Shown in pieces: positions 1 through 64,000 of a stretch of 64,000 nt of DNA; the stretch's first letter is position 1; every line of letters starts with the position of its first letter. Both the position numbers and the translations under genes were made by a program. The notes beneath the pieces were generated by a model. That model worked only from the letters and a program-made list of their open reading frames with translations. It ran no database searches and had not been told where the DNA came from. Source of the DNA: Bacteroidota bacterium (lineage in GTDB: Bacteria; Bacteroidota; Bacteroidia; Bacteroidales; WCHB1-69); NCBI GenBank assembly GCA_029570835.1, contig JAKPTX010000205.1, positions 1 through 64,000 on the forward strand. The letters run 5' to 3'.

Positions 1-21
1 GCATTTACAAATAATTCGGGG

Positions 22-29
22 CAAATATA
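22..29 (-). promoter_or_regulatory. -7 box of a divergent promoter
   Basis: Read on the minus strand this is TATATTTGC, matching the Bacteroidetes -7 consensus TAnnTTTG. It points leftwards out of the window, so a divergently transcribed gene probably lies beyond the left edge. Confidence 0.45.
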
Positions 30-50
30 CGGAAAAAATATTTTTTTCGT

Positions 51-58
51 TATCTTTG
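51..58 (+). promoter_or_regulatory. -7 box of the ettA promoter
   Basis: TATCTTTGC lies about 28 nt before the chosen ATG of the ABC-F gene and matches the Bacteroidetes -7 consensus. It probably drives ettA, the S41 protease and the O-antigen ligase-like gene, which are joined by tiny gaps or overlaps. Confidence 0.6.
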
Positions 59-86
59 CAGATTATTATTTAATGTAGTATTGAGT

Positions 87-1763
87 ATGAGTGACGACAA
101 GAAGATTATTTTTTCGATGGTGAATGTGAGTAAGATCTACCCACCTCAAAAACAGGTATTAAAAAATATTTATCTCTCCTTTTATTATGGGGCAAAAATT
201 GGGGTTTTGGGACTCAATGGATCAGGAAAATCCTCTTTATTAAAGATTATTGCCGGTGTTGATAAGTCATATCAGGGAGAAGTGGTATTTTCTCCCGGTT
301 ATACCGTTGGCTATTTGGCTCAGGAACCTGAGATGGATGACTCTCTAACTGTAAAAGAGGTGGTGATGCAAGGAGTTCAGGAAGTAGTGGATATTCTGGC
401 AGAGTATGAAGCGGTGAATATGCGGTTTATGGAGGAGTTGAGTGATGATGAAATGAATCAACTGATTGAAAGACAAGGCGAACTGACTGAACTGATCGAA
501 CAACATGATGCCTGGGAATTAGATAGCAAACTGGAACGTGCTATGGACGCATTACGCTGTCCGGAAGGAGATACACCCGTGCTCAATCTCTCCGGAGGAG
601 AAAGAAGAAGAGTGGCGTTGTGCCGTCTACTCCTTTCCGAACCGGATATTTTGTTGCTGGATGAGCCTACCAACCACCTGGATGCCGAATCGGTTGAGTG
701 GTTGGAGATGCACTTGCAACAGTACAAAGGAACTGTCATCGCAGTAACGCACGACCGTTACTTCCTGGATAATGTAGCCGGTTGGATTTTAGAACTGGAT
801 CGCGGGGAAGGAATCCCCTGGCAGGGTAACTACTCCTCCTGGCTGGAACAAAAATCACAACGATTGGCTATGGAAGAGAAGCAAGAGTCCAGAAGAATGA
901 AAACCCTGGAAAGAGAGTTGGAGTGGATAAGAATGAGTCCTAAAGCCCGACAAGCCAAAGGAAAAGCAAGGTTGAACGCTTATGACAGACTGATCAACGA
1001 AGATATCAAAGAAAGAGAAGAAAAACTGGAAATTTTTATTCCTAACGGTCCTCGCTTAGGGAACAAGGTGATTGAAGCAGTTCAGGTTTCTAAAGCTTAT
1101 GGAGACAAACTGCTGTTTGAAAATCTTAATTTCTCGCTACCGCCTAACGGTATTGTAGGAATTATCGGACCCAACGGAGCAGGTAAAACCACGCTATTCC
1201 GCTTAATCATGGGAATTGAAAAACCTGATACAGGGACTTTTGAGATTGGAGAAACAGTAACTTTAGGCTATGTAGATCAACAACATAGTCAAATAGACCC
1301 CGAGAAAAGTGTCTATGAGGTAATCTCTGAAGGCAATGAGCAGATCATGCTGGGTGGCAAACTAATCAACTCCAGAGCCTATATCTCCCGCTTTAATTTT
1401 GGAGGCTCCGACCAAGGAAAAAAAGCAGGTGTATTGTCGGGTGGGGAACGCAATCGCTTACACTTAGCTCTGACCTTAAAATCGGAAGCAAATGTGCTCC
1501 TGCTGGATGAGCCCACCAACGATATTGACGTGAACACATTAAGAGCGCTGGAAGAGGCGTTGGAAAATTTCGCAGGATGCGCCGTCATCATATCTCATGA
1601 CCGTTGGTTCCTGGATAGAATTTGTACCCATATCTTAGCCTTTGAAGGGGAATCACAGGTTTACTTCTTTGAAGGTAACTATACTGATTATGAAGAGAAT
1701 AGAAAAAAACGATTGGGCAATGAAGGTCCTAAAAGAATACGTTACAAAAAACTAATGAAATAG
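87..1763 (+). CDS. ettA: ABC-F protein EttA-like (energy-dependent translational throttle)
   Basis: Soluble twin-ATPase ABC-F protein without membrane domains, expected to bind the ribosomal E site and gate translation according to the ATP/ADP state. The first nucleotide-binding domain has Walker A GLNGSGKSS (about residues 43-51), signature LSGGERRR and Walker B LLLDEPTNHLD. The second has GPNGAGKTT, LSGGERNR and LLLDEPTNDID. The linker between them is charged, and the acidic/helical insert after the first Walker A fits the EttA arm. About 558 aa is the normal EttA size. An in-frame TTG lies six bases upstream, but the ATG at 87 is preferred. The stop is nine bases before the ATG of the protease gene, so the two are likely cotranscribed. 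The family call is firm; the EttA rather than a sibling ABC-F assignment is by overall resemblance. Confidence 0.9.
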   Translation: MSDDKKIIFSMVNVSKIYPPQKQVLKNIYLSFYYGAKIGVLGLNGSGKSSLLKIIAGVDKSYQGEVVFSPGYTVGYLAQEPEMDDSLTVKEVVMQGVQEVVDILAEYEAVNMRFMEELSDDEMNQLIERQGELTELIEQHDAWELDSKLERAMDALRCPEGDTPVLNLSGGERRRVALCRLLLSEPDILLLDEPTNHLDAESVEWLEMHLQQYKGTVIAVTHDRYFLDNVAGWILELDRGEGIPWQGNYSSWLEQKSQRLAMEEKQESRRMKTLERELEWIRMSPKARQAKGKARLNAYDRLINEDIKEREEKLEIFIPNGPRLGNKVIEAVQVSKAYGDKLLFENLNFSLPPNGIVGIIGPNGAGKTTLFRLIMGIEKPDTGTFEIGETVTLGYVDQQHSQIDPEKSVYEVISEGNEQIMLGGKLINSRAYISRFNFGGSDQGKKAGVLSGGERNRLHLALTLKSEANVLLLDEPTNDIDVNTLRALEEALENFAGCAVIISHDRWFLDRICTHILAFEGESQVYFFEGNYTDYEENRKKRLGNEGPKRIRYKKLMK

Positions 1764-1771
1764 TGAGGAAA

Positions 1772-3409
1772 ATGAAATTTAAAGGTTTATTGTTAGGTCT
1801 TGCTTTGGCTACCTCGCTATTTACTGTTCCTGCACAGAACGATTTTGAAATAGCGAAAAATGTAGATATCTTTGTTTCCATCTTGAAAGAGTTAAACGCT
1901 AAATATGCGGATGAAATATCTCCCGGGGATTTAGTAAAAAGTGCTATTGACGGAATGTTAAATTCGCTCGATCCTTACAGTGTTTACTATCCTGAGTCAC
2001 AAATTGAGGATTACCGAATGATGACTACCGGACAATATGGCGGAATTGGTGCGTTAATCCAGAAATATGGCGATGAAGTTGTAATCTCTGAACCCTACTT
2101 TGATACGCCCTCGCAAAAAGCCGGATTGAGAGCCGGGGATATTATCCTCAAAATCAACGGACAATCTACCAAAGGAAAGACCACCGACGAAGTGAGTACT
2201 ATTTTAAAAGGACAGCCCGGTACGACACTCAATGTTGAAGTGAAAAGATCTACAACAGGAGAAATTCTTCGCTTTGATATCAAAAGAGAAGAGATCAAGT
2301 TTCCTGCCGTGTCCTATTTTGGCCTACTCGACAATCGAATAGGCTACATCAAACTGGATCAATTCACCGAAAAGGCAAGCAGTGAAGTAAAAGATGCCTT
2401 TGTCAAACTGAAAGAGGAGGGAATGCAGTATCTCATCCTGGATCTCCGAAATAATGGAGGAGGATTACTACAAGAAGCGGTCAATATTATGAACATCTTT
2501 GTAGATCAAAATGTGACCATTACTGAAACGAAAGGAAAAATTCCGGAACAGAACAATGTTTACAAAACTCGTACCACTCCTTTAGATAAAAAGATTCCGG
2601 TTGTGGTGGTTGTCAATGAAGCAAGTGCTTCCGCATCGGAGATTGTTTCCGGAGCATTTCAAGACTTAGACCGTGGCGTAATTGTTGGAAAGAAAACTTT
2701 CGGAAAAGGATTGGTGCAAAATGTTGTACCATTAAGTTATAACACCTCTTTTAAAATCACGGTATCCAAATATTATATTCCCAGTGGAAGATGTGTACAA
2801 AATATAGATTATTTTGATAAAGAAAACGGCAATAAACCGACTAAAATTCCTGATTCACTGGCAGTGGCTTACAAAACTAAAAATGGCAGAACGGTGTACG
2901 ATAAGGGAGGGGTTGAACCTGATGTCATCACGGATGAAGTGGTTCCACATGAAATTCTCATTACGCTGATTCTCAATAATTTAATCTTTGATTTTGCCAA
3001 TCAATATCACGCCAACAATCCGGAAATTGCTGAAGCGGCACAGTTTCAGGTTACTCCGGAAATCTATACGCAATTTCAGCAATTTCTGAAAGGGAAAGAG
3101 TATTCTTATAAAAGTGAAACCGAAGCCCTTTTGGAACAACTGACTAAAGTGGCAACAGAAGAACAATATCTGGAAAAAATTGATCCGATTATCAAACAGT
3201 TAAACCAAGCCATTGAAGAGGAAAAAGAGCGCGATTTGATTAAGTATCAAGAGGAGATATCTCAATATTTAGCGATGGAAATTGTAACTCGTTACTACTA
3301 TCAAAAAGGAAAAATTGTAAATCTGTTGGTTCATGATCCGGATATTAAAGTAGCTAAACAGATTTTAATAGATCAAAAACAATATCAATCCATTCTCAGC
3401 GGCAAATAA
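1772..3409 (+). CDS. S41 family C-terminal processing peptidase (Ctp/Prc-like), exported
   Basis: Periplasmic serine protease with a Ser/Lys dyad that trims the C-termini of exported proteins. The N-terminus is a signal peptide (MKFKGLLLGLALATS, then cleavage near PAQ). A PDZ domain spans about residues 85-175, including the GIGALIQ and AGLRAGD segments. The S41 core follows, with the motif SASASE at about 285-290 carrying the nucleophile and the general-base Lys in TFGKG about 20 residues later. A long helical C-terminal region follows. The ATG at 1772 gives a clean signal peptide; the alternative GTG at 1763 overlaps the ettA stop and adds only three residues. The stop overlaps the next start (TAATG). 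Length, about 545 aa, is normal for Bacteroidetes Ctp proteins. Confidence 0.9.
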   Translation: MKFKGLLLGLALATSLFTVPAQNDFEIAKNVDIFVSILKELNAKYADEISPGDLVKSAIDGMLNSLDPYSVYYPESQIEDYRMMTTGQYGGIGALIQKYGDEVVISEPYFDTPSQKAGLRAGDIILKINGQSTKGKTTDEVSTILKGQPGTTLNVEVKRSTTGEILRFDIKREEIKFPAVSYFGLLDNRIGYIKLDQFTEKASSEVKDAFVKLKEEGMQYLILDLRNNGGGLLQEAVNIMNIFVDQNVTITETKGKIPEQNNVYKTRTTPLDKKIPVVVVVNEASASASEIVSGAFQDLDRGVIVGKKTFGKGLVQNVVPLSYNTSFKITVSKYYIPSGRCVQNIDYFDKENGNKPTKIPDSLAVAYKTKNGRTVYDKGGVEPDVITDEVVPHEILITLILNNLIFDFANQYHANNPEIAEAAQFQVTPEIYTQFQQFLKGKEYSYKSETEALLEQLTKVATEEQYLEKIDPIIKQLNQAIEEEKERDLIKYQEEISQYLAMEIVTRYYYQKGKIVNLLVHDPDIKVAKQILIDQKQYQSILSGK

Positions 3410-4953
3410 TGAACCTTTTTACCAGGGCTAAATTTCATAAATATGTCTATTTGGCGGGACTACTCACCATCGCCATAGCACTTCCATTGTCACTTTTTGC
3501 GATGACCGTTGGGATCACTACATTGTTCATAAATAGCATTTTAGAATGGAATTGGAAGGAAAAATGGGAGAGCATTAAGGGAAATCGTACCCTTTTATGG
3601 CTCATGAGTTTTCCCCTACTGCTAGGCATCTGGCTTATTCACAGCGATCATCTGCAAACAGGGCTACAAAGCCTCCTCCTCAAGCTGCCATTACTCATCA
3701 TTCCTTTCGTGATAGCAACAACTAACCCACTCAAAAAGAAGGAGATACACCTTATTTTACTCGCTTTTATCGGCTCATTAGTGGTTACGACCTCCATCTC
3801 GGTCTATTTTTTATGGAATACCCCCATTCACGACATTCGGGAAATATCACGCTTTATTTCCCACATCCGTTTCAGTCTCAATATCGTGATGGGAATCGTA
3901 ATTATTCTTTTCCTGATTCGAAAACAAGCATTTAACAGCCGGATTTTCAACGGGTTACTCATCATCACTGCAATTTGGTTGACTGCCTACTTGTTTATCT
4001 CTCAAACTTTGACGGGCATCGCTATTTTGCTCATTTTAGGAATCATTTTTTTTACTTCCTATCTCTTTGAAAAACAGAAGAATAAGTTTTTAATCTGGGG
4101 ATTTTTTGCCTCTCTGGTTCTCTTTTTCGTTTATGTAGGTGTTATCTCTTTTAATTATTTTGATATAAAAAAAGAGGGGGGTGGATATGCATCGCACACT
4201 CGTTTTGGCAATCCATATCATCACGATACCCTCTCTATTGTCGAGAATGGATCCAGAATTGGAGTCAACATCTGTGAAATCGAACTGATTCCCACCTGGG
4301 AAATGAGGAGCAAACTCCCTTATGATACTGTAAAGGACGGTTTAATCCGCTACCTCAACTCTAAAGGATTAACAAAAGATAGAGAAGGTGTGTTGGCACT
4401 CACCGAAAAAGATCTCCAAAATATAGAGATGGGATACGCCAATATAGCCTATACCGAAAAATTTGGACTCAAACGCTCCCTCTACCCTACCTTTTTCAGT
4501 ATCTCGCTGTACCAAAAATATGGGATTCTACATCAATCCTCCCTTTTGGAACGGGTGGAACTCTGGAGAAACTCATGGCTAGTTATTCGAGAACACCCTT
4601 GGTTTGGAGTTGGCTTGGGAGACCATAAAAAAGTACTGGACCATCAGTTGGAGCAGTCTCATTCGCAAATCACCAAAAAGGAGAAAGGTTGCCATAGTCA
4701 GTTTCTTACAATATGGATAACCGGTGGGATTGTCCTCCTGACTTTATTTGTGTTATATCTGGCAGCTCCATTCTTCAGTTCAAGAAAAAGATCACTGCTC
4801 TATTTCCTCTTCTTTATCTTAATTTTTATGTCAATGCTCACTGAGGATACAATAGACACCCACGCCGGAGTTACTTTCTTTGCCTTTTTCAATAGTTTTA
4901 TACTTTTTGTGATAGAACCGATCCTAATTCACAATAAAAAGGGGGATTTTTAA
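3409..4953 (+). CDS. O-antigen ligase/polymerase family membrane protein
   Basis: Polytopic inner-membrane protein of 514 aa with about ten to twelve hydrophobic segments. A long periplasmic loop lies between about residues 250 and 420, which is the WaaL/Wzy_C layout. Near the end of that loop the segment RVELWRNSW...HPWFGVGLGD is the family hallmark. Members transfer polymerised glycans from undecaprenyl diphosphate to lipid A-core or to other acceptors such as proteins. The substrate cannot be told from sequence. The start codon shares one base with the stop of the protease gene, implying translational coupling. The last codons run through the G-run AATAAAAAGGGGG, a string that recurs elsewhere in the window. 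Confidence 0.85.
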   Translation: MNLFTRAKFHKYVYLAGLLTIAIALPLSLFAMTVGITTLFINSILEWNWKEKWESIKGNRTLLWLMSFPLLLGIWLIHSDHLQTGLQSLLLKLPLLIIPFVIATTNPLKKKEIHLILLAFIGSLVVTTSISVYFLWNTPIHDIREISRFISHIRFSLNIVMGIVIILFLIRKQAFNSRIFNGLLIITAIWLTAYLFISQTLTGIAILLILGIIFFTSYLFEKQKNKFLIWGFFASLVLFFVYVGVISFNYFDIKKEGGGYASHTRFGNPYHHDTLSIVENGSRIGVNICEIELIPTWEMRSKLPYDTVKDGLIRYLNSKGLTKDREGVLALTEKDLQNIEMGYANIAYTEKFGLKRSLYPTFFSISLYQKYGILHQSSLLERVELWRNSWLVIREHPWFGVGLGDHKKVLDHQLEQSHSQITKKEKGCHSQFLTIWITGGIVLLTLFVLYLAAPFFSSRKRSLLYFLFFILIFMSMLTEDTIDTHAGVTFFAFFNSFILFVIEPILIHNKKGDF

Positions 4954-4984
4954 GTTTACACTGAGATAAGTTTATCTATTTGGT

Positions 4985-5482
4985 ATGAAAAAAATCACAA
5001 TAGCAACACAAGTTCACGTTTACCCTGACAGGACAGCTATTCCTGAAGATCTCCAAAGATTACTGAAAGTCGCCGAAGAGAATGCCCACAAATCCTATGC
5101 TCCCTACTCCCATTTTCAGGTGGGTGCAGCCATACTACTCAACAATGGCGTTATTGTGGGAGGAAATAACCAGGAAAACAGCGTTTATCCAACCGGTTTA
5201 TGTGCTGAAAGAACAGCCCTTTTCTACGCTTCCTCTCAATATCCCGGAGTACCTATTCTCAAAATAGCGATTACCGCTGTCTATCCGCAAAGTCCGGTTC
5301 AGCACCCTGTTCCTCCTTGCGGTAGCTGTAGACAAGCATTGCTAGAATACGAAGTCCAGTACAATCAACCTATTCAAGTGATTATGGCGGGAGAAACAGG
5401 TGAAGTACATGTAATCAATTCCGTCTCAGAATTGCTACCCTGCCAGTTTAATTCGCATTTTTTGGAAGAAGAACAACATTGA
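4985..5482 (+). CDS. cdd: Cytidine deaminase
   Basis: Hydrolytic deamination of cytidine/deoxycytidine to uridine/deoxyuridine in pyrimidine salvage. The zinc-site motifs are complete: CAERTA (Cys73, catalytic Glu75) and PPCGSCRQ (Cys112, Cys115). The substrate-recognition region YAPYSHFQVGAA is near residue 38. At 165 aa it is longer than the ~130-aa homotetrameric enzymes because of an N-terminal extension, as is common in Bacteroidetes. The gene begins 31 nt after the O-antigen ligase-like gene and may be read from the same transcript. A GATTTCG heptamer array begins right at its stop codon. Confidence 0.93.
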   Translation: MKKITIATQVHVYPDRTAIPEDLQRLLKVAEENAHKSYAPYSHFQVGAAILLNNGVIVGGNNQENSVYPTGLCAERTALFYASSQYPGVPILKIAITAVYPQSPVQHPVPPCGSCRQALLEYEVQYNQPIQVIMAGETGEVHVINSVSELLPCQFNSHFLEEEQH

Positions 5483-5503
5483 TTTCGGATTTCGAATTTC
5501 GGG
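5481..5503. repeat. Tandem heptamer array, GATTTCG type
   Basis: About three contiguous copies (GATTTCG, GATTTCG, AATTTCG) start at the cdd stop codon. This is the first member in the window of the heptanucleotide family described in the findings. Confidence 0.8.
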
Positions 5504-5546
5504 TCAATTCTAATAAATAGTTTGGTAAATATATCATAATTTTTCC

Positions 5547-5554
5547 TAACTTTG
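5547..5554 (+). promoter_or_regulatory. Promoter of the Ig-like lipoprotein gene
   Basis: The -7 box TAACTTTGC ends 14 nt before the ATG. A TTTGG element at 5521-5525 sits 22 nt upstream of the box, close to the usual spacing of the Bacteroidetes -33 TTTG element. Confidence 0.65.
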
Positions 5555-5568
5555 CGGATTGTTTAAAT

Positions 5569-7194
5569 ATGAGACAGAACCGATTTCTTTTTATACTCTT
5601 GCTATTCCTGTACGGATGTGCTCAAATTGTGGCACCCACGGGTGGTCCCCGTGATGTTACTCCACCCGCCGTGGTTAAGGAACAGCCCCCACAAGGTACC
5701 ACAAACTATACCGGAAAATCTATCAGAATCACCTTCGATGAATTTTTCACATTAAACAATCCCTTGGAAAATATCATCTTTTCTCCTCCGTTAACAACTA
5801 CGCCTAATTACAAAATAAAAAGAAAATCGCTGGTTATTGAATGGAAAGATACCCTTTTACCTAATAAAACCTACAACATTATCCTTTCTAATGCCATCAA
5901 AGATTATACGGAAGGGAATCCACTTTCTATCTATCAATACGCATTCTCCACAGGAGATGAGATTGACACCGCATCGATTCAAGGAACAATTATTAATGCT
6001 GAAACAAGAGAGCCTCAAAAGGACCTTTTCATCTTCCTGTATGATCAATTTGAGGACTCGCTGCCCATTATGGCTCAACCTCAATATTTGACCAAATCCA
6101 AGGCAGACGGATCATTTCAGTTCAAAAATATCACCGAAGGGGAATATAAAATATTTGCACTACAAGATATGAACGGAAACCTTCGCTTCGACTTACCCGG
6201 TGAAGGAATCGCTTTTTTAGATGAACCCGTGATGACAGGTCAGGAAGACACCATCGATCTGGCTTTCTTTACTGAGGATCATCAACCGTTTCTTATCAGT
6301 CCATTAACTGTTAACAGGAACGGGGAGTACCGTTTCAAATTAAATAAATCTTGCGTATTTCCTCAACAAAATAATCTCAGACTAATTACATCCCACGATT
6401 TACAATTCTACGAAGAGTGGAGTCCGGGTGGGGATACCCTCACTCTTTTTACTACCCCCCTTTCTGAAGAGGATACTGCACAAATAGAGATTACCATATC
6501 AGAGTATCAATCTATTGACACTCTGATTCTTGCACCCTACAAACCGATCTCAACAGGACTTTGGGGAAGAACTGCCACACCACCGCCAGCACAGGTTTCT
6601 GCCCTACATGCCGGTTCACTTTACGAGCCACTCACATTACGGTTTGATCCGCCTATTTCTCCTACTCCTGAGATACCCTACACCCTAATCAGAAAAGATA
6701 AAGAGGGTGAAGATACCTCTTACCACACACTCTCGACCGATCAACCCATCACCCGAATGCTCCCTGTCGAGTATCCTTTTGAGCCCGGTAAAGAGTACAC
6801 CATCCTGTTCAGAGACTCTCTTTTCCAGGGGTATCACGGAAGGCTGAACGACTCCATACAGATCCGTTTCAAAATGAAAACCGAGCGCGATTATGGGACA
6901 CTATCCATTTTATATCGTTTTGAAAATCAGGATTGTAGCTATATTGTAGAACTTTTGGATAGTAAAAGTAAGGTTGTCGATAAACAGATATTATCCGAGT
7001 CTCAAAGGGTAAATTATGAGCATCTGACTCCGGGGAATTACAAAGTACGTTTCATTTTTGATCGGAACCGCAACGGTAAATGGGACACCGGCAACTATCT
7101 TAAAAAGATTCAGCCTGAAAGGATCCTACTGCATGACCAACAATTCACAGTGAGGGGATTCTGGGAGTTGGAAGAAGAAATTGAAGTGCGCTAA
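5569..7194 (+). CDS. Ig-like domain-containing lipoprotein (Big_5 type)
   Basis: Exported lipoprotein of 541 aa with a lipobox (FLYGC, Cys at about residue 17). The segment after the lipobox, PTGGPRDVTPPAV, followed by an Ig-like fold with IRITFDEFF, is the pattern of the Bacteroidetes family annotated as Ig-like domain-containing proteins. A carboxypeptidase-regulatory-like or SpaA-like beta-sandwich follows at about 140-225 (GTIINAETREPQKD, GSFQF, GEYKIFALQDMNGN). A second such module at the C-terminus carries DRNRNGKWDTGNY. These calcium-loop-like DxNxNG segments suggest extracellular beta-sandwich modules. No catalytic motif is visible; a surface adhesion or structural role is inference. 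It has its own promoter and is bordered on both sides by heptamer arrays. Confidence 0.75.
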   Translation: MRQNRFLFILLLFLYGCAQIVAPTGGPRDVTPPAVVKEQPPQGTTNYTGKSIRITFDEFFTLNNPLENIIFSPPLTTTPNYKIKRKSLVIEWKDTLLPNKTYNIILSNAIKDYTEGNPLSIYQYAFSTGDEIDTASIQGTIINAETREPQKDLFIFLYDQFEDSLPIMAQPQYLTKSKADGSFQFKNITEGEYKIFALQDMNGNLRFDLPGEGIAFLDEPVMTGQEDTIDLAFFTEDHQPFLISPLTVNRNGEYRFKLNKSCVFPQQNNLRLITSHDLQFYEEWSPGGDTLTLFTTPLSEEDTAQIEITISEYQSIDTLILAPYKPISTGLWGRTATPPPAQVSALHAGSLYEPLTLRFDPPISPTPEIPYTLIRKDKEGEDTSYHTLSTDQPITRMLPVEYPFEPGKEYTILFRDSLFQGYHGRLNDSIQIRFKMKTERDYGTLSILYRFENQDCSYIVELLDSKSKVVDKQILSESQRVNYEHLTPGNYKVRFIFDRNRNGKWDTGNYLKKIQPERILLHDQQFTVRGFWELEEEIEVR

Positions 7195-7224
7195 GAACGT
7201 CCTTTCCCCCCTTTTTATTTAAAG

Positions 7225-7298
7225 TTAGAAATAAGAAGTAAGAAGTAAGAAGTAAGAAGTAAGTTTTTTGGATGAAGGTAGAAGGATATTTCGGATTT
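7225..7298. repeat. Tandem heptamer arrays, AAGAAGT type with GAAGGTA and ATTTCGG units
   Basis: Four to five copies of AAGAAGT (7229-7264) follow a degenerate leader. After a short spacer come GAAGGTAGAAGG and TTTCGGATTT units. The array lies in the gap between two convergent genes. The bases just before it (7205-7222) contain the complement of AATAAAAAGGGGG. Confidence 0.8.
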
Positions 7299-7316
7299 AA
7301 CACTGAAACGAAATTA

Positions 7317-8723
7317 TCACTCTATCCAAATTTTTTTCATATTTTCTACTGTTAATTCGCCTATAAGATATTTATCGACAACGTCGTTGTACTTATCATC
7401 GTTATTGATAGCTTTTTTCAATGTGCTTTTAAAAAAATCTTTATTTGAGATAGGTTCCTCTCCTTGTAATAAAAGCCTAATCCATTGTTGCATCTTTTCT
7501 TCACCTATTTCTCTTTCGATAGTAAACAATATTGCTGTTTGATAATCATAAGCATATGTTTCACGATCATTAGTATGCTCAGACTGATTGAAATCAAGCA
7601 TGGCTTTAAACTTAAAATCAGGGTCTTCAAACCATTCAATGGCTTGAATCATCTCATCCTTAATAAAATTTGCATCTTCATTTTGACTCACATATTTAGA
7701 TGCTAAAAACTGGGCAAAACCCTCATTAATCAATGATTCTAAGTATGAATTACTCCGCTTCAAATTACCAAAATAATAATGACTAATTTCGTGAGCTATT
7801 GTATGTATACTCCTATCACTAACAGATTGAAAACTTGAACGCAAATCGTATGGTGGATCCCCAACAACTGTTATTGCAGGATAACTAAAAAATGCAAATC
7901 CATACCCTTTTGCTGTAACACCACCATCAATCCATACTAGTTTTTCCTGATATTCAATATTCGTATAACGGATCATAAAATCAAAAATTCGATCATTAAT
8001 CTTGTCAACCTCTTCTAATTCTTTTTGAGTAAAATCTGAATTGAGCATATAAGTTGTTTCACTTTCTTGAATATTGTACTTCCCTATAAACAGTAGAAGC
8101 TCACGAGCAATGTCGCTTTTGAAGTTGATCAAACTTCCCCTTACAGGTTCAGCCCCATTCAAATAGATGGTTTCACAATCTTCACAATCTATAGTTATAT
8201 CATATTTCAACTGATCGTACTGCAAGTCATTGATAGGATCGTATACTGTTGGATACCAGGCCGATTGAATACCATCAACCCTGAGATTACCTTTTACAAA
8301 CGCAATATTTCCCCTCCAATCCTCCCTTTGCATTGTTGTCCAAAGAGTATCATTGATAACCGGAAATTTTCCAACATACCGAAATCGAATGTTATTCGGA
8401 TAAAACTTTTCACCCTTTACATCTGAGGGAATAAAATATGAGACAGTTTCATGTGATTGAACAGAGTCTGTTAAATCTCTATCAAACCCAACCAAAAAAG
8501 GATCGGGGTTTTTGACTTCCATATTTAGAATATTTAGCCCCTTATTTAAGCGAATTAAATAATCTTTAGGAAGTACTAATTCCGTCAATTGCAAGTCGCA
8601 CTCAATAGTCCCATTTTGAACAGAGACCTTCACAATTCCTGATAATAAGGGTATTTTTTCTTGTCCAAATGCAAAACTAGTTATAAAAAACAAAAAGATA
8701 GTAAAAAGTTTTAAGGTTTTCAT
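7317..8723 (-). CDS. Secreted M1-like gluzincin metallopeptidase
   Basis: Exported protein of 468 aa with an N-terminal signal peptide ending near AFGQE. The zinc site is complete: HEISH at 311-315, then 18 residues to Glu334 in NEGFAQF, the spacing of the M1 aminopeptidase/gluzincin clan. The usual M1 GAMEN exopeptidase motif is not seen, so an exopeptidase activity cannot be assumed. The N-terminal half is beta-rich and unrecognised. It is monocistronic, with no TAnnTTTG box found upstream, and heptamer arrays lie on both sides (7225-7298 and 8822-8851). The bordering repeats suggest it sits in a movable or rearranged segment, but this is inference. Confidence 0.75.
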   Translation of the reverse strand: MKTLKLFTIFLFFITSFAFGQEKIPLLSGIVKVSVQNGTIECDLQLTELVLPKDYLIRLNKGLNILNMEVKNPDPFLVGFDRDLTDSVQSHETVSYFIPSDVKGEKFYPNNIRFRYVGKFPVINDTLWTTMQREDWRGNIAFVKGNLRVDGIQSAWYPTVYDPINDLQYDQLKYDITIDCEDCETIYLNGAEPVRGSLINFKSDIARELLLFIGKYNIQESETTYMLNSDFTQKELEEVDKINDRIFDFMIRYTNIEYQEKLVWIDGGVTAKGYGFAFFSYPAITVVGDPPYDLRSSFQSVSDRSIHTIAHEISHYYFGNLKRSNSYLESLINEGFAQFLASKYVSQNEDANFIKDEMIQAIEWFEDPDFKFKAMLDFNQSEHTNDRETYAYDYQTAILFTIEREIGEEKMQQWIRLLLQGEEPISNKDFFKSTLKKAINNDDKYNDVVDKYLIGELTVENMKKIWIE

Positions 8724-8821
8724 ATCGTTTATTTTAACTGATGCAAACTTCTTCCTTAATCTCCTTCAATCGCCTTCTTTCTTCGCTTTTATTCCGGTAA
8801 AAAAACGAAAGAAAATACTAA

Positions 8822-8851
8822 TTCTACCTTCTACCTTCTAATTTCTACCTT
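8822..8851. repeat. Tandem heptamer array, CTACCTT type
   Basis: Four units of TTCTACC, the third degenerate (TTCTAAT), lie just after the lepA stop on the minus strand. It is the complement of the GAAGGTA unit seen near 7273. Confidence 0.75.
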
Positions 8852-8856
8852 ATTTA

Positions 8857-10644
8857 TTAATCCAACTTGAGAACTGCCAGGAAAGCAGATTGTGGTACTT
8901 CTACGTTACCAATCTGTCTCATTTTCTTCTTTCCTTTCTTTTGCTTTTCAAGGAGTTTCCGCTTTCTACTAATATCCCCACCATAACACTTAGCTGTTAC
9001 GTCTTTACGTAACGCCTTGATAGTTTCACGGGCAATAATTTTGGATCCAATCGCTGCCTGGATTGCTATATCAAACTGTTGACGTGGAATCAACTCTTTC
9101 AACTTTTCACAAATCTTACGTCCAAATGGGTATGCATTATCTACGTGAGTTAGCGAAGATAACGCATCTACCGAATCTCCATTCAACAGAATATCCAATT
9201 TGACTAGTTTGGCAGGCTTATAGTCGGTAATATGGTAGTCGAAAGAAGCATATCCTCTGGAGATACTTTTCAGCTTATCGTAAAAGTCAAAAACAATCTC
9301 GCCTAGGGGAAGATCAAAACCCATCTCAATCCTGTTAGACGCAATATAAACCTGATTCACAAGGGTTCCTCTCTTATCCAGACAGAGCTTCATAATCGGT
9401 CCGATATAATCGGCTTTACTGATAATTTGTGCTCTAATGTAAGGTTCTTCTACAAAATCGATCTCACTCGGATTGGGCATTCCGGAAGGATTATGCACCT
9501 CTATCACCTCTCTTTTAGTTGTGTGTACTCTGTAAGAAACGTTGGGAACTGTAGCAATTACATCCATATCAAACTCTCTGTCCAGACGTTCCTGCACAAT
9601 CTCCATGTGTAACAATCCTAAAAATCCGCAACGAAAACCAAATCCCAACGCTGCTGAAGATTCAGGTTCAAAAGTAAGCGAAGCATCATTCAACTGTAAT
9701 TTTTCCAAAGAGGCTCTTAACTCCTCATAATCATCCGCATCAACAGGATAGACTCCCGCAAAAAGCATCGGTTTTACATCCTCAAAGCCGGCTACTGCCT
9801 CGGCACAAGGACGTTCTACATGTGTGATGGTATCTCCTACTTTAACCTCCGCTGAGGTTTTAATACCGGATATGATATAACCTACCATTCCGGCTGAAAG
9901 TACCGGTGTGGGTTCCATTTTCATTCTTAAAACACCTATCTCATCCGCGTGATACTCTTTATTGTTTGAGAAAAATTTTACAAAATCATTTTTCTTGATC
10001 GTGCCATTTAAAATTCTAAAGTAGGAGATCACCCCTCTGTAGGAATTATAAACGGAGTCAAATATCAATGCTTGTAGTGGAGCTTCCGGATCTCCTTTGG
10101 GAGCGGGAACTTTCTGAATAATCGCCGCCAAAATCTCCTCAACTCCCTCTCCTGTTTTACCGCTGGCCTCAAAAATATCATCTCTGTCGCAACCCAATAA
10201 ATCCACTATCTGATCTTTAACCTCTTCAGGCATTGCAGAAGGCATATCCATTTTATTTAGTACCGGGATAATTTCAAGATCGTGATCGATAGCTAAATAC
10301 AGATTGGAAATGGTCTGTGCCTGAACCCCTTGAGTAGCATCAACCAGGAGTAAAGCACCTTCACAAGCAGCAATAGAACGAGAAACTTCGTAAGAAAAGT
10401 CAACGTGCCCCGGAGTGTCGATCAAGTTCAATATGTACTTCTCGCCTTTATACTCATAATCCATCCGTACAGCATGACTTTTAATTGTAATGCCCCTTTC
10501 TCTCTCCAGATCCATACTATCCAGCATTTGATCCTGGAAGTCCCGATCAGAGACATTACCGGTAAGCTGTAGCAAACGATCTGCCAAAGTACTCTTACCG
10601 TGGTCAATATGAGCAATAATACAAAAGTTTCTAATATTCTTCAT
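8857..10644 (-). CDS. lepA: Elongation factor 4 (LepA)
   Basis: Ribosome-associated GTPase that back-translocates or rescues stalled ribosomes. At 595 aa it is full-length. The G-domain motifs AHIDHGKST (about residue 11), DTPGH (77) and NKMD (131) are present. The characteristic LepA C-terminal domain ends with [26 protein letters not shown]. It lies 75 nt downstream of the TlpA-like gene on the same strand and no convincing promoter is seen between them, so cotranscription is likely. Confidence 0.97.
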
Positions 10645-10719
10645 TTATTTTTCCTAATATTCTTTTTATAATTTTAATCAATACTTGATTAATTCTTAAC
10701 TCCCTTTCTCCCTCTCAGT

Positions 10720-12420
10720 CTATTCTCCCAATAACTGTTTCAGCGCATTTACCAACGCTTCACCCCTTAGGTTTTTAGCTACTATTCTACCATCCTTTCC
10801 AATCAAAAAGGTAGATGGAATGGAGGTAACACCATAAACAGCAGCAGCCTCGGAAGACCAATATTTCAGATCACTGACATGAGAAGGCCATACCAATCCG
10901 TCATCTTGAATCCCTTTTAACCAAGCTTCTTTAGTTCGATCCAATGAAACACTATACACATCAAATCCTTTATCTTTGTATTGATGGTATGCTTTTACCA
11001 CGTTGGGATTCTCCATTCGGCAAGGTCTACACCAAGATGCCCAGAAGTCTAATAACACTACTTTCCCTCTTAAATCGGACAGCTTAATAATTTTACCATC
11101 CGGATTTGGAAATGCCAAATCCGGAGCCATAGAGCCAATATTGGTACTGTTTTTAGGTGAAGTTTCGGCTTTGTATCTTTCAGCAACCAATGGATTATCA
11201 GGATATTTTGCATAGAGCGCATGAGCCACTTGTTGATGTAAATCGGGGAACTGCTCTCTCTTATAGATATCTACAAACATCAAAACCGCCAAATCATCTT
11301 TATGATCCACCAGTTGTTGCAAAATAGCCTGATTCACTTTTTCAGTCTCTTTATTATACGCATTTTGGTACACTTGAATTACCTGTTTTACTTTCTCCTG
11401 TGAGTTCGCCTTAAACGTTTCGGCTGCCTGGTTTGTATTGGCTATTTCTTTTATATATTGATTTTCACTATTTTGGGGAATCGGGTAATTTTGCAGCACC
11501 CGGAACAACTCCTCGCCCATACTTTTCTTCACTTTACTCTGCGATAAATACTCTCCATACACCAAAGAGTCGCGCTTAGCATTGATCTTTTTTACCTCTG
11601 CCATCAATGTTCCCAAACCTGACACTGCAATTTGATGTCTTTCATTGATTTTATCCAAATAGCTCTGCTTAAATTGTTGATAAAACTCTTGTGCTGCCTG
11701 AGGCACATCTTTACTAAAGTCATAATATTTAGGAGCATTTACCAAATAGTTTGCCAATGGAGTATAATCTCTCTCCATCTGTTTGGTATAAGTAATCACT
11801 TGAGAAATAAAATGATCAATATTTTTTGACTTTAAGTATTCTTTTTGGGATTGTAAAGAGACAAAGTTTAGCAATGTATCGTAGATACGATATAAATGAG
11901 TAATATGTTGATCTACATCATTATTGGTTTGATGGAATTGGTGCAAATCCTGGAAAAACTGATTGTAATAAAGTTGCTCTTTATCCTGTTGAAGCGCGAC
12001 ATTGATACTATCCATTATCTTTCTATTACTCGCCAGAAGATCTGCTGTTCCTTTGACAAAACTCATTGAAGGAGAACCGCTTACTGAAACAATCGATTGT
12101 AAATTATGTGCATCGAAAGCAATTCTAATTTGATCTCCGGGATGCAATACCATCAGAAAGAAATCCTTTTCTGAAAATTCCAATTTAAAAATATCGGATC
12201 TCGTAATATTGGTAGATGTGAGTATAAACGTACCCTGTTCAGTAATGGTAGCTTTACCGTAGTCTGAAGGAGTATCAGCCTTATATGCTAACTTTAAAAC
12301 AACTTCTTCAAATTGATTATTCAAAATCGTTCCCTGAACTTTAGTCTCTTTTTGAGAAAAGAGAACAAAGTGAGTCACAATCAAAATAAGCCCTATAATA
12401 CTTTCTTTCATTAGTTTCAT
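10720..12420 (-). CDS. TlpA-family thiol:disulfide oxidoreductase with N-terminal DUF4369-like domain
   Basis: Exported protein of 566 aa. The first ~23 residues are a signal peptide (ending VLFSQ). Residues about 25-135 resemble the beta-rich DUF4369 domain common in Bacteroidetes. A long helical middle follows, and the C-terminal ~140 aa form a thioredoxin fold with the redox motif WASWCRPC followed by MENP. It probably reduces or isomerises disulfides of envelope proteins, or supports cytochrome maturation; which one cannot be told. Two close in-frame ATGs (12420 and 12411) are possible starts. The gene has its own promoter and lepA follows it. Confidence 0.85.
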   Translation of the reverse strand: MKLMKESIIGLILIVTHFVLFSQKETKVQGTILNNQFEEVVLKLAYKADTPSDYGKATITEQGTFILTSTNITRSDIFKLEFSEKDFFLMVLHPGDQIRIAFDAHNLQSIVSVSGSPSMSFVKGTADLLASNRKIMDSINVALQQDKEQLYYNQFFQDLHQFHQTNNDVDQHITHLYRIYDTLLNFVSLQSQKEYLKSKNIDHFISQVITYTKQMERDYTPLANYLVNAPKYYDFSKDVPQAAQEFYQQFKQSYLDKINERHQIAVSGLGTLMAEVKKINAKRDSLVYGEYLSQSKVKKSMGEELFRVLQNYPIPQNSENQYIKEIANTNQAAETFKANSQEKVKQVIQVYQNAYNKETEKVNQAILQQLVDHKDDLAVLMFVDIYKREQFPDLHQQVAHALYAKYPDNPLVAERYKAETSPKNSTNIGSMAPDLAFPNPDGKIIKLSDLRGKVVLLDFWASWCRPCRMENPNVVKAYHQYKDKGFDVYSVSLDRTKEAWLKGIQDDGLVWPSHVSDLKYWSSEAAAVYGVTSIPSTFLIGKDGRIVAKNLRGEALVNALKQLLGE

Positions 12421-12448
12421 ATTTCTCTATAGTTTAAATTCGAAGCTG

Positions 12449-12456
12449 CAAAATTA
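12449..12456 (-). promoter_or_regulatory. -7 box of the tlpA-like/lepA promoter
   Basis: On the minus strand this reads TAATTTTGC, about 28 nt upstream of the start codon. Confidence 0.55.
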
Positions 12457-12610
12457 CTATTTTTTTCTGTCTTGTTGATAAGTTTAATAGATCTTATTTC
12501 ATGATGATAATAAATTTAATATCAACAGTATAGAATAATATTTTGAAATTTCTATTGTTAACAACTCTCAATTTGTCAAAAAAACTGTTTCATATTAACT
12601 AAAAATGTAT

Positions 12611-12618
12611 TATTTTTG
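12611..12618 (+). promoter_or_regulatory. -7 box of the dnaB promoter
   Basis: TATTTTTG is 37 nt upstream of the dnaB ATG. It lacks the following C seen in most boxes of this window. Confidence 0.45.
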
Positions 12619-12655
12619 ATCTTTCAAACAGATAACGATTTTTTACACGTAATTT

Positions 12656-14203
12656 ATGGCAAACGAAAACTTTATGGTTAAAAAGACCTCTGCTACTCCT
12701 GCATTGAACACCCTGGAATCAGTGATGGGATTCACCGGGAAGTTAACTCCTCAAGCTATCGATTTTGAGATGGCTGTTTTGGGAGCAATCATGATTCAAG
12801 CGGACGCAGTAGGAGAAGTGATTGATTTGTTAACCCCTGAAATGTTTTATCAGGAATCACACCAGTTAATATTCAGAGCATTCCGGGAACTATTTAAAGA
12901 TTCTAAACCGATCGACTTACTCACAACGACCAATCATCTTAGACAAAATAAACAGCTTGATGCCATTGGAGGACCTGCCTATTTAGCATCATTAACGCAG
13001 CGTATAGCTTCATCTGCTAACATTGAGTATCACGCCAGAATCGTGATGGAGAAATATGTTTTACGTTCTCTGATTACAACATGTAATGAAATTATCAAAG
13101 ATGCGTACGACGATTCTACCGATGTACTTTCCCTTTTAGATCGGGCAGAAACCGACCTTTTCGGAATTATAGAACAAAACTTCAAACGCGAGAGCAAAGA
13201 ACTTCCTGAAGTTGTAAGTAAAGCAATTGAAGAGTTAATAGAGATGAGAAACAGCGATGTGGCAGTCCATGGAGTTCCAACCGGAATTCGTGCCATTGAC
13301 GAAAAAATCGGAGGTTGGCAAAAATCGGATTTAATTATTATCGCAGCTCGTCCGGGGATGGGTAAAACCTCATTTGTGCTTTCAATAGCCCGCAATGCAG
13401 CCGTAGATTTTAAGAAAAATGTAGCTTTCTTCTCTTTGGAGATGTCAGCAACTCAAATTGTACACCGACTCTTCTCCATAGAAAGCGGTATCGATTCTGA
13501 AAAAATCTCCAAGGGAAGATTGGATGACGTGGAGTGGACCCAACTCACCAACAAGATTGGACACCTCAGCAATGCCAACTTAGTTATTGACGACACTCCC
13601 GCCCTTTCCGTTTTTGACTTAAGAGCCAAGTGCCGAAGATTGAAACAGCAAAAAAATATTGAACTGATTATTGTCGATTACCTTCAATTAATGCAGGCAA
13701 CCGGAGATAATGAGAAAAATAAGGGAAATCGTGAGCAGGAGATCAGTTTTATCTCCAGATCTCTCAAAGCTTTAGCAAAAGAGCTCAATGTACCTGTGAT
13801 TGCTCTTTCTCAAATGTCCAGAGCCGTTGAAACAAGAAGTAGTTCCACGAAAAGACCACAACTTTCCGACCTTCGTGAATCGGGATCCATCGAGCAAGAT
13901 GCCGATATGGTACTTTTTATTTACAGACCCGAATATTATAGGTTTGAACTCTTCGAAGATCAGACTCCATCTCAAGGAAAGGCTGATATTATGTTTGAAA
14001 AAAACAGACACGGTTCCACAGGAAATATTAGAGTCCGTTTTGAAAGCAAATACACTAAATTCTCCGATATAGACTATAGTGATATGAAGAGCGATGACAA
14101 CATCACTCCAAACACCGGCTTTGACACTTTTGAATCTAAAATGAACCACTACAGTAATGAGCCATCCTCTGATGAGGATGCTGGAGACGGACTTCCTTAT
14201 TAG
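12656..14203 (+). CDS. dnaB: Replicative DNA helicase DnaB
   Basis: Hexameric 5'-3' helicase that unwinds DNA at the replication fork. The N-terminal primase-interaction domain begins at TPQAIDFEMAVLGAIM (about residues 32-47). The RecA-like C-terminal domain carries Walker A ARPGMGKTS (about 227-235), the Walker B region LIIVDYLQLM and the sensor/arginine-finger region DLRESGSIEQDADMVLF. At 515 aa without an intein it is of normal length. It converges on hutI with only 16 nt between the stops and no obvious terminator hairpin. Confidence 0.97.
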   Translation: MANENFMVKKTSATPALNTLESVMGFTGKLTPQAIDFEMAVLGAIMIQADAVGEVIDLLTPEMFYQESHQLIFRAFRELFKDSKPIDLLTTTNHLRQNKQLDAIGGPAYLASLTQRIASSANIEYHARIVMEKYVLRSLITTCNEIIKDAYDDSTDVLSLLDRAETDLFGIIEQNFKRESKELPEVVSKAIEELIEMRNSDVAVHGVPTGIRAIDEKIGGWQKSDLIIIAARPGMGKTSFVLSIARNAAVDFKKNVAFFSLEMSATQIVHRLFSIESGIDSEKISKGRLDDVEWTQLTNKIGHLSNANLVIDDTPALSVFDLRAKCRRLKQQKNIELIIVDYLQLMQATGDNEKNKGNREQEISFISRSLKALAKELNVPVIALSQMSRAVETRSSSTKRPQLSDLRESGSIEQDADMVLFIYRPEYYRFELFEDQTPSQGKADIMFEKNRHGSTGNIRVRFESKYTKFSDIDYSDMKSDDNITPNTGFDTFESKMNHYSNEPSSDEDAGDGLPY

Positions 14204-14219
14204 GAGATCCCATCTACAA

Positions 14220-15476
14220 TTATGCCAATCTTTTTCCTCTCAGAAAAGCTTGTTCAACCTTATTAGAACCAAAAGAATAGGGCATAAACTCAATATTGGG
14301 TATCGGTTTTGTAATATAAAAATTGGCTATTTTCCCTTTTGCAATGGAGCCTGCAACATCTTGAACATCCATAGCATAAGCTGTGTTGAGTGTGGTTGCA
14401 TTGATTGCCTCTTCCGGAATCATTTTATACTTTATGGAACCCATGGAGAGTACCAATTGCATATTTCCGGATGGTGAGGAACCCGGATTGTAATCGGAAG
14501 CCAGTGCAATAGGTAATCCTGCGTCAATCATTTTACGTACCGGACCGTAAACCATTCCGAGAAAGAAAGCAGCTCCCGGTAAAAAAGTCGGCATCGTTTC
14601 AGAATTTAACAACACTTCAATCTCTTCATCCCCTGTGTACTCAAGATGATCAACAGAAAGTGCATTATATTTTACTCCAACTTGAATTCCTCCGGAATAA
14701 TCCAACTCATTAGCGTGAATTTTAGGTCTCATACCATACTTGATTCCTTGCATTAATATCCTTTCTGTCTCCTCAGGTGTGAAGAAGCCCTTATCACAAA
14801 AAACATCGATAAAATCAGCCAATCCTTCTGCTGCCACCATCGGAATCATCTCATTGATAATCATATCTACATATTCTGTTTGTCTGCCTTTATATTCCAA
14901 AGGAACCGCATGAGCTCCCAAAAAGTTCGATTTAATAATAAAGGGGGTTTCCTCTTGCAATCTGCGAATCACACGCAACATCTTCAACTCCGTTTCAGTA
15001 GTCAGACCATAACCACTTTTAATCTCAACAGCACCTGTACCGAAAGAACCCATTTCCATCAATCTGTCGTAGGCAGTATCGAAGAGTTCTTGCTCGGTAG
15101 CCTCAGCTAATAAACGGGCAGTATTGTTAATCCCTCCCCCTCTTTTTGCTATCTCCTCATAAGATAACCCCTTAATCTTATCTATATATTCAATCTCTCT
15201 GCTTCCAGCATACACAATATGAGTATGCGAGTCGCAAAATGATGGAAAAACCATCTTTCCGGTGGCATCTATAATCTCGACCTGCTCCTGAACCTGATTC
15301 AGAGTCGCTTTAGTCAATTGCTTCATAGGGCCAAAATCAACGATTTTCTCCCCTCCAGTCAATAAAAAAGCATCATCAATAGTTTCCAAATGAGCCATCT
15401 CTTTACCTGCCCGATAAGCTACAGGTTCATACTCCACCTGAACTAATTTCTTAATGTTTTTAATCAATAAAGCCAT
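14220..15476 (-). CDS. hutI: Imidazolonepropionase
   Basis: Third step of histidine degradation: hydrolysis of 4-imidazolone-5-propionate to N-formimino-L-glutamate. The amidohydrolase metal motif SHTHIVYAG is at about 72-80. Further ligand regions are IHANELDYSGG and VDHLEYTGDEE, and the C-terminal ASDYNPGSSPS is typical of HutI. At 418 aa it is full-length. No hutH, hutU or formiminotransferase gene lies next to it; the ammonia-lyase at 56.6 kb belongs to a different pathway. It is divergent from the TPR gene, and the two promoters share a ~90-nt region. Confidence 0.95.
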   Translation of the reverse strand: MALLIKNIKKLVQVEYEPVAYRAGKEMAHLETIDDAFLLTGGEKIVDFGPMKQLTKATLNQVQEQVEIIDATGKMVFPSFCDSHTHIVYAGSREIEYIDKIKGLSYEEIAKRGGGINNTARLLAEATEQELFDTAYDRLMEMGSFGTGAVEIKSGYGLTTETELKMLRVIRRLQEETPFIIKSNFLGAHAVPLEYKGRQTEYVDMIINEMIPMVAAEGLADFIDVFCDKGFFTPEETERILMQGIKYGMRPKIHANELDYSGGIQVGVKYNALSVDHLEYTGDEEIEVLLNSETMPTFLPGAAFFLGMVYGPVRKMIDAGLPIALASDYNPGSSPSGNMQLVLSMGSIKYKMIPEEAINATTLNTAYAMDVQDVAGSIAKGKIANFYITKPIPNIEFMPYSFGSNKVEQAFLRGKRLA

Positions 15477-15516
15477 AGTTAGTATATATTTTTAAAAATA
15501 GATTAACAATAACCTG

Positions 15517-15524
15517 CAAAGATA
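15517..15524 (-). promoter_or_regulatory. -7 box of the hutI promoter
   Basis: Minus-strand TATCTTTGC, 41 nt upstream of the hutI ATG. It is only 13 nt from the divergent TPR-gene box, so the two promoters may compete. Confidence 0.6.
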
Positions 15525-15537
15525 CAAGATTTTTTTA

Positions 15538-15545
15538 TATATTTG
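15538..15545 (+). promoter_or_regulatory. -7 box of the TPR gene promoter
   Basis: TATATTTGC ends 19 nt before the ATG of the TPR gene and is back-to-back with the hutI promoter. Confidence 0.6.
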
Positions 15546-15564
15546 CAGCCCAGTAAAACAGACT

Positions 15565-16992
15565 ATGAAACACTTTGAAGACGCTGATATACAACTGATT
15601 AACGATTTCAAGACAGCCTCGGAAAGCAATATAGATATAGAATTCACTATTGAAGAGTTTGAAATTATTTCTCTTTATTTTTTCCCAGAAAATGAGCCGA
15701 ATGAGTTTAAGGCATCTTTTTATCTTAAAAGGGCCATTGATCAATCTATAAAACTTTATCCGGAATATTTAACTTTCAGATTAAATTTAGTGAGATATTA
15801 TCTTTTGAGTCAAAAATTTGATCTGGCTGAAAAAGAGATTGAATTAATAGAACAGGAGTTCTATCAAACTTCCGATCTTTATCTTGAAAAAGCAAACCTC
15901 TACGCATTATTGGAACGCGATAGTGAGATTTTTCCTTTAATTCAAAAAGCTTATGCATTGGATCCGGAAGATCCTAAAGTGCATTTTGCCTTCACATATG
16001 AATATCTCAAACAACATAATCCCGAACAAGCTCTTAAACACCTTATCATTGTTTTAGAACATGATATTGATTTTGGAGAATACTTGAGTGGCGTTGTGGA
16101 TCTTTTTGCATTAGAAAAACGCCTCGATGAAGGGATTATATTTTTTAAGGAATTGTCGGATCATTTTCCGCTTTTGCCTGAATCCTGGATCAATTTAGCT
16201 ACGCTTTACCAGCATAATAAAGCGCACGAAGAAGCGATTGATGCACTGCAATTTGCATTAGTTTGTGATGATCAAATTGGAGAAACCTACTACCGTTTGG
16301 GAAATTGTTATCAAAACACCGGCAGATTTGAAGAAGCAATCGAACACTACTTAAAAGCAATTGAGCTCTTTTCTAAACCGGAGTTTGAGGTCTTTGCTCC
16401 TCACATTGATTTGGCTACATGTTATGATGAAACAGGAGAATATGCCAAAGCCATAGAGTACGCCAAGTATATGGTAAATAATGGTTTTGCTCACCACTAT
16501 GCAGTGCCTTATATTATTGAACTCTATCTTAAATTGGGAGATATCGAAAATGGGGTTGCCTTTATTGAAAAGCATATCGGCACCTTCCCTTTCAATTCTG
16601 AGTTCATTTTTACCATGCTTGAGTTTTACAACAAGGATGAAATGGTTCAAGAGATGATTCGACTTATTGAAGTGGGCATCAAAGACCCGGAACTGCTCAT
16701 TCCCCTTATAGATGGGATTGGAAATATTCTCTTAGAAGATGAATTGTATCATGTAGGGGAAACCCTTTTTGCACACTTTGATAAAAAGTTACCGATTGAG
16801 AATAAATCAGATATGTTCCTGTACTACTATGCTGCCTTCCTGCTCCTAAATCACAACATGGATGTCGGTTATCAAATCCTTGAAGATGCACTGCTGACTC
16901 ATTATGAACAATTTCCTCAATTTTTAGCTATTTCAGATGACTTTGTTTTAGACCCGAAAATTACATCATTAATCCAACAATATAAGCCTTAA
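15565..16992 (+). CDS. Tetratricopeptide repeat protein
   Basis: Cytoplasmic protein of 475 aa with no signal peptide, built of helical repeats. Clear TPR units include AHEEAIDALQFALVCDD and GETYYRLGNCYQNTGRFEEAIEHYLKAI, and others fill most of residues 50-330. TPR proteins are scaffolds for protein-protein contact; the partner is unknown. The stop overlaps the DedA start by one base (TAATG), so the two are translationally coupled. A role alongside the membrane protein is therefore possible. Confidence 0.85.
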   Translation: MKHFEDADIQLINDFKTASESNIDIEFTIEEFEIISLYFFPENEPNEFKASFYLKRAIDQSIKLYPEYLTFRLNLVRYYLLSQKFDLAEKEIELIEQEFYQTSDLYLEKANLYALLERDSEIFPLIQKAYALDPEDPKVHFAFTYEYLKQHNPEQALKHLIIVLEHDIDFGEYLSGVVDLFALEKRLDEGIIFFKELSDHFPLLPESWINLATLYQHNKAHEEAIDALQFALVCDDQIGETYYRLGNCYQNTGRFEEAIEHYLKAIELFSKPEFEVFAPHIDLATCYDETGEYAKAIEYAKYMVNNGFAHHYAVPYIIELYLKLGDIENGVAFIEKHIGTFPFNSEFIFTMLEFYNKDEMVQEMIRLIEVGIKDPELLIPLIDGIGNILLEDELYHVGETLFAHFDKKLPIENKSDMFLYYYAAFLLLNHNMDVGYQILEDALLTHYEQFPQFLAISDDFVLDPKITSLIQQYKP

Positions 16993-17726
16993 TGAAAAGA
17001 GTATTTCTTATTTTATCGCTCGTTGCGCTCTGCACCGTCACACTCGCTGAAAATCAAACCACACCTCAAGATACAACAAAAAAATCGTTGACCATGCGAT
17101 TGGTCGGAACCTATCTCGATAATCTGAATTATGGAACTATCACGCTCTTTATGACCATCGAAAGTTCCTTTATTCCATTTCCATCAGAAATCGTAGTTCC
17201 ACCGGCTGCGTATGGAGCTTGTGATCCCGATAATCCACATCTATATCTTACTGACAATAAGTGGATTAACATGTCTGTAGTTGTACTCTTTGCTACTTTG
17301 GGAGCGATTCTGGGAGCTTTGATTAACTATTTTTTAGCGCTCTTTTTGGGCAGACCAATTGTTTACTGGTTTGTTGAAACCCGTTTAGGGAAAATGTTCC
17401 TGCTTAGCAAAGAGGGAGTGATCAAAGCAGAAAACTATTTTGTAAAAAATGGTAATATTTCCACTTTTATTGGACGTTTAATTCCAGGCATTCGCCAATT
17501 GATATCTATTCCTGCCGGTTTGGCGAAGATGAAAATGCTACCTTTTCTCCTTTATACTACTTTGGGAGCTTTCATCTGGAATTGCATCTTAGCTATTGTA
17601 GGCTATGTTGCTCATGGTCAACAAGATTTGATCAAAAAATATGCTCACGAACTATCCATTATCCTGTTAGGATTGGGAGTTCTCTTTGTTATCTATTTGA
17701 TTTACAAAGGAATTAGAAAGAAGTAG
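16992..17726 (+). CDS. DedA/VTT family membrane protein
   Basis: Inner-membrane protein of 244 aa of the DedA (SNARE-associated/VTT) family, thought to translocate undecaprenyl phosphate or phospholipids. The motif GRLIPGIRQLISIPAGLAKM, with the conserved F/G-R-x-x-P-G-x-R, is at about 160-180, and ESSFIPFPSEIVVPPA near 55 is the second family hallmark. Unusually it has a signal-peptide-like N-terminus (about 20 aa) and a polar linker before the first core helix. Its last 14 bases overlap the 3' end of aroE on the other strand. Confidence 0.88.
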   Translation: MKRVFLILSLVALCTVTLAENQTTPQDTTKKSLTMRLVGTYLDNLNYGTITLFMTIESSFIPFPSEIVVPPAAYGACDPDNPHLYLTDNKWINMSVVVLFATLGAILGALINYFLALFLGRPIVYWFVETRLGKMFLLSKEGVIKAENYFVKNGNISTFIGRLIPGIRQLISIPAGLAKMKMLPFLLYTTLGAFIWNCILAIVGYVAHGQQDLIKKYAHELSIILLGLGVLFVIYLIYKGIRKK

Positions 17727-18480
17727 CACTGAAAATTTTCCAACTCTCCTCCGCCTGTACTTCCAGCATCAGCAGTCCGTTTTGGGTGATTGCCCCGACT
17801 TCTCTGCCTTTACGCAGAAAGAGGGATTCTTTCGGATTGTAAACCAAATCTATTAGGGTATGATTTGATGTAATCTGCTGAGTATCAATGGGTATCATTT
17901 GCTCAACGATAGGGAATGTGCCCACCGGTGTACAATGCACCAAGAGATCATACTCTTCCATCCCCCCTTTATTTATTAATTCATAAGTCAAAAAACCCAA
18001 ATCGGGATTACGGGAGACAAAATGATACTCAATGCCTTGTTGAGCCAACACAAATGCTACCATTTTAGCGGAACCGCCGGTACCGAAAATGAGTGCCCGA
18101 TGAAAAGGGACTTCCTTGCGCTTCTTCACAGCATCCAGGGTGGCAGCAAAACCGATATGATCCGTGTTATAACCTCGCATTTGAAAGTGATTCCTGGTAC
18201 GAACCACCTTTACCACATTAACAGCACCAATCTGCGCTGCCAACGGATCGATCCAGTCCAAATAAGGAATAATCTGCTCTTTATAAGGAAATGTAACATT
18301 AAAACCTTCTAAATTTGGATACTCCTTAAGGCACTCCCATATCTCCTCAATCCGTTTCAGTTCACATGCATCGTACTGATAATCAGTTATTTTTTCTTTT
18401 TTAAATTTATTATAAAAAAAGGGGGAAGAAAAGGAGTGGCTCAACGATACTCCAATGAGAAATAGCTGTTTCTTACTCAT
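17713..18480 (-). CDS. aroE: Shikimate dehydrogenase
   Basis: NADPH-dependent reduction of 3-dehydroshikimate to shikimate in aromatic amino acid synthesis. The substrate-binding motif SLSHSFSSPF is at residues 13-22. The catalytic Lys is in FNVTFPYKEQ (about 60-69), and the Rossmann segment FGTGGSAKMV is near 130. At 255 aa it is slightly short of the E. coli enzyme but complete. It lies 5 nt downstream of the DUF721 gene, forming a two-gene operon. The C-terminus overlaps the end of the convergent DedA gene. Confidence 0.93.
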   Translation of the reverse strand: MSKKQLFLIGVSLSHSFSSPFFYNKFKKEKITDYQYDACELKRIEEIWECLKEYPNLEGFNVTFPYKEQIIPYLDWIDPLAAQIGAVNVVKVVRTRNHFQMRGYNTDHIGFAATLDAVKKRKEVPFHRALIFGTGGSAKMVAFVLAQQGIEYHFVSRNPDLGFLTYELINKGGMEEYDLLVHCTPVGTFPIVEQMIPIDTQQITSNHTLIDLVYNPKESLFLRKGREVGAITQNGLLMLEVQAEESWKIFSATSF

Positions 18481-18485
18481 GGCTA

Positions 18486-18767
18486 CTATCTGATGTTCAA
18501 ATCTTTAATTGTCGGAGCTCCCAGCTTATCGTTCAGCTTTTCTATGATCTCCGATTTCCTACCATTCAATTCAAAACGAAGTGCACTATTTTTTACAAAA
18601 ACAGTCAATACTCCCTTTGAAACACTCACTTTGTGTGTATATCTGCTGATCAAATTCCCTACCACATCAGGCCAAATTTCCACCGCCTGCTGCTCCAAAA
18701 AGAGCTGCTGCTTCCCGTGTTGAGCGAGAATTTCCCGAATTACATCACCAATCATTACTGTGCTCAT
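18486..18767 (-). CDS. DUF721 (DciA-like) small protein
   Basis: 93-aa protein of the DUF721 family, visible from the N-terminal IGDVIREIL and the central QQAVEIWPDVVGNLISRYTH (W-x-x-V-V-G) followed by GVLTVFVKNSALRFEL. In other bacteria the longer DciA members load the replicative helicase DnaB. This short Bacteroidetes form is the KH-like domain alone, so a helicase-loader role is inference. It leads the operon with aroE. Confidence 0.8.
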   Translation of the reverse strand: MSTVMIGDVIREILAQHGKQQLFLEQQAVEIWPDVVGNLISRYTHKVSVSKGVLTVFVKNSALRFELNGRKSEIIEKLNDKLGAPTIKDLNIR

Positions 18768-18787
18768 AAACGTTCTGTTTTAGATTA

Positions 18788-18795
18788 CAAAGATA
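18788..18795 (-). promoter_or_regulatory. -7 box of the DUF721-aroE operon
   Basis: Minus-strand TATCTTTG, 20 nt upstream of the start codon; followed by T rather than C. Confidence 0.55.
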
Positions 18796-18800
18796 CAAAA

Positions 18801-18951
18801 GATTTCGGATTTCGGATTTCGGACTTTAAAAAAGGCGGAAGGCGGAAGGCGGAGGGCGGAATGATCCAATTACGAATTACGAGTTTACAAGGAAGAAGGT
18901 AGAATGATTTCGGATTTTAAAAAAAGCGGAAGGCGGAATAATTTCGGAATC
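18801..18951. repeat. Composite heptamer arrays (ATTTCGG, AAGGCGG, AATTACG, GAAGGTA)
   Basis: Four different heptamer families sit side by side: ATTTCGG x3 (18801-18823), AAGGCGG/AGGGCGG x4 (18831-18860), AATTACG x2 (18868-18882) and GAAGGTAGAATG. Further ATTTCGG and AGGCGGA units follow up to 18950. This is the most mixed array in the window and fills the gap between the DUF721 promoter and the tRNA-Leu promoter. Confidence 0.85.
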
Positions 18952-19005
18952 AAAAAAATATATAAAAAAAATCAAGATTGTCAACTTTCATATTAAAAAT
19001 AATTG

Positions 19006-19013
19006 TACTTTTG
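19006..19013 (+). promoter_or_regulatory. -7 box of the tRNA-Leu(UAG) gene
   Basis: TACTTTTGC ends 18 nt before the first base of the tRNA. Confidence 0.65.
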
Positions 19014-19030
19014 CAGTTCCAATTTTCCAA

Positions 19031-19112
19031 GCGGATGTGGCGTAATTGGTAGCCGCGCTAGACTTAGGATCTAGTGCCGAGAGGCGTGGGGGTTCGAGTC
19101 CCTTCATCCGCA
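19031..19112 (+). tRNA. tRNA-Leu (anticodon UAG)
   Basis: The acceptor stem pairs GCGGATG with CATCCGC. The anticodon stem CTAGA/TCTAG encloses the loop CTTAGGA (anticodon TAG). The variable arm is extended as in class II tRNAs, and the T-loop GTTCGAGTC is present. CCA is not encoded. A terminator hairpin follows directly. Confidence 0.95.
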
Positions 19113-19113
19113 C

Positions 19114-19147
19114 AAAAAAGAACTCTGTGATGGGTTCTTTTTTTTAT
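19114..19147 (+). terminator. Rho-independent terminator after tRNA-Leu(UAG)
   Basis: Stem AAAAGAACTC/GGTTCTTTT with loop TGTGATG, followed by a T run. Confidence 0.8.
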
Positions 19148-19175
19148 TTTCAACTGTTACCATTACAGTTTGTCA

Positions 19176-19208
19176 ACTCGGGGTGCGACTTTAAGTCGCA
19201 CCCCGAGT
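19176..19208. repeat. 33-nt palindromic element, copy 1 (inverted orientation)
   Basis: Perfect 15-bp inverted repeat ACTCGGGGTGCGACT with a 3-nt spacer. The right side is followed by ATCCC and two degenerate AATTCAT units, the complement of the AATTACG-AATTACG-GGGAT tail that precedes the other two copies. No T run follows, so it does not look like a terminator. Confidence 0.85.
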
Positions 19209-19210
19209 AT

Positions 19211-19300
19211 CCCATAATTCATAATTGGATTCCGCCTTCCGCCTTCAACCTTCCGCCTTCAATTCTTCCTTCTTCATTCTACCTTCTACCTTCAACAAAG
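19211..19300. repeat. Heptamer arrays CTTCCGC and CTACCTT running into the GH109-like gene
   Basis: CTTCCGC-type units (19229-19260) pass into CTTCATT and CTACCTT units (19265-19294). The last CTACCTT copies encode the final residues and stop codon of the minus-strand GH109-like gene. Confidence 0.8.
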
Positions 19301-20706
19301 GCGTGTCTATATCCTTGCACATCATTCCAATGTCCGCGTGTAAAGTCGGGAATTTCGACCGGTGCACTGTTATTTTCCAGCGAAATGGCAGTCAATGGAC
19401 CCAAACAGCACCATTCTGCCAAATCGTACACATCCATATCCAGAGGTAAACCGTTACGCAGACAGTAAATCAGTCTGTAATCCATTAGGTAATCCATGCC
19501 GCCGTGGGCTATTTTACCCAACTGCTTTGCGGTTTCTTCCAACTCACTCTGAATAGGATGTTTATATTGCTCCATCAACGCAATGCGGGCTTCATCAGAC
19601 ATGAATTTGTGTGCGCTTAAGTCTCCCAATTCAGGAGCACCGCTTTTGTTCAACACTTCACCTTTAAGCGCATAGCCGGGAGTCGGATATTTACTCGCAA
19701 ATCCGTTCACTCCCGCAACATTGTACATCCGTGAGTAAGGACGAGGCGTAGCCACATCATGCTGAATATGAATTGTTTTCCCTTTTTCGGTTTTGATCAT
19801 CGTCATGGTGTGCTGACCGTTTTGAAATCCTGTAGCATCTTCTCCCCTCGCCTCCATGTACGCGGGAATGCTCACCGGTTTGCTGTCCATCGCTACCAGA
19901 TAGTTCATCTTGTCACCCCGGTGAATATCCAGGATTTGACAAGCCGGACCCATTCCATGCGTAGCATACAGGTCTCCCCGATGATTTTTATTGTAATCTA
20001 ACCGCCAATTACCTTCATAATAGGGCCAAAACTCTTCCAACTGGTGAATATAAGCACCTTCAGCATATAATATTTCACCAAACACACCCTGTTGTGCCAT
20101 ATTGAGCGTAGTCAGTTCAAAGAAGTCATACACACAATTTTCAAGCTGTATACAATGCTTGCGTGTTCTTTCGGAAGTATTGATCAAATCCCAAATCTCT
20201 TTCATAGTCATGGCACCGGGTACTTCTATGGCAACGTGCTTACCTTGCTCCATGGCATAGACGCCCATTTCGGCATGTGTTTTCCAATCTGTTACAATAT
20301 ATACAAGATCAATGTCATCTCGCTCTACCATTTTTTTCCAAATATCAGCGCTACCGCTATATCCGGTTGCACGAGGCAAACCGTTCTTTTCCAAGATATT
20401 TTTTTGCACTTTCTCCACTCTGTCCGGATGCAAATCACACAATGCCACCACTTTCACACCGGGAATATGAATCATCCGCTCCACCGCGTCCGGTCCCCGC
20501 ATTCCCAACCCGATAAACCCGATCCGTACCGTATCAATCTTCGGCGCAACTAATCCCAGCACATGCTGTTGTCCCGCCGGACGAACAGGAACTTTTGTTT
20601 TAATAACATTTTTCGGCAGGGAGGAAACGCCAACTTGCTTCATTGTTGTGGTACATGCCGCGAAAACAACAAACAACAGAAAAAAAGAGATAAAATTCCT
20701 TTTCAT
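19279..20706 (-). CDS. Gfo/Idh/MocA oxidoreductase-fold lipoprotein, GH109-like
   Basis: Lipoprotein of about 475 aa: signal peptide with lipobox FAAC, then a Rossmann domain (GFIGLGMRGPDAVER, then VVALCDLHPDRV). The C-terminal domain contains EVPGAMT and DLYATHGMGPACQILDIHRGD. These match the NAD-dependent glycosidases of GH109, which cleave alpha-N-acetylgalactosamine by a redox mechanism. The ATG at 20706 is chosen because it gives the lipoprotein signal. The in-frame ATG at 20739 would place 11 residues in repeat DNA. The last codons (EGRR and stop) are made of the CTACCTT heptamer. Substrate is inferred; a sugar dehydrogenase is the alternative. Confidence 0.82.
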   Translation of the reverse strand: MKRNFISFFLLFVVFAACTTTMKQVGVSSLPKNVIKTKVPVRPAGQQHVLGLVAPKIDTVRIGFIGLGMRGPDAVERMIHIPGVKVVALCDLHPDRVEKVQKNILEKNGLPRATGYSGSADIWKKMVERDDIDLVYIVTDWKTHAEMGVYAMEQGKHVAIEVPGAMTMKEIWDLINTSERTRKHCIQLENCVYDFFELTTLNMAQQGVFGEILYAEGAYIHQLEEFWPYYEGNWRLDYNKNHRGDLYATHGMGPACQILDIHRGDKMNYLVAMDSKPVSIPAYMEARGEDATGFQNGQHTMTMIKTEKGKTIHIQHDVATPRPYSRMYNVAGVNGFASKYPTPGYALKGEVLNKSGAPELGDLSAHKFMSDEARIALMEQYKHPIQSELEETAKQLGKIAHGGMDYLMDYRLIYCLRNGLPLDMDVYDLAEWCCLGPLTAISLENNSAPVEIPDFTRGHWNDVQGYRHAFVEGRR

Positions 20707-20720
20707 TATCATTAAGTTTA

Positions 20721-20797
20721 TTTCGGATTTCGGAATCAATAAATTTAGAAATTAGAATTTAGAATTAGACCGTAATTCGTAATTCGTAATTCGTAAT
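20721..20797. repeat. Heptamer arrays ATTTCGG, AAATTAG and AATTCGT
   Basis: TTTCGGATTTCGG is followed by AAATTTAGAAATTAGAATTTAGAATTAG and then by AATTCGT x3 (20773-20797), the complement of the AATTACG unit. It lies between the pepE stop and the start of the GH109-like gene. Confidence 0.8.
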
Positions 20798-20841
20798 TTT
20801 TTACCGTTTAGGTCAAAACCACAAAACTGCTAATCCGTTTT

Positions 20842-21597
20842 CTATTTTTTAATTCTGAAGTAGAAGTCAAAACATGTTTCCGGTTGAATCTCAAAAGGTT
20901 CTTGTTCGTGGCGCATAATACGCATCGGTCTGCTTCCTTTCAAGGTGATGGTACCATCTTCAACCCAAAGTGCAGTTCCTTCGCGGAGTCCGGCAACGGT
21001 AATCTCAGGATTAACAGACAAAAACTCATTAATCCTATCTTGACGGGTTTCTCCTCCGTGGCGGATAGCATCATTCACTTCTTCAGGATAGGGATCCAAA
21101 TAGTGTGGATTAATTTGGAAAGGCACAAAATCAAAACACTCAAAACTTTCCGGCATAATGATCGGCATATCATTGGTTGTTCTCAAGGATGGACAAGCCA
21201 CATTGGATCCTGCGCTCCAACCTAAAAATGGGGTTCCTTCCATCACTTTACGGCGAACCGGCTCAATCAGTTCATTGTAATGAATCTCAGCCACCAGATT
21301 AAAGGTATTTCCCCCTCCAACCATAATCGCCTCTGCCCGATTAACTGCTTCGTAAGGATCGGCAAAATTATGGATTGAATCAACAGCAAAACCATATTTT
21401 TCGAATATTGTTGACACTCTTTCAGCGTAAGCATCATAGCTATCGGGGTAATTTTTCCCGGAAATCTTCACACCGGCATAAGGAATAAAAAGAATTCTCT
21501 TCACCTCTTTAGTTAAGAACTGTTCGATCATGTCGATACACCATCCCAAATAAGGTTCTTTGTAATTTGTTGAGTTACTGATTAATAATAATTTCAT
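20842..21597 (-). CDS. pepE: Dipeptidase E (peptidase S51)
   Basis: Cytoplasmic serine peptidase hydrolysing dipeptides with an N-terminal aspartate. The nucleophile motif GWSAGSN (about 126-132) sits at the expected elbow. IMVGGGNTFNLV (about 90-101) and the QINPHYLDP region carrying the catalytic His follow the PepE family. At 251 aa it is slightly longer than the Salmonella enzyme. It is monocistronic, with a promoter just upstream. Confidence 0.9.
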   Translation of the reverse strand: MKLLLISNSTNYKEPYLGWCIDMIEQFLTKEVKRILFIPYAGVKISGKNYPDSYDAYAERVSTIFEKYGFAVDSIHNFADPYEAVNRAEAIMVGGGNTFNLVAEIHYNELIEPVRRKVMEGTPFLGWSAGSNVACPSLRTTNDMPIIMPESFECFDFVPFQINPHYLDPYPEEVNDAIRHGGETRQDRINEFLSVNPEITVAGLREGTALWVEDGTITLKGSRPMRIMRHEQEPFEIQPETCFDFYFRIKK

Positions 21598-21622
21598 AGC
21601 CTTTATTTTTTGATATTAGGTG

Positions 21623-21630
21623 CAAAGATA
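21623..21630 (-). promoter_or_regulatory. -7 box of the pepE promoter
   Basis: Minus-strand TATCTTTGC, 25 nt upstream of the ATG. Confidence 0.6.
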
Positions 21631-21718
21631 CAAAAAAGGAAGCAAAGGGAAAGAAGTCGCATGAAATGAAATATTTTTATTTTTTTATTTTTTTTGAATT
21701 TCATATTGAAAAAAGTTG

Positions 21719-21726
21719 TATTTTTG
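21719..21726 (+). promoter_or_regulatory. -7 box of the tRNA-Leu(UAA)-tRNA-Gly operon
   Basis: TATTTTTGC ends 30 nt before the first tRNA. Confidence 0.65.
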
Positions 21727-21756
21727 CACCCTTATTACGAACGTTCTTTGAAGGAT

Positions 21757-21841
21757 GCCTTGGTGGTGGAATAGGTAGACACGCAGGACTTAAAATCCTG
21801 TGGCCATTGCGGCCGTGCGGGTTCAATTCCCGCCCAAGGTA
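21757..21841 (+). tRNA. tRNA-Leu (anticodon UAA)
   Basis: Acceptor GCCTTGG pairs with CCAAGGT (G-U at the end). The anticodon stem CAGGA/TCCTG encloses CTTAAAA (anticodon TAA). The long variable arm is typical of tRNA-Leu. It is cotranscribed with tRNA-Gly 11 nt downstream. Confidence 0.95.
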
Positions 21842-21852
21842 CGGAAATATAA

Positions 21853-21925
21853 GCGGAAATAGCTCAGTTGGTAGAGCATAACCTTGCCAAGGTTAGGGTC
21901 GCGAGTTCGAGTCTCGTTTTCCGCT
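21853..21925 (+). tRNA. tRNA-Gly (anticodon GCC)
   Basis: Acceptor GCGGAAA/TTTCCGC; anticodon loop TTGCCAA (anticodon GCC). Second gene of the two-tRNA transcript, ended by a strong hairpin. Confidence 0.95.
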
Positions 21926-21928
21926 CAA

Positions 21929-21961
21929 CAAAAAAAGCAGGTTTTCAACCTGCTTTTTTTG
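21929..21961. terminator. Bidirectional terminator between tRNA-Gly and the rubrerythrin gene
   Basis: Stem AAAAAAAGCAGGTT/AACCTGCTTTTTTT with a short loop. It has A and T runs on both sides, so it can end the tRNA transcript and the convergent rubrerythrin transcript. Confidence 0.85.
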
Positions 21962-21981
21962 TTTCATTCAAAATCGAAATC

Positions 21982-22560
21982 TTAGTAGTTTTCTTCTTTG
22001 ATATGCATGTAAGCTAAGCCGTGTAAGCAAGCAGGACAAAGATCCAATGCTTTTTTAGACTCATAAACATAGCCGCAATTGGCACATTTCCAAACTACTT
22101 TCTCGTCACGTTCAAATACTTTACCTTCATTTAAGTTTTTGAGTAATTTCAAATATCTCTCTTCATGAAATGCTTCTGATTTACAAATCATTTCGAAAGC
22201 AAGAGCTACTTCTTTAAAACCCTCTTCACGAGCAACTTCTGCAAAGTGAGGATAGAGTTCTGTCCACTCTTCATTTTCTCCTTCAGCAGCAGCTTTTAGG
22301 TTTTCAGCTGTTGTTCCGATCACTCCTGCAGGATAAGGAGCAGTGATTTCAACCATGCCACCTTCTAAAAATTTAAAAAATCTTTTAGCATGCTCTTTTT
22401 CTTGCAATGCAGTTTCGGTAAAAATAGCAGCAATTTGCTCATAGCCCTCTTTTTTTGCCTCTTTTGCAAAAAATTCATATCTATTACGTGCTTGAGATTC
22501 TCCGGCAAACGCTTTCAATAAGTTCTTTTCTGTTTGTGTTCCTTTTAATGATTTTCCCAT
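21982..22560 (-). CDS. rbr: Rubrerythrin
   Basis: Non-heme di-iron peroxidase protecting anaerobes from hydrogen peroxide and oxygen. The N-terminal ferritin-like four-helix domain (about residues 1-140) has the Glu/His ligand pattern, including GESQARNRYEFFAKEAKKEG and EKEHAKRFF. The C-terminal rubredoxin-like domain carries CANCGYVY and CPAC for the Fe(SCys)4 site. At 192 aa it is full-length. It is monocistronic. Its electron donor could be the small rubredoxin at 48.5 kb. Confidence 0.96.
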   Translation of the reverse strand: MGKSLKGTQTEKNLLKAFAGESQARNRYEFFAKEAKKEGYEQIAAIFTETALQEKEHAKRFFKFLEGGMVEITAPYPAGVIGTTAENLKAAAEGENEEWTELYPHFAEVAREEGFKEVALAFEMICKSEAFHEERYLKLLKNLNEGKVFERDEKVVWKCANCGYVYESKKALDLCPACLHGLAYMHIKEENY

Positions 22561-22595
22561 AAAATTGCAATTTTAAAATGTTGATAAATACGGTG

Positions 22596-22603
22596 CAAAA
22601 ATA
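22596..22603 (-). promoter_or_regulatory. -7 box of the rubrerythrin promoter
   Basis: Minus-strand TATTTTTGC, 35 nt upstream of the ATG. No peroxide-regulator operator could be recognised by eye. Confidence 0.55.
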
Positions 22604-22621
22604 CAAAAAAATAGGGAGATT

Positions 22622-23152
22622 TTATCCGGCTTTAACTAAATCTATTTTTTCTTTTAATTCAGCTAATAGCGACTCATTTGTAACTCCCTGATCCGAAGAA
22701 AAGTTTTGATCAAAAGAGGGTAATGAATAGGTTGCCAATATTTTAGCTCCATAATATGGAAACAGCTGTGAAGCCATTCCCATCACTGTAGCCCCACCCC
22801 GTGGACCGGGCGAGGTACTAAGCAAAAATATATTTTTATTTGCCAATGCTATATTTTTGGGAATCCTCGAAATCCAATCGAACACATTTTTAAAAATCAC
22901 CGGAAAACCTCCATTATGCTCTGCCAAAGCCATAATAATCAGATCCGCTTTGTTGATTCTCTCCTGAAACTCCACAGCCAAAGGCGGAATACCATCCTGC
23001 GCCTCCTTGTCATAATTGTAAAGTGTCATCTCATAATCGTTGATATCAACTATATCAATCTGATTCTCAGAAAAATAAGTTAATACGTAGTCCAGCAATT
23101 GTTTATTGATGGAAACTGAACTTCCACTGGTTGAAAATGCTATTATATTCAT
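22622..23152 (-). CDS. NADPH-dependent FMN reductase family protein
   Basis: Flavodoxin-fold reductase of 176 aa. The FMN phosphate loop is near the N-terminus (FSTSGSSVSINKQL, residues 6-19). The segment ADLIIMALAEHNGGFPVIFKNVFDWISR (about 90-117) is the family signature, and STSPGPRGG binds the flavin ring. Reduction of flavin, quinone or an azo/chromate-like acceptor is possible; the natural substrate is unknown. It lies upstream of rubrerythrin on the same strand, but a 60-nt gap with a promoter separates them. Confidence 0.85.
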   Translation of the reverse strand: MNIIAFSTSGSSVSINKQLLDYVLTYFSENQIDIVDINDYEMTLYNYDKEAQDGIPPLAVEFQERINKADLIIMALAEHNGGFPVIFKNVFDWISRIPKNIALANKNIFLLSTSPGPRGGATVMGMASQLFPYYGAKILATYSLPSFDQNFSSDQGVTNESLLAELKEKIDLVKAG

Positions 23153-23228
23153 ATCTTTTTTGTTTTATGGTTAGTATATCACGCTACAGACATTAAAACA
23201 GAGCTGAGGTTTAAAGAAAAGCAAAATA

Positions 23229-23280
23229 TAATTACGAATTACGGGATACTCGGGGTGCGACTTAAAGTCGCGCCCCGAGT
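23229..23280. repeat. 33-nt palindromic element, copy 2, with AATTACG tail
   Basis: Two AATTACG units and GGGAT (23230-23247) lead into the palindrome ACTCGGGGTGCGACT-TAA-AGTCGCGCCCCGAGT halves (23248-23280; one G-U in the stem). Same orientation as copy 3. Confidence 0.88.
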
Positions 23281-23324
23281 AAAAATTCCATATTTTTTTA
23301 TTTTTTATCTTTATTTTGAAAAAG

Positions 23325-23426
23325 AAATAAAAAGGGGGCAGATCATATTTCGCTTTGTAGTTCTTCCATTTCCCCGCTCTGGAAAATTGAACATTTTTGA
23401 TATGGAGTGTTAATTACGAATTACGG
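23325..23426. repeat. Duplicated intergenic module, left copy
   Basis: Starts AAATAAAAAGGGGGCAGATC, continues with a TTCCATTTCCCCGCTCTGG block and ends in AATTACGAATTACGG. A diverged direct copy lies at 26860-26963, so the pair brackets the kamE-CoA transferase-thiolase operon. Confidence 0.8.
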
Positions 23427-23446
23427 TTTGAACAATCACTCTGTTG

Positions 23447-23474
23447 TAATTCTAAATTCTAATTTCTTAATTTA
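23447..23474. repeat. Degenerate heptamer array, TAAATTC type
   Basis: TAATTCTAAATTCTAATTTCTTAATTT is about four degenerate units of an AT-rich heptamer, equal to the complement of the AAATTAG units near 20740. Confidence 0.6.
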
Positions 23475-23479
23475 CAATC

Positions 23480-23552
23480 ATGTCACCCCTTCGGGGTTCT
23501 TTTAGCTCTTGGGGTCAACATTTTGCTATAATAATGTCACCCCTTCGGGGTT
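23480..23552. repeat. Two copies of a 19-nt hairpin motif
   Basis: ATGTCACCCCTTCGGGGTT occurs at 23480-23498 and again at 23534-23552, in direct orientation 54 nt apart. Each contains the small hairpin ACCCC-TTC-GGGGT. It is unrelated in sequence to the 33-nt palindrome except for its C/G runs. Confidence 0.8.
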
Positions 23553-23605
23553 TGCCAGACATAATTCAAATTCATTGAGAATTAGACCATGTATACTTCA
23601 AAATA

Positions 23606-23684
23606 CTTTCGCCTTTCGACTTTCGACTTTCGACTTTCGCCTTTTTTTCATTCCGCCTTCCGCCCTCCGCCTTCCGCCTTCTTT
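23606..23684. repeat. Heptamer arrays TTTCGAC and CTTCCGC
   Basis: Three to five TTTCGAC/TTTCGCC units (23608-23643) are followed by four CTTCCGC/CCTCCGC units (23650-23682). The remaining bases up to the kamE promoter hold a 9-bp hairpin (23739-23759). Nothing in the whole 23153-23883 gap looks like a gene. Confidence 0.82.
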
Positions 23685-23807
23685 TCACACCGGATTATCA
23701 TTGAGGTTACCCTCGTCCGAGTGGGGTTATGGATAGGCGCAGAGCAAGGTTTGTTCTGCCCCCCAATTATTTAAATATCATAATAAGAAAAATTCAAAAA
23801 AAAAGTG

Positions 23808-23815
23808 TAAATTTG
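23808..23815 (+). promoter_or_regulatory. -7 box of the kamE operon
   Basis: TAAATTTGC lies 68 nt before the kamE ATG and downstream of all the repeats, so the repeats are not in the leader RNA. Confidence 0.6.
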
Positions 23816-23883
23816 CAAGTTATTACAATGTGTAGTAACAATATTTTAGAACTAATCACTAAATAACTAAAAATCAGATAGAT

Positions 23884-24672
23884 ATGGGTAGTGGACTATA
23901 TTCAATGGATGAAAAATCATTCGACCAAACCTTAGATTTAACAAAAATCAAACCTTATGGGGATACCATGAATGATGGTAAAGTGCAATTGAGTTTTACT
24001 TTGCCGATTCCATGTAACGATGAGGCGGTTGAGGCTGCAAAACAGTTGCTTAAAAAAATGGGATTGGATAATCCTCAGGTGGTTTATTATAAGGAATTGA
24101 CTGAAGGATTCACATTTTTCAACTGTTACGGTTCTCTGGTGCATACTGTGGATACGACAACGATCAAGGTTGAAAAGGTGGAGTCCAACGTGATGAGTAT
24201 GAGTGAAACGGACGAGTATATCAAAGAACATATCGGTCGGAAAATTGTGGTTATTGGTGCCAGCACAGGAACAGATGCGCATACTGTCGGGATTGATGCC
24301 ATCATGAATATGAAAGGCTATGCCGGGCATTTCGGGATTGAGCGTTATGATATGTTTGAAGCGCATAACTTGGGCAGCCAGGTTCCTAATGAGGAGTTTA
24401 TCGCCAAAGCAATTGAATTAAAGGCAGATGCGTTGCTGGTGTCTCAAACCGTAACCCAAAAGGATGTGCATATCCACAATTTGATTGAACTGATCGAGAT
24501 GCTGGAGGCAGAAGGATTACGTGATAAGCTGATTGTTTGCTGCGGCGGTCCCCGTATTACCCATGAGTTGGCGAAGGAGTTGGGCTATGATGCCGGTTTT
24601 GGTATGAATACTTTCGCTACCGACGTAACCTCCTTTGTGGCTGAAGAACTGAATAGAAGAATAAATCATTAA
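23884..24672 (+). CDS. kamE: Lysine 5,6-aminomutase, beta subunit
   Basis: B12- and PLP-binding subunit of the enzyme that moves the terminal amino group of beta-lysine or D-lysine in lysine fermentation. The cobalamin motif DAHTVG is at 131-136, with the cobalt-ligand His at 133. Lys144 in MNMKG matches the PLP-binding lysine of characterised KamE. At 262 aa it is complete. KamE works only with the ~515-aa alpha subunit KamD, normally encoded next to it. No kamD, kamA, kdd, kce or kal gene is in this window, so the alpha subunit must lie elsewhere or be lost. It is first in an operon with a CoA-transferase subunit and a thiolase. Confidence 0.93.
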   Translation: MGSGLYSMDEKSFDQTLDLTKIKPYGDTMNDGKVQLSFTLPIPCNDEAVEAAKQLLKKMGLDNPQVVYYKELTEGFTFFNCYGSLVHTVDTTTIKVEKVESNVMSMSETDEYIKEHIGRKIVVIGASTGTDAHTVGIDAIMNMKGYAGHFGIERYDMFEAHNLGSQVPNEEFIAKAIELKADALLVSQTVTQKDVHIHNLIELIEMLEAEGLRDKLIVCCGGPRITHELAKELGYDAGFGMNTFATDVTSFVAEELNRRINH

Positions 24673-24684
24673 TAAAAAATCATT

Positions 24685-25344
24685 ATGGATAAAAATCAAA
24701 TCAGAGAGGTGATTGCCAAGCGCGTTGCCAAAGAACTAAAAAATGGAGATGTTGTTAACTTAGGAATTGGACTACCCACTTTAGTTCCAAACTATTTACC
24801 TGAAGATATTGAGTTGATCTTGCAGTCAGAAAATGGACTATTGGGTATGGGACCCACTCCTGAACCCGGAATGGAAGATGACAACTTAATTAATGCCGGT
24901 GGTGGTTATATCACTGCGAATGAGGGAGCTTCCTCTTTTTCATCTGCACAATCTTTCGTGATTATCCGTGGCGGACACGTAGATGCTACCATTTTGGGAG
25001 CAATGCAAGTAGATGAGCAAGGTGATATCGCTAACTGGATGATCCCCGGTAAATTAACTCCCGGTATGGGAGGTGCTATGGACCTTTTGACCGGAGCAAA
25101 ACATGTTATCGTTGCCATGGAACATACTGCAAAGGGAAATCATAAGATTTTGAAGAAATGCTCTTTACCCCTTACAGCCAAAGGACAAGTGAACATGATT
25201 GTGACTGAGATGGGTGTTATGGAGGTTACTCCTGAAGGTATTGTATTGAAGGAGATTCATCCTGAATTTACCGTTGAACAGGTTCAGGCTGCAACAGAAG
25301 CAACCTTGATTATCTCTCCCGATTTAAAACCTATGCAACTGTAA
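24685..25344 (+). CDS. atoA: 3-oxoacid/butyrate-acetoacetate CoA-transferase, subunit B
   Basis: Beta subunit of a two-subunit family I CoA-transferase (SCOT/AtoDA type), 219 aa. The catalytic glutamate is in SENGLLGMG (Glu49), preceded by VNLGIGLPTLVPNY. GGHVDATILGAMQVDEQGDIANW and the Gly-rich GMGGAMDL are also typical. In lysine or butyrate fermenters the enzyme exchanges CoA between butyryl- or acetoacetyl-CoA and acetate. The alpha subunit (atoD-type), usually immediately upstream, is missing; kamE takes that place with a 12-nt gap. The ato name follows the family; substrate is inferred from the neighbours. Confidence 0.9.
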   Translation: MDKNQIREVIAKRVAKELKNGDVVNLGIGLPTLVPNYLPEDIELILQSENGLLGMGPTPEPGMEDDNLINAGGGYITANEGASSFSSAQSFVIIRGGHVDATILGAMQVDEQGDIANWMIPGKLTPGMGGAMDLLTGAKHVIVAMEHTAKGNHKILKKCSLPLTAKGQVNMIVTEMGVMEVTPEGIVLKEIHPEFTVEQVQAATEATLIISPDLKPMQL

Positions 25345-25379
25345 TCCAAAATTATTTTATTTAACCTATTTAAGAAAAT

Positions 25380-26594
25380 ATGAATATGAAAAAAAGAGTT
25401 TTTATAGTAGCTGCAAAGCGTACTCCTATTGGAAAAATGGGCGGATCTTTAGCTCAATTTACACCTGCTGATCTGGCAGCCGTTGTAATTCAAGATATTA
25501 TCAAATCAACAGGAATTGATCCTAAACAGATAGATGAAGTAATCGGTGGTAACGTTTTAAGCGGCGGACAAGGACAAGGTGTTATCAGACAAGCCTCCAT
25601 CAAGGGTGGTGTTCCTGCTGAAGTGCCTGCATACAGCATCAATATGGTGTGTGGTAGCGGATTAAAAGCGGTGATGAATGGATATAACGACATTTTGGTT
25701 GGCGATGCCGAGTTGGTTTTAGCCGGAGGTACCGAAGTGATGTCTAACGCCGGATTTGTATTACCCGGAACTGTTCGTAGCGGTATTAAAATGGGAAATA
25801 TCAGTGCTATTGACCACATGGTAAATGATGGTTTGACTGATGCTTTCAACAATTATCACATGGGAATCACTGCTGAAAATATTGCTGAAAAATATAACAT
25901 CAGTAGAGAAGCTCAAGATGAGTTTGCAATTCAATCTCAAACCAAAGCAATTGCAGCTGTTGATGGCGGTAAATTTGTTGACGAAATTACTCCTGTTGAA
26001 ATCGTAACTCGCAAAGAGACTATCATTTTTAAAGATGATGAGTATCCAAACAGAACTACTTCACTGGAAAAATTAGCCAAATTAAGACCTGCTTTCAAGA
26101 AAGAGGGTACTGTAACCGCCGGTAATGCTTCCGGAATCAATGATGGAGCATCCTTCGTGCTTTTGGCATCTGAAGATAAAATGAAAGAGTTGGGTTTAAC
26201 TCCAATGGCTGAGATTGTTGCTGTTGGTCAAGGTGGTGTTGATCCTGCCATCATGGGTATGGGACCTGTTCCCGCTATCCGCGCAGCCTTGAAAAAAGCG
26301 AATCTTAAACTTTCCGATATCGAGTTATTGGAACTCAATGAAGCTTTTGCTGCTCAATCGTTAGGTGTTATCGGTGAACTCATTAACGAACATGGTGTTT
26401 CTCGTGAGTGGATTGCCGAAAGAACCAATCTTTGGGGAGGAGCGATTGCATTAGGTCACCCCATTGGTGCATCCGGAAACAGAATTTTAACCACATTGGT
26501 ACATGGATTGATCCGTGAAAAGAAAACCATGGGATTGGCATCACTATGTATTGGTGGTGGAATGGGAACGGCGATAATTGTGAAGGTGGAATAA
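25380..26594 (+). CDS. Acetyl-CoA C-acetyltransferase (thiolase)
   Basis: Biosynthetic/degradative thiolase of 404 aa condensing or cleaving acetoacetyl-CoA. The nucleophilic Cys is in NMVCGSGLKAV (about 90). His is in ALGHPIGASG, and the second Cys is in CIGGGMGTA near the C-terminus. After lysine cleavage to acetoacetate, CoA activation by the adjacent transferase and thiolysis by this enzyme would give acetyl-CoA, which fits the operon. A second ATG at 25386 is equally possible. The stop codon is embedded in an ATTTCGG heptamer array and a terminator follows. Confidence 0.93.
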   Translation: MNMKKRVFIVAAKRTPIGKMGGSLAQFTPADLAAVVIQDIIKSTGIDPKQIDEVIGGNVLSGGQGQGVIRQASIKGGVPAEVPAYSINMVCGSGLKAVMNGYNDILVGDAELVLAGGTEVMSNAGFVLPGTVRSGIKMGNISAIDHMVNDGLTDAFNNYHMGITAENIAEKYNISREAQDEFAIQSQTKAIAAVDGGKFVDEITPVEIVTRKETIIFKDDEYPNRTTSLEKLAKLRPAFKKEGTVTAGNASGINDGASFVLLASEDKMKELGLTPMAEIVAVGQGGVDPAIMGMGPVPAIRAALKKANLKLSDIELLELNEAFAAQSLGVIGELINEHGVSREWIAERTNLWGGAIALGHPIGASGNRILTTLVHGLIREKKTMGLASLCIGGGMGTAIIVKVE

Positions 26595-26611
26595 TTTCGG
26601 ATTTCGGATTT
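26594..26611. repeat. Heptamer array, ATTTCGG type, at the thiolase stop
   Basis: Two and a half ATTTCGG units begin at the last base of the thiolase stop codon, between the gene and its terminator. Confidence 0.75.
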
Positions 26612-26625
26612 AAAATAATGTTAAG

Positions 26626-26652
26626 AAGAGGCTCCTGTGGGGTCTCTTTTTT
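26626..26652 (+). terminator. Terminator of the kamE operon
   Basis: Ten-bp stem AAGAGGCTCC/GGGGTCTCTT (two G-U pairs) with loop TGT, followed by TTTTTT. Confidence 0.8.
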
Positions 26653-26761
26653 ATTTCAAATTGCGACTTGAATTTTAGATTTTTAATGTGTACTTTATTG
26701 ATAATCAATCACTTCTGATTTCTTGTTTCTTATTTTGAATTTTAAATAAAAGGGGGATTTT

Positions 26762-26793
26762 GATTTCGGATTTCGGATTTCGGATTTCGGAAT
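26762..26793. repeat. Heptamer array, GATTTCG type
   Basis: Four and a half near-perfect GATTTCG units, the cleanest run of this type. A G-run AAATAAAAGGGGGATTTT precedes it at about 26743-26760. Confidence 0.85.
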
Positions 26794-26859
26794 CTTAGCA
26801 TTGAGTTATTTTTTAATTTATCCCATTGATATTTAATTATTTAGATTATTTAGAAATAA

Positions 26860-26963
26860 AAATAAAAAGGGGGCAGATCATATTTTGCTTTTGGGTTATT
26901 CCGTTTCCCCACTCTGGAATATTAGACCTTTTGGCTAAGTAGTGATCAATTACGAATTACGGG
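26860..26963. repeat. Duplicated intergenic module, right copy
   Basis: Direct copy of 23325-23426: AATAAAAAGGGGGCAGATCATATT, a TTCCGTTTCCCCACTCTGGAA block, a diverged middle, then AATTACGAATTACGGG. It runs directly into palindrome copy 3. Confidence 0.8.
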
Positions 26964-26965
26964 AT

Positions 26966-26998
26966 ACTCGGGGTGCGACTCGAAGTCGCGCCCCGAGT
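26966..26998. repeat. 33-nt palindromic element, copy 3
   Basis: ACTCGGGGTGCGACT, spacer CGA, AGTCGCGCCCCGAGT; preceded by the AATTACG pair and GGGAT. The rest of the gap (26595-27071) holds arrays and module DNA but no gene. Confidence 0.88.
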
Positions 26999-27071
26999 TA
27001 ACACCATTCGGTGCCAGGGGTTCTCGAGGGCAATGAATTAAATCCGCAATCCCCTCCGAAATTATGAGATT

Positions 27072-27671
27072 TTACCAAAATTGTTCAGGTGGATTACCCA
27101 AAAATTCAACAATGGGTTTTTCTAATTTTTTGACTTTCAAGTTGCCATTAACCAATTGATATTGATGTGATTCAATAAACCATCTTCCATCATATATAAT
27201 ATGCTGGTTCTTTTCCATATCAAATGAATTGATTTTGACCGCACTATTCGGTATCATAAATGTAGAAAAAACAACATCTGTGTTATTCTTACCTGTAATT
27301 AAAACCAATTCGGTATGATTCATTTCAATGGTGTGATAATTGTATTTGGAACCCAAAGTGTCAGGATGTTCTAAATGGTGTGGATAAAAAGGTGTGCTCC
27401 AAATTGTAAAATAATCGATGGAGTCTTTTTTTGCAAAATAAATGGAGGTAACCCATTGAAAGGTAGAATAATAATGAATAGATTCAAAATATTTGGAAAT
27501 AACGTCAAAAAACATAAAATGAACTTGTTGATTGGTGTCCTTGGAAAGAGTATAATTTTCTTCAGTTGATTCTATGAAGCTCGAGTCATCCTTTTTTACA
27601 TCTTTACATGAAACAGTAAAAACTACGCTAACTAAAAATATAAGGGTAATTAAAACGAGGTTTTTCATCAT
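27072..27671 (-). CDS. Hypothetical lipoprotein
   Basis: 199-aa protein not recognised. It has a signal peptide with lipobox TVSC (Cys at about 22) followed by an Asp/Lys/Ser-rich linker, so it is probably an outer-membrane or periplasmic lipoprotein. The rest is rich in aromatic residues and beta-strand-like, with no catalytic motif seen. Its start overlaps the stop of the upstream 188-aa gene by four bases (ATGA), indicating translational coupling and a shared function. Base composition is more AT-rich than the neighbouring kam operon. It lies between the palindrome at 26966 and the heptamers at 28310. Confidence 0.65.
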   Translation of the reverse strand: MMKNLVLITLIFLVSVVFTVSCKDVKKDDSSFIESTEENYTLSKDTNQQVHFMFFDVISKYFESIHYYSTFQWVTSIYFAKKDSIDYFTIWSTPFYPHHLEHPDTLGSKYNYHTIEMNHTELVLITGKNNTDVVFSTFMIPNSAVKINSFDMEKNQHIIYDGRWFIESHQYQLVNGNLKVKKLEKPIVEFLGNPPEQFW

Positions 27672-28234
27672 TGATCAGAATCTAAAAAAAAAGGTATTGA
27701 GATCATATCTAAATATCGATCATTTGTGATATAATCCTTAAAATATGGAATCAGATCTTCTCTGATATAATAAAAACCCAACCTGGTAATAATTATAAAA
27801 CCATCTTTTGGAGTAAAGTAATAATCAGGAACATCTATCAAGATACAGTCCTCATCTGGTGATTCAACTGTAACGTAGTAAATAGGGCTGCCATTACAGG
27901 TCAATTTTGTTTTTTTAAAGTGTAAAACAGTATTAAAACTCCCATCAGTTCCTACATAATTACTCATGCCCTTTTCATTAAAAAATAGAGTCCATCTGCT
28001 TCCATCTTTGATAAACCATTCATTCTTTTCATTTTTCTTATAGGTTGCTCCATTCCGCAGAAAAATTGAATCAATAAAGATATTTTCGGTTATATATTCT
28101 CTGTGATATTGATGTTTATATTTAGTACTATCTTTAAGATCAAAAGTAGATACATAACTATAATGCTCAGTAACTTGAGCAGAAATATGAAATGAAAAAA
28201 TTAAAACTAGTACTATTAAAGCTGTTTTTTTCAT
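27668..28234 (-). CDS. Hypothetical exported protein
   Basis: 188-aa protein with a clear Sec signal peptide (MKKTALIVLVLIFSFHISAQ). The mature part is beta-rich, with repeated short strands (GSRWTLFFNEKG, DGSFNTVLHFKK, YYVTVESPDEDC), and no known domain was recognised. First gene of a two-gene operon with the lipoprotein at 27072. An envelope role is all that can be inferred. Confidence 0.65.
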   Translation of the reverse strand: MKKTALIVLVLIFSFHISAQVTEHYSYVSTFDLKDSTKYKHQYHREYITENIFIDSIFLRNGATYKKNEKNEWFIKDGSRWTLFFNEKGMSNYVGTDGSFNTVLHFKKTKLTCNGSPIYYVTVESPDEDCILIDVPDYYFTPKDGFIIITRLGFYYIREDLIPYFKDYITNDRYLDMISIPFFLDSDQ

Positions 28235-28270
28235 ATACGATCACAAAAGAACAAGCAATTAATCAACAAG

Positions 28271-28278
28271 CAAAGATA
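28271..28278 (-). promoter_or_regulatory. -7 box of the two-gene exported-protein operon
   Basis: Minus-strand TATCTTTGC, 36 nt upstream of the 188-aa gene. Confidence 0.55.
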
Positions 28279-28309
28279 CTATTTTTTTAATTTCGAAATC
28301 TTAAATTTA

Positions 28310-28400
28310 GGATTCGTAATTCGTAATTGTTTCATTCCGCCTTCCGCCTTCCGATTTCCGCCTTTAACTCAACCTTCTTACTTCTACCTTCTACCTTTTT
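28310..28400. repeat. Composite heptamer arrays (AATTCGT, CTTCCGC, CTTCTAC)
   Basis: Units in order: ATTCGTA x2, CTTCCGC x3 with a CGATTTC variant, then CTTCTTA, CTTCTAC and CTTCTAC. This is the last array in the window; none was seen from here to 64 kb. Confidence 0.85.
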
Positions 28401-28460
28401 CATCATTGGTCTGTTTATAAGTTTTACAGACAGTTGATGGCAAATGAGCCGATTATTATT

Positions 28461-28468
28461 TAACTTTG
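28461..28468 (+). promoter_or_regulatory. -7 box of the mpl promoter
   Basis: TAACTTTGC, 27 nt before the ATG at 28496. It contains the in-frame TTG that would otherwise look like an upstream start. Confidence 0.65.
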
Positions 28469-28495
28469 CTGATTGATTTAAATGGAGAAAACAAT

Positions 28496-29866
28496 ATGAG
28501 AGTTCATTTTATAGCTATTGGCGGTAGTGCGATGCATAATCTGGCGATTGCATTGCATTTAAAGGGAGATCAGGTGACCGGTTCTGACGATGAGATCTTT
28601 GATCCCGCGAAAAGTCGTTTGGAAAAATATGGATTGCTTCCTAACAAGATTGGCTGGCAACCCGAGTTAATCACCAGAGAGATTGACGCGATTATTTTAG
28701 GGATGCATGCCCGTATCGACAATCCGGAATTAGCCAAAGCGGATGAGCTGGGACTCAAAATTTACTCTTATCCGGAGTTTCTGTACGAGCACAGCAAAGA
28801 CAAATTGCGGATTGTTGTAGGAGGAAGTCACGGCAAAACAACCATTACTGCGATGATTATTCACGTGTTACAACACTGCAATATCGCTTGCGACTACATG
28901 GTTGGAGCTCAGTTAGCGGGTTTTGAGGTAATGGTTAAGATGAGTCAGGAAGCCTCCATCATGGTGATTGAAGGAGATGAATACCTCACCTCCCCTATCG
29001 ACCGGCGACCCAAATTTCACCTTTATCGTCCCAACGTTGGGATTATCAGCGGAATTGCCTGGGACCACGTTAATGTGTTCCCCACCTTTGATATTTATGT
29101 GGAACAGTTCAAGATATTTGCCGAGATGATCCCCGCTGATGGCGAATATATTTACTACGGAGGCGATCCTGTCCTGAAAGCGATGAGTGACCGGATTACA
29201 CATACACGCAAGGTAGAATACAGTCACCATCCGTACGAAATTGTTGATGGAGACACTTATTTGCTTACCCCCCAAGGTAAAAAGAAAATCAAAATATTTG
29301 GGAAACATAATCTTACCAACCTCAATGCTGCCCTGCATGCTTGTCGGGCTGTCGGAGTTTCGGATGAACAATTTTACGACGCCATTGCTTCTTTTAAAGG
29401 AGCAAGTAATCGCTTGGAATTACTGGCTAAAAATGAAAAAAACGTTATCTATAAAGATTTTGCTCACTCCCCTTCCAAGGTTAAAGCAACTATAGGTGCC
29501 GTAAGGGAACAATATCCTGAACATCAATTGATTGCCTGTCTGGAGTTACACACGTTCAGTAGTTTATCCGAATCCTTTTTGAAAGAGTATCGTGACAGTA
29601 TGAATGAGGCGGATGAGGCTATTGTCTACTTTAATCCTGAGGCAATCAAGCATAAAAAACTACCCTTAATCGATGCAAAAATGATTTTAGATGGCTTCAA
29701 CAGGGAAGATTTATCTGTTTTCAACGATCAGGAAGCCCTGATAAATCACCTTTTTGCAGTAAAGAAGGAAAAAAATATCTATTTAATGATGTCTTCAGGT
29801 AATTTTAATGGAATTAATCTCCCTGAGTTTTCAAAAAAAATTGTAACTTTGCCGCTTGAACATTGA
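28496..29866 (+). CDS. mpl: UDP-N-acetylmuramate:L-alanyl-gamma-D-glutamyl-meso-diaminopimelate ligase
   Basis: Murein-peptide recycling ligase of the Mur family, attaching the recycled tripeptide to UDP-MurNAc. The N-terminal Rossmann segment is HFIAIGGSAMHNLA, and the ATP-binding P-loop GGSHGKTTITAM is near residue 108. The C-terminal domain carries KDFAHSPSKVKAT. About 456 aa from the ATG at 28496; the in-frame TTG at 28466 lies in the promoter -7 box and is rejected. The Mpl-type GGSAMHNLA (rather than the MurC GIGGxGMxG) supports mpl over murC. A promoter for the next gene lies inside its last codons. Confidence 0.9.
   Translation: MRVHFIAIGGSAMHNLAIALHLKGDQVTGSDDEIFDPAKSRLEKYGLLPNKIGWQPELITREIDAIILGMHARIDNPELAKADELGLKIYSYPEFLYEHSKDKLRIVVGGSHGKTTITAMIIHVLQHCNIACDYMVGAQLAGFEVMVKMSQEASIMVIEGDEYLTSPIDRRPKFHLYRPNVGIISGIAWDHVNVFPTFDIYVEQFKIFAEMIPADGEYIYYGGDPVLKAMSDRITHTRKVEYSHHPYEIVDGDTYLLTPQGKKKIKIFGKHNLTNLNAALHACRAVGVSDEQFYDAIASFKGASNRLELLAKNEKNVIYKDFAHSPSKVKATIGAVREQYPEHQLIACLELHTFSSLSESFLKEYRDSMNEADEAIVYFNPEAIKHKKLPLIDAKMILDGFNREDLSVFNDQEALINHLFAVKKEKNIYLMMSSGNFNGINLPEFSKKIVTLPLEH
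29844..29851 (+). promoter_or_regulatory. -7 box of the DUF1573 gene, inside the mpl 3' end
   Basis: TAACTTTGC lies within the last mpl codons and 54 nt upstream of the DUF1573 ATG. Confidence 0.55.
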
Positions 29867-29905
29867 GAAACAACTTAAATAAAAATCTTATAAAAAATAG
29901 AGACA

Positions 29906-31000
29906 ATGAAAAAAATAGCAATTACCGCAATGTTAGTTCTATTTGTGATTGTATCCATTGCTCAACCACAAATTCAATTTGACAACACAACTTACGATTT
30001 TGGAAACATTAAAGAGGAAGCAGGTCCTACTACCGGCCGTTTTGAGTTCACGAACACGGGAAATGAGGATCTCTTACTGGTAAGAGTTGCTCCCGGTTGT
30101 GGATGTACCGCAGCCAATTATACCAGAGAAGCAGTTCCTCCCGGTGGACGTGGCTTTATTGATGCTACCTACAATCCTTTAAATCGTCCCGGAAATTTTC
30201 ACAAAAGTATCCGTGTAACCATCAATACCCCTGTCGAAGAGGGGCAAACCGCTACTCCGATTATGCTTTTCATCAAAGGTTTTGTTGAAAAAAGACCCCC
30301 TACAAAGTATGAATTAGCAGGATATAAAGAAGGAACCGGTAATGTTAGAATTAAAGAGCGTTATGTGCGTTTGGAAACCAAAAGCAGCACTCCTCTAAAA
30401 TATGAGGTTTTCATTAAAAACTTTAATGATAAAGCAACAACAGTTACTCCTCTAAACCTACCTTCTTATATTAAAGTTGAGACCAGTTTTAAAAAAGAAC
30501 TCAAAGCCGACCAAGAAGGAATCATCACCATTACATTCGATCCTAAGGCAAAAGACCAAATTGGCAATGTCAGAGAGGTTATAACCTTTGAAACTCAGGA
30601 CACCGTTGAGCCTAAATTCACCCTATTCATGGATATTAATGTTGTGGAAGATTTCTCAACCTATACTCCTGAGCAGTTGAAAAAAGCGCCTGTTGCTGTT
30701 TTAAGCAGTGATTTGATTCAATTTGGAAATGTTGCAAAAAGCACTCAATTATCACAAACAGTAAAACTAACTAATAGTGGTAAATCAGCATTACACATCA
30801 GACAAATCAAACCGAGCAGTGCGATGTATACTGTTAAAATGGATAAATCTGAGATCCTACCCGGTGATTTTGCAACTTTAACAATCACTTTCAATGCCCG
30901 TACTCGTGCCGGTGCTCAACCCGCAACTATTGACATTATTACAAATGATCCTAAAAATCCTACTTTAACATTTAAAGTAGAGGCTACAATTTTAGAGTAG
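29906..31000 (+). CDS. DUF1573 domain exported protein
   Basis: Exported protein of 364 aa with a signal peptide (ending VSIAQPQ). The first ~125 residues are a DUF1573 beta-sandwich (FDNTTYDFGNIKEEAGPTTGRFEFTNTGNEDLLL, then the conserved PGCGCTAANYT). This ASH/PapD-like fold recurs in the C-terminal ~100 aa (IQFGNVAKSTQLSQTVKLTNSGKSALHI). Such proteins are abundant in Bacteroidetes envelopes; the function is unknown. The last nine bases overlap the 3' end of the convergent rsgA. Confidence 0.85.
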   Translation: MKKIAITAMLVLFVIVSIAQPQIQFDNTTYDFGNIKEEAGPTTGRFEFTNTGNEDLLLVRVAPGCGCTAANYTREAVPPGGRGFIDATYNPLNRPGNFHKSIRVTINTPVEEGQTATPIMLFIKGFVEKRPPTKYELAGYKEGTGNVRIKERYVRLETKSSTPLKYEVFIKNFNDKATTVTPLNLPSYIKVETSFKKELKADQEGIITITFDPKAKDQIGNVREVITFETQDTVEPKFTLFMDINVVEDFSTYTPEQLKKAPVAVLSSDLIQFGNVAKSTQLSQTVKLTNSGKSALHIRQIKPSSAMYTVKMDKSEILPGDFATLTITFNARTRAGAQPATIDIITNDPKNPTLTFKVEATILE

Positions 31001-31930
31001 TTCCCAATCGGCGATTTTTAAATCGTCATCTTCTAAAATTGCAACATAATTGAGATATCTGGAGGAGGGTATTTTACCCTCCTCTACTGCTTTTATCACT
31101 TCACAATCAGGCTCATGAACATGAGTGCAATCGGCAAAGCGACACTGATTGTTGTATGCTCTGATTTCAGGAAAATAGTCTCTTATTTCATCCTTACTGT
31201 ACTCAATCAATCCAAACTCCTTGATTCCGGGCGTATCGATAATAAACGTTTTCGCTTCCAATTGAAACATTTGCGCAAATGTGGTAGTATGTCTTCCTTT
31301 TCGATGATACTGAGACAACTCCCCTACTTTCAAATCCAATCCGGGATAAAGAGTGTTAATTAAAGCAGATTTACCTACTCCCGAGTGTCCGCTAAAAAGT
31401 GAAACTTTTCCCGACATTTTTGCTCTCATTTGATCAATTCCCTCTTCAGTAACAATCGAAGTATGAAGAATTGAGTAACCAACAGAACTGTAAAGATCTG
31501 AGAGGTATTCGACCATTTCCAACATTTCTTCTTCATAGATATCCATCTTGTTAAAAACAAGCGTTGTTGGGATTCTAAAGCCCTCTGCGGCAACCAAAAA
31601 ACGATCTATAAATCCTAAAGATGTGCGCGGGTCTTGCAGTGTAACCACCAAAAAAGCCTGATCAATGTTGGCTGCAATCAAGTGACTGATTTTTGACAGT
31701 TTTGTCGATTTTCTATCAATATAATTTTTTCTTTTCTCTATCTGTGTGATCATTCCGGTTTGATCTTCCATGAGATCAAATAAAACATGATCTCCGACAA
31801 CCAGCGGATTTGTATTTTTAATCCCTTCTATTCTAAATTTTCCTCTTAATCTGCAAGGTATTACCTTTTGATCTTCAGTCAATACATCATACCAAATACC
31901 GGTTGATTTTAGGACCAATCCTTTCTTCAT
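30992..31930 (-). CDS. rsgA: Ribosome small subunit-dependent GTPase A
   Basis: Circularly permuted GTPase that checks 30S subunit maturation. An N-terminal OB fold is followed by G4 NKMD (about 126), G1 GHSGVGKS (about 181) and G3 DTPGIKEF. The C-terminal zinc knuckle has C...C-x-H-x-x-E-P-x-C (CRFADCTHVHEPDCEV). At 312 aa it is complete. It is the last gene of a tight trpS-SUMF1-rsgA operon with 2-3-nt gaps. Confidence 0.96.
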   Translation of the reverse strand: MKKGLVLKSTGIWYDVLTEDQKVIPCRLRGKFRIEGIKNTNPLVVGDHVLFDLMEDQTGMITQIEKRKNYIDRKSTKLSKISHLIAANIDQAFLVVTLQDPRTSLGFIDRFLVAAEGFRIPTTLVFNKMDIYEEEMLEMVEYLSDLYSSVGYSILHTSIVTEEGIDQMRAKMSGKVSLFSGHSGVGKSALINTLYPGLDLKVGELSQYHRKGRHTTTFAQMFQLEAKTFIIDTPGIKEFGLIEYSKDEIRDYFPEIRAYNNQCRFADCTHVHEPDCEVIKAVEEGKIPSSRYLNYVAILEDDDLKIADWELL

Positions 31931-31933
31931 ATC

Positions 31934-32839
31934 CTAATCTATTCTTAAAACAAGTCTAAATCCAATACAGTTCATTTTATGATCGGGATCCCCACTATTA
32001 CGTGTTGTTACCCTGTTAAACTTGGGGCTATCAATCCAGCTTCCCCCTCTATATACGCGACGTTCACCCGAAGTCGGACCCTGTGGATTTATTTGATCTT
32101 CAGAAGTATAGGGTGCATAATAGTCTGAACACCACTCCCAAACATTACCACTCATATCATGCAATCCCAGTTCATTAGCTTGCATTCTACCTCTGGGACT
32201 AAATCTGGATACAGAAGTTTCAATATAAACCGCCACACTATCTATAATATCACTCCCGGAATAGATGGCATGCTTACTTTCTCTACCACCTCTGGCTGCA
32301 TACTCCCATTCCGCTTCTGTAGGTAGTGCAAAAGTTAACCCCGTCAAATAGTTTAATTTTTCGATAAACTTTTGAGTATCATTCCAACTCACATTACTTA
32401 CAGGGTAATAGGGATGGTTTCTAAAATTAGGATTATATCCCATAACTTCAGCCCATAATGATTCCACTGTTTCATATTTAGAGATATAAAATGATGATAA
32501 AGTAACTTTATGGGGGGGGAACTCAATTTCGTTGCACTCCTTATCTTTTTGTTGCATACATCCCATATTAAAGCTGCCTCCTTCTACTCTTACCATACAT
32601 TTTAGAAGGTAGTCAATATGTTCTTTTTGTAGTGGTGTGATATTTTTTACCCAAGCCACCTGAATCTCAAATCGGCCAGAGTCAATCAAAAAAGGTACGG
32701 TATCACGAAGACCAGAGGAGATTTCCTGGTCTGCAGTTCCCGACTGAGAGCCCTTTTTCCCTGAACAAGCAAAAGAAAAAATGATCACTCCCAATAAAAG
32801 AGCAAAGTAGATACTTTTTTTAAAAAAAGAGATAGTCAT
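31934..32839 (-). CDS. SUMF1/FGE-fold lipoprotein
   Basis: Lipoprotein of 301 aa with lipobox SFAC (Cys at about 25). From about residue 85 a SUMF1 fold is plain: VEGGSFNMGCMQQKDKECNEIEFPPHKVTLSSFYISKYETV, PVSNVSWNDTQKFIEKLN, LPTEAEWEYAARGG, MSGNVWEWCSDYY and YRGGSWID. The paired active-site cysteines of formylglycine-generating enzyme are not present in the C-terminal segment; only a single Cys lies just before IGFRLV. A structural or carbohydrate-binding role, as in gliding/secretion GldK-like proteins, is therefore more likely than formylglycine formation. It sits oddly between trpS and rsgA with 2-3-nt spacing. Confidence 0.82.
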   Translation of the reverse strand: MTISFFKKSIYFALLLGVIIFSFACSGKKGSQSGTADQEISSGLRDTVPFLIDSGRFEIQVAWVKNITPLQKEHIDYLLKCMVRVEGGSFNMGCMQQKDKECNEIEFPPHKVTLSSFYISKYETVESLWAEVMGYNPNFRNHPYYPVSNVSWNDTQKFIEKLNYLTGLTFALPTEAEWEYAARGGRESKHAIYSGSDIIDSVAVYIETSVSRFSPRGRMQANELGLHDMSGNVWEWCSDYYAPYTSEDQINPQGPTSGERRVYRGGSWIDSPKFNRVTTRNSGDPDHKMNCIGFRLVLRID

Positions 32840-32841
32840 GA

Positions 32842-33837
32842 TTAAATCTTTTTCAAACCCATAATTTCTCTCACTTCGCGAACTGTTTTTTGAGCACTTG
32901 CCCGTGCTTTTTCCGCTCCCATCGCAGCAACTTTAGTTAAGTATGCTCTATCTGTTCTCAAAGTCAGTATTCTGTCATGGATCGGTTCAATAAATTGAAT
33001 AATATCCGCAGCTAATTGTTTTTTCATATCTCCATATCGGATACGGCATGCATTATATTCTTCTTCAAAAAATTGTAATGTTTCGGGAGAAGAGACAGCT
33101 CTCATCAATTGAAACAGATTTTCTACTGCTTGAGTTTTCTCCTGGTTAGGTTCAGTCGGACCGGAATCTGACACTGCTTTCATTACTTTTTTTCTAATCT
33201 GTTCAGGTGCATCAGCTAAAAAAATACAAGATGCTTCATTATCCGATTTTGACATTTTTGTAGAACCATCCAACCCCGGTATTTTAACCAATTCTTCTCC
33301 AAAATTATAAGCAACGGGCAATTTAAAGTATGGAGTTTGATAAAAATTATTGAATCGTTGTGCAAAATCACGTGTCATTTCCAAATGTTGTTCCTGATCT
33401 TTTCCAACCGGCACTTGGTCCGCCTGATGGATAATAATATCCGAGGCCATCAAAACAGGGTAGCCCAACAATCCCAGGTTAACATTATCCGGCTGTCTCC
33501 GAACTTTATCCTTAAATGAACTCACTCTTTGCAGTTCTCCAACATAAGCATGCATAGAGAGCAACAGACTCAACTCACACACTTCGGGAAGATCACTTTG
33601 CACGTAAATCGTTGCTTTCTCAGGATCTAGTCCTGCCGCCAAATAATCGATCAGTACATTAGAAATGTGTGTATTTAACTCAGCGCTACTTGGGTGAGTT
33701 GTTAAGGAGTGGTAATCAGCAATAAAGAAGAAACATCGGTTCTCATTTTGCATACGAATAAAGTTTCTCAAAGCTCCAAAATAGTTCCCCAGGTGGAGAA
33801 ATCCGGTGGGTCTGATTCCGCTAACGACAGTCTTCAT
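32842..33837 (-). CDS. trpS: Tryptophanyl-tRNA synthetase
   Basis: Class I aminoacyl-tRNA synthetase charging tRNA-Trp. The HIGH-type motif HLGNYFG (about 17-23) and the KMSKS loop (about 196) are intact. At 331 aa it is normal for bacterial TrpRS. First gene of the trpS-SUMF1-rsgA operon; its promoter is back-to-back with that of the large unknown gene. Confidence 0.97.
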   Translation of the reverse strand: MKTVVSGIRPTGFLHLGNYFGALRNFIRMQNENRCFFFIADYHSLTTHPSSAELNTHISNVLIDYLAAGLDPEKATIYVQSDLPEVCELSLLLSMHAYVGELQRVSSFKDKVRRQPDNVNLGLLGYPVLMASDIIIHQADQVPVGKDQEQHLEMTRDFAQRFNNFYQTPYFKLPVAYNFGEELVKIPGLDGSTKMSKSDNEASCIFLADAPEQIRKKVMKAVSDSGPTEPNQEKTQAVENLFQLMRAVSSPETLQFFEEEYNACRIRYGDMKKQLAADIIQFIEPIHDRILTLRTDRAYLTKVAAMGAEKARASAQKTVREVREIMGLKKI

Positions 33838-33857
33838 AAATATTTTTATTTAAACTA

Positions 33858-33865
33858 CAAAAATA
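33858..33865 (-). promoter_or_regulatory. -7 box of the trpS operon
   Basis: Minus-strand TATTTTTG, 20 nt upstream of the ATG. Confidence 0.5.
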
Positions 33866-33902
33866 CATGTTTTTTTGTTGTCAAAAATTGATATTTTTTT
33901 TG

Positions 33903-33910
33903 TATCATTG
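33903..33910 (+). promoter_or_regulatory. Possible -7 box of the large exported-protein gene
   Basis: TATCATTG is one mismatch from TAnnTTTG and 33 nt upstream of the ATG at 33944. Confidence 0.35.
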
Positions 33911-33943
33911 TAGATTGAAATATTGTCATTAAAAAGAAGTGCT

Positions 33944-36406
33944 ATGATAAAAAATTTATTCTTTTCATTTATTTTTACCTTGTTGACAATCAGTGCATTA
34001 GCACCTGTAAGTGCACAAGTTGACCCCGCGGATTTTGAAGCTCCAGAATTAAAGGAGAATGCGAGTTACGCGCAAAATTTTAATCCAGGGAACTATGATA
34101 GTAAGATTTTGAACGACTGCATTAGTGATTTAATTGACTATGCGCGTCATCAGTATTACTACCTTGAACCCTTAAAGCATCATTATCTTTTTGATTCAGT
34201 GGCAGGGATGCAAGCCACATATCAGGCTTTAAAAAATCTTAAAACAGATGAAAACTTAGCTCCATACAAAACTACTTTTTATCGATTAAAAAAGTATGGA
34301 TTGAGTTACAGGGGAATCGAATTAGTTACAAGAGCCAAAGCTTTTTCAGGAACCAAAGAATATTCCTATTACGATCTCAGTATGGAGTTGATTACGCCAC
34401 TGCTCAAAAATGCAAAACTATCGGCTCAGTTGCTGGATAAACAGTACACTTACGTTGGTATTGCTGTTGAAGCAGATGAGTTGATGAGAACTATGTATGC
34501 TTCAATTATTTTAGGAAATGACAGAACTTTCCAGGAATACAAGAGCAATCCTTTTGACAAAAGGAGTGTGATCACAAAAGGGAAAGGTGGGCTTGAGTAT
34601 TACGATGAAGCGATTTGTAGAAAATGCGTCAATGATTATTCATTAGAGTTGTTATCCTCAATGATTAGTGTTGATAGTGAAGGAGATGTCTACCTAGAAT
34701 ATAGTGATGCTAAAGCATTAAAAAAGATGATTGGAAGAGATGGTGATGCCATTGCATTAGATTTCATTTTAATGAGCCAATATGACTGCAACGACATGAT
34801 GATCGACAATGATAAAATCTTCAGAGGAACAGTTACCAAACCCATATTTTACGACAAAATTATCAAAGCTAATGAAATTGCCGATAAATCGAACAGAATT
34901 AAATCGCTTATAGCAAAAGTTCCGGAATCTATAGATTTATCTGAGGATTTCTTTATTAACATTCTTGTTTTAAAAAACAAAAAAGTAGTTTGTAAAACTG
35001 TCTACAAAAAAGGGGTTATTGCACACAATGTCAAATCCAGTGATAAGGTTAACTTTTTAGTTGATGATATCACAATCATCAATCCGGGAGAGTGGGTTCC
35101 CGTATCTGAAAAAGATGTTATTGAGGTTGTAATTCCTTATAATGCAGCAAATAAGAGTGGTTATACATTAGCGGAGTTGGAAGCTTTTGTCGAGGAGAAG
35201 TCAAAGGAGTATCCCGCGTATGAAGTCAATAAAATTGATATCATTTCCTCGCCTTCTATTGATCAGCTTTCCAATCAAACAGTGCTGAGAAATATGCAAA
35301 AAAATGCAGAAAGTATCGCTAAAGTGTTAAAAACAAAATATCCGGAAGTTCAATTCACTACTTCTATTGGAGATAGTTGGGAAAAATTCAAAGCTGAAAT
35401 CAGTAACGAACAGAATGATTATTACTATCTTGCATTGATGACGAAAGAGGAAGTAATTCGCAGTTTAAGAGAACGAAACAATGAATTAGCCAAAGAACTA
35501 GAAGAGGATTATCTTTCCAAACAAAGATATACCAAAATTGTGATGCACATTAATTACCTCATTGATGGGGGTAATGAACAGGAGTTTGTACTGTATAAGT
35601 TTAATCAAGCAGTATCGGAAAACAATTTACCGATGGCTGTTGCTGTTCAAAAGTATATTATCAGACAGATTGAATATCAACGTTATCGCAATTTCCCTGC
35701 CGATAGGTTAATTATTCCTGAAACCAAACAAAATGTTCCATTACTCACTAACCAGTTGTACATGAACTATTATCCTTTAGATAAACCAACTGAGGAGATA
35801 ACCAATAAGGCACAAACTATTCTTAATCTAGACCCCAAAAATCCAATATCAACTTTTAACCACTGTGTTGCTACAGCTTTGGTTCAAGTTCCGGAAAACA
35901 CAACTGAAATAACCAAAAAACAATCCGACATTGATAAACTCTATACTTTGGATGCAGTTCCAAAAGAGAGAATCAACAATCTGAATATTGAGTTCCAAGT
36001 TCTTGTATTGGAATATTTAAAGAATGCACCACAAAACTCTGAACACACAAACTTGAGAACAAACACATTTGCAAAAATCAAAGAAATTAGAAATCCTGTC
36101 ATGGACAGTTGGGAAGCGGCATACAAGTTGGCTAAAATCTTTATCGATGGTGGAGATTATGACTATGCTATTGATATTATGACTCCATTTATAGACAACA
36201 GTAGAGTTTCCGATGATTTCATCTTTGCTTATGTTTCCTTAACCGGTCATAAAGAGGAATATTTCATGAGTTCTCTATTTACCAAAGCTGTCAGGATAGC
36301 AAAAGAGCGAGATGCTCGTTTCTTATGTGTTGTTTTAGACAAATTAACACCTTGTATTTATGACAACGTTGAGGTGAGAAAGATGGCTTGTGATTTCTGC
36401 AAATAA
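33944..36406 (+). CDS. Large exported protein of unknown function
   Basis: About 820 aa from the ATG at 33944, which gives a good signal peptide (MIKNLFFSFIFTLLTISALAPVSAQ); an in-frame ATG 21 nt upstream only adds polar residues. No known family was recognised. The region about 410-480 (VNKIDIISSPSIDQLSNQTVLRNMQKNAESIAKVL) weakly recalls the OmpA-like peptidoglycan-binding pattern. The C-terminal third is helical and TPR-like (NKAQTILNLDPKNPIST, AYKLAKIFIDGGDYDYAIDIM). Two Cys pairs are present (CRKC near the middle and CDFC at the very end). It is followed 35 nt later by ansA. A cell-envelope scaffold is a guess. Confidence 0.75.
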   Translation: MIKNLFFSFIFTLLTISALAPVSAQVDPADFEAPELKENASYAQNFNPGNYDSKILNDCISDLIDYARHQYYYLEPLKHHYLFDSVAGMQATYQALKNLKTDENLAPYKTTFYRLKKYGLSYRGIELVTRAKAFSGTKEYSYYDLSMELITPLLKNAKLSAQLLDKQYTYVGIAVEADELMRTMYASIILGNDRTFQEYKSNPFDKRSVITKGKGGLEYYDEAICRKCVNDYSLELLSSMISVDSEGDVYLEYSDAKALKKMIGRDGDAIALDFILMSQYDCNDMMIDNDKIFRGTVTKPIFYDKIIKANEIADKSNRIKSLIAKVPESIDLSEDFFINILVLKNKKVVCKTVYKKGVIAHNVKSSDKVNFLVDDITIINPGEWVPVSEKDVIEVVIPYNAANKSGYTLAELEAFVEEKSKEYPAYEVNKIDIISSPSIDQLSNQTVLRNMQKNAESIAKVLKTKYPEVQFTTSIGDSWEKFKAEISNEQNDYYYLALMTKEEVIRSLRERNNELAKELEEDYLSKQRYTKIVMHINYLIDGGNEQEFVLYKFNQAVSENNLPMAVAVQKYIIRQIEYQRYRNFPADRLIIPETKQNVPLLTNQLYMNYYPLDKPTEEITNKAQTILNLDPKNPISTFNHCVATALVQVPENTTEITKKQSDIDKLYTLDAVPKERINNLNIEFQVLVLEYLKNAPQNSEHTNLRTNTFAKIKEIRNPVMDSWEAAYKLAKIFIDGGDYDYAIDIMTPFIDNSRVSDDFIFAYVSLTGHKEEYFMSSLFTKAVRIAKERDARFLCVVLDKLTPCIYDNVEVRKMACDFCK

Positions 36407-36441
36407 GTGATTCCTAAAATTCTAACTTATTCTAACTTAAC

Positions 36442-37470
36442 ATGTTACAAAAAATCAGTGTAATATACACAGGTGGAACTATCGGGATGATTAAAAATCC
36501 TGATACGGGGGCGTTAGAGCCATTCCCTTTCGACAATATGTACGAATATATTCCGATGCTTAGAGAGATTGAAGCGATCGTACATTTTACCGAACTTCTC
36601 CCATTGATTGATTCGTCGGATACTGATCCTCAATTTTGGATCAATTTAGTCAAACTGATCCGAGAACAATATGAACAGTATGATGGTTTTGTTATTTTAC
36701 ATGGAACAGACACCATGTCTTATACTGCTTCTGCGTTAAGTTTTCTTCTAGAGAATCTCTCCAAACCTGTCATTTTAACGGGGTCTCAACTTCCTTTGGG
36801 TGTATTGCGTACTGATGGTCGGGAGAACATCTTAAACTCTATTGAAATTGCGGCAACTCACAGAAATGGAATCCCTTTAATCAAAGAGGTATGTATATTT
36901 TTTGAAAATTCTTTATTTAGGGGAAATAGAACATACAAGAACAGTGCTGAGGATTTTGATGCCTTTATCTCTGCTAACTACCCCAAGTTGGCCGAGGTGG
37001 GCTTACATGTGAAGTTTAACGAATCGGCTTTGCTGCCCCCCAATAATAAAAATTTAATAGCCCATCAAAAAATAGACCCCAATGTTGCAATACTTAAAAT
37101 TTTCCCGGGGATGTCGCCTCAAATTATCTCGTCAATAATCAACGCACCCAACCTTAAAGCATTGATTATTGAGACTTATGGTTCAGGGAATGCACCTTCT
37201 GATCCGCAATTTCTGAATCTTTTGAATGATGCTATTCAAAAGGGGATTATTATCCTCAATGTAACGCAGTGTAAGGGTGGTGGAAGTGTTGAGATGAGCA
37301 AATATAATGCCGGGCTTCAACTACAGCAGATTGGTGTACTTGGCGGAAAAGACTTGACCACAGAAGCGGCAGTTACCAAGTTGATGTTTTTGCTGGGATT
37401 GGATTTAAACAGAGAAGAATTAAAACGATTAATTACTACCCCCTTATGTGGGGAAATGACTGAATTTTAG
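36442..37470 (+). CDS. ansA: L-asparaginase, type I
   Basis: Hydrolysis of L-asparagine to aspartate and ammonia. The first catalytic Thr is in IYTGGTIGMI (about residues 8-17) and the second in the VILHGTDTMSYTAS motif (about 85-98). At 342 aa and without a signal peptide it is the cytoplasmic type I form. It follows the large unknown gene closely and ends at a terminator shared with the convergent ribosomal operon. Confidence 0.95.
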   Translation: MLQKISVIYTGGTIGMIKNPDTGALEPFPFDNMYEYIPMLREIEAIVHFTELLPLIDSSDTDPQFWINLVKLIREQYEQYDGFVILHGTDTMSYTASALSFLLENLSKPVILTGSQLPLGVLRTDGRENILNSIEIAATHRNGIPLIKEVCIFFENSLFRGNRTYKNSAEDFDAFISANYPKLAEVGLHVKFNESALLPPNNKNLIAHQKIDPNVAILKIFPGMSPQIISSIINAPNLKALIIETYGSGNAPSDPQFLNLLNDAIQKGIIILNVTQCKGGGSVEMSKYNAGLQLQQIGVLGGKDLTTEAAVTKLMFLLGLDLNREELKRLITTPLCGEMTEF

Positions 37471-37492
37471 CCTTTCACGTTGCGATAGATAC

Positions 37493-37523
37493 AAAAATGG
37501 CTACCATTTCGGTAGCCATTTTT
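37493..37523. terminator. Bidirectional terminator between ansA and rpsS
   Basis: Perfect 13-bp stem AAAAATGGCTACC/GGTAGCCATTTTT with loop ATTTC and A/T tracts on both flanks. It marks the true end of the ribosomal transcript after rpsS. Confidence 0.9.
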
Positions 37524-37540
37524 CTTGAAAGGATTACCAA

Positions 37541-37819
37541 TTACTTTCTTCCTTTATCCTTTTGTCCGGCATGTCCTCTAAAGATTCTTGTTGGAGCAAA
37601 TTCACCTAATTTATGACCAACCATATTCTCTGTAATATAAACGGGAATAAATTTATTGCCATTATGTACAGCGATAGTCAATCCCACAAAATCAGGGGAA
37701 ATCATAGAAGCTCTCGACCATGTTTTGATAGTAGATTTCTTCATTGATGCTTGTGCTTCAATTACTCTCTGTTCAAGTTTATAGTGGATATATGGACCTT
37801 TTTTTAACGAACGACTCAT
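37541..37819 (-). CDS. rpsS: Ribosomal protein S19
   Basis: 30S head protein contacting 16S rRNA with S13. [10 protein letters not shown] at the start and [27 protein letters not shown] are hallmarks; 92 aa. It starts 16 nt after rplB. It is the last gene of this block: the expected next gene, rplV, is absent and a terminator follows. Confidence 0.98.
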
Positions 37820-37835
37820 ATTATTTCAATTTAAA

Positions 37836-38663
37836 TTATTTTTTTCTTCTACTTGCAACGATATACTTATCAGAATGTTTTTTAGGAGCTCTAGTTCTAT
37901 ATCCTTTAGCTGGGATACCTTTTCTAGATCTTGGGATACCTCCTGATGCTTTTCCTTCACCACCTCCCATTGGGTGATCAACAGGGTTCATCGCCACACC
38001 ACGTACTCTTGGTCTGCGTCCCAACCAACGTGATCTACCTGCTTTACCAGATACCTCCATAGCGTGATCGATATTAGAAACCATTCCTATTGTTGCACGG
38101 CAAGCGGTATGAACCATTCTCAATTCACCTGAAGGTAATCTTAAGGTAGCATAGTTTCCATCACGGGATGTCAATTGAGCGTAAGAACCTGCACTACGAG
38201 CCATTTTAGCACCTTGTCCTGCTCTCAACTCAACATTATGAATCGTAGATCCAAGTGGAATTTCTGCTAATGGAAGTGTATTTCCTAAATCCGGAGCAAT
38301 CCCTGATCCTGAAAGAATCACATTCCCTACTTTTAGTCCGTGAGGAGCGATGATATATCTTTTTTCTCCATCAGCATAAAACAGAAGGGCAATACGAGCT
38401 GATCTATTTGGGTCATACTCTATTGTTTTTACTGTTGCGGGGATTCCATCTTTATTTCTTTTAAAGTCAATAATACGATATCTTTGTTTATGTCCGCCTC
38501 CAATATTGCGAACTGTCATTTTACCACGATTATTTCTTCCCCCAGTTCTAGTTTTAGGAAGTAATAGACTCTCTTCCGGTCTATTAGTGGTAATCTCATC
38601 AAACGCGCTAATTACTTTATAGCGTTGACCGGGTGTTACTGGTTTATACTTTTTTAGTGCCAT
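37836..38663 (-). CDS. rplB: Ribosomal protein L2
   Basis: 50S protein at the peptidyl-transferase centre. The C-terminal loop [16 protein letters not shown] contains the conserved His linked to peptidyl transfer. At 275 aa it is full-length. It lies 2 nt from the end of rplW, so translation is probably coupled. Confidence 0.98.
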
Positions 38664-38665
38664 GG

Positions 38666-38956
38666 TTATATACTACTATAAAAATCGATTTTATCTTTAC
38701 TATTTACAAATACAATTGCTTTTTTAACGGTATTTTTTTTACCTAAAATTGCGCCGGCTTTAGTCAATCTAACAGAACTTTTCCCGCGTTGAATCAAGGT
38801 GTTAATTTTATCCACCTTTACTCCATAGGTTTCTTCTACCGCTCTTTTAATCTGGTCTTTAGTAGCTCTTCTATCTACAATAAACCCGTAACGGTTATAC
38901 TTTTCTGAAGCCGCTTGCATCTTTTCGCTTATAATGGGCTTAATTAATACATTCAT
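38666..38956 (-). CDS. rplW: Ribosomal protein L23
   Basis: 96 aa from the ATG at 38956 ([12 protein letters not shown]), the start expected for L23. The longer reading with 16 extra hydrophobic residues is rejected. The protein lines the polypeptide exit tunnel and docks trigger factor and SRP. Confidence 0.96.
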
Positions 38957-38996
38957 TTTTCTTATCTGATTTAATGTTATCAATAATTGTAAAAAA

Positions 38997-39626
38997 TTAA
39001 TCATTCACCATTATCTCGAATTCAGGAAAACTGTTTTCGAAGATAACGAGATGATTTGCATTTAATATATCGTACGTATTCACGTCTCTAGCTCTTAACA
39101 CTTTTGCTTTAGGGATATTACGAGCAGAGAGATATACATTCTTATTCTCATTATTCACAAGGAATAAAGTTTTCACTCCCTGAAGATTAAATGTTTTAAG
39201 CAATTCAACCATTGTTTTAGTTTTTGGGTTCTCTAGTGCAAGATCTTCCAACACTAAAATCTTTTGATCTTTAGCTTTATAAGACAATGCGGAAAAGCGA
39301 GCTAATCTTTTAATTTTTTTATTCAATTTAAAGCTATAATCTCTTGGATGTGGTCCAAAAACAGTGGCTCCACCTCTAAATAGTGGGGATTTGAGACTAC
39401 CTGCACGTGCACCACCTGTTCCTTTTTGTCTTTTCAGTTTTCTAGTACTTCCGGAAATTGTAGATTTCTCTAAAGTATCGTGAGTACCTTGTCTTTGATT
39501 GGCTAAATAATGTTTTACATCAAGCCAAATTGCGTGATCATTGGGTTCTACATTAAAAATTTTCTCATTCAATGCAACCACCTTTGATGATTCGCTTCCG
39601 TCTATTTTATATACTTTTAACTCCAT
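38997..39626 (-). CDS. rplD: Ribosomal protein L4
   Basis: 209 aa. The central tunnel loop [33 protein letters not shown] (about 68-100) identifies it. In other bacteria L4 also represses its own operon; no leader structure was assessed here. Its start overlaps the rplC stop by 10 nt. Confidence 0.97.
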
Positions 39627-40246
39627 CTCTCAATAATTAAATATGAACCATTAGGTCCTGGTACTGAACCTTTAACTAACAATAAATTTTTCTCTTGTAC
39701 AATTTTTACAATTTGAAGGTTGATCATTTTCACCTTCTTACCTCCTGTTCTTCCTGCCATTTTCTTACCTTTCATCACTCTTGAAGGCCAAGATGAAGCA
39801 GCCAACGATCCGGGTGCTCTCAAACGGTTATGTTGTCCGTGAGTTGATTCACCCACACCTCCAAAACCGTGACGTTTCATTACACCTTGAAATCCCTTCC
39901 CTTTAGAAACACCGCTAACGTCGATATATTCACCTTCTACAAAAACAGAGACATCCAATATTTCTCCGAAAGATTTTCTATTTCCGGCTTCAAAACGTGA
40001 AAACTCTCTGAGAATTCTTTTAGGAGTAGTCCCTGCTTTCTCAAAATGTCCTTTCATTGCTTTGTTAGTCTTCTTTTCTTTTTTTTCATCGAATGCTAAT
40101 TGGATGGCTTCATAACCGTCTTTTTCAACGGTTTTAACTTGCGTAACAACGCAAGGACCAGCTTCAATAACAGTGCATGGCACGATCTTACCAGAGGCAT
40201 CATAGACGCTAGTCATCCCAATTTTTTTTCCTATTAATCCTGACAT
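39617..40246 (-). CDS. rplC: Ribosomal protein L3
   Basis: 209 aa. [19 protein letters not shown] at the start and [23 protein letters not shown] with the tunnel/A-site loop are typical. A 74-nt gap to rpsJ is the largest inside the S10 part, but no promoter box is evident in it. Confidence 0.97.
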
Positions 40247-40320
40247 TTTTAAATTATTTAATTAATTTTACGCGATTTTCGCATTTTTATTGTTATAAAT
40301 AGTTAAACTAACCTATTTCA

Positions 40321-40635
40321 TCACACTTTAATCTCAACATCAACCCCACTAGGTAACTCCAGTTTCATCAATGCATCGATTGTTTTAGAGGTTGTTCCAT
40401 AAATATCCAACAATCTTTTGTAGGTTGAAAGTTGGAATTGCTCTCTAGATTTTTTATTCACAAATGTAGCTCTATTCACTGTGAATATTTTCTTTTGAGT
40501 AGGCAGAGGAATAGGTCCAACTAAGACAACTTTATCCTCTCTAACAGCATTAATTGTCTTAACAATCTTTTCTGCTGATTTGTCGACCAAGGTATGGTCG
40601 AAAGATTTTAATTTAATTCTAATTCTGTGGCTCAT
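40321..40635 (-). CDS. rpsJ: Ribosomal protein S10
   Basis: 104 aa; [22 protein letters not shown], then [14 protein letters not shown] and the C-terminal [11 protein letters not shown]. Also the NusE antitermination factor. It follows fusA directly, with no tuf gene between, as usual in Bacteroidetes. Confidence 0.97.
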
Positions 40636-40670
40636 TTTATATTTGATTATGAAATTTTATTTTTTTATTT

Positions 40671-42770
40671 TTATAATAAAGCAAATCTTCCTTTTGTAAT
40701 AATATCTTCTTGAATCTCATCAGGAACTCTTGCATATTTCAAGAACTCCATACTATAGGTTGCTCTTCCGGTAGATATAGATCTCAGACCGGTTACATAG
40801 CCAAACATTTCGGCTAATGGCACTTGAGCTTTAATAACCTGATAACCAATTTTAGCATCTACTTTTTCGAGTATTGCTCTTTTTCTATTCAAATCGCTGG
40901 TTATATTACCAATAAACTCATCCGGGGTAACTACTTCTACATTCATAATCGGTTCCAAGATGATCGTTTCTGAATTTCTAACCGCCTCACGGAATGCAAT
41001 TTTCGCACAGATTTCAAAAGCCATGGCATCCGAGTCTACAGCGTGCACGTCAGCATCCAGCAAATTCACTTGCAAAGACTCTAATGGGAATCCATATTTT
41101 GCATTATTCATTGCGATAGAAAAACCTTTTTCGATCCCGGCAAGATACTCATTTGTCATAACACCACCCCTGGTTTGATTATTCAGTTGCAGGCCTCTCT
41201 TTGTAAGATCTGTTGGTTCAATCTGAATTTTAATTTGCGCATAAGATCCCTTACCTCCGGTCTGTCTTTTAAAAGTTTCAGTATGTAAAATCTCTTCTAC
41301 TAACGCTTCTTTATACGCTACCCGAGGTTTTCCATGATTACAAGAAACATGAAACTCTCTTTTTAAACGATCCAACAGAACTTCCAAATGCAGTTCACCC
41401 ATTCCGCCAATCAACAGTTGTCCCAATTCTTCATTTTGTTGAACCACAAAAGTAGGATCCTCTTCAGAGAGCTTACTCAAGGATTGAAGTAATCTCTCTT
41501 CATCATCTCTTGTTTTAGGCTCAACCGCGATTTGAATTACCGGTTCGGGGAATGTAATATTCTCAAGTCGAACCAAATATTTTTCATCACAAAGGGTATC
41601 ACCTGTTCTTACCTCTTTCATTCCCACAAATGCAACAATATCTCCGGCTATAACAGAGTCCAGTTGAAATTGTTTATTTGAGTGCATTTCGAGAATTTTA
41701 GCAACTCTTTCACGTTTTCCGGTTGTAACATTCCAAACTGTTTCACCTGTACTTAGCTCTCCCGAATAAACTTTAACAAAAGTAAGTTTACCTACATAAG
41801 GATCTGTTAAAATTTTAAAAACGACAGCTGAAAAGGGTGCTTTGTCATCCATAGCCCGAATCTCTTCAGCTTCTGTTTTAGGGTTAACTCCTTTTGCTGA
41901 GGGCATATCTGCCGGTGAAGGGAGGTATCTTATAATCGCATCCAACAACTTTTGAACACCTTTATTTCTGTGGGAGGATCCACATAGAACAGGATTAATC
42001 TTGCCAGTGATTGTCGCTTTTCTCAACAGAGCACACAACTCATCTGCTGTAATTGTATCGGGTGCATCGAAATATTTGATCATAAGTTCTTCATCAAACT
42101 CTGCCAATTTTTCGATCAATTTAGTTCTATACTCTTCCACCTCTTCCATTACAGATTCAGGAATTGGGATTTCGTGGAAATCTACGCCAAGATTATCTTC
42201 CGGCCACTCGTAGGCTTTCATATCTACCAAATCCACAACACCTATAAAATCTTCTTCAGCACCAATTGGCAATTGAATTGCCAAAGGTGATGCATCCAAT
42301 CTATCACTAATCTGTTTCAAAACAGCATTAAAATTGGCACCGGATCGATCCATTTTATTCACGTAACAGATTCTGGCTACATTATATTTTGTAGCTTGTC
42401 TCCACACTGTTTCAGATTGTGCTTCCACTCCACCCACTGCGCAAAAAAGAACAACAGCTCCATCCAATATTCTCAAAGAACGTTCAACTTCAACTGTAAA
42501 ATCAACGTGTCCGGGTGTATCTATGATGTTGATTTTATAGTTTTCCGACTGGCAATCCCAATACACCGTTGTTGCGGCACTTGTAATGGTAATCCCTCTC
42601 TCCTGCTCCTGTACCATCCAGTCCATGGTAGCAGTTCCTTCATCCACTTCACCAATCTTATAATTTTTCCCGGTATAAAACAGTATTCTTTCCGTAGTAG
42701 TCGTCTTCCCGGCATCAATATGTGCCATGATCCCAATATTTCTAATCTTAAGTAATTCTTCAGATCTCAT
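40671..42770 (-). CDS. fusA: Elongation factor G
   Basis: Translocase GTPase, 699 aa, full-length. G1 AHIDAGKTT (about 16), G3 DTPGH (about 86) and G4 NKMD (about 140) are present, with intact domain IV and the C-terminal YGYVTGLRS-like segment. Located in the str operon between rpsG and rpsJ, this is the housekeeping copy. Confidence 0.97.
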
Positions 42771-42800
42771 GGAAAAGAATACAACGGAGAAACCAAATTA

Positions 42801-43268
42801 TTAAAATCTAAAATGAGCAAACGCTTTATTCGCTTCTGCCATTCTATGAATATCCTCTTTTCTTTTGAAAGCTGCACCTTCTTCTTTATATGCAGCCATA
42901 ATTTCTGCAGCTAATTTACTAGCCATTGTTTTTTCGTGTCTTTTACGTGCAAATAAGATTAAATTTTTCATCCCAACCGATTGCTTACGTTCGGGGCGTA
43001 ATTCTGTAGGAATCTGGAAAGAAGCACCTCCAATTCTTCTACTTTTTACTTCGATAGCCGGTGTAATATTAGCTAATCCTTTTTTCCACACTTCCAGTGG
43101 ATTTTCTTTTAATTTATCTTCAACAATATCCAATGCTTCATAAAAAATAGAAAAAGCGGTTGCTTTTTTCCCATCTAACATCAAATTGTTGACAAATTTA
43201 GTTACCAGTACATCGTTATATTTTGGATCTGGTAAAATAATTCTTTTTTTTGGTTTTGCTTTTCTCAT
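42801..43268 (-). CDS. rpsG: Ribosomal protein S7
   Basis: 155 aa; [36 protein letters not shown] and the C-terminal [13 protein letters not shown] are typical. S7 nucleates 30S head assembly. About 90 nt separate it from rpsL. Confidence 0.97.
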
Positions 43269-43360
43269 TTCTTTGTAACTTCAATAAAATGGTTATTTAC
43301 TATCGGATATACAATATTATAGTATTGTTATCCCATTAACAATTTAATTTTTTAAGAGCA

Positions 43361-43741
43361 TTAAGCTTTTTTCTTAGGACGTTTTGTTCCATACTTACTT
43401 CTACCTTGAACTCTATCATTGACACCTGCGGAGTCTAGAGCACCTCTAACGATATGGTATCTTACACCGGGTAAATCTTTCACACGACCACCTCTTACCA
43501 GAACGATACTGTGTTCCTGTAGGTTATGACCTTCACCTGGAATGTAAGCATTCACCTCTTTACCATTAGTTAAACGTACTCTTGCCACTTTACGCATAGC
43601 AGAGTTTGGTTTTTTAGGAGTTGTAGTATACACTCTCAAACAAACACCGCGTCTTTGAGGACAATTGTCCAACGCTCTTGACTTACTTTGCGAAGTCAAA
43701 CTTTTTCTTCCTTTTCTTACTAACTGTTGTATTGTTGGCAT
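43361..43741 (-). CDS. rpsL: Ribosomal protein S12
   Basis: 126 aa. [12 protein letters not shown], the conserved [12 protein letters not shown] and the [26 protein letters not shown] loop involved in decoding are intact. The two lysine positions linked to streptomycin resistance look wild-type (TTPKKPNS and GRVKDLPG). First gene of the ribosomal transcript. Confidence 0.98.
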
Positions 43742-43799
43742 ACAATCTAAAATTTAATCTTTTAATTCACAATAAATTCGACCCATTTTTTTGGGACTG

Positions 43800-43807
43800 C
43801 AAAAGTA
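43800..43807 (-). promoter_or_regulatory. -7 box of the str/S10 operon
   Basis: Minus-strand TACTTTTGC, 58 nt upstream of rpsL. It is the only clear box found for the whole nine-gene ribosomal block. Confidence 0.65.
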
Positions 43808-43866
43808 CAAAAAAAAACAATGCAAAAATAGGAGTTTTCTATTTTTTTCAAAAAAAGGGCTTTTCC

Positions 43867-44388
43867 TTAGCGAGATCTAGGACAAGCGCCCTTCGATTTC
43901 TCCCTTACCCGAGATTTAAAAGACCTCTCAATCTGTAAAAAATCATATAAAGTTTCAGGTTTTAGTACATTTTTAAGATCCAAATAGAGTTTCTTTTCAA
44001 GGGAAGTGGTCGCCTCACGTGTTTTGTAATATTGGTCCAAGTAAAATAAGATCTCTTCATCTGACACCTCAGAAAGATTCAATCTTCCTCCTTGACTTTT
44101 AATTTTGTTATTATCGAGTGCATATCGATGAGCATCGTATATCGAAGCTTCTTGTCTTAAATATTCATCATAAATAGGCCAAAACTTAATGCTTTCAGTT
44201 TCTGTTAAAACCAAATTTTTATGAATATAATCTTTTTTAATTTTCATGATCGACTGACACTGTTCATGTGTCTGAGTCGTATTATGGATACAACACGTGG
44301 TATCACGTTGTTGGGCAAAAAGCTCACCGGTAGAAATCAAAGTACAGCTAAAAAAAGAGATTAAAACGTAAAATATATGTGATCTCAT
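43867..44388 (-). CDS. Exported Spy-like protein in an ECF sigma module
   Basis: 173-aa exported protein with a signal peptide (ending LFAQQ). A short Cys/His-rich stretch follows (CCIHNTTQTHEQC), then a helical body that starts LVLTETESIKFWPIYDEYLRQ. That LTxxE...FWPIYDEY segment recurs in Bacteroidetes periplasmic proteins of the Spy/CpxP-like helical type. The Cys/His cluster could bind metal, but this is speculation. Last gene of the transketolase-sigma-anti-sigma operon, 10 nt after the putative anti-sigma gene. Likely the periplasmic effector or sensor of the module. Confidence 0.7.
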   Translation of the reverse strand: MRSHIFYVLISFFSCTLISTGELFAQQRDTTCCIHNTTQTHEQCQSIMKIKKDYIHKNLVLTETESIKFWPIYDEYLRQEASIYDAHRYALDNNKIKSQGGRLNLSEVSDEEILFYLDQYYKTREATTSLEKKLYLDLKNVLKPETLYDFLQIERSFKSRVREKSKGACPRSR

Positions 44389-44398
44389 AAATTAGTCA

Positions 44399-44935
44399 TT
44401 AAAAATCAATGTAACATTCTAAATCCATCATAGTTTCCTGAAATAGATTGTCCAAAGCAGCATCATTATAAAATTCAATAGCAGCATAAGAGGCGTCATC
44501 TAACTGGAGAGGAGTCTCTATATTATCTGAGATCGATGCTGCTGAATTAGATTGGGTTGTTCTATTCCTTTCCTTTGGAGAGCTTGATCTATTATCAGCC
44601 AAAAGAGACTGAGTACTCTCTTGATCCTCCACAATAGTAGTCATTGTTGTATGGTCTTCGGAATCTTCCCTATTGTCTTCGGCAACCAACAATGGAGTAG
44701 ATTGTGGCTGAGGGTCATTGGTTGTAAATATGGAAAGATTAAAAACAATTAATAGAGCTACGGCAGCTGCAATAGCACCACCAACAACTGAATAGATAAA
44801 AGAGCGACGAGTAAACAAGATGTTTTTTTCTTTTTTGGTTATCTTGTTCATCATTTTCTCATACAACTCCTCATAATAGCCTTCAGGAGCTATAAAATCG
44901 GATTGTTTTCTATATTTATCGATGTTGTTTGTCAT
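44399..44935 (-). CDS. Putative single-pass anti-sigma factor
   Basis: 178-aa membrane protein. The first ~45 residues are cytoplasmic and charged, beginning with YRKQSDFIAPEGYYEELYEKMMNKI; the pattern F-x-x-P-x-x-Y-F/Y is common in Bacteroidetes anti-sigma-like proteins. One transmembrane helix follows (about 46-68), then a low-complexity Ser/Thr/Asp-rich periplasmic part. No zinc-binding anti-sigma motif is seen. Its role is inferred from its place 47 nt after the ECF sigma gene. Confidence 0.65.
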   Translation of the reverse strand: MTNNIDKYRKQSDFIAPEGYYEELYEKMMNKITKKEKNILFTRRSFIYSVVGGAIAAAVALLIVFNLSIFTTNDPQPQSTPLLVAEDNREDSEDHTTMTTIVEDQESTQSLLADNRSSSPKERNRTTQSNSAASISDNIETPLQLDDASYAAIEFYNDAALDNLFQETMMDLECYIDF

Positions 44936-44982
44936 TAGATTTCCCTTCTATCGTATTATGGACTACTTTATTTTTAAAAAGT

Positions 44983-45534
44983 TTAATGGCTTTCTATAAA
45001 TTCTTCAATCTTTTTTACTGCAAAATGATATGATGTTTTCAATGCTCCAACAGAGGTTCCTAAAACTTTAGACATCTCTTCATAGGGCATCTCATCATAG
45101 TAGCGTAAAGTAAAGACCACTCTCTGTTTTTCAGGTAAAGACTGAATCCCTTTCTGTATCAATTCAACAATTTGTTCACTGGAAATAGATTGTTCGGCAT
45201 CAGGAATCGAATTCAAAATCCTGGTTACATATTCTTCGTCATCCAACTGAAGCATCCTTTTCTTTTTTTCAATAAAAGTTAACGATTCATTAACAGAAAT
45301 TCTAGTAATCCATGTTTTAAGGGATGATTCACCTCTAAAAGAGGAAAGATTGTTCCATAACTTAATCAATACATTTTGAGTAATATCATCTGCATCTTCA
45401 TGAACATATACAATACGGCGTATTGTCTGATAAATATTTGTGTTATACTTACGCATCAATAACCCAAATGCTTTCTCTTTAGTTTTTTCAGAGGCAAAAA
45501 GTTCAAGAATTTGATCGTCTGAGATATGATTCAT
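44983..45534 (-). CDS. ECF-type RNA polymerase sigma factor
   Basis: 183 aa with region 2 (DADDITQNVLIKLWNNLSSFRGESSLKTWITRISVN, about 46-80) and region 4 (LPEKQRVVFTLRYYDEMPYEEMSKVLGTSVGALKTSYHFAVKKI, about 133-176). It would direct transcription of a stress or envelope regulon, held in check by the downstream membrane protein. It starts 18 nt after the transketolase-half gene and shares its transcript. Confidence 0.92.
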   Translation of the reverse strand: MNHISDDQILELFASEKTKEKAFGLLMRKYNTNIYQTIRRIVYVHEDADDITQNVLIKLWNNLSSFRGESSLKTWITRISVNESLTFIEKKKRMLQLDDEEYVTRILNSIPDAEQSISSEQIVELIQKGIQSLPEKQRVVFTLRYYDEMPYEEMSKVLGTSVGALKTSYHFAVKKIEEFIESH

Positions 45535-45552
45535 GGAACAAACAATGGTAAC

Positions 45553-46506
45553 TTATAAGCGCTGACGTACATTTTTAACTGCATCGACAATATTAGAAGC
45601 ATCTAAGCCAAACTCCTTCAGTAGTTGTTCAGGAGTTCCGGATTCTCCAAATTGGTCATCAACTGCGACATATTCGATGAGTGTTGGTAATTTTCTTGAT
45701 AGCAACTGAGCAATGGAATCACCCAGACCACCATTCATCAAATGCTCTTCTGCAGTAACTACACATCTCGTTTTTGCCACACTTCGAAGAATCGCTTCAT
45801 TATCCAACGGTTTGATTGTGTGAATATTGATTACTTCAGCTGAAACTCCTTCATTTTGAAGTTGTTGCGCTGCAACTAATGCGTGCCATACTAAATGTCC
45901 AGTTGCGAAAATGGAAACATCATTCCCTTCTCTCAATTGAATTGCTTTTCCTATTATAAAAGGTTGGTCAACAGGTGTGAAGTTAGGCACGGCTGGTCTT
46001 CCAAAACGCAAATATACAGGTCCAATATGTTTAGCTGCGGCAAAAGTAGCTGCTTTTGTTTGGTTGTAATCACAAGGATTTAACACCACCATATTAGGTA
46101 ACATTTTCATCAATCCAATATCCTCCATAATTTGATGCGTTGCTCCATCTTCACCCAATGTAATTCCCGCATGAGATGCTGCAATTTTGACATTGGTATT
46201 AGAATAGGCAACCACCATTCTGATTTGATCATACACTCTTCCTGTTACAAATCCCGCAAAACTTCCGGCAAATGGAATTTTTCCGCTCAATGCCAAACCA
46301 GCAGCAATACCTATCATATTAGCCTCTGCAATTCCTGTTTGAACAAAACGTTCCGGAAACTCTTTAGCAAAATGGTTCATTTTCAAGGAACCTGTCAAAT
46401 CCGCACAAAGTGCAAACAGATCGGGATTGGTTCTTCCTAACTCCAACAAGGCATCTCCAAATCCGGATCGTGTATCTTTAAATTCTTTACAGTCAAGTAA
46501 TTCCAT
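45553..46506 (-). CDS. Transketolase, C-terminal subunit
   Basis: 317 aa covering the pyrimidine-binding and C-terminal domains of transketolase. FVQTGIAEANMIGIAAGLALSG contains the catalytic Glu that activates thiamine diphosphate. SHAGITLGEDGATHQIMEDIGLMK and EEHLMNGGLGDSIAQLL are also typical. In organisms with split transketolase the N-terminal ThDP-phosphate-binding half is normally the preceding gene. Here the preceding gene is an unrelated beta-barrel behind a terminator, so the partner must be elsewhere. It is the first gene of an operon with the ECF sigma module. Confidence 0.88.
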   Translation of the reverse strand: MELLDCKEFKDTRSGFGDALLELGRTNPDLFALCADLTGSLKMNHFAKEFPERFVQTGIAEANMIGIAAGLALSGKIPFAGSFAGFVTGRVYDQIRMVVAYSNTNVKIAASHAGITLGEDGATHQIMEDIGLMKMLPNMVVLNPCDYNQTKAATFAAAKHIGPVYLRFGRPAVPNFTPVDQPFIIGKAIQLREGNDVSIFATGHLVWHALVAAQQLQNEGVSAEVINIHTIKPLDNEAILRSVAKTRCVVTAEEHLMNGGLGDSIAQLLSRKLPTLIEYVAVDDQFGESGTPEQLLKEFGLDASNIVDAVKNVRQRL

Positions 46507-46523
46507 ATTACAACTTTTTTTTG

Positions 46524-46531
46524 CAAATATA
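46524..46531 (-). promoter_or_regulatory. -7 box of the transketolase-sigma operon
   Basis: Minus-strand TATATTTGC, 17 nt upstream of the ATG and directly after the upstream gene's terminator. Confidence 0.65.
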
Positions 46532-46539
46532 AATAAAAA

Positions 46540-46572
46540 AACAAAATGAACTTACCATAAGTTCATTTTGTT
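46540..46572 (-). terminator. Terminator of the beta-barrel gene
   Basis: Perfect 15-bp stem AACAAAATGAACTTA/TAAGTTCATTTTGTT with loop CCA and a T run on the minus strand. Confidence 0.85.
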
Positions 46573-46600
46573 TTTTTAGTGTATTCAATCCTTCAAAATG

Positions 46601-47263
46601 TTAAAACAAATATGCAGCAGATACAGAAAGAACATTCATTTTAAAACTACAATTTTCAGGATAGATGGGTGTAAGGTTTGCTAACCCTATTGCATACTGA
46701 ACAGAAATTTGAAAATGTTTTACATCAAAACCAGCTCCAATATTTAATCCCATATCAAATGGTTTCATATGATCGCCTTTTTCTGATCCAAATTTTATTT
46801 TATCTTTTGTTATCTTTGGTTCCACTACGGATAATTCTTCTCTATTAGTCCAATTTCCTGCAATACCATAAGAAAAATAGGGTCCTACATATCCAAAAAT
46901 AGCAGAATTAGAGATCGGCAATTTAAACATTATATGAAGTGGAATTTCAATAAAATAAGGGTTGAAAGTAAATTTATTTGTATATCCAGCTACTTCTGTT
47001 GTTTGTGTATAACCTTTAGAACAGAAGAATAAACCTGGATTAAAATACAAGTTAGCAATCAGTGGAATCTCAGAAGTAAATCCAACATGAAAACCCACAT
47101 GAGTACCGAGATCCTCTTTGTACTCAGTTCCCAAAAGGGTGTATTTCTTTGTCATCATTGAAAAATTTGCTCCTGCTTTTACTCCAACTCGAGTTTGTGC
47201 AGATACCTGACTTACAGTCAAAATGCTCAATAGAGCCATTACAATAATTAATCTTCTTTTCAT
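46601..47263 (-). CDS. Outer-membrane beta-barrel (porin/PorT-like) protein
   Basis: 220 aa from the ATG at 47263, which gives a signal peptide ending VSAQT. The upstream in-frame start at 47320 would fall on the promoter and is rejected. The mature protein begins RVGVKAGANFS and alternates strand-like segments with aromatic girdle residues, ending in VSAAYLF with a C-terminal Phe. This is the PF13568-like outer-membrane beta-barrel pattern of Bacteroidetes. Cargo is unknown. Confidence 0.82.
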   Translation of the reverse strand: MKRRLIIVMALLSILTVSQVSAQTRVGVKAGANFSMMTKKYTLLGTEYKEDLGTHVGFHVGFTSEIPLIANLYFNPGLFFCSKGYTQTTEVAGYTNKFTFNPYFIEIPLHIMFKLPISNSAIFGYVGPYFSYGIAGNWTNREELSVVEPKITKDKIKFGSEKGDHMKPFDMGLNIGAGFDVKHFQISVQYAIGLANLTPIYPENCSFKMNVLSVSAAYLF

Positions 47264-47317
47264 ATTATTAAGTTTTAAAATTTTTTCATTTAATATTTCT
47301 CCCCAAATTTGGATCGG

Positions 47318-47325
47318 CAAAGTTA
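47318..47325 (-). promoter_or_regulatory. -7 box of the beta-barrel gene
   Basis: Minus-strand TAACTTTGC, 54 nt upstream of the chosen ATG. Confidence 0.6.
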
Positions 47326-47372
47326 TGTGTTTTTTTTACATTTTTGACACTTTTTATATCATGTTTTTTATA

Positions 47373-47380
47373 TACATTTG
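47373..47380 (+). promoter_or_regulatory. -7 box of the DHOD-like/rubredoxin transcript
   Basis: TACATTTG, 36 nt upstream of the DHOD-like ATG; divergent from the beta-barrel promoter. Confidence 0.5.
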
Positions 47381-47416
47381 TAGTTTGAAATAAAGAGCAA
47401 ACAAAAATAGAGATTT

Positions 47417-48400
47417 ATGGTTGACTTAAAAACAACTTATGCGGGCTTATCCATTGAAAATCCAGTAGTTATTGCCAGTTGCGGATTCACCGGAAACATT
47501 GAATCAATTAAAAAGGTGATTGCATATCATCCGGGTGCTTTAGTATTAAAATCCCTTTTTGAAGAGCAAATCATGGCGGAATCAAGTAAGGGTATCAACC
47601 TCAACGACTACGGTTACCCGGAATCATTAGACTATATCAAGGAATATACTCGCATGAACAACCTCAATAAATACCTGGAGTTGATTCGTGAAGCTAAAAA
47701 GTTGAGTAGTATTCCGATAATTGCCAGCATTAACTGTGTAACTTCAAACGAGTGGATCTCCTTTGTAAAAAAGATTCAAGATGCAGGTGCAGATGCTATT
47801 GAACTCAATATATCATTGCTCTCTTCCAATCCTCATATTACTTCCGAAGAGATAGAAAGTACCTACTTCAAGATTGTCAATAAGATAGCTGAGATCGCTA
47901 TAATTCCTGTTACTCTTAAAATGAGTAATAGTTCCAATAGTTTGGCTTATCTGTTAACCCGTTTGGATCGTTATAATAATGTAAAAGGATTTGTACTATT
48001 CAATCGCCACTATTGTCCGGATATTGACATTCACAATGAAAAGGTTGTACAAGCATCTGTTTTTTCTTCCTCTTCCGACTATGCTGAAACACTTCGATGG
48101 GTTGCTATTTTATCCGGAAAACTTAAAAAAGATATTGCTGCTACATCAGGTATTCACAATGGAGAGACTGCAGTGAAATTTCTTTTGGCAGGTGCTCAGG
48201 TTGTACAGATCTCAAGTGTTTTGTACAAAAATGATCTTTCTGTAATCCAAACTATCAAAGAGGAAATCGGAAACTGGATGAAAAGCAAAGGGTACAAAAC
48301 CATTGATGAGTTTCGCGGCAAATTAAGTATGGATCAGGTTGAGCATCCTGAAGTTTTTGAAAGAATTCAATTTATGAAATACTTTGCCTCTGTAGAGTAA
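47417..48400 (+). CDS. Dihydroorotate dehydrogenase-like flavoprotein
   Basis: TIM-barrel FMN protein of 327 aa of the dihydroorotate dehydrogenase-like group. It starts MVDLKTTYAGLSIENPVVIASCGFTG and has the DAIELNIS and IIASINCVTSNEW segments on the barrel strands. PVTLKMSNS supplies the phosphate-side Lys, and GAQVVQISSVLYKND is the C-terminal phosphate-binding region. These paralogues are distinct from PyrD and their substrate is unknown. Rubredoxin follows 52 nt later with no separate promoter seen, so an electron-transfer link is possible. Confidence 0.85.
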   Translation: MVDLKTTYAGLSIENPVVIASCGFTGNIESIKKVIAYHPGALVLKSLFEEQIMAESSKGINLNDYGYPESLDYIKEYTRMNNLNKYLELIREAKKLSSIPIIASINCVTSNEWISFVKKIQDAGADAIELNISLLSSNPHITSEEIESTYFKIVNKIAEIAIIPVTLKMSNSSNSLAYLLTRLDRYNNVKGFVLFNRHYCPDIDIHNEKVVQASVFSSSSDYAETLRWVAILSGKLKKDIAATSGIHNGETAVKFLLAGAQVVQISSVLYKNDLSVIQTIKEEIGNWMKSKGYKTIDEFRGKLSMDQVEHPEVFERIQFMKYFASVE

Positions 48401-48452
48401 TCTACAGATGAGCAATCTTTAAAATAATTATTAACCTGAAAATTAAAAAACT

Positions 48453-48611
48453 ATGAATTACGTATGCGTTGTATGTGGTTATGTTTATGACCCGGCAGTA
48501 GGTGATGTTGAAAATGGAATCCAACCAGGAACCCAATTTGAAGATCTTCCAGATGATTGGACTTGTCCACTTTGCGGAGTAGGAAAAGAGGATTTTGAAC
48601 CTGAAGAATAA
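48453..48611 (+). CDS. Rubredoxin
   Basis: 52-aa iron protein, small but unmistakable. Two CxxC knuckles are present, [14 protein letters not shown] near the N-terminus and [13 protein letters not shown] near the C-terminus, with the conserved PDDW between them. They form the Fe(SCys)4 site used for one-electron transfer. In anaerobes rubredoxin feeds rubrerythrin and related peroxide/superoxide reductases. It lies 52 nt after the DHOD-like gene and is followed by a terminator. Confidence 0.96.
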
Positions 48612-48657
48612 TCAAACCTACATAAGAGTTCTCGTGAAAGGACTCATAATAAAGCAA

Positions 48658-48687
48658 AAGGCGATCATTTGGTCGCCTTATTTTTTT
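48658..48687 (+). terminator. Terminator after rubredoxin
   Basis: Stem AAGGCGA/TCGCCTT around a TCATTTGG loop, followed by ATTTTTTTAT. It lies against the 3' end of the convergent glycosyltransferase gene. Confidence 0.8.
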
Positions 48688-49804
48688 ATAAATTTTTGTA
48701 AATTTTTTGTAGTACCAACTCTTCTTTTTGCCAATTGAGTTCTTGTGTTGCTTGTACACAATTTTCTTTGTAGCGTGCATAACGTTTCGGATCCTGTAAA
48801 ATCCCATTGATGGCAGTCGCTACTGATTGAGGTGAAAGATCATCTATCACCACGCCTACTTCATAAGTCTCAATAATTCGTTTACGTTCCGGTAAATTGG
48901 AAGCAACAATAGGAATGTAGGCATGAATATATTCGAACAGTTTATTAGGTAAACTATAATAGTGATTAGGACTTACGTTTTTATCAAACGTAACACCCAG
49001 TTCCGCTATTTGAGTATATTTTCTCAATGTTTCCGGTGCTACTCTTCCGGTAAAAATTACTTTATCTTCCAACTGATGCTCTTTGACCCAACTTTTAAGA
49101 TCCGGAACCATATCCCCATCACCTACAATAAGTATTACTGACTGCTCTATATAGGGCGCTGCCTGAACAATTTCCTCTCCTCCCCGATCCCTATGAATGG
49201 CATTTCCTTGAAATATGACCACTTTTTGATCTAACGGAATACCTAACTCCAACTTTAACTCATCTTTATTAATTGGCTTATATTCACGTAGTAGCGGAAT
49301 GTTACGTACCAAATGTACCTCTTTACCGTATTCTTCACGATAGAGATCTACTATCGATTGACTTACTGTTATAATATGATCTAATTGGGGGAAACACCAT
49401 TTTTCAATCTGTGTCCATACCCATTTCACAGGGGCTCGGTGCTGAATCTCGAGAACACCCAGGAAATATTCATGTGAGTCATAAACCAATTTCTTCCGCC
49501 GAATTTTAGACACCAACAAATTCGGAAGCAAGGTATCAAGGTCATTAGCTACTAAAATATCAGTTTTTTGGAATAAGAGATAGAAAAAGAGTCGTAAATT
49601 GAACTCTGCATAACAAAAAGGTCCTTTTTTAAACAAGAGATGAATCCTTTTTGTTTTATATACACGTTTCACTTTGGGAGATTTCCAATAACGTCTCCCT
49701 ACCAACTTCACATCAAACCCCATCCCAATCAGGGAATTGCACACTTTATCAAGCCTCTGATCACTATAAAGATCATTGATAACAGAAAGAGTCACTGTAG
49801 CCAT
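48686..49804 (-). CDS. Glycosyltransferase, GT4/GT-B fold
   Basis: 372 aa. The N-terminal Rossmann half begins VTLSVINDLYSDQRLDKVCNSL. The C-terminal nucleotide-sugar half contains GNAIHRDRGGEEIVQAAPYI, ILVGDGDMVPDL and the E-x7-E region (ELGVTFDKNVSPNHYYSLPNKLFEYIHAYIPIVASNLPE). It probably builds surface polysaccharide or glycolipid; donor and acceptor are unknown. It follows secA by 18 nt on the same strand and may be read through from it. Confidence 0.85.
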   Translation of the reverse strand: MATVTLSVINDLYSDQRLDKVCNSLIGMGFDVKLVGRRYWKSPKVKRVYKTKRIHLLFKKGPFCYAEFNLRLFFYLLFQKTDILVANDLDTLLPNLLVSKIRRKKLVYDSHEYFLGVLEIQHRAPVKWVWTQIEKWCFPQLDHIITVSQSIVDLYREEYGKEVHLVRNIPLLREYKPINKDELKLELGIPLDQKVVIFQGNAIHRDRGGEEIVQAAPYIEQSVILIVGDGDMVPDLKSWVKEHQLEDKVIFTGRVAPETLRKYTQIAELGVTFDKNVSPNHYYSLPNKLFEYIHAYIPIVASNLPERKRIIETYEVGVVIDDLSPQSVATAINGILQDPKRYARYKENCVQATQELNWQKEELVLQKIYKNL

Positions 49805-49822
49805 AATCAGAGCAATTTACTC

Positions 49823-52800
49823 CTATCTCCCGTGACAATGTTTATATTTCTTACCACTTCCACATGGACAAGGTTCATTTCTTCCCACCTTTTTCTCAAC
49901 ACGTATCGGAGCATTACCTTTTCCTCCGGCAACTGATTTGCCGCCGCCCAGCTCTTCACGACCTGTTTGCAACTTCTTAGTTTCTGATTCAGGTAGCTGT
50001 GCCTCCTTAAGCTGTGGTTGTTCTTGAACAGGAAGTCCCCCTTTATTTAAAAATCCGACAATTTCCTGATTAATATCATTCAAAAGCGTATCAAACAGAT
50101 TAAAAGACTCTAATTTATAAATCAACAGAGGATCTTTTTGTTCATAAGATGCATTTTGAACACTCTGCTTCAAGTCATCCATCTCACGAAGGTGATCTTT
50201 CCACATATTATCTATCACAGAAAGAGTAATTCCCTTCTCAATGGAAAGAATCATTTCGCGACCGTCAGTTTCAATAGATTTTTTTAATGGAGCAACCACG
50301 TTAAGGGTTTTTACTCCGTCAGTAATTGGAATACCAATCAACTCTATCCGACCTCCACTATCATGTGCTACACGCTTCAAAACGGGTAATGCTTGCTGTG
50401 CAAGGTGTTGCATTTTTACCTTGTAGTTAGGATAAACTGCATCATAAAGCTGATCAATCAACAATTGTGGTTTCTGTTGTATAAACTGATCATATGAAAA
50501 AGGCGATTCCATACCAAAGATGGATATTACTTGCGTGGAAAAATAGTCAAAATCCCTATTGCCATAGTTATCTTCCACTAATTTAACGCACACATCGTAG
50601 AACATATCCGAAATATCAATCGCCAAACGATCTCCAAAGAGGGCATTGTTACGTTTACGGTAAATGGTACTCCGCTGTTTATTCATTACATCATCGTACT
50701 CGAGTAATCGTTTTCTGATACCGAAGTTATTCTCTTCCACCTTCTTCTGCGCTCTCTCTATCGACTTTGTGATCATACCATGCTGGATCACTTCCCCATC
50801 CTTCAAGCCCATTCTATCCATAACTTTAGAAATTCGGTCTGAACCGAAAAGACGCATCAAATCATCTTCAAGTGAAACGTAAAACTGGGAGCTACCCGGA
50901 TCACCCTGACGACCGGCACGTCCACGGAGCTGCCTATCCACTCGTCTGGAATCGTGTCTTTCGGTACCTATAATTGCCAATCCACCTGCTTCTTTGACAC
51001 CAGGTCCCAACTTAATGTCGGTACCCCTACCTGCCATATTGGTAGAGATCGTTACAGTCCCGGGCTGTCCCGCTTCTGCTACAATATCTGCTTCTTTTTG
51101 GTGCAATTTAGCATTCAAAACATTATGTTTAATCTTACGAGTACTCAAAACACGTGAGAGTAACTCTGAGATTTCAACCGAAGTTGTTCCGACCAATACA
51201 GGACGTTTATCTTCGTGCAGTCTAATAATTTCATCTATCACTGCAGCATATTTCTCCCGCTTAGTTTTATACACAAAATCTTCCGAATCGATACGAGCAA
51301 TAGGTCTATTTGTAGGAATCACTACGACATCCAATTTGTAGATATCCCAAAACTCACCCGCTTCCGTTTCTGCAGTACCCGTCATCCCAGCCAATTTTTT
51401 GTACATTCTAAAATAGTTTTGAAGCGTAATGGTTGCATAGGTTTGGGTTGCTGCTTCCACTTTCACATTCTCCTTAGCTTCAATAGCCTGATGCAAACCA
51501 TCAGAATATCTTCTCCCCTCCATAATACGACCGGTTTGCTCATCCACAATCTTCACCTTATTATCCATGATCACATACTCTACATCTTTTTCAAACATAG
51601 TGTACGCTTTCAATAATTGATGAATAGTATGAATTCTTTCAGATGCAATCGAGAAATTGCGGTAGATATCATTTTTACGATTCGTCTTTTCTTGCGGATC
51701 AAGATTCAGTTTTTCAAGTTCTGCAATTTCAGCACCTACATCAGGAATTAAAAACATTTTAGATTCTTCTGTTGTTCTGGAAACCAGATCAATTCCCTTT
51801 TCAGTAATATCCACTGAGTTTAACTTCTCTTCAATCACAAAATAGAGTTCCTTATCAATAATCGGCATATTTCTATTTTGTTGTTGCATATAGAAGCCTT
51901 CTGTTCTAAGGAGTAGTTGTTTCATACCGGGTTCACTCAAAAACTTGATGAGTGCTTTATTTTTAGGCAATCCACGATGGGCTCTCAGCAAGAGAATTGC
52001 TGCTTCTTCCTCAGGTTTTGGATCGGGATTCTCTGCCAACAAGGCTTTAGCTTGTGCCAACACCTCATTAATCATCGATCTTTGTGCATTATATAACTTC
52101 TCAATAATCGGTTTGTAAACATGAAACTCCTGTTGTTCTCCTCTAGGGGTAGGGCCGGAAATAATCAATGGGGTTCTTGCGTCGTCAATCAAAACGGAGT
52201 CCACCTCATCGACAATGGCATAGTTGTGGGGTCTTTGAACTAGCTCCCCAATATTACCCGCCATATTATCGCGCAAATAATCAAACCCAAACTCATTATT
52301 CGTTCCGTAGGTAATATCAGCCAAATATGCTTTTTTACGCTCCTCCGAGTGAGGTTGGTGTTTGTCAATACAGTCCACGGTTAAGCCATGAAACTCAAAA
52401 ATTAATCCCATCCATTCAGAGTCACGTTTTGCAAGATAATCATTCACTGTTACCACGTGCACTCCTTTCCCCGGAAGCGCATTAAGATAAACGGGCAGTG
52501 TTGCTACGAGAGTTTTACCCTCTCCCGTTCCCATCTCTGCTATTTTCCCTTGATGTAAGACAGTTCCACCAATAATTTGGACATCATAGTGACACATATC
52601 CCATTTCAGCATATTTCCACCTGCCGACCAGGTAGAACTATAAATCGCCTGATCACCCTCAATATGTACCGTTTCTCTATATGCTGCAATATCACGATCC
52701 ATATCTGTTGCAGTAACCACAACCTGATCACTCTCCTTAAAACGTCTGGCAGTCTCTTTGATCACCGCATAAGCTTCCGGTAAAATTTCATCCAAAATAT

Positions 52801-53104
52801 TCTGAGTTTTATCGTACGCTTTCTTTTCCAGGTTTTCCAACTCTTTATATAATACTTCCGACTCCTCAACATCAATATCGTAGCGTATATCCAATTCGTT
52901 TTTAATCTCCTGAATTCGAGATTCTTCAGTTTGAATTGCAGTTGCAATTCTATTTTTAAACTCAGTTGTAAGGGCTCTCAATTGATCATTAGAAAGATTC
53001 TCAATCTTTTTATGTGCTTCTAATGTAGCATTCAAATATGGGGTCAAGGCTTTTAAATCTCTATCAGCCTTAGAACCAAATAATTTAGTTAAAAAATTAG
53101 CCAT
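49823..53104 (-). CDS. secA: Protein translocase ATPase SecA
   Basis: 1093-aa motor of the Sec pathway. Walker [29 protein letters not shown], the [12 protein letters not shown] helicase motif and the C-terminal zinc/SecB-binding tail [13 protein letters not shown] are present. The length above 900 aa is due to Bacteroidetes-type insertions, such as the stretch after [15 protein letters not shown] single copy with its own promoter. Confidence 0.97.
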
Positions 53105-53127
53105 TTTTCAATCTTTAAAATTGAGTG

Positions 53128-53135
53128 CAAAGATA
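53128..53135 (-). promoter_or_regulatory. -7 box of the secA promoter
   Basis: Minus-strand TATCTTTGC, 23 nt upstream of the ATG. Confidence 0.65.
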
Positions 53136-53183
53136 CAAAAATTATTATAGTAAATTCTGTTGCTTAATGGCATTCTTGAAAGA

Positions 53184-53211
53184 CAAAAAACAACAGCGAC
53201 TTTACAGTCGC
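53184..53211 (-). terminator. Terminator of the lpxD-lpxC transcript
   Basis: Minus-strand hairpin GCGACT-GTAA-AGTCGC followed by TGTTGTTTTTTG, about 100 nt after the lpxC stop. Its stem shares the GCGACT core with the 33-nt palindromes, but the element is otherwise different. Confidence 0.65.
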
Positions 53212-53309
53212 CGTTATTCAAACCATTAACTTTTCCTTTTAATGCCTTATAGACACAAAGAACATATCCTCATACGTTCAGAAAAAGAAAAAGTTACAAT
53301 AAATAGTTA

Positions 53310-54230
53310 TTATTTTTTAGGGATCATCACTTCAGCAATCAATTTTGCAAATTCCGTATTAGCAAAGTGCCCCGGTTTTTTTGCAATAATATCACCTTTA
53401 ATAGGTTTCCCTAGAAGAAATAGATCACCAATCAAATCCAAAAGCTTGTGTCTGGCAGGTTCATTCAAATAACGCAGTTTCACATTATCAAGGGTTCCAT
53501 TCTTAGTTACTTGTACATCCCCAACTCCAAAAAACTGCGCCAACTGATCCAACTCTTCTTGTTTTGGTTTTTTATCCACAAAAACAATCGCATTATTTAG
53601 ATCCCCCCCTTTTATTAAATTATTTTTAACCAAAAATTGTAATTCATGAAGGAATACAAATGTTCTACTATCATACACATCGGGGACATACTGAGACAAA
53701 TCCTTAAGAGTAACACACTGACTCGCCAATGCATCAGTTCCATAATCAATAATTACAGTAAACTTTTGATGTTGTGAAGGCATGAGAATCAATTCGATCC
53801 CCTGATCAGGTTTCTCAAACATAACAACTTCTTCAACAGTATAATACTCTCTATTAGCCTGTTGAGACTGTATCCCAACTTTTTGAATTTTTTCTACATA
53901 TTCTTTTCCACTTCCATCCAGAATAGGAACCTCTTCATTGTCAATTTCAATCACCACATTATCAATTCCCATTCCCGAACATACAGAAAGTAGATGTTCC
54001 ACTGTTTTAACATCAACACCATCTTCTCTCAGGTTGGTACTTCGTGAAGTATCGGCTACATTATTGATATGAGCCCGAACAATAGGCTTACCTGGTAAGT
54101 CTATCCGTTGGAAGACTACTCCATGATTTTCAGGAGCCGGTTTAATAGTAATATTGGCTAATTTCCCTGTATGTAATCCTCGTCCAGAAAAGGCAACTTC
54201 TGCGGCGATTGTTTGTTGTTTTTGCGTCAT
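53310..54230 (-). CDS. lpxC: UDP-3-O-acyl-N-acetylglucosamine deacetylase
   Basis: Zinc deacetylase, the committed step of lipid A synthesis. AEVAFSGRGLHTGK (zinc-His region start), VKTVEHLLSVCSGMGIDN, KPKQEELDQL and RHKLLDLIGDLFLLG with the catalytic His are present. It is 306 aa and ends soon after the LpxC domain. In many Bacteroidetes LpxC is fused to a C-terminal FabZ dehydratase (about 460 aa); here that domain is absent and a terminator follows. It is 34 nt downstream of lpxD. Confidence 0.93.
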   Translation of the reverse strand: MTQKQQTIAAEVAFSGRGLHTGKLANITIKPAPENHGVVFQRIDLPGKPIVRAHINNVADTSRSTNLREDGVDVKTVEHLLSVCSGMGIDNVVIEIDNEEVPILDGSGKEYVEKIQKVGIQSQQANREYYTVEEVVMFEKPDQGIELILMPSQHQKFTVIIDYGTDALASQCVTLKDLSQYVPDVYDSRTFVFLHELQFLVKNNLIKGGDLNNAIVFVDKKPKQEELDQLAQFFGVGDVQVTKNGTLDNVKLRYLNEPARHKLLDLIGDLFLLGKPIKGDIIAKKPGHFANTEFAKLIAEVMIPKK

Positions 54231-54264
54231 AAATAAAAATTAATTCTAAATAAAAATAAAATTG

Positions 54265-55293
54265 TTACTCATCTTCTTGATACTTTTTCCATAATTCCCT
54301 CACTTGTTTGTACAAATCCGGTAATTTCTTTCTATATATAATTAATTTTTTTTCTTCTGAAACAGGAATTGCAGGAGAGCCCAAAATAATCTGTTTATCC
54401 TCGATGTTAGTCATCACCCCTGATTGAGCACCAATAATCACATTATCTCCAATATGGAGATGCCCCGTGATACCCACTTGGCCTGCAATAATTCCTTTTT
54501 TACCAATTTTTGTAGATCCGGAAATTCCCACTTGCGCGGCGCAAGCAGTACCCTCTCCCAATTCTACATTATGCGCTACCTGAATCAAATTATCCAGTTT
54601 CACATGAGAATGAATAATGGTTGATCCGATTGTAGCTCTGTCGATACAAGTATTGGCACCAATCTCGACATAATCCTCAATAATAACATTTCCTATTTGA
54701 GGTACTTTAAGATACTGCCCATCTTGGGGGGCAAATCCAAACCCATCAGCTCCAATAACTACACCAGCGTGAATGATACATTCTTTACCTATTTTACAGT
54801 CGCGATACACCTTAACCCCTGCATAAAGAACACTCTTCTCTCCCACAGCCCCTCTATCACCAATCACAGTATGTGGATAGAGTTGCGCATAGTCACCGAT
54901 TACGGCTCCTTCTCCCACACTAACAAACTCAGCTATGTAGACATCTTTCCCAATTTGAGCTGTAGGATCAATATGTGCTTTTTCTGATATTCCTATTTTT
55001 TTCGGCTTCATCATTTCTTCGTAGATTGCCATCAATTGTGCAATAGCAGCATAAGGATTTTTTGTTCTTATTAAAGTTGTTGTCAACTTTTCTTCCGGAA
55101 CAAAATCATCACTAACAATCACGGCAGAAGCCTTTGTTTGGTATATATAATGTGTATATTTAGGATTGGCTAAAAAAGAAAGCGCACCGGGTATTCCTTC
55201 TTCAATCCTGCAGAAAGTTCTAATTTCCGCATCAGGATTTCCCTCTATGGTAGCTCCAATTAGTTCAGCAATTTGAAAAACAGTAAACTTCAT
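54265..55293 (-). CDS. lpxD: UDP-3-O-(3-hydroxyacyl)glucosamine N-acyltransferase
   Basis: Trimeric left-handed beta-helix acyltransferase adding the second 3-hydroxyacyl chain in lipid A synthesis. The N-terminal uridine-binding domain (about 1-100) is followed by hexapeptide repeats from about 105 to 320, with the catalytic His in [10 protein letters not shown] and the FGFAPQDG segment. At 342 aa it is full-length. It leads the lpxD-lpxC operon. Confidence 0.95.
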
Positions 55294-55309
55294 CAGCTAA
55301 AATTTTCGG

Positions 55310-55317
55310 CAAAGATA
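55310..55317 (-). promoter_or_regulatory. -7 box of the lpxD-lpxC operon
   Basis: Minus-strand TATCTTTGC, 16 nt upstream of the ATG. Confidence 0.65.
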
Positions 55318-55388
55318 CAAGAAAAATAATAAAAGTGTTATTTTTTTTCAAAAAAAATTTTTTCACTCATCAATTCAAAAAAATTATG

Positions 55389-55396
55389 TATTTTTG
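55389..55396 (+). promoter_or_regulatory. -7 box of the tRNA-Ser gene
   Basis: TATTTTTGC ends 20 nt before the tRNA. Confidence 0.65.
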
Positions 55397-55416
55397 CGCC
55401 CATTATTGCAATGCGA

Positions 55417-55503
55417 GGAGAGATGGGTGAGTGGCTGAAACCAGCAGTTTGCTAAACTGTCGAAGGGGCGACCCTTCCGGGGGTTCGAATCCCCCTCTCT
55501 CCG
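55417..55503 (+). tRNA. tRNA-Ser (anticodon GCU)
   Basis: Acceptor GGAGAGA/TCTCTCC; anticodon stem GCAGT/ACTGT around TTGCTAA (anticodon GCT); long class II variable arm with a GAAGGG...CCCTTC stem. No CCA encoded. Confidence 0.95.
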
Positions 55504-55520
55504 CAAGTTATTGAAACATT

Positions 55521-55550
55521 GAAAGGAGCTATTATTGCTCCTTTTTTTGC
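55521..55550 (+). terminator. Terminator after tRNA-Ser
   Basis: Stem AAAGGAGC/GCTCCTTT around TATTATT, followed by a T run. The rest of the gap up to 55938 holds a C-run (55649-55660), plain AT-rich DNA and the next promoter; no gene is seen. Confidence 0.8.
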
Positions 55551-55887
55551 TTTTTTTTTCAGTGATGTAAAAAATAAAGACATTTACAACATTCAGGTCA
55601 TATTGAGAGTGGGGCAATTAGTATAATTAAAGAGGAATATCCATCCTGCCCCCCCTTTTTTTATTATTTCAAAAATAAAAGAAGAAAAAATCTGTAATTA
55701 AATTATGCCTTACTGAGAATTTTAAAGTAGAATTAAGAGGAAAGATATTCCGTATCAATAAAATAAGGAGAAAGAATGGATTAATTTGCGTTATTTGTGA
55801 ATAAAATTCAACTCACAAGTTCAACCGAGTAAGCTATAAAATAGTAAAATATTTCACTGAAAGTTTCCATCTTTCCATTTTTAGTTG

Positions 55888-55895
55888 TACTTTTG
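55888..55895 (+). promoter_or_regulatory. -7 box of the small beta-barrel gene
   Basis: TACTTTTGC, 43 nt before the ATG. Confidence 0.6.
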
Positions 55896-55938
55896 CATTC
55901 GTAAATTCTAATTTTTGAAAACTTAACATCTTTTAATT

Positions 55939-56451
55939 ATGAAAAAACTTGCGTTATTGTTCATAGCTATTTTTACAGCCGGTTTAGTATCTGCACAATC
56001 TCCTGTTTTTCAAAAAGGGGATCATACTATTAACATTGGTACCGGAGTAGCTCTTAGAGGGTTACCTATAGAATTTAGCTACACCGCCGGTATTGTTGAC
56101 AATCTTTTTAGAGTTCCGGGTCTCACTTTGGGTGTTGGAGGTTATATCGGTTACTCTTTTTGGAATCCTCAGATGCCCCATCTTATTCCTGCTGCCTATA
56201 AAGGTTGGAGTACTCTTTTGGGTGCACGCGCAGAGGTACATTACTCTGTTGTTCGCAACCTTGACTTTTTTGGAGGTCCCATGGTAGGCTTTCAATTTAC
56301 TTATTGGGAAAATCAATCCAATATCAATTTCCTTTTTACACCGGGAGTCTATGCTGGAATCAAGTATTTCTTTACTCCCAACTTTGGAGTTTATGCCTCA
56401 GCCGGATACGGAATTGTTTACTTTTCGGGCGGTTTCACTTTTCAATTTTAA
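55939..56451 (+). CDS. Small outer-membrane beta-barrel protein
   Basis: 170 aa with a signal peptide (MKKLALLFIAIFTAGLVSAQ). The mature ~150 aa alternate hydrophobic strands (GVGGYIGYSFW, LLGARAEVHYSV, FFGGPMVGFQFTYW, FTPGVYAGIKYFF) and end in GGFTFQF with a terminal Phe, the signature of an 8-stranded beta-barrel. Function is unknown. It lies just upstream of the pigment/lipid operon but has its own promoter and probably a terminator. Confidence 0.8.
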   Translation: MKKLALLFIAIFTAGLVSAQSPVFQKGDHTINIGTGVALRGLPIEFSYTAGIVDNLFRVPGLTLGVGGYIGYSFWNPQMPHLIPAAYKGWSTLLGARAEVHYSVVRNLDFFGGPMVGFQFTYWENQSNINFLFTPGVYAGIKYFFTPNFGVYASAGYGIVYFSGGFTFQF

Positions 56452-56485
56452 AAATTCATAACCTACTCTTTTTTTGGTTTTAAAG

Positions 56486-56519
56486 TCTGAATATAATACT
56501 ATTTGTGTTCAGATTTTTT
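56486..56519 (+). terminator. Weak terminator after the small beta-barrel gene
   Basis: Short stem TCTGAA/TTCAGA followed by a run of six T. Confidence 0.45.
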
Positions 56520-56557
56520 GTTCTTTTAAATTTCTTATACAATATTCAAAAAAATTG

Positions 56558-56565
56558 TATCTTTG
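56558..56565 (+). promoter_or_regulatory. -7 box of the ammonia-lyase/ketosynthase operon
   Basis: TATCTTTGC, 54 nt upstream of the ammonia-lyase ATG. It is the only box seen for the whole operon to 64 kb. Confidence 0.65.
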
Positions 56566-56619
56566 CGGGTCTTATTTTATAGTAAAAATTTATAGTATTA
56601 ATAACGAAGAATTCATAAT

Positions 56620-58146
56620 ATGACTTTAACCAATCATTATCACAATTTTGATGAACTAGTCAAACTCATTTGGGGAGAACCTATTGAAATAGATAGCGAG
56701 GCTCTCCAAGATGTAGAGCAATCCTTTCTTTTTTTACAAAAATTTTCAAAAGATAGATTAGTTTATGGAGTTAACACCGGTTTTGGCCCAATGGCACAAT
56801 ATCGGATTCATGATGAAGATATCACACAACTCCAGTACAATCTCGTACGCAGTCATGCAACAGGAACAGGTAAAGAACTCACTCCTTTACAAATTCGCGC
56901 TGCTTTAATCTGCCGCTTAATCTCCCTTTTAAGAGGTTATTCAGGTGTACACCCTTCAACCATTTCTCAACTGCAACTTTTCATTAACCATGAAATCTAC
57001 CCGGTTATTTACCACCATGGAAGTGTGGGAGCAAGTGGAGATTTAGTTCAGTTAGCTCATTTAGCTTTGGCTTTAATTGGAGAAGGTGAAGTTTTTTATA
57101 AGGGGGGGAAGGCAACAACTCACTCTGTACTGAAACTTTTGAAAATAGATCCTCTTCAACTTTATATTCGTGATGGGCTCTCTCTGATCAATGGTACCTC
57201 GGTGATGAGTGGGATTGCGTTGATCAATTTGGTTCAGGCAAAAAAACTATTCCACCTGGCTGTTATGACATCTGCGATGGTGAATGAAGTAGTTTCATCC
57301 TGTAATGACCACTACTCTATCCAATTGAATAGCAAAAAACATCACTACGGACAACGTAAAGTAGCCGGTATGATGGGTGCAATTCTTGCAGACAGTCAGT
57401 TAATTAGAGAGAGATATGATAAAGATCATGACCACCTTCCTACTGAAGAGGTTTTATCAAGAAAAGTACAAGAATACTATTCACTTCGCTCCGCTCCTCA
57501 AGTATTGGGTCCTGTTTTAGATACAATTAACCAGGCTGAAAAGGTTATTTTGGACGAAATCAACTCCTCTAATGACAACCCTGTTGTCGATTACCGTGAT
57601 CAAACAATATATCATGGAAGTAATTTCCATGGAGATTATATCTCCCTTGAGATGGATAAGTTGAAAATTGCGATTATCCGTCTCACCATGTTAGCGGAAA
57701 GACAACTCAACTTCCTCATGAACGATAAACTAAACCAGCAGTTCCCCCCATTTTTAAACCATGGCAAATTGGGACTCAACTTAGGTATGCAAGCTATGCA
57801 ATTTACCGCTACATCAACTACTGCTGAAAGTCAAACATTAGGATTTCCGAACTATGTTCACTCTATCCCCAACAACAATGACAATCAGGACATTGTCAGC
57901 ATGGGTACCAACAGTGCTCTCATTGCTGCTCAGGTAATTGAAAATGGATTTGAGGTAATGGCTATCTATCTGATTGCCATTGCTCAGGCATACGAATTCA
58001 TAGAAGATCACTCAAAAATAGGATCTCAAACCAAGGAAAAATACGAAAAGATTCGCTCTATCGTCCCCAAATTCATTGAGGACACTCCCAAATATGAGGA
58101 AATTCTTAAAGTGAAAGAGTGGATTATGAATATGAACAACAAATAA
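56620..58146 (+). CDS. Aromatic amino acid (tyrosine) ammonia-lyase, pigment-type
   Basis: MIO-dependent ammonia-lyase of 508 aa. The self-cyclising ASG triad is at 138-140 (GSVGASGDLVQLAHL) and the catalytic Tyr is in VYGVNTGFG (49). The substrate-selectivity stretch LQYNLVRSHATGTGK (71-85) is very close to what I recall of the Flavobacterium johnsoniae tyrosine ammonia-lyase, as are VNTGFGPMAQYRI and VHSIPNNNDNQDIVSMGTN. By homology to that enzyme it should give 4-coumarate from tyrosine, the aryl starter of flexirubin-type pigments. Histidase is the alternative, but the operon contains ACP, ketosynthase and ketoreductase genes and no hut genes. First gene of the operon. Confidence 0.85.
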   Translation: MTLTNHYHNFDELVKLIWGEPIEIDSEALQDVEQSFLFLQKFSKDRLVYGVNTGFGPMAQYRIHDEDITQLQYNLVRSHATGTGKELTPLQIRAALICRLISLLRGYSGVHPSTISQLQLFINHEIYPVIYHHGSVGASGDLVQLAHLALALIGEGEVFYKGGKATTHSVLKLLKIDPLQLYIRDGLSLINGTSVMSGIALINLVQAKKLFHLAVMTSAMVNEVVSSCNDHYSIQLNSKKHHYGQRKVAGMMGAILADSQLIRERYDKDHDHLPTEEVLSRKVQEYYSLRSAPQVLGPVLDTINQAEKVILDEINSSNDNPVVDYRDQTIYHGSNFHGDYISLEMDKLKIAIIRLTMLAERQLNFLMNDKLNQQFPPFLNHGKLGLNLGMQAMQFTATSTTAESQTLGFPNYVHSIPNNNDNQDIVSMGTNSALIAAQVIENGFEVMAIYLIAIAQAYEFIEDHSKIGSQTKEKYEKIRSIVPKFIEDTPKYEEILKVKEWIMNMNNK

Positions 58147-58155
58147 GAACTCAAT

Positions 58156-58884
58156 ATGAAATATGGATTAGTAACCGGTGGATCTAGGGGAATAGGTAGA
58201 GCCATAGCTTTATCTATCAGTAGAATGGGATATCGGGTCATTATCAATTATCACTCTAACACAGAGGCGGCAGAAGAGACACTTAGACTCATTAGAGCTG
58301 AAGGAGGAGATGGTGAATTGCTCCCTTTTGATGTTTCCAATGAAGAAGATGTTGACCAGGCGCTCCTGCAATGGGAGAAGGATCACCCCGATGATCAAAT
58401 TGAAGTTTTAGTTAACAATGCCGGAATTCGTAAAGATAATTTGATGATTTTTATGCAAAATGAAGACTGGCATTCCATCATCAATACACACCTCAACGGA
58501 TTTTTCTACACTACTCGCCGCCTGCTTAAAGGCATGTTGACCAAGCGTTACGGCAGAATTATCAATGTGGTTTCACTATCAGGAATCAAAGGATTACCGG
58601 GGCAAACAAACTACAGTGCTGCAAAAGCGGGTATCATTGGTGCTTCTAAAGCTTTGGCACAAGAGGTTGCACCAAGAAAAATAACTGTCAATTGTGTTGC
58701 TCCCGGATTCATTCATACTGACATGACTGCCGAATTACCTGAATCAGAACTCAAAACCTTAATCCCTATGGGACGTTTTGGAAATCCAGAAGAAGTTGCT
58801 GCTGTAGTAGCTTTTCTAGCTTCTAAAAACGCATCTTATATCACCGGAGAAGTTATCTCTGTAAATGGAGGTTTATACACTTAA
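58156..58884 (+). CDS. 3-oxoacyl-ACP reductase, FabG-type SDR
   Basis: Short-chain dehydrogenase of 242 aa reducing beta-ketoacyl-ACP with NADPH. The cofactor motif TGGSRGIG is at about 7-14, NNAG at about 88, the catalytic Ser in VSLSGIKG, and YSAAKAG carries the Tyr and Lys. Being within an ammonia-lyase/ketosynthase operon (9 nt after the lyase), it most likely serves this dedicated chain rather than housekeeping fatty acid synthesis. Confidence 0.9.
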   Translation: MKYGLVTGGSRGIGRAIALSISRMGYRVIINYHSNTEAAEETLRLIRAEGGDGELLPFDVSNEEDVDQALLQWEKDHPDDQIEVLVNNAGIRKDNLMIFMQNEDWHSIINTHLNGFFYTTRRLLKGMLTKRYGRIINVVSLSGIKGLPGQTNYSAAKAGIIGASKALAQEVAPRKITVNCVAPGFIHTDMTAELPESELKTLIPMGRFGNPEEVAAVVAFLASKNASYITGEVISVNGGLYT

Positions 58885-58896
58885 TCTAAAAAGAGC

Positions 58897-60114
58897 ATGA
58901 AAAGAGTTGTAATCACAGGAATGGGAATTTACTCCAGCATTGGAAAAAATAAAGAGGAAGTATTACTCTCCCTTCAAAATGGGAAATCCGGAATTGGGAT
59001 TGAACCTTTCAGAACCGAAATGGGGTTTCGCTCCCCACTGACAGGAATTTTAGAAGTACCTAATCTCAAAGGGAAATTAGACAGAAGATTACGTACCGGA
59101 CTCGCTGAAGAAGGAATCTTTGCTTATATTGCTTCTTTGGAAGCACTGGAACAAGCCTTGATTGATGATGATTATCTTGAAAATAACGAGATCGGAATTC
59201 TGTATGGGAATGACAGTTCAGCCAAGGCTGTAATTGAAGCACACGAACTTATAAAACTTAGAAAAGACACTACGCTGTTGGGTTCCGGTGCCATATTCCA
59301 ATCTATGAATTCAACAGTAACTATGAATCTTTCCACTATTTTTAAGCTTAAAGGGATTAACTTCACCATCAGTGCTGCCTGTGCCAGTGGTTCTCACGCA
59401 TTAGGTATGGGATACCACTTTATCAGACACGGCATGCAAGATATGGTTTTGTGTGGTGGAGCGCAGGAGATCAATGCGTACTCAATGGGAAGTTTTGACG
59501 CACTCAGTGCTTTCTCCGTACGGATTGACGAACCCACTAAAGCATCCCGCCCATTTGATAAAAACAGAGATGGACTAGTTCCCAGTGGTGGTGCGGCTAC
59601 ACTTATTTTGGAAGAGTATGAACATGCAGTCAAACGAGGAGCACCCATTTTAGCAGAAATAATTGGATATGGATTCTCCTCCAATGGATCACATATCTCA
59701 CAACCCACAAACGAAGGATCGTACCGCGCAATGTCGATGGCACTTAGAGATGCACAACTCACTCCAAAGCAAATCGATTATATTAATGCACATGCCACCT
59801 CCACTCCAATGGGAGATGGTTTTGAAGCGTTGGCTATCAATAAACTGTTTGGGAATCAAACACCGGTCAGCTCAACCAAAAGTATGACGGGACATGAGTG
59901 CTGGATGGCAGGAGCCAGTGAAGTTATATACTCAATTTTAATGATGCATCACGACTTTATGGCTCCCAATATCAACTTTGAAGAACCGGATGAACAGAGT
60001 GCCGGAATCAATGTCATAAATAAAACAACTGAAAAGAAATTAAATTATATTCTCTCTAACTCTTTTGGATTTGGAGGAACCAATAGTGCTTTAATTATAA
60101 AAAAACATCAATAA
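58897..60114 (+). CDS. Beta-ketoacyl-ACP synthase (FabF-like, dedicated)
   Basis: Condensing enzyme of 405 aa with a complete Cys-His-His set: Cys162 in ACASGSH, His299 in NAHATSTPMGD and His333 in KSMTGHECWMAGASE. The final NSFGFGGTNSALII loop is intact. It would extend the acyl chain with malonyl-ACP. Its C-H-H set marks it as the catalytic KS; the partial ketosynthase at the right edge could be its partner. Twelve nt after the ketoreductase gene. Confidence 0.92.
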   Translation: MKRVVITGMGIYSSIGKNKEEVLLSLQNGKSGIGIEPFRTEMGFRSPLTGILEVPNLKGKLDRRLRTGLAEEGIFAYIASLEALEQALIDDDYLENNEIGILYGNDSSAKAVIEAHELIKLRKDTTLLGSGAIFQSMNSTVTMNLSTIFKLKGINFTISAACASGSHALGMGYHFIRHGMQDMVLCGGAQEINAYSMGSFDALSAFSVRIDEPTKASRPFDKNRDGLVPSGGAATLILEEYEHAVKRGAPILAEIIGYGFSSNGSHISQPTNEGSYRAMSMALRDAQLTPKQIDYINAHATSTPMGDGFEALAINKLFGNQTPVSSTKSMTGHECWMAGASEVIYSILMMHHDFMAPNINFEEPDEQSAGINVINKTTEKKLNYILSNSFGFGGTNSALIIKKHQ

Positions 60115-60131
60115 ACACTAAAACTATAAAG

Positions 60132-60377
60132 ATGGAAAGAGGTAAAATTATTGAAACAATTAATCTTTTTTTAATTGAAGAGATCGAAATTGAAGAAGAT
60201 CTATTAAATGAAGAGGCGTTACTTAAGGAAGATCTAGGAATTGACAGTTTAGATTTTGTAGATGTCGTTGTAATAGTAGAACGTGAGTTTGGCTTCAAAA
60301 TAAAACCGGAAGAGATGACCGATGTAAAAACATTAGGTGCTTTTTATGACTATATAGAAAAAAAAGTTAACTCATAA
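60132..60377 (+). CDS. Acyl carrier protein, dedicated
   Basis: 81-aa acidic ACP. The phosphopantetheine Ser39 lies in LGIDSLDFVDVV, preceded by the usual helix I. It differs from a housekeeping AcpP (no DSL-D-TVE), having DSLDFVD as in type II polyketide/aryl-polyene ACPs. Seventeen nt after the ketosynthase gene. Confidence 0.92.
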   Translation: MERGKIIETINLFLIEEIEIEEDLLNEEALLKEDLGIDSLDFVDVVVIVEREFGFKIKPEEMTDVKTLGAFYDYIEKKVNS

Positions 60378-60384
60378 CGTGCCC

Positions 60385-61314
60385 ATGAAGAGAGCTTGGA
60401 GTGGAAAAACTCAAGGAGGTAAGTGGGGACAACAATTTGTACTTTATTACTTCAAATATGGGAGCCTGAGATTACTCTACCTTGTACTTTACTTTGTGAT
60501 CCCTTTTTATCTTATTTTTGATCGCAAAGGATATCGTGCTATGCGTTGGTATGCGCAAAAAGTAGGTAATAAAAATCGAAAATGGCATCTCCCTTTCGTT
60601 TTCCGCATTTATAAAAGCTTTGGACAGCTTTTTTTAGATCGTTTTTCAATGCTGGGCAATCCCAAGAGAAGATTTCACTTTGAGATTATTAACCAAACTC
60701 TCTTTGATCAATTTTATTATGGAGAGAAAGGGTTTTTATTAGTTAGTGCCCATGTCGGCAATTTCGAACTTTTTGGTTACACCATTAAAGAAAATCTAAA
60801 AATTATTCACCCTATCCTTTTTGGAGGTGAAGCAGAAGTATACCAACGAATGCGCAAATCTATTTTTACTGAACATCAAATCAAACCGATTATTCTTAAT
60901 CCAACCGGTGATTATATCTTTGAGATTCACAATGCGCTACAATCAGGAAATATAGTAAGCATGCCCGCTGACAGGACCTACAATGAAATCAAAGATTTTA
61001 CTACTCCATTTTTTGGATACGATGCCAAATTTCCTATAGGAGTATATCAGATTGCTGCCACTTTGGAAATACCTGTGCTCTCAATTTTTGTAATTAAAAC
61101 CGGATACAAAAAATTCCGCGTTTACATAGACCAGGTAAGTGACAATCAGTTTTCCGGTAGAAAAAAAGAACAAGCAGTTCAAATGGGAAAAAAATATGTT
61201 GCACAATTGGAAAAAGTTTTAAAACAACATCCATCACAATGGTACAATTTTTTCCCATTTTGGGATCAACAAATAAAAGATCTAAATATCAATAAAAAGA
61301 AGTATGGAGAGTAA
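60385..61314 (+). CDS. LpxL/LPLAT-type lipid acyltransferase
   Basis: Membrane-associated acyltransferase of about 309 aa. An N-terminal hydrophobic anchor (LYLVLYFVIPFYLIF, about 30-48) is followed by the catalytic H-x4-E motif AHVGNFE (about 120). The PADRTYNE and PIGVYQIA segments form the LPLAT binding pocket. Members (LpxL/HtrB superfamily) transfer acyl chains from ACP to lipids. In flexirubin and aryl-polyene clusters such an enzyme is thought to move the finished chain to a lipid. An in-frame GTG at 60379 is an alternative start. The 3' end overlaps the radical SAM gene by 11 nt. Confidence 0.87.
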   Translation: MKRAWSGKTQGGKWGQQFVLYYFKYGSLRLLYLVLYFVIPFYLIFDRKGYRAMRWYAQKVGNKNRKWHLPFVFRIYKSFGQLFLDRFSMLGNPKRRFHFEIINQTLFDQFYYGEKGFLLVSAHVGNFELFGYTIKENLKIIHPILFGGEAEVYQRMRKSIFTEHQIKPIILNPTGDYIFEIHNALQSGNIVSMPADRTYNEIKDFTTPFFGYDAKFPIGVYQIAATLEIPVLSIFVIKTGYKKFRVYIDQVSDNQFSGRKKEQAVQMGKKYVAQLEKVLKQHPSQWYNFFPFWDQQIKDLNINKKKYGE

Positions 61315-62653
61315 TAAAATCTTATTGATATCGGCCAATACATACGGAATACCATACAAGGTGTATCCCATAGGTGCTTCCTATATCAAAACCTACATCC
61401 ATGACCATTTTCCTGATTGGCAGGTAGATCTATTCGATTTCAACTTCAACACCTACGATTCACTCCGTCAACAACTGCTAAAAAAACAATACGATCTTAT
61501 TGCACTCTCTCTTCGCAATAGCGATGATGTGAATTATTACGCTCAAGAGAGTTTTATGAGACATTATCATACTATTTGCCAAACAATCAGAGAAAACAGC
61601 TCCACTCCCATTGTAGCCGGTGGACCAGCCGTTTCAATTTTTCCACAAGAAATATCCGACTACTTGGGAGTTGATTATATTGTTGTTGGAGAGGGAGAAA
61701 AAGTGCTTTGTGACCTCAGTATAGCCCTTAAAAATAAAAAAGAGATTGATACTGTTACAGGAATTTGGAAAAATAAGAACTCTTATAAAAAAACCGAATA
61801 TGTTTCGCATCTGAATGTACAATTTGAACCTGAACTAGCTCGTTTCTACCTTGATGAGGGAGGAATGTTAAATATCCAAACCAAACGAGGATGTCCATTT
61901 CACTGTGTCTACTGTACCTATCCACTCATTGAAGGAAAAACCGTACGCACTTTGGACTCCAAATTGATTGTAGAAAATATTAAAGAACTGTCACAAATAG
62001 AGAAAAACATTTATCTCTTTTTTACTGATTCAGTCTTCAATATACATGAAGATTACAACGAAGAGTTAGCCCATCGGATTATTGAAAGTGGAGTCAAAAT
62101 CAGGTGGGGAGCCTATTTTATTCCCAAAAATCTCAATAAAAAACGTTTAGAGCTCTATCAAAAATCAGGTTTAACCCATATTGAATTTGGGACAGACTCC
62201 TTTTCTGATCAACAGTTAATCAACTATCGTAAGGAGTTCAAGTTCAGTGATGTTATAGAATCCACTGAGATTTGCAATCAAGTGGGAATTTTCCATAGCC
62301 ATTTTCTTATCTTAGGAGGGATAGGTGAAACAGAGGAGAGTTTACTTGAAACCATCCAAAATAGCGACCAACTAGAAAACACAATTATTTTTCCCTTTAT
62401 TGGAATGAGAATCTACCCCAACACTGAACTACATCACTTAGCCCTCCAGGAAGGGAAAATTAATAACGGAAACCTCCTAGAACCTCAATACTATCTTTCC
62501 GACTCAATCCCAGTAAATCAACTAAAAGATTTAACCGCCCGTACAAAAAACAGATGGATTTTCCCGGATGAACCTCATGAAGAGATGATTGCTCGATTAA
62601 GAAGAAAAAAAAGAAGAGGACCACTTTGGGAATATCTCAAATATCAATTATAA
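61304..62653 (+). CDS. B12-binding domain radical SAM protein
   Basis: 449 aa. The N-terminal ~140 aa form a cobalamin-binding Rossmann domain: LLISANTYGIPYKVYPIGASYIKTYI, IVAGGPAVSIFPQEI and YIVVGEGE, without a DxHxxG His ligand, as in most cobalamin radical SAM enzymes. The radical SAM core follows with the [4Fe-4S] motif C197-x3-C201-x2-C204 (KRGCPFHCVYC). Such enzymes methylate or rearrange unactivated carbons. It overlaps the acyltransferase gene and is 13 nt from the next start, so it belongs to the operon. Related proteins occur, as I recall, in ladderane-associated fatty acid clusters; its role here is unknown. Confidence 0.88.
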   Translation: MESNKILLISANTYGIPYKVYPIGASYIKTYIHDHFPDWQVDLFDFNFNTYDSLRQQLLKKQYDLIALSLRNSDDVNYYAQESFMRHYHTICQTIRENSSTPIVAGGPAVSIFPQEISDYLGVDYIVVGEGEKVLCDLSIALKNKKEIDTVTGIWKNKNSYKKTEYVSHLNVQFEPELARFYLDEGGMLNIQTKRGCPFHCVYCTYPLIEGKTVRTLDSKLIVENIKELSQIEKNIYLFFTDSVFNIHEDYNEELAHRIIESGVKIRWGAYFIPKNLNKKRLELYQKSGLTHIEFGTDSFSDQQLINYRKEFKFSDVIESTEICNQVGIFHSHFLILGGIGETEESLLETIQNSDQLENTIIFPFIGMRIYPNTELHHLALQEGKINNGNLLEPQYYLSDSIPVNQLKDLTARTKNRWIFPDEPHEEMIARLRRKKRRGPLWEYLKYQL

Positions 62654-62666
62654 ACTTTATTTGAAT

Positions 62667-63113
62667 ATGACAAAACTTAATTTTGATATTACCCGCTTAA
62701 ATGTTCAAGATCTTCTTCCACAAAGAGTTCCTTTTATCTTTGTAGATAGCGTCCTGGCATTAGATCCGGATCAAAAAAACTGTGTTACTCAATTTTTAAT
62801 CAAAAAGGACACATTACTGATGGATCAGGGTTATCTTTCAGAGGGTGGTTTAGTGGAAAACATTGCTCAAACTTGTGCTCTTTACTTAGGAATTTACAAT
62901 AAATACATACTTCATAAGGAAATTCAAATTGGATTCATAGGTGCTATCAAAAAATTTGCTATTTTTGAACTGCCAAAACAAGGTGATCTTTTATCTACCA
63001 ATATTCAGATCACAACGGAATTTGGAGACATGAAAATTGTCAACGGAACGATCAAATGTGCAGGTCGGGATATTGCACATGGAGAATTTAAAATTGCAAT
63101 AGGAAATGAGTAA
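62667..63113 (+). CDS. Hotdog-fold dehydratase-like protein (FabZ/ApeP-like)
   Basis: 148 aa from the ATG at 62667; a TTG two codons upstream is less likely. The FabZ/ApeP-like start LLPQRVPFIFVDSVLALD and the central helix GGLVENIAQTCALYLG with the conserved Glu are present. The usual catalytic His of FabZ (in GHFP) is absent, and the His of the PH-x-x-P motif is replaced by Gln (LPQRVPF). It may therefore be an inactive or partner subunit of a heteromeric dehydratase. Its last 8 bases overlap the thioesterase start. Confidence 0.75.
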   Translation: MTKLNFDITRLNVQDLLPQRVPFIFVDSVLALDPDQKNCVTQFLIKKDTLLMDQGYLSEGGLVENIAQTCALYLGIYNKYILHKEIQIGFIGAIKKFAIFELPKQGDLLSTNIQITTEFGDMKIVNGTIKCAGRDIAHGEFKIAIGNE

Positions 63114-63531
63114 AAAGAAAAAATTAACTGCTGAGACAACGCTAAAAATTAGATTTAGCGAAGTAGATTCAATGGGTGTAGTATGGCATGGAAGCTACGT
63201 TAAATATCTTGAAGATGCCCGTGAAGCATTTGGTGCCCAACATGGATTAAGTTATCTTTTTGTATTTGACAATGGATTTTTTACACCACTGGTGTCATTG
63301 GATATTCTATACAAAGCACCTCTAGTATACGGTGATGAAGTTACTGTCAAAGCTACTTTTATTGAAACAGAAGCTGCAAAAATCATTTTTGAATATGACG
63401 TGATTAATAATAAAACCGGTCAGTTATGTGCAACAGCCAAATCTGTACAAACATTTTTAAATAAAGAGTATAGCTTGGAACTGTATGCACCCGAGTTTTA
63501 TCTTAAATGGAAAAAGGAACATCTAAAATAG
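63106..63531 (+). CDS. Acyl-CoA/ACP thioesterase, 4-hydroxybenzoyl-CoA type
   Basis: 141-aa hotdog thioesterase. The catalytic region RFSEVDSMGVVWHGSYVKYLEDARE (about 16-40) contains the Asp and the WHxxYxxYLE/DARE pattern of the YbgC/4HBT group. PLVSLDILYKAPLVYGDEV forms the second strand set. It may release or edit chains from the ACP; thioesterases of this type are regular members of aryl-polyene/flexirubin clusters. Start overlaps the preceding stop. Confidence 0.88.
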   Translation: MSKKKKLTAETTLKIRFSEVDSMGVVWHGSYVKYLEDAREAFGAQHGLSYLFVFDNGFFTPLVSLDILYKAPLVYGDEVTVKATFIETEAAKIIFEYDVINNKTGQLCATAKSVQTFLNKEYSLELYAPEFYLKWKKEHLK

Positions 63532-63538
63532 AGATCAA

Positions 63539-64000
63539 ATGAAATACAATCAGGGGGTAAATATTATTGCAGACTGCATTGTTAATAGCTTGGGATTCAA
63601 CACTCAAGAGATATTTGATCAGATGAGAGCAGGTAAATTGGGAATGCAGGAGGTGAAAGGGTTAACACAGAGTGAACCCACTGCTATGCTATCACAGATT
63701 GACAGAGTTAGATGGAACCAAATCTGGGATCAAACCAATACTTTACCTTTAAAGGAGCAGTTTACTTTTTTTGAACAACTGATGATATATGTCATCCAAA
63801 AAGTAGTTAAAACCGCCCAAATCGATCCTAAACAGAAGAATGTTTTGTTCCTATTTTCTACCACAAAAGGAAATATTGAACTATTGGATTCAAATTTACA
63901 GCACAATTTTGATGCTGAACGAGTTCATATCTGGGAAAGTGCGGAAATAGTTACACAATATTTTCAAAACAATAATCAACCTATCATCCTCTCAAATGCT
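63539..64000 (+). CDS. Ketosynthase-like protein, N-terminal part (runs off the window)
   Basis: 154 codons are visible, open to the right edge. Start MKYNQGVNIIADCIVNSLGF, with a central VLFLFSTTKGNIELL, the N-terminal half of a thiolase-fold beta-ketoacyl synthase. The last visible residues are PIILSNA, the position just before the active-site Cys in this family. Whether the next residue is Cys (a second KS) or another residue (a chain length factor) cannot be seen. Seven nt after the thioesterase gene. Confidence 0.75.
   Translation, partial: MKYNQGVNIIADCIVNSLGFNTQEIFDQMRAGKLGMQEVKGLTQSEPTAMLSQIDRVRWNQIWDQTNTLPLKEQFTFFEQLMIYVIQKVVKTAQIDPKQKNVLFLFSTTKGNIELLDSNLQHNFDAERVHIWESAEIVTQYFQNNNQPIILSNA

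Follow-up and report, generated by a model that had tools for sequence, protein, structure and literature searches.

Gene context of the radical SAM gene

The window, that is, the whole stretch of 64,000 nucleotides analysed here, ends inside an operon that starts with the gene for a tyrosine ammonia-lyase, FlxA, and extends past the window on a contig of 109 kb. FlxA, which makes the 4-coumarate starter, is encoded at positions 56620-58146 of the forward strand (NCBIfam NF053541, FlxA_rubin_TAL, 775 bits, cut-off 700) and is followed on the same strand by the FabG-like SDR ketoreductase FlxB (58156-58884; NF053542, 406 bits, cut-off 340), a β-ketoacyl-ACP synthase, KS1 (58897-60114; FabB/FabF-like, E = 3e-123 to NF005935, under the family cut-off), an acyl carrier protein, ACP1 (60132-60377; several ACP models, top 59 bits), and an LPLAT/HtrB-like acyltransferase with an ApeD-like role (60379-61314; Pfam Lip_A_acyltrans PF03279, 41 bits, cut-off 22.3). 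The gene under study, at 61304-62653 (+), overlaps the acyltransferase gene by 11 nt, as already noted in the original prediction, and precedes a FabZ/hotdog-like dehydratase, DH1 (62661-63113, +; TIGR01750 fabZ, 29 bits, under the cut-off, in a conserved position); the 13-nt spacing given earlier applies if DH1 starts at the ATG at 62667, and becomes 7 nt with the TTG at 62661. A 4HBT thioesterase with an ApeK-like role (63106-63531, +; Pfam 4HBT_2, 63.5 bits) and the start of a second ketosynthase, KS2 (63539-64000, +), complete the window, KS2 running on to contig position 64702 (NF006618, 200 bits for the full ORF, under the cut-off).

Downstream of KS2 the contig encodes a 184-aa conserved protein, a second ACP (ACP2), a third ketosynthase (KS3), a chain-length-factor-like protein and an SMR-type protein, and then LolA2 (NF053544, above the cut-off), a second dehydratase, a glycosyltransferase, an MMPL/acyltransferase fusion and a CrtI-like oxidoreductase. 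From FlxA up to and including the CrtI-like gene there are 19 genes, spaced by -20 to +28 nt, and the FlxY acyl ligase (NF053551, above the cut-off) lies slightly beyond. Judged by these gene assignments, the operon is an aryl polyene/flexirubin-type cluster: the contig shares FlxA, FlxB, KS, ACP, acyltransferase, DH, thioesterase, LolA2, MMPL and FlxY with the clusters of Chitinophaga and Flavobacterium and the E. coli APE cluster, and differs from them in that a radical SAM gene takes the place of ApeB. A dialkylresorcinol ester, i.e. a flexirubin sensu stricto, is not indicated, because a DarB-like ketosynthase query (derived from L145, its DarB identity being by resemblance) gave no match in the source genome, which is 95% complete.

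Two other genes of the contig deserve mention. The 184-aa operon protein (G000:C92:64695-65249, L033:8695-9249) matches no Pfam or NCBIfam model. Just after the CrtI-like gene and near FlxY, a further B12-binding/radical SAM gene is present (G000:C92:75038-76303, L034:38-1303), and homologues of it stand in divergent orientation beside FlxA clusters in several Bacteroidetes (L062, L072, L083, L097, L099, L100, L101 and L108).

Family, fold and cofactor pocket of the protein

The 61304-62653 ORF is uninterrupted and encodes a protein of 449 aa with the architecture of a cobalamin-dependent radical SAM enzyme of the class B type, i.e. an N-terminal B12-binding Rossmann domain (PF02310, 54 bits) and a radical SAM core (Radical_SAM PF04055, 66 bits). 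In agreement with the original prediction, the DxHxxG motif that would supply the histidine ligand of B12 is absent, and the CxxxCxxC motif of the [4Fe-4S] cluster (CPFHCVYC, starting at residue 197; 61892-61915, +) occurs once in the window, where none is expected. A MetH activation domain was not found in the source genome. The protein matches NCBIfam TIGR04072 over its full length and above the curated cut-off (407.7 bits versus 360, E = 5e-122, model positions 1-441 of 443); this family bears the full name 'lipid biosynthesis B12-binding/radical SAM protein' and the short name rSAM_ladder_B12, and the name specifies no reaction. The HMM search suggested earlier thus returned the family with the 'ladder' label, and membership of BchE (64 bits, cut-off 481), HpnR (66 bits, cut-off 650) and HpnJ (80 bits, cut-off 578) was rejected. 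The intact frame, the TIGR04072 score and the conserved embedding likewise rule out a chance or stray ORF, and the gene is real.

The NCBIfam runners-up were the models of BzaD and of the tryptophan methylase TsrM. BzaD (TIGR04385) is the second-best model with 155 bits, far under its own cut-off of 450, and belongs to a different pathway, that of the benzimidazole lower ligand. BzaD works on an aromatic ring, and BzaD and BzaE act at different ring positions.

An AlphaFold2 model of the 449-aa protein (pLDDT 91, pTM 0.89) gave TsrM as the top Foldseek match (TM 0.82, E about 1e-28), with OxsB, TokK and CysS also among the matches, and TsrM (6wte/6wtf) was the top PDB sequence match as well (E = 2e-40). 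The two proteins share about 20% identity; the arginine under the cobalt is kept, and TsrM methylates an aromatic sp2 carbon, the C2 of tryptophan. Through Arg69, TsrM holds its cobalt free of a lower ligand (PMC8992657, PMC13331322); by alignment to 6wte this residue corresponds to R71 in an SLRN motif (residues 69-72; 61508-61519, +). In 80 sequences compared, R71, N72 and D74 are invariant (80/80), as are all three cysteines of the cluster motif (80/80). Because the RNxD motif is common to most TIGR04072-like proteins tested, those of other contexts included, it marks the cofactor pocket rather than a substrate or ring methylation. In contrast, TsrM Glu273, the residue that ligates the unique iron and so keeps SAM off the cluster, is replaced by V244, and the aligned residue is V, I or L in 80 of 80 sequences, which should leave the cluster open to SAM. 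The TsrM mechanism copied unchanged was therefore rejected, and its exact non-radical course need not apply here.

Conservation of the gene and its alternation with ApeB

A scan of GTDB genomes yielded at least 519 confirmed relatives of the radical SAM gene, from which 80 named loci were taken; culturable Bacteroidota such as Flammeovirga aprica and Marinilabiliaceae JC040 are among the carriers. The order FlxA-KR-KS-ACP-acyltransferase-rSAM-DH is repeated across Bacteroidales and in Flammeovirga, and since the embedding is kept in tens of genomes it is not due to chance; membership of a lipid/polyketide assembly-line operon, and the synteny with KS and ACP genes in other genomes on which the original prediction had staked itself, are thereby borne out. 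In an independent, evenly drawn sample of 295 Bacteroidales genomes, TIGR04072 exceeded the cut-off in 29, and 23 of these 29 also carry FlxA, against about 6 expected (p = 3e-13). The link to FlxA does not depend on the operon: in 13 genomes the radical SAM gene stands away from the KS genes or the cluster, and FlxA is present elsewhere in all 13; on this ground the idea that such 'solo' genes signal another function was rejected. ApeB is absent from 12 of the 13, the remaining genome, G729, having both the radical SAM gene and ApeB.

The slot between the acyltransferase and DH1 is filled in two ways: many anaerobic bacteria of the gut type have the radical SAM gene there, and relatives of theirs a SAM methyltransferase. 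In an automatic count of loci with exactly these neighbours, the radical SAM gene occupied it in 49 and a SAM methyltransferase in 8. Clusters of FlxA-positive, radical SAM-negative genomes often contain a Methyltransf_2-type protein, in many cases between the same acyltransferase and dehydratase. Among 86 FlxA-bearing clusters, 41 had the radical SAM gene, 22 the methyltransferase and 23 neither, and never both. The 23 without either are mostly flexirubin-type clusters of other classes or incomplete contigs, or have the methyltransferase elsewhere in the genome. The 86 clusters were partly picked for holding the radical SAM gene, and the genome-wide test on the 295 genomes is the cleaner one: of its 59 FlxA-positive genomes, 22 have only the radical SAM gene, 32 only ApeB, one has both and four have neither (Fisher p = 3e-11). 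The genome with both is G705, and its radical SAM gene is the FlxA-linked one. On a quick tree of FlxA the radical SAM/ApeB state changes at least 12 times, and well-supported branches force 6 or more of these changes; this recurrence indicates repeated replacement rather than a single split between lineages.

The methyltransferase of this slot is 45% identical over 351 aa to ApeB of E. coli CFT073 (c1203). For ApeB itself, methylation of the aryl head group is the predicted activity, and deletion mutants make immature aryl polyene acids (PMC8253772). After the structural-genomics entry 3dp7, the nearest solved relative of the slot methyltransferase is SibL, a C-methylase of 3-hydroxykynurenine that acts on the ring beside the hydroxyl group and has Tyr134 as its catalytic residue (PMC4426599); this tyrosine aligns with one that is invariant in 15 of 15 slot methyltransferases. 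ApeB and the radical SAM protein thus share a pathway, an operon slot and a complementary distribution while being unrelated proteins, ApeB being of the Methyltransf_2 type and dependent on SAM only, without B12 or an Fe-S cluster, as read on the Bacteroidales orthologue.

Several irregular loci were recorded in the survey. The radical SAM gene is apparently split in an Odoribacter genome (L081, 9992-10957 and 10982-11350), and that of another MAG carries an in-frame TAA (G582:C391:10283-11617), each by mutation or sequencing error. Genes for BtrH_N/DUF4872 proteins (L063:12239-13240 and 13667-14692, L062:12254-13258), followed by an ABC transporter pair, are inserted in many aryl polyene clusters with the radical SAM gene, which suggests that these lineages use another acyl acceptor or another way of export.

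Proposed reaction and the wider TIGR04072 family

We propose that the protein encoded at 61304-62653 is probably a cobalamin-dependent radical-SAM-type C-methylase whose target is the aromatic head group, a 4-hydroxyphenyl ring, of the operon's aryl polyene lipid, and that it is a non-homologous replacement of ApeB. The operon and its conservation, the exchange within one slot, the complementary occurrence with ApeB and the TsrM-like fold are computed results; methylation as such, the ring as its site and the mechanism are inferred. Head-group methylation is favoured because the radical SAM gene shares its slot, and alternates, with an ApeB-type predicted head-group methylase that is close to ApeB itself and has the SibL-like invariant tyrosine; because the two enzymes are complementary among the 59 FlxA genomes and never met in the 86 clusters; because the state switches recur on the FlxA tree and the genomes with out-of-cluster radical SAM genes keep FlxA; and because BzaD and TsrM are the nearest other models, with TsrM the top fold match. 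In agreement with this proposal, the ring methyl of flexirubin is methionine-derived and replaces one ring hydrogen (PMC3992019). Some facts weigh against the head-group reading: where and when ApeB acts is itself inferred in published work, the RNxD motif (R71 included) occurs in other contexts too, TsrM Glu273 is replaced, G705 and G729 carry both enzymes, some TIGR04072 subclades lie in clusters without FlxA, and a costlier enzyme would have replaced ApeB although ApeB needs no oxygen.

In the proposed reaction, SAM would methylate cob(I)alamin and the methyl group would then pass to the carbon ortho to the phenol hydroxyl, presumably ring C3, by one of two routes. The phenolate carbon might attack methylcobalamin, or a phenoxyl radical, made with the help of the 5'-deoxyadenosyl radical, might take the methyl group; in either form, phenolate or phenoxyl radical, a phenol has an activated ortho carbon.

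Methylation of a carbon of the polyene chain, or of a carrier-bound acyl chain, instead of the ring would suit a gene embedded among KS, ACP and DH genes, and there are B12 radical SAM enzymes that methylate carrier- or pantetheine-linked substrates, the structures of CysS and TokK, both fold matches, holding pantetheinylated substrates. Nevertheless, such a role appears unlikely, since the radical SAM gene accompanies FlxA even outside the cluster and alternates with ApeB, for which head-group methylation is predicted and which has a catalytic tyrosine like that of SibL. Of the original suggestion that the growing or finished chain is methylated, methylation as the chemistry is supported, whereas the alternation with ApeB suggests the aromatic ring as its site.

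Very unlikely, in turn, is that the enzyme modifies the head group in some other way (at a second position, with another group, or on a substrate such as the free coumaroyl starter) and substitutes for ApeB only in part. Genomes G705 and G729, which have both genes, would fit a division of labour, for which BzaD and BzaE on one aromatic ring offer a precedent, but the absence of ApeB from 22 of the 23 FlxA-positive radical SAM genomes is explained most simply if both enzymes do the same job.

Ring closure or C-C bond formation on the polyene, by a ladderane-like or other cyclisation that would make the complementarity with ApeB an indirect one, is about as improbable: the family short name rSAM_ladder_B12, the existence of ring-forming cobalamin radical SAM enzymes (PMC13142503) and TIGR04072-like proteins of another phylum in tandem-radical-SAM clusters (some with phytoene-desaturase-like genes) akin to those of Kuenenia and Desulfotalea (PMC2649909) speak for it, but the clade of the window is separate from the ladderane-like members and tied to FlxA, and one would not expect a cyclase to take over the slot of ApeB.

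The enzyme belongs to a known pathway; what is new, as far as the literature searched shows, is the assignment, in which a B12 radical SAM protein stands in for the aryl polyene head-group methyltransferase. The search found no paper naming TIGR04072 and none in which the head groups of flexirubin or aryl polyenes are tied to a radical SAM enzyme. If the head-group assignment is right, a B12 radical SAM family present in hundreds of genome contigs, and so far named for its lipid context only, would gain a concrete and testable reaction, an ordinary methyltransferase would have been swapped recurrently for a costly B12 radical enzyme at the same step, and the structure of a pigment would be linked to vitamin B12. 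It would also caution against deriving ladderane chemistry from the word 'ladder' in the name of the family.

The phylum with the ladderane-like members is that of G730, the genome of locus L071, in which TIGR04072 exceeded the cut-off in 33 of 148 genomes, the top members scoring 568-623 bits against about 390-430 for Bacteroidota members. In a quick TIGR04072 tree with long outer branches, which covered Bacteroidota-type and G730-phylum sequences, all 78 Bacteroidota-type rows formed one group (99% SH-aLRT), apart from the G730-phylum members of both aryl-polyene-like and ladderane-like clusters. As the Bacteroidota proteins form a clade of their own, the head-group result applies to this clade, and the earlier idea of a lipid chemistry shared with ladderanes finds no backing in the tree, just as the alternation with ApeB speaks for methylation of the aromatic ring rather than for C-C bond or ring formation; the chain or ladderane chemistry first proposed is probably wrong. 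A broader claim, that the entire TIGR04072 family, ladderane-like members included, consists of methylases and not cyclases, and that the aryl polyene clade lets a phenoxyl radical act on methylcobalamin to methylate the phenol ring, by a mechanism unlike that of TsrM (with the arginine under the cobalt retained and the blocking glutamate lost), is doubtful; if it were true, TIGR04072 would leave the list of candidate ladderane-ring enzymes.

In the G730 phylum, the four members with 568-623 bits (L210-L213) belong to aryl-polyene-like clusters where one or two more B12 radical SAM genes adjoin them, and the stretch read at these loci showed no FlxA. At L215, L221, L222 and L227, a tandem pair of radical SAM genes (about 332 and 366-369 aa) accompanies KS genes and a TIGR04072 member, and some tandem-radical-SAM clusters of this phylum hold CrtI-like (phytoene-desaturase-like) genes; these clusters recall the ones reported from Kuenenia and Desulfotalea for ladderanes or polyunsaturated hydrocarbons (PMC2649909). 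Within Bacteroidales, a second TIGR04072-like paralogue scores 280-338 bits, under the cut-off (L180, L183 and L184, also L179, L181, L182 and L185-L188). In three genomes it adjoins a malonyl-transferase-like gene, an ACP and a GT2/MMPL/CRTI set, and other copies stand alone, three of them near cell-division genes.
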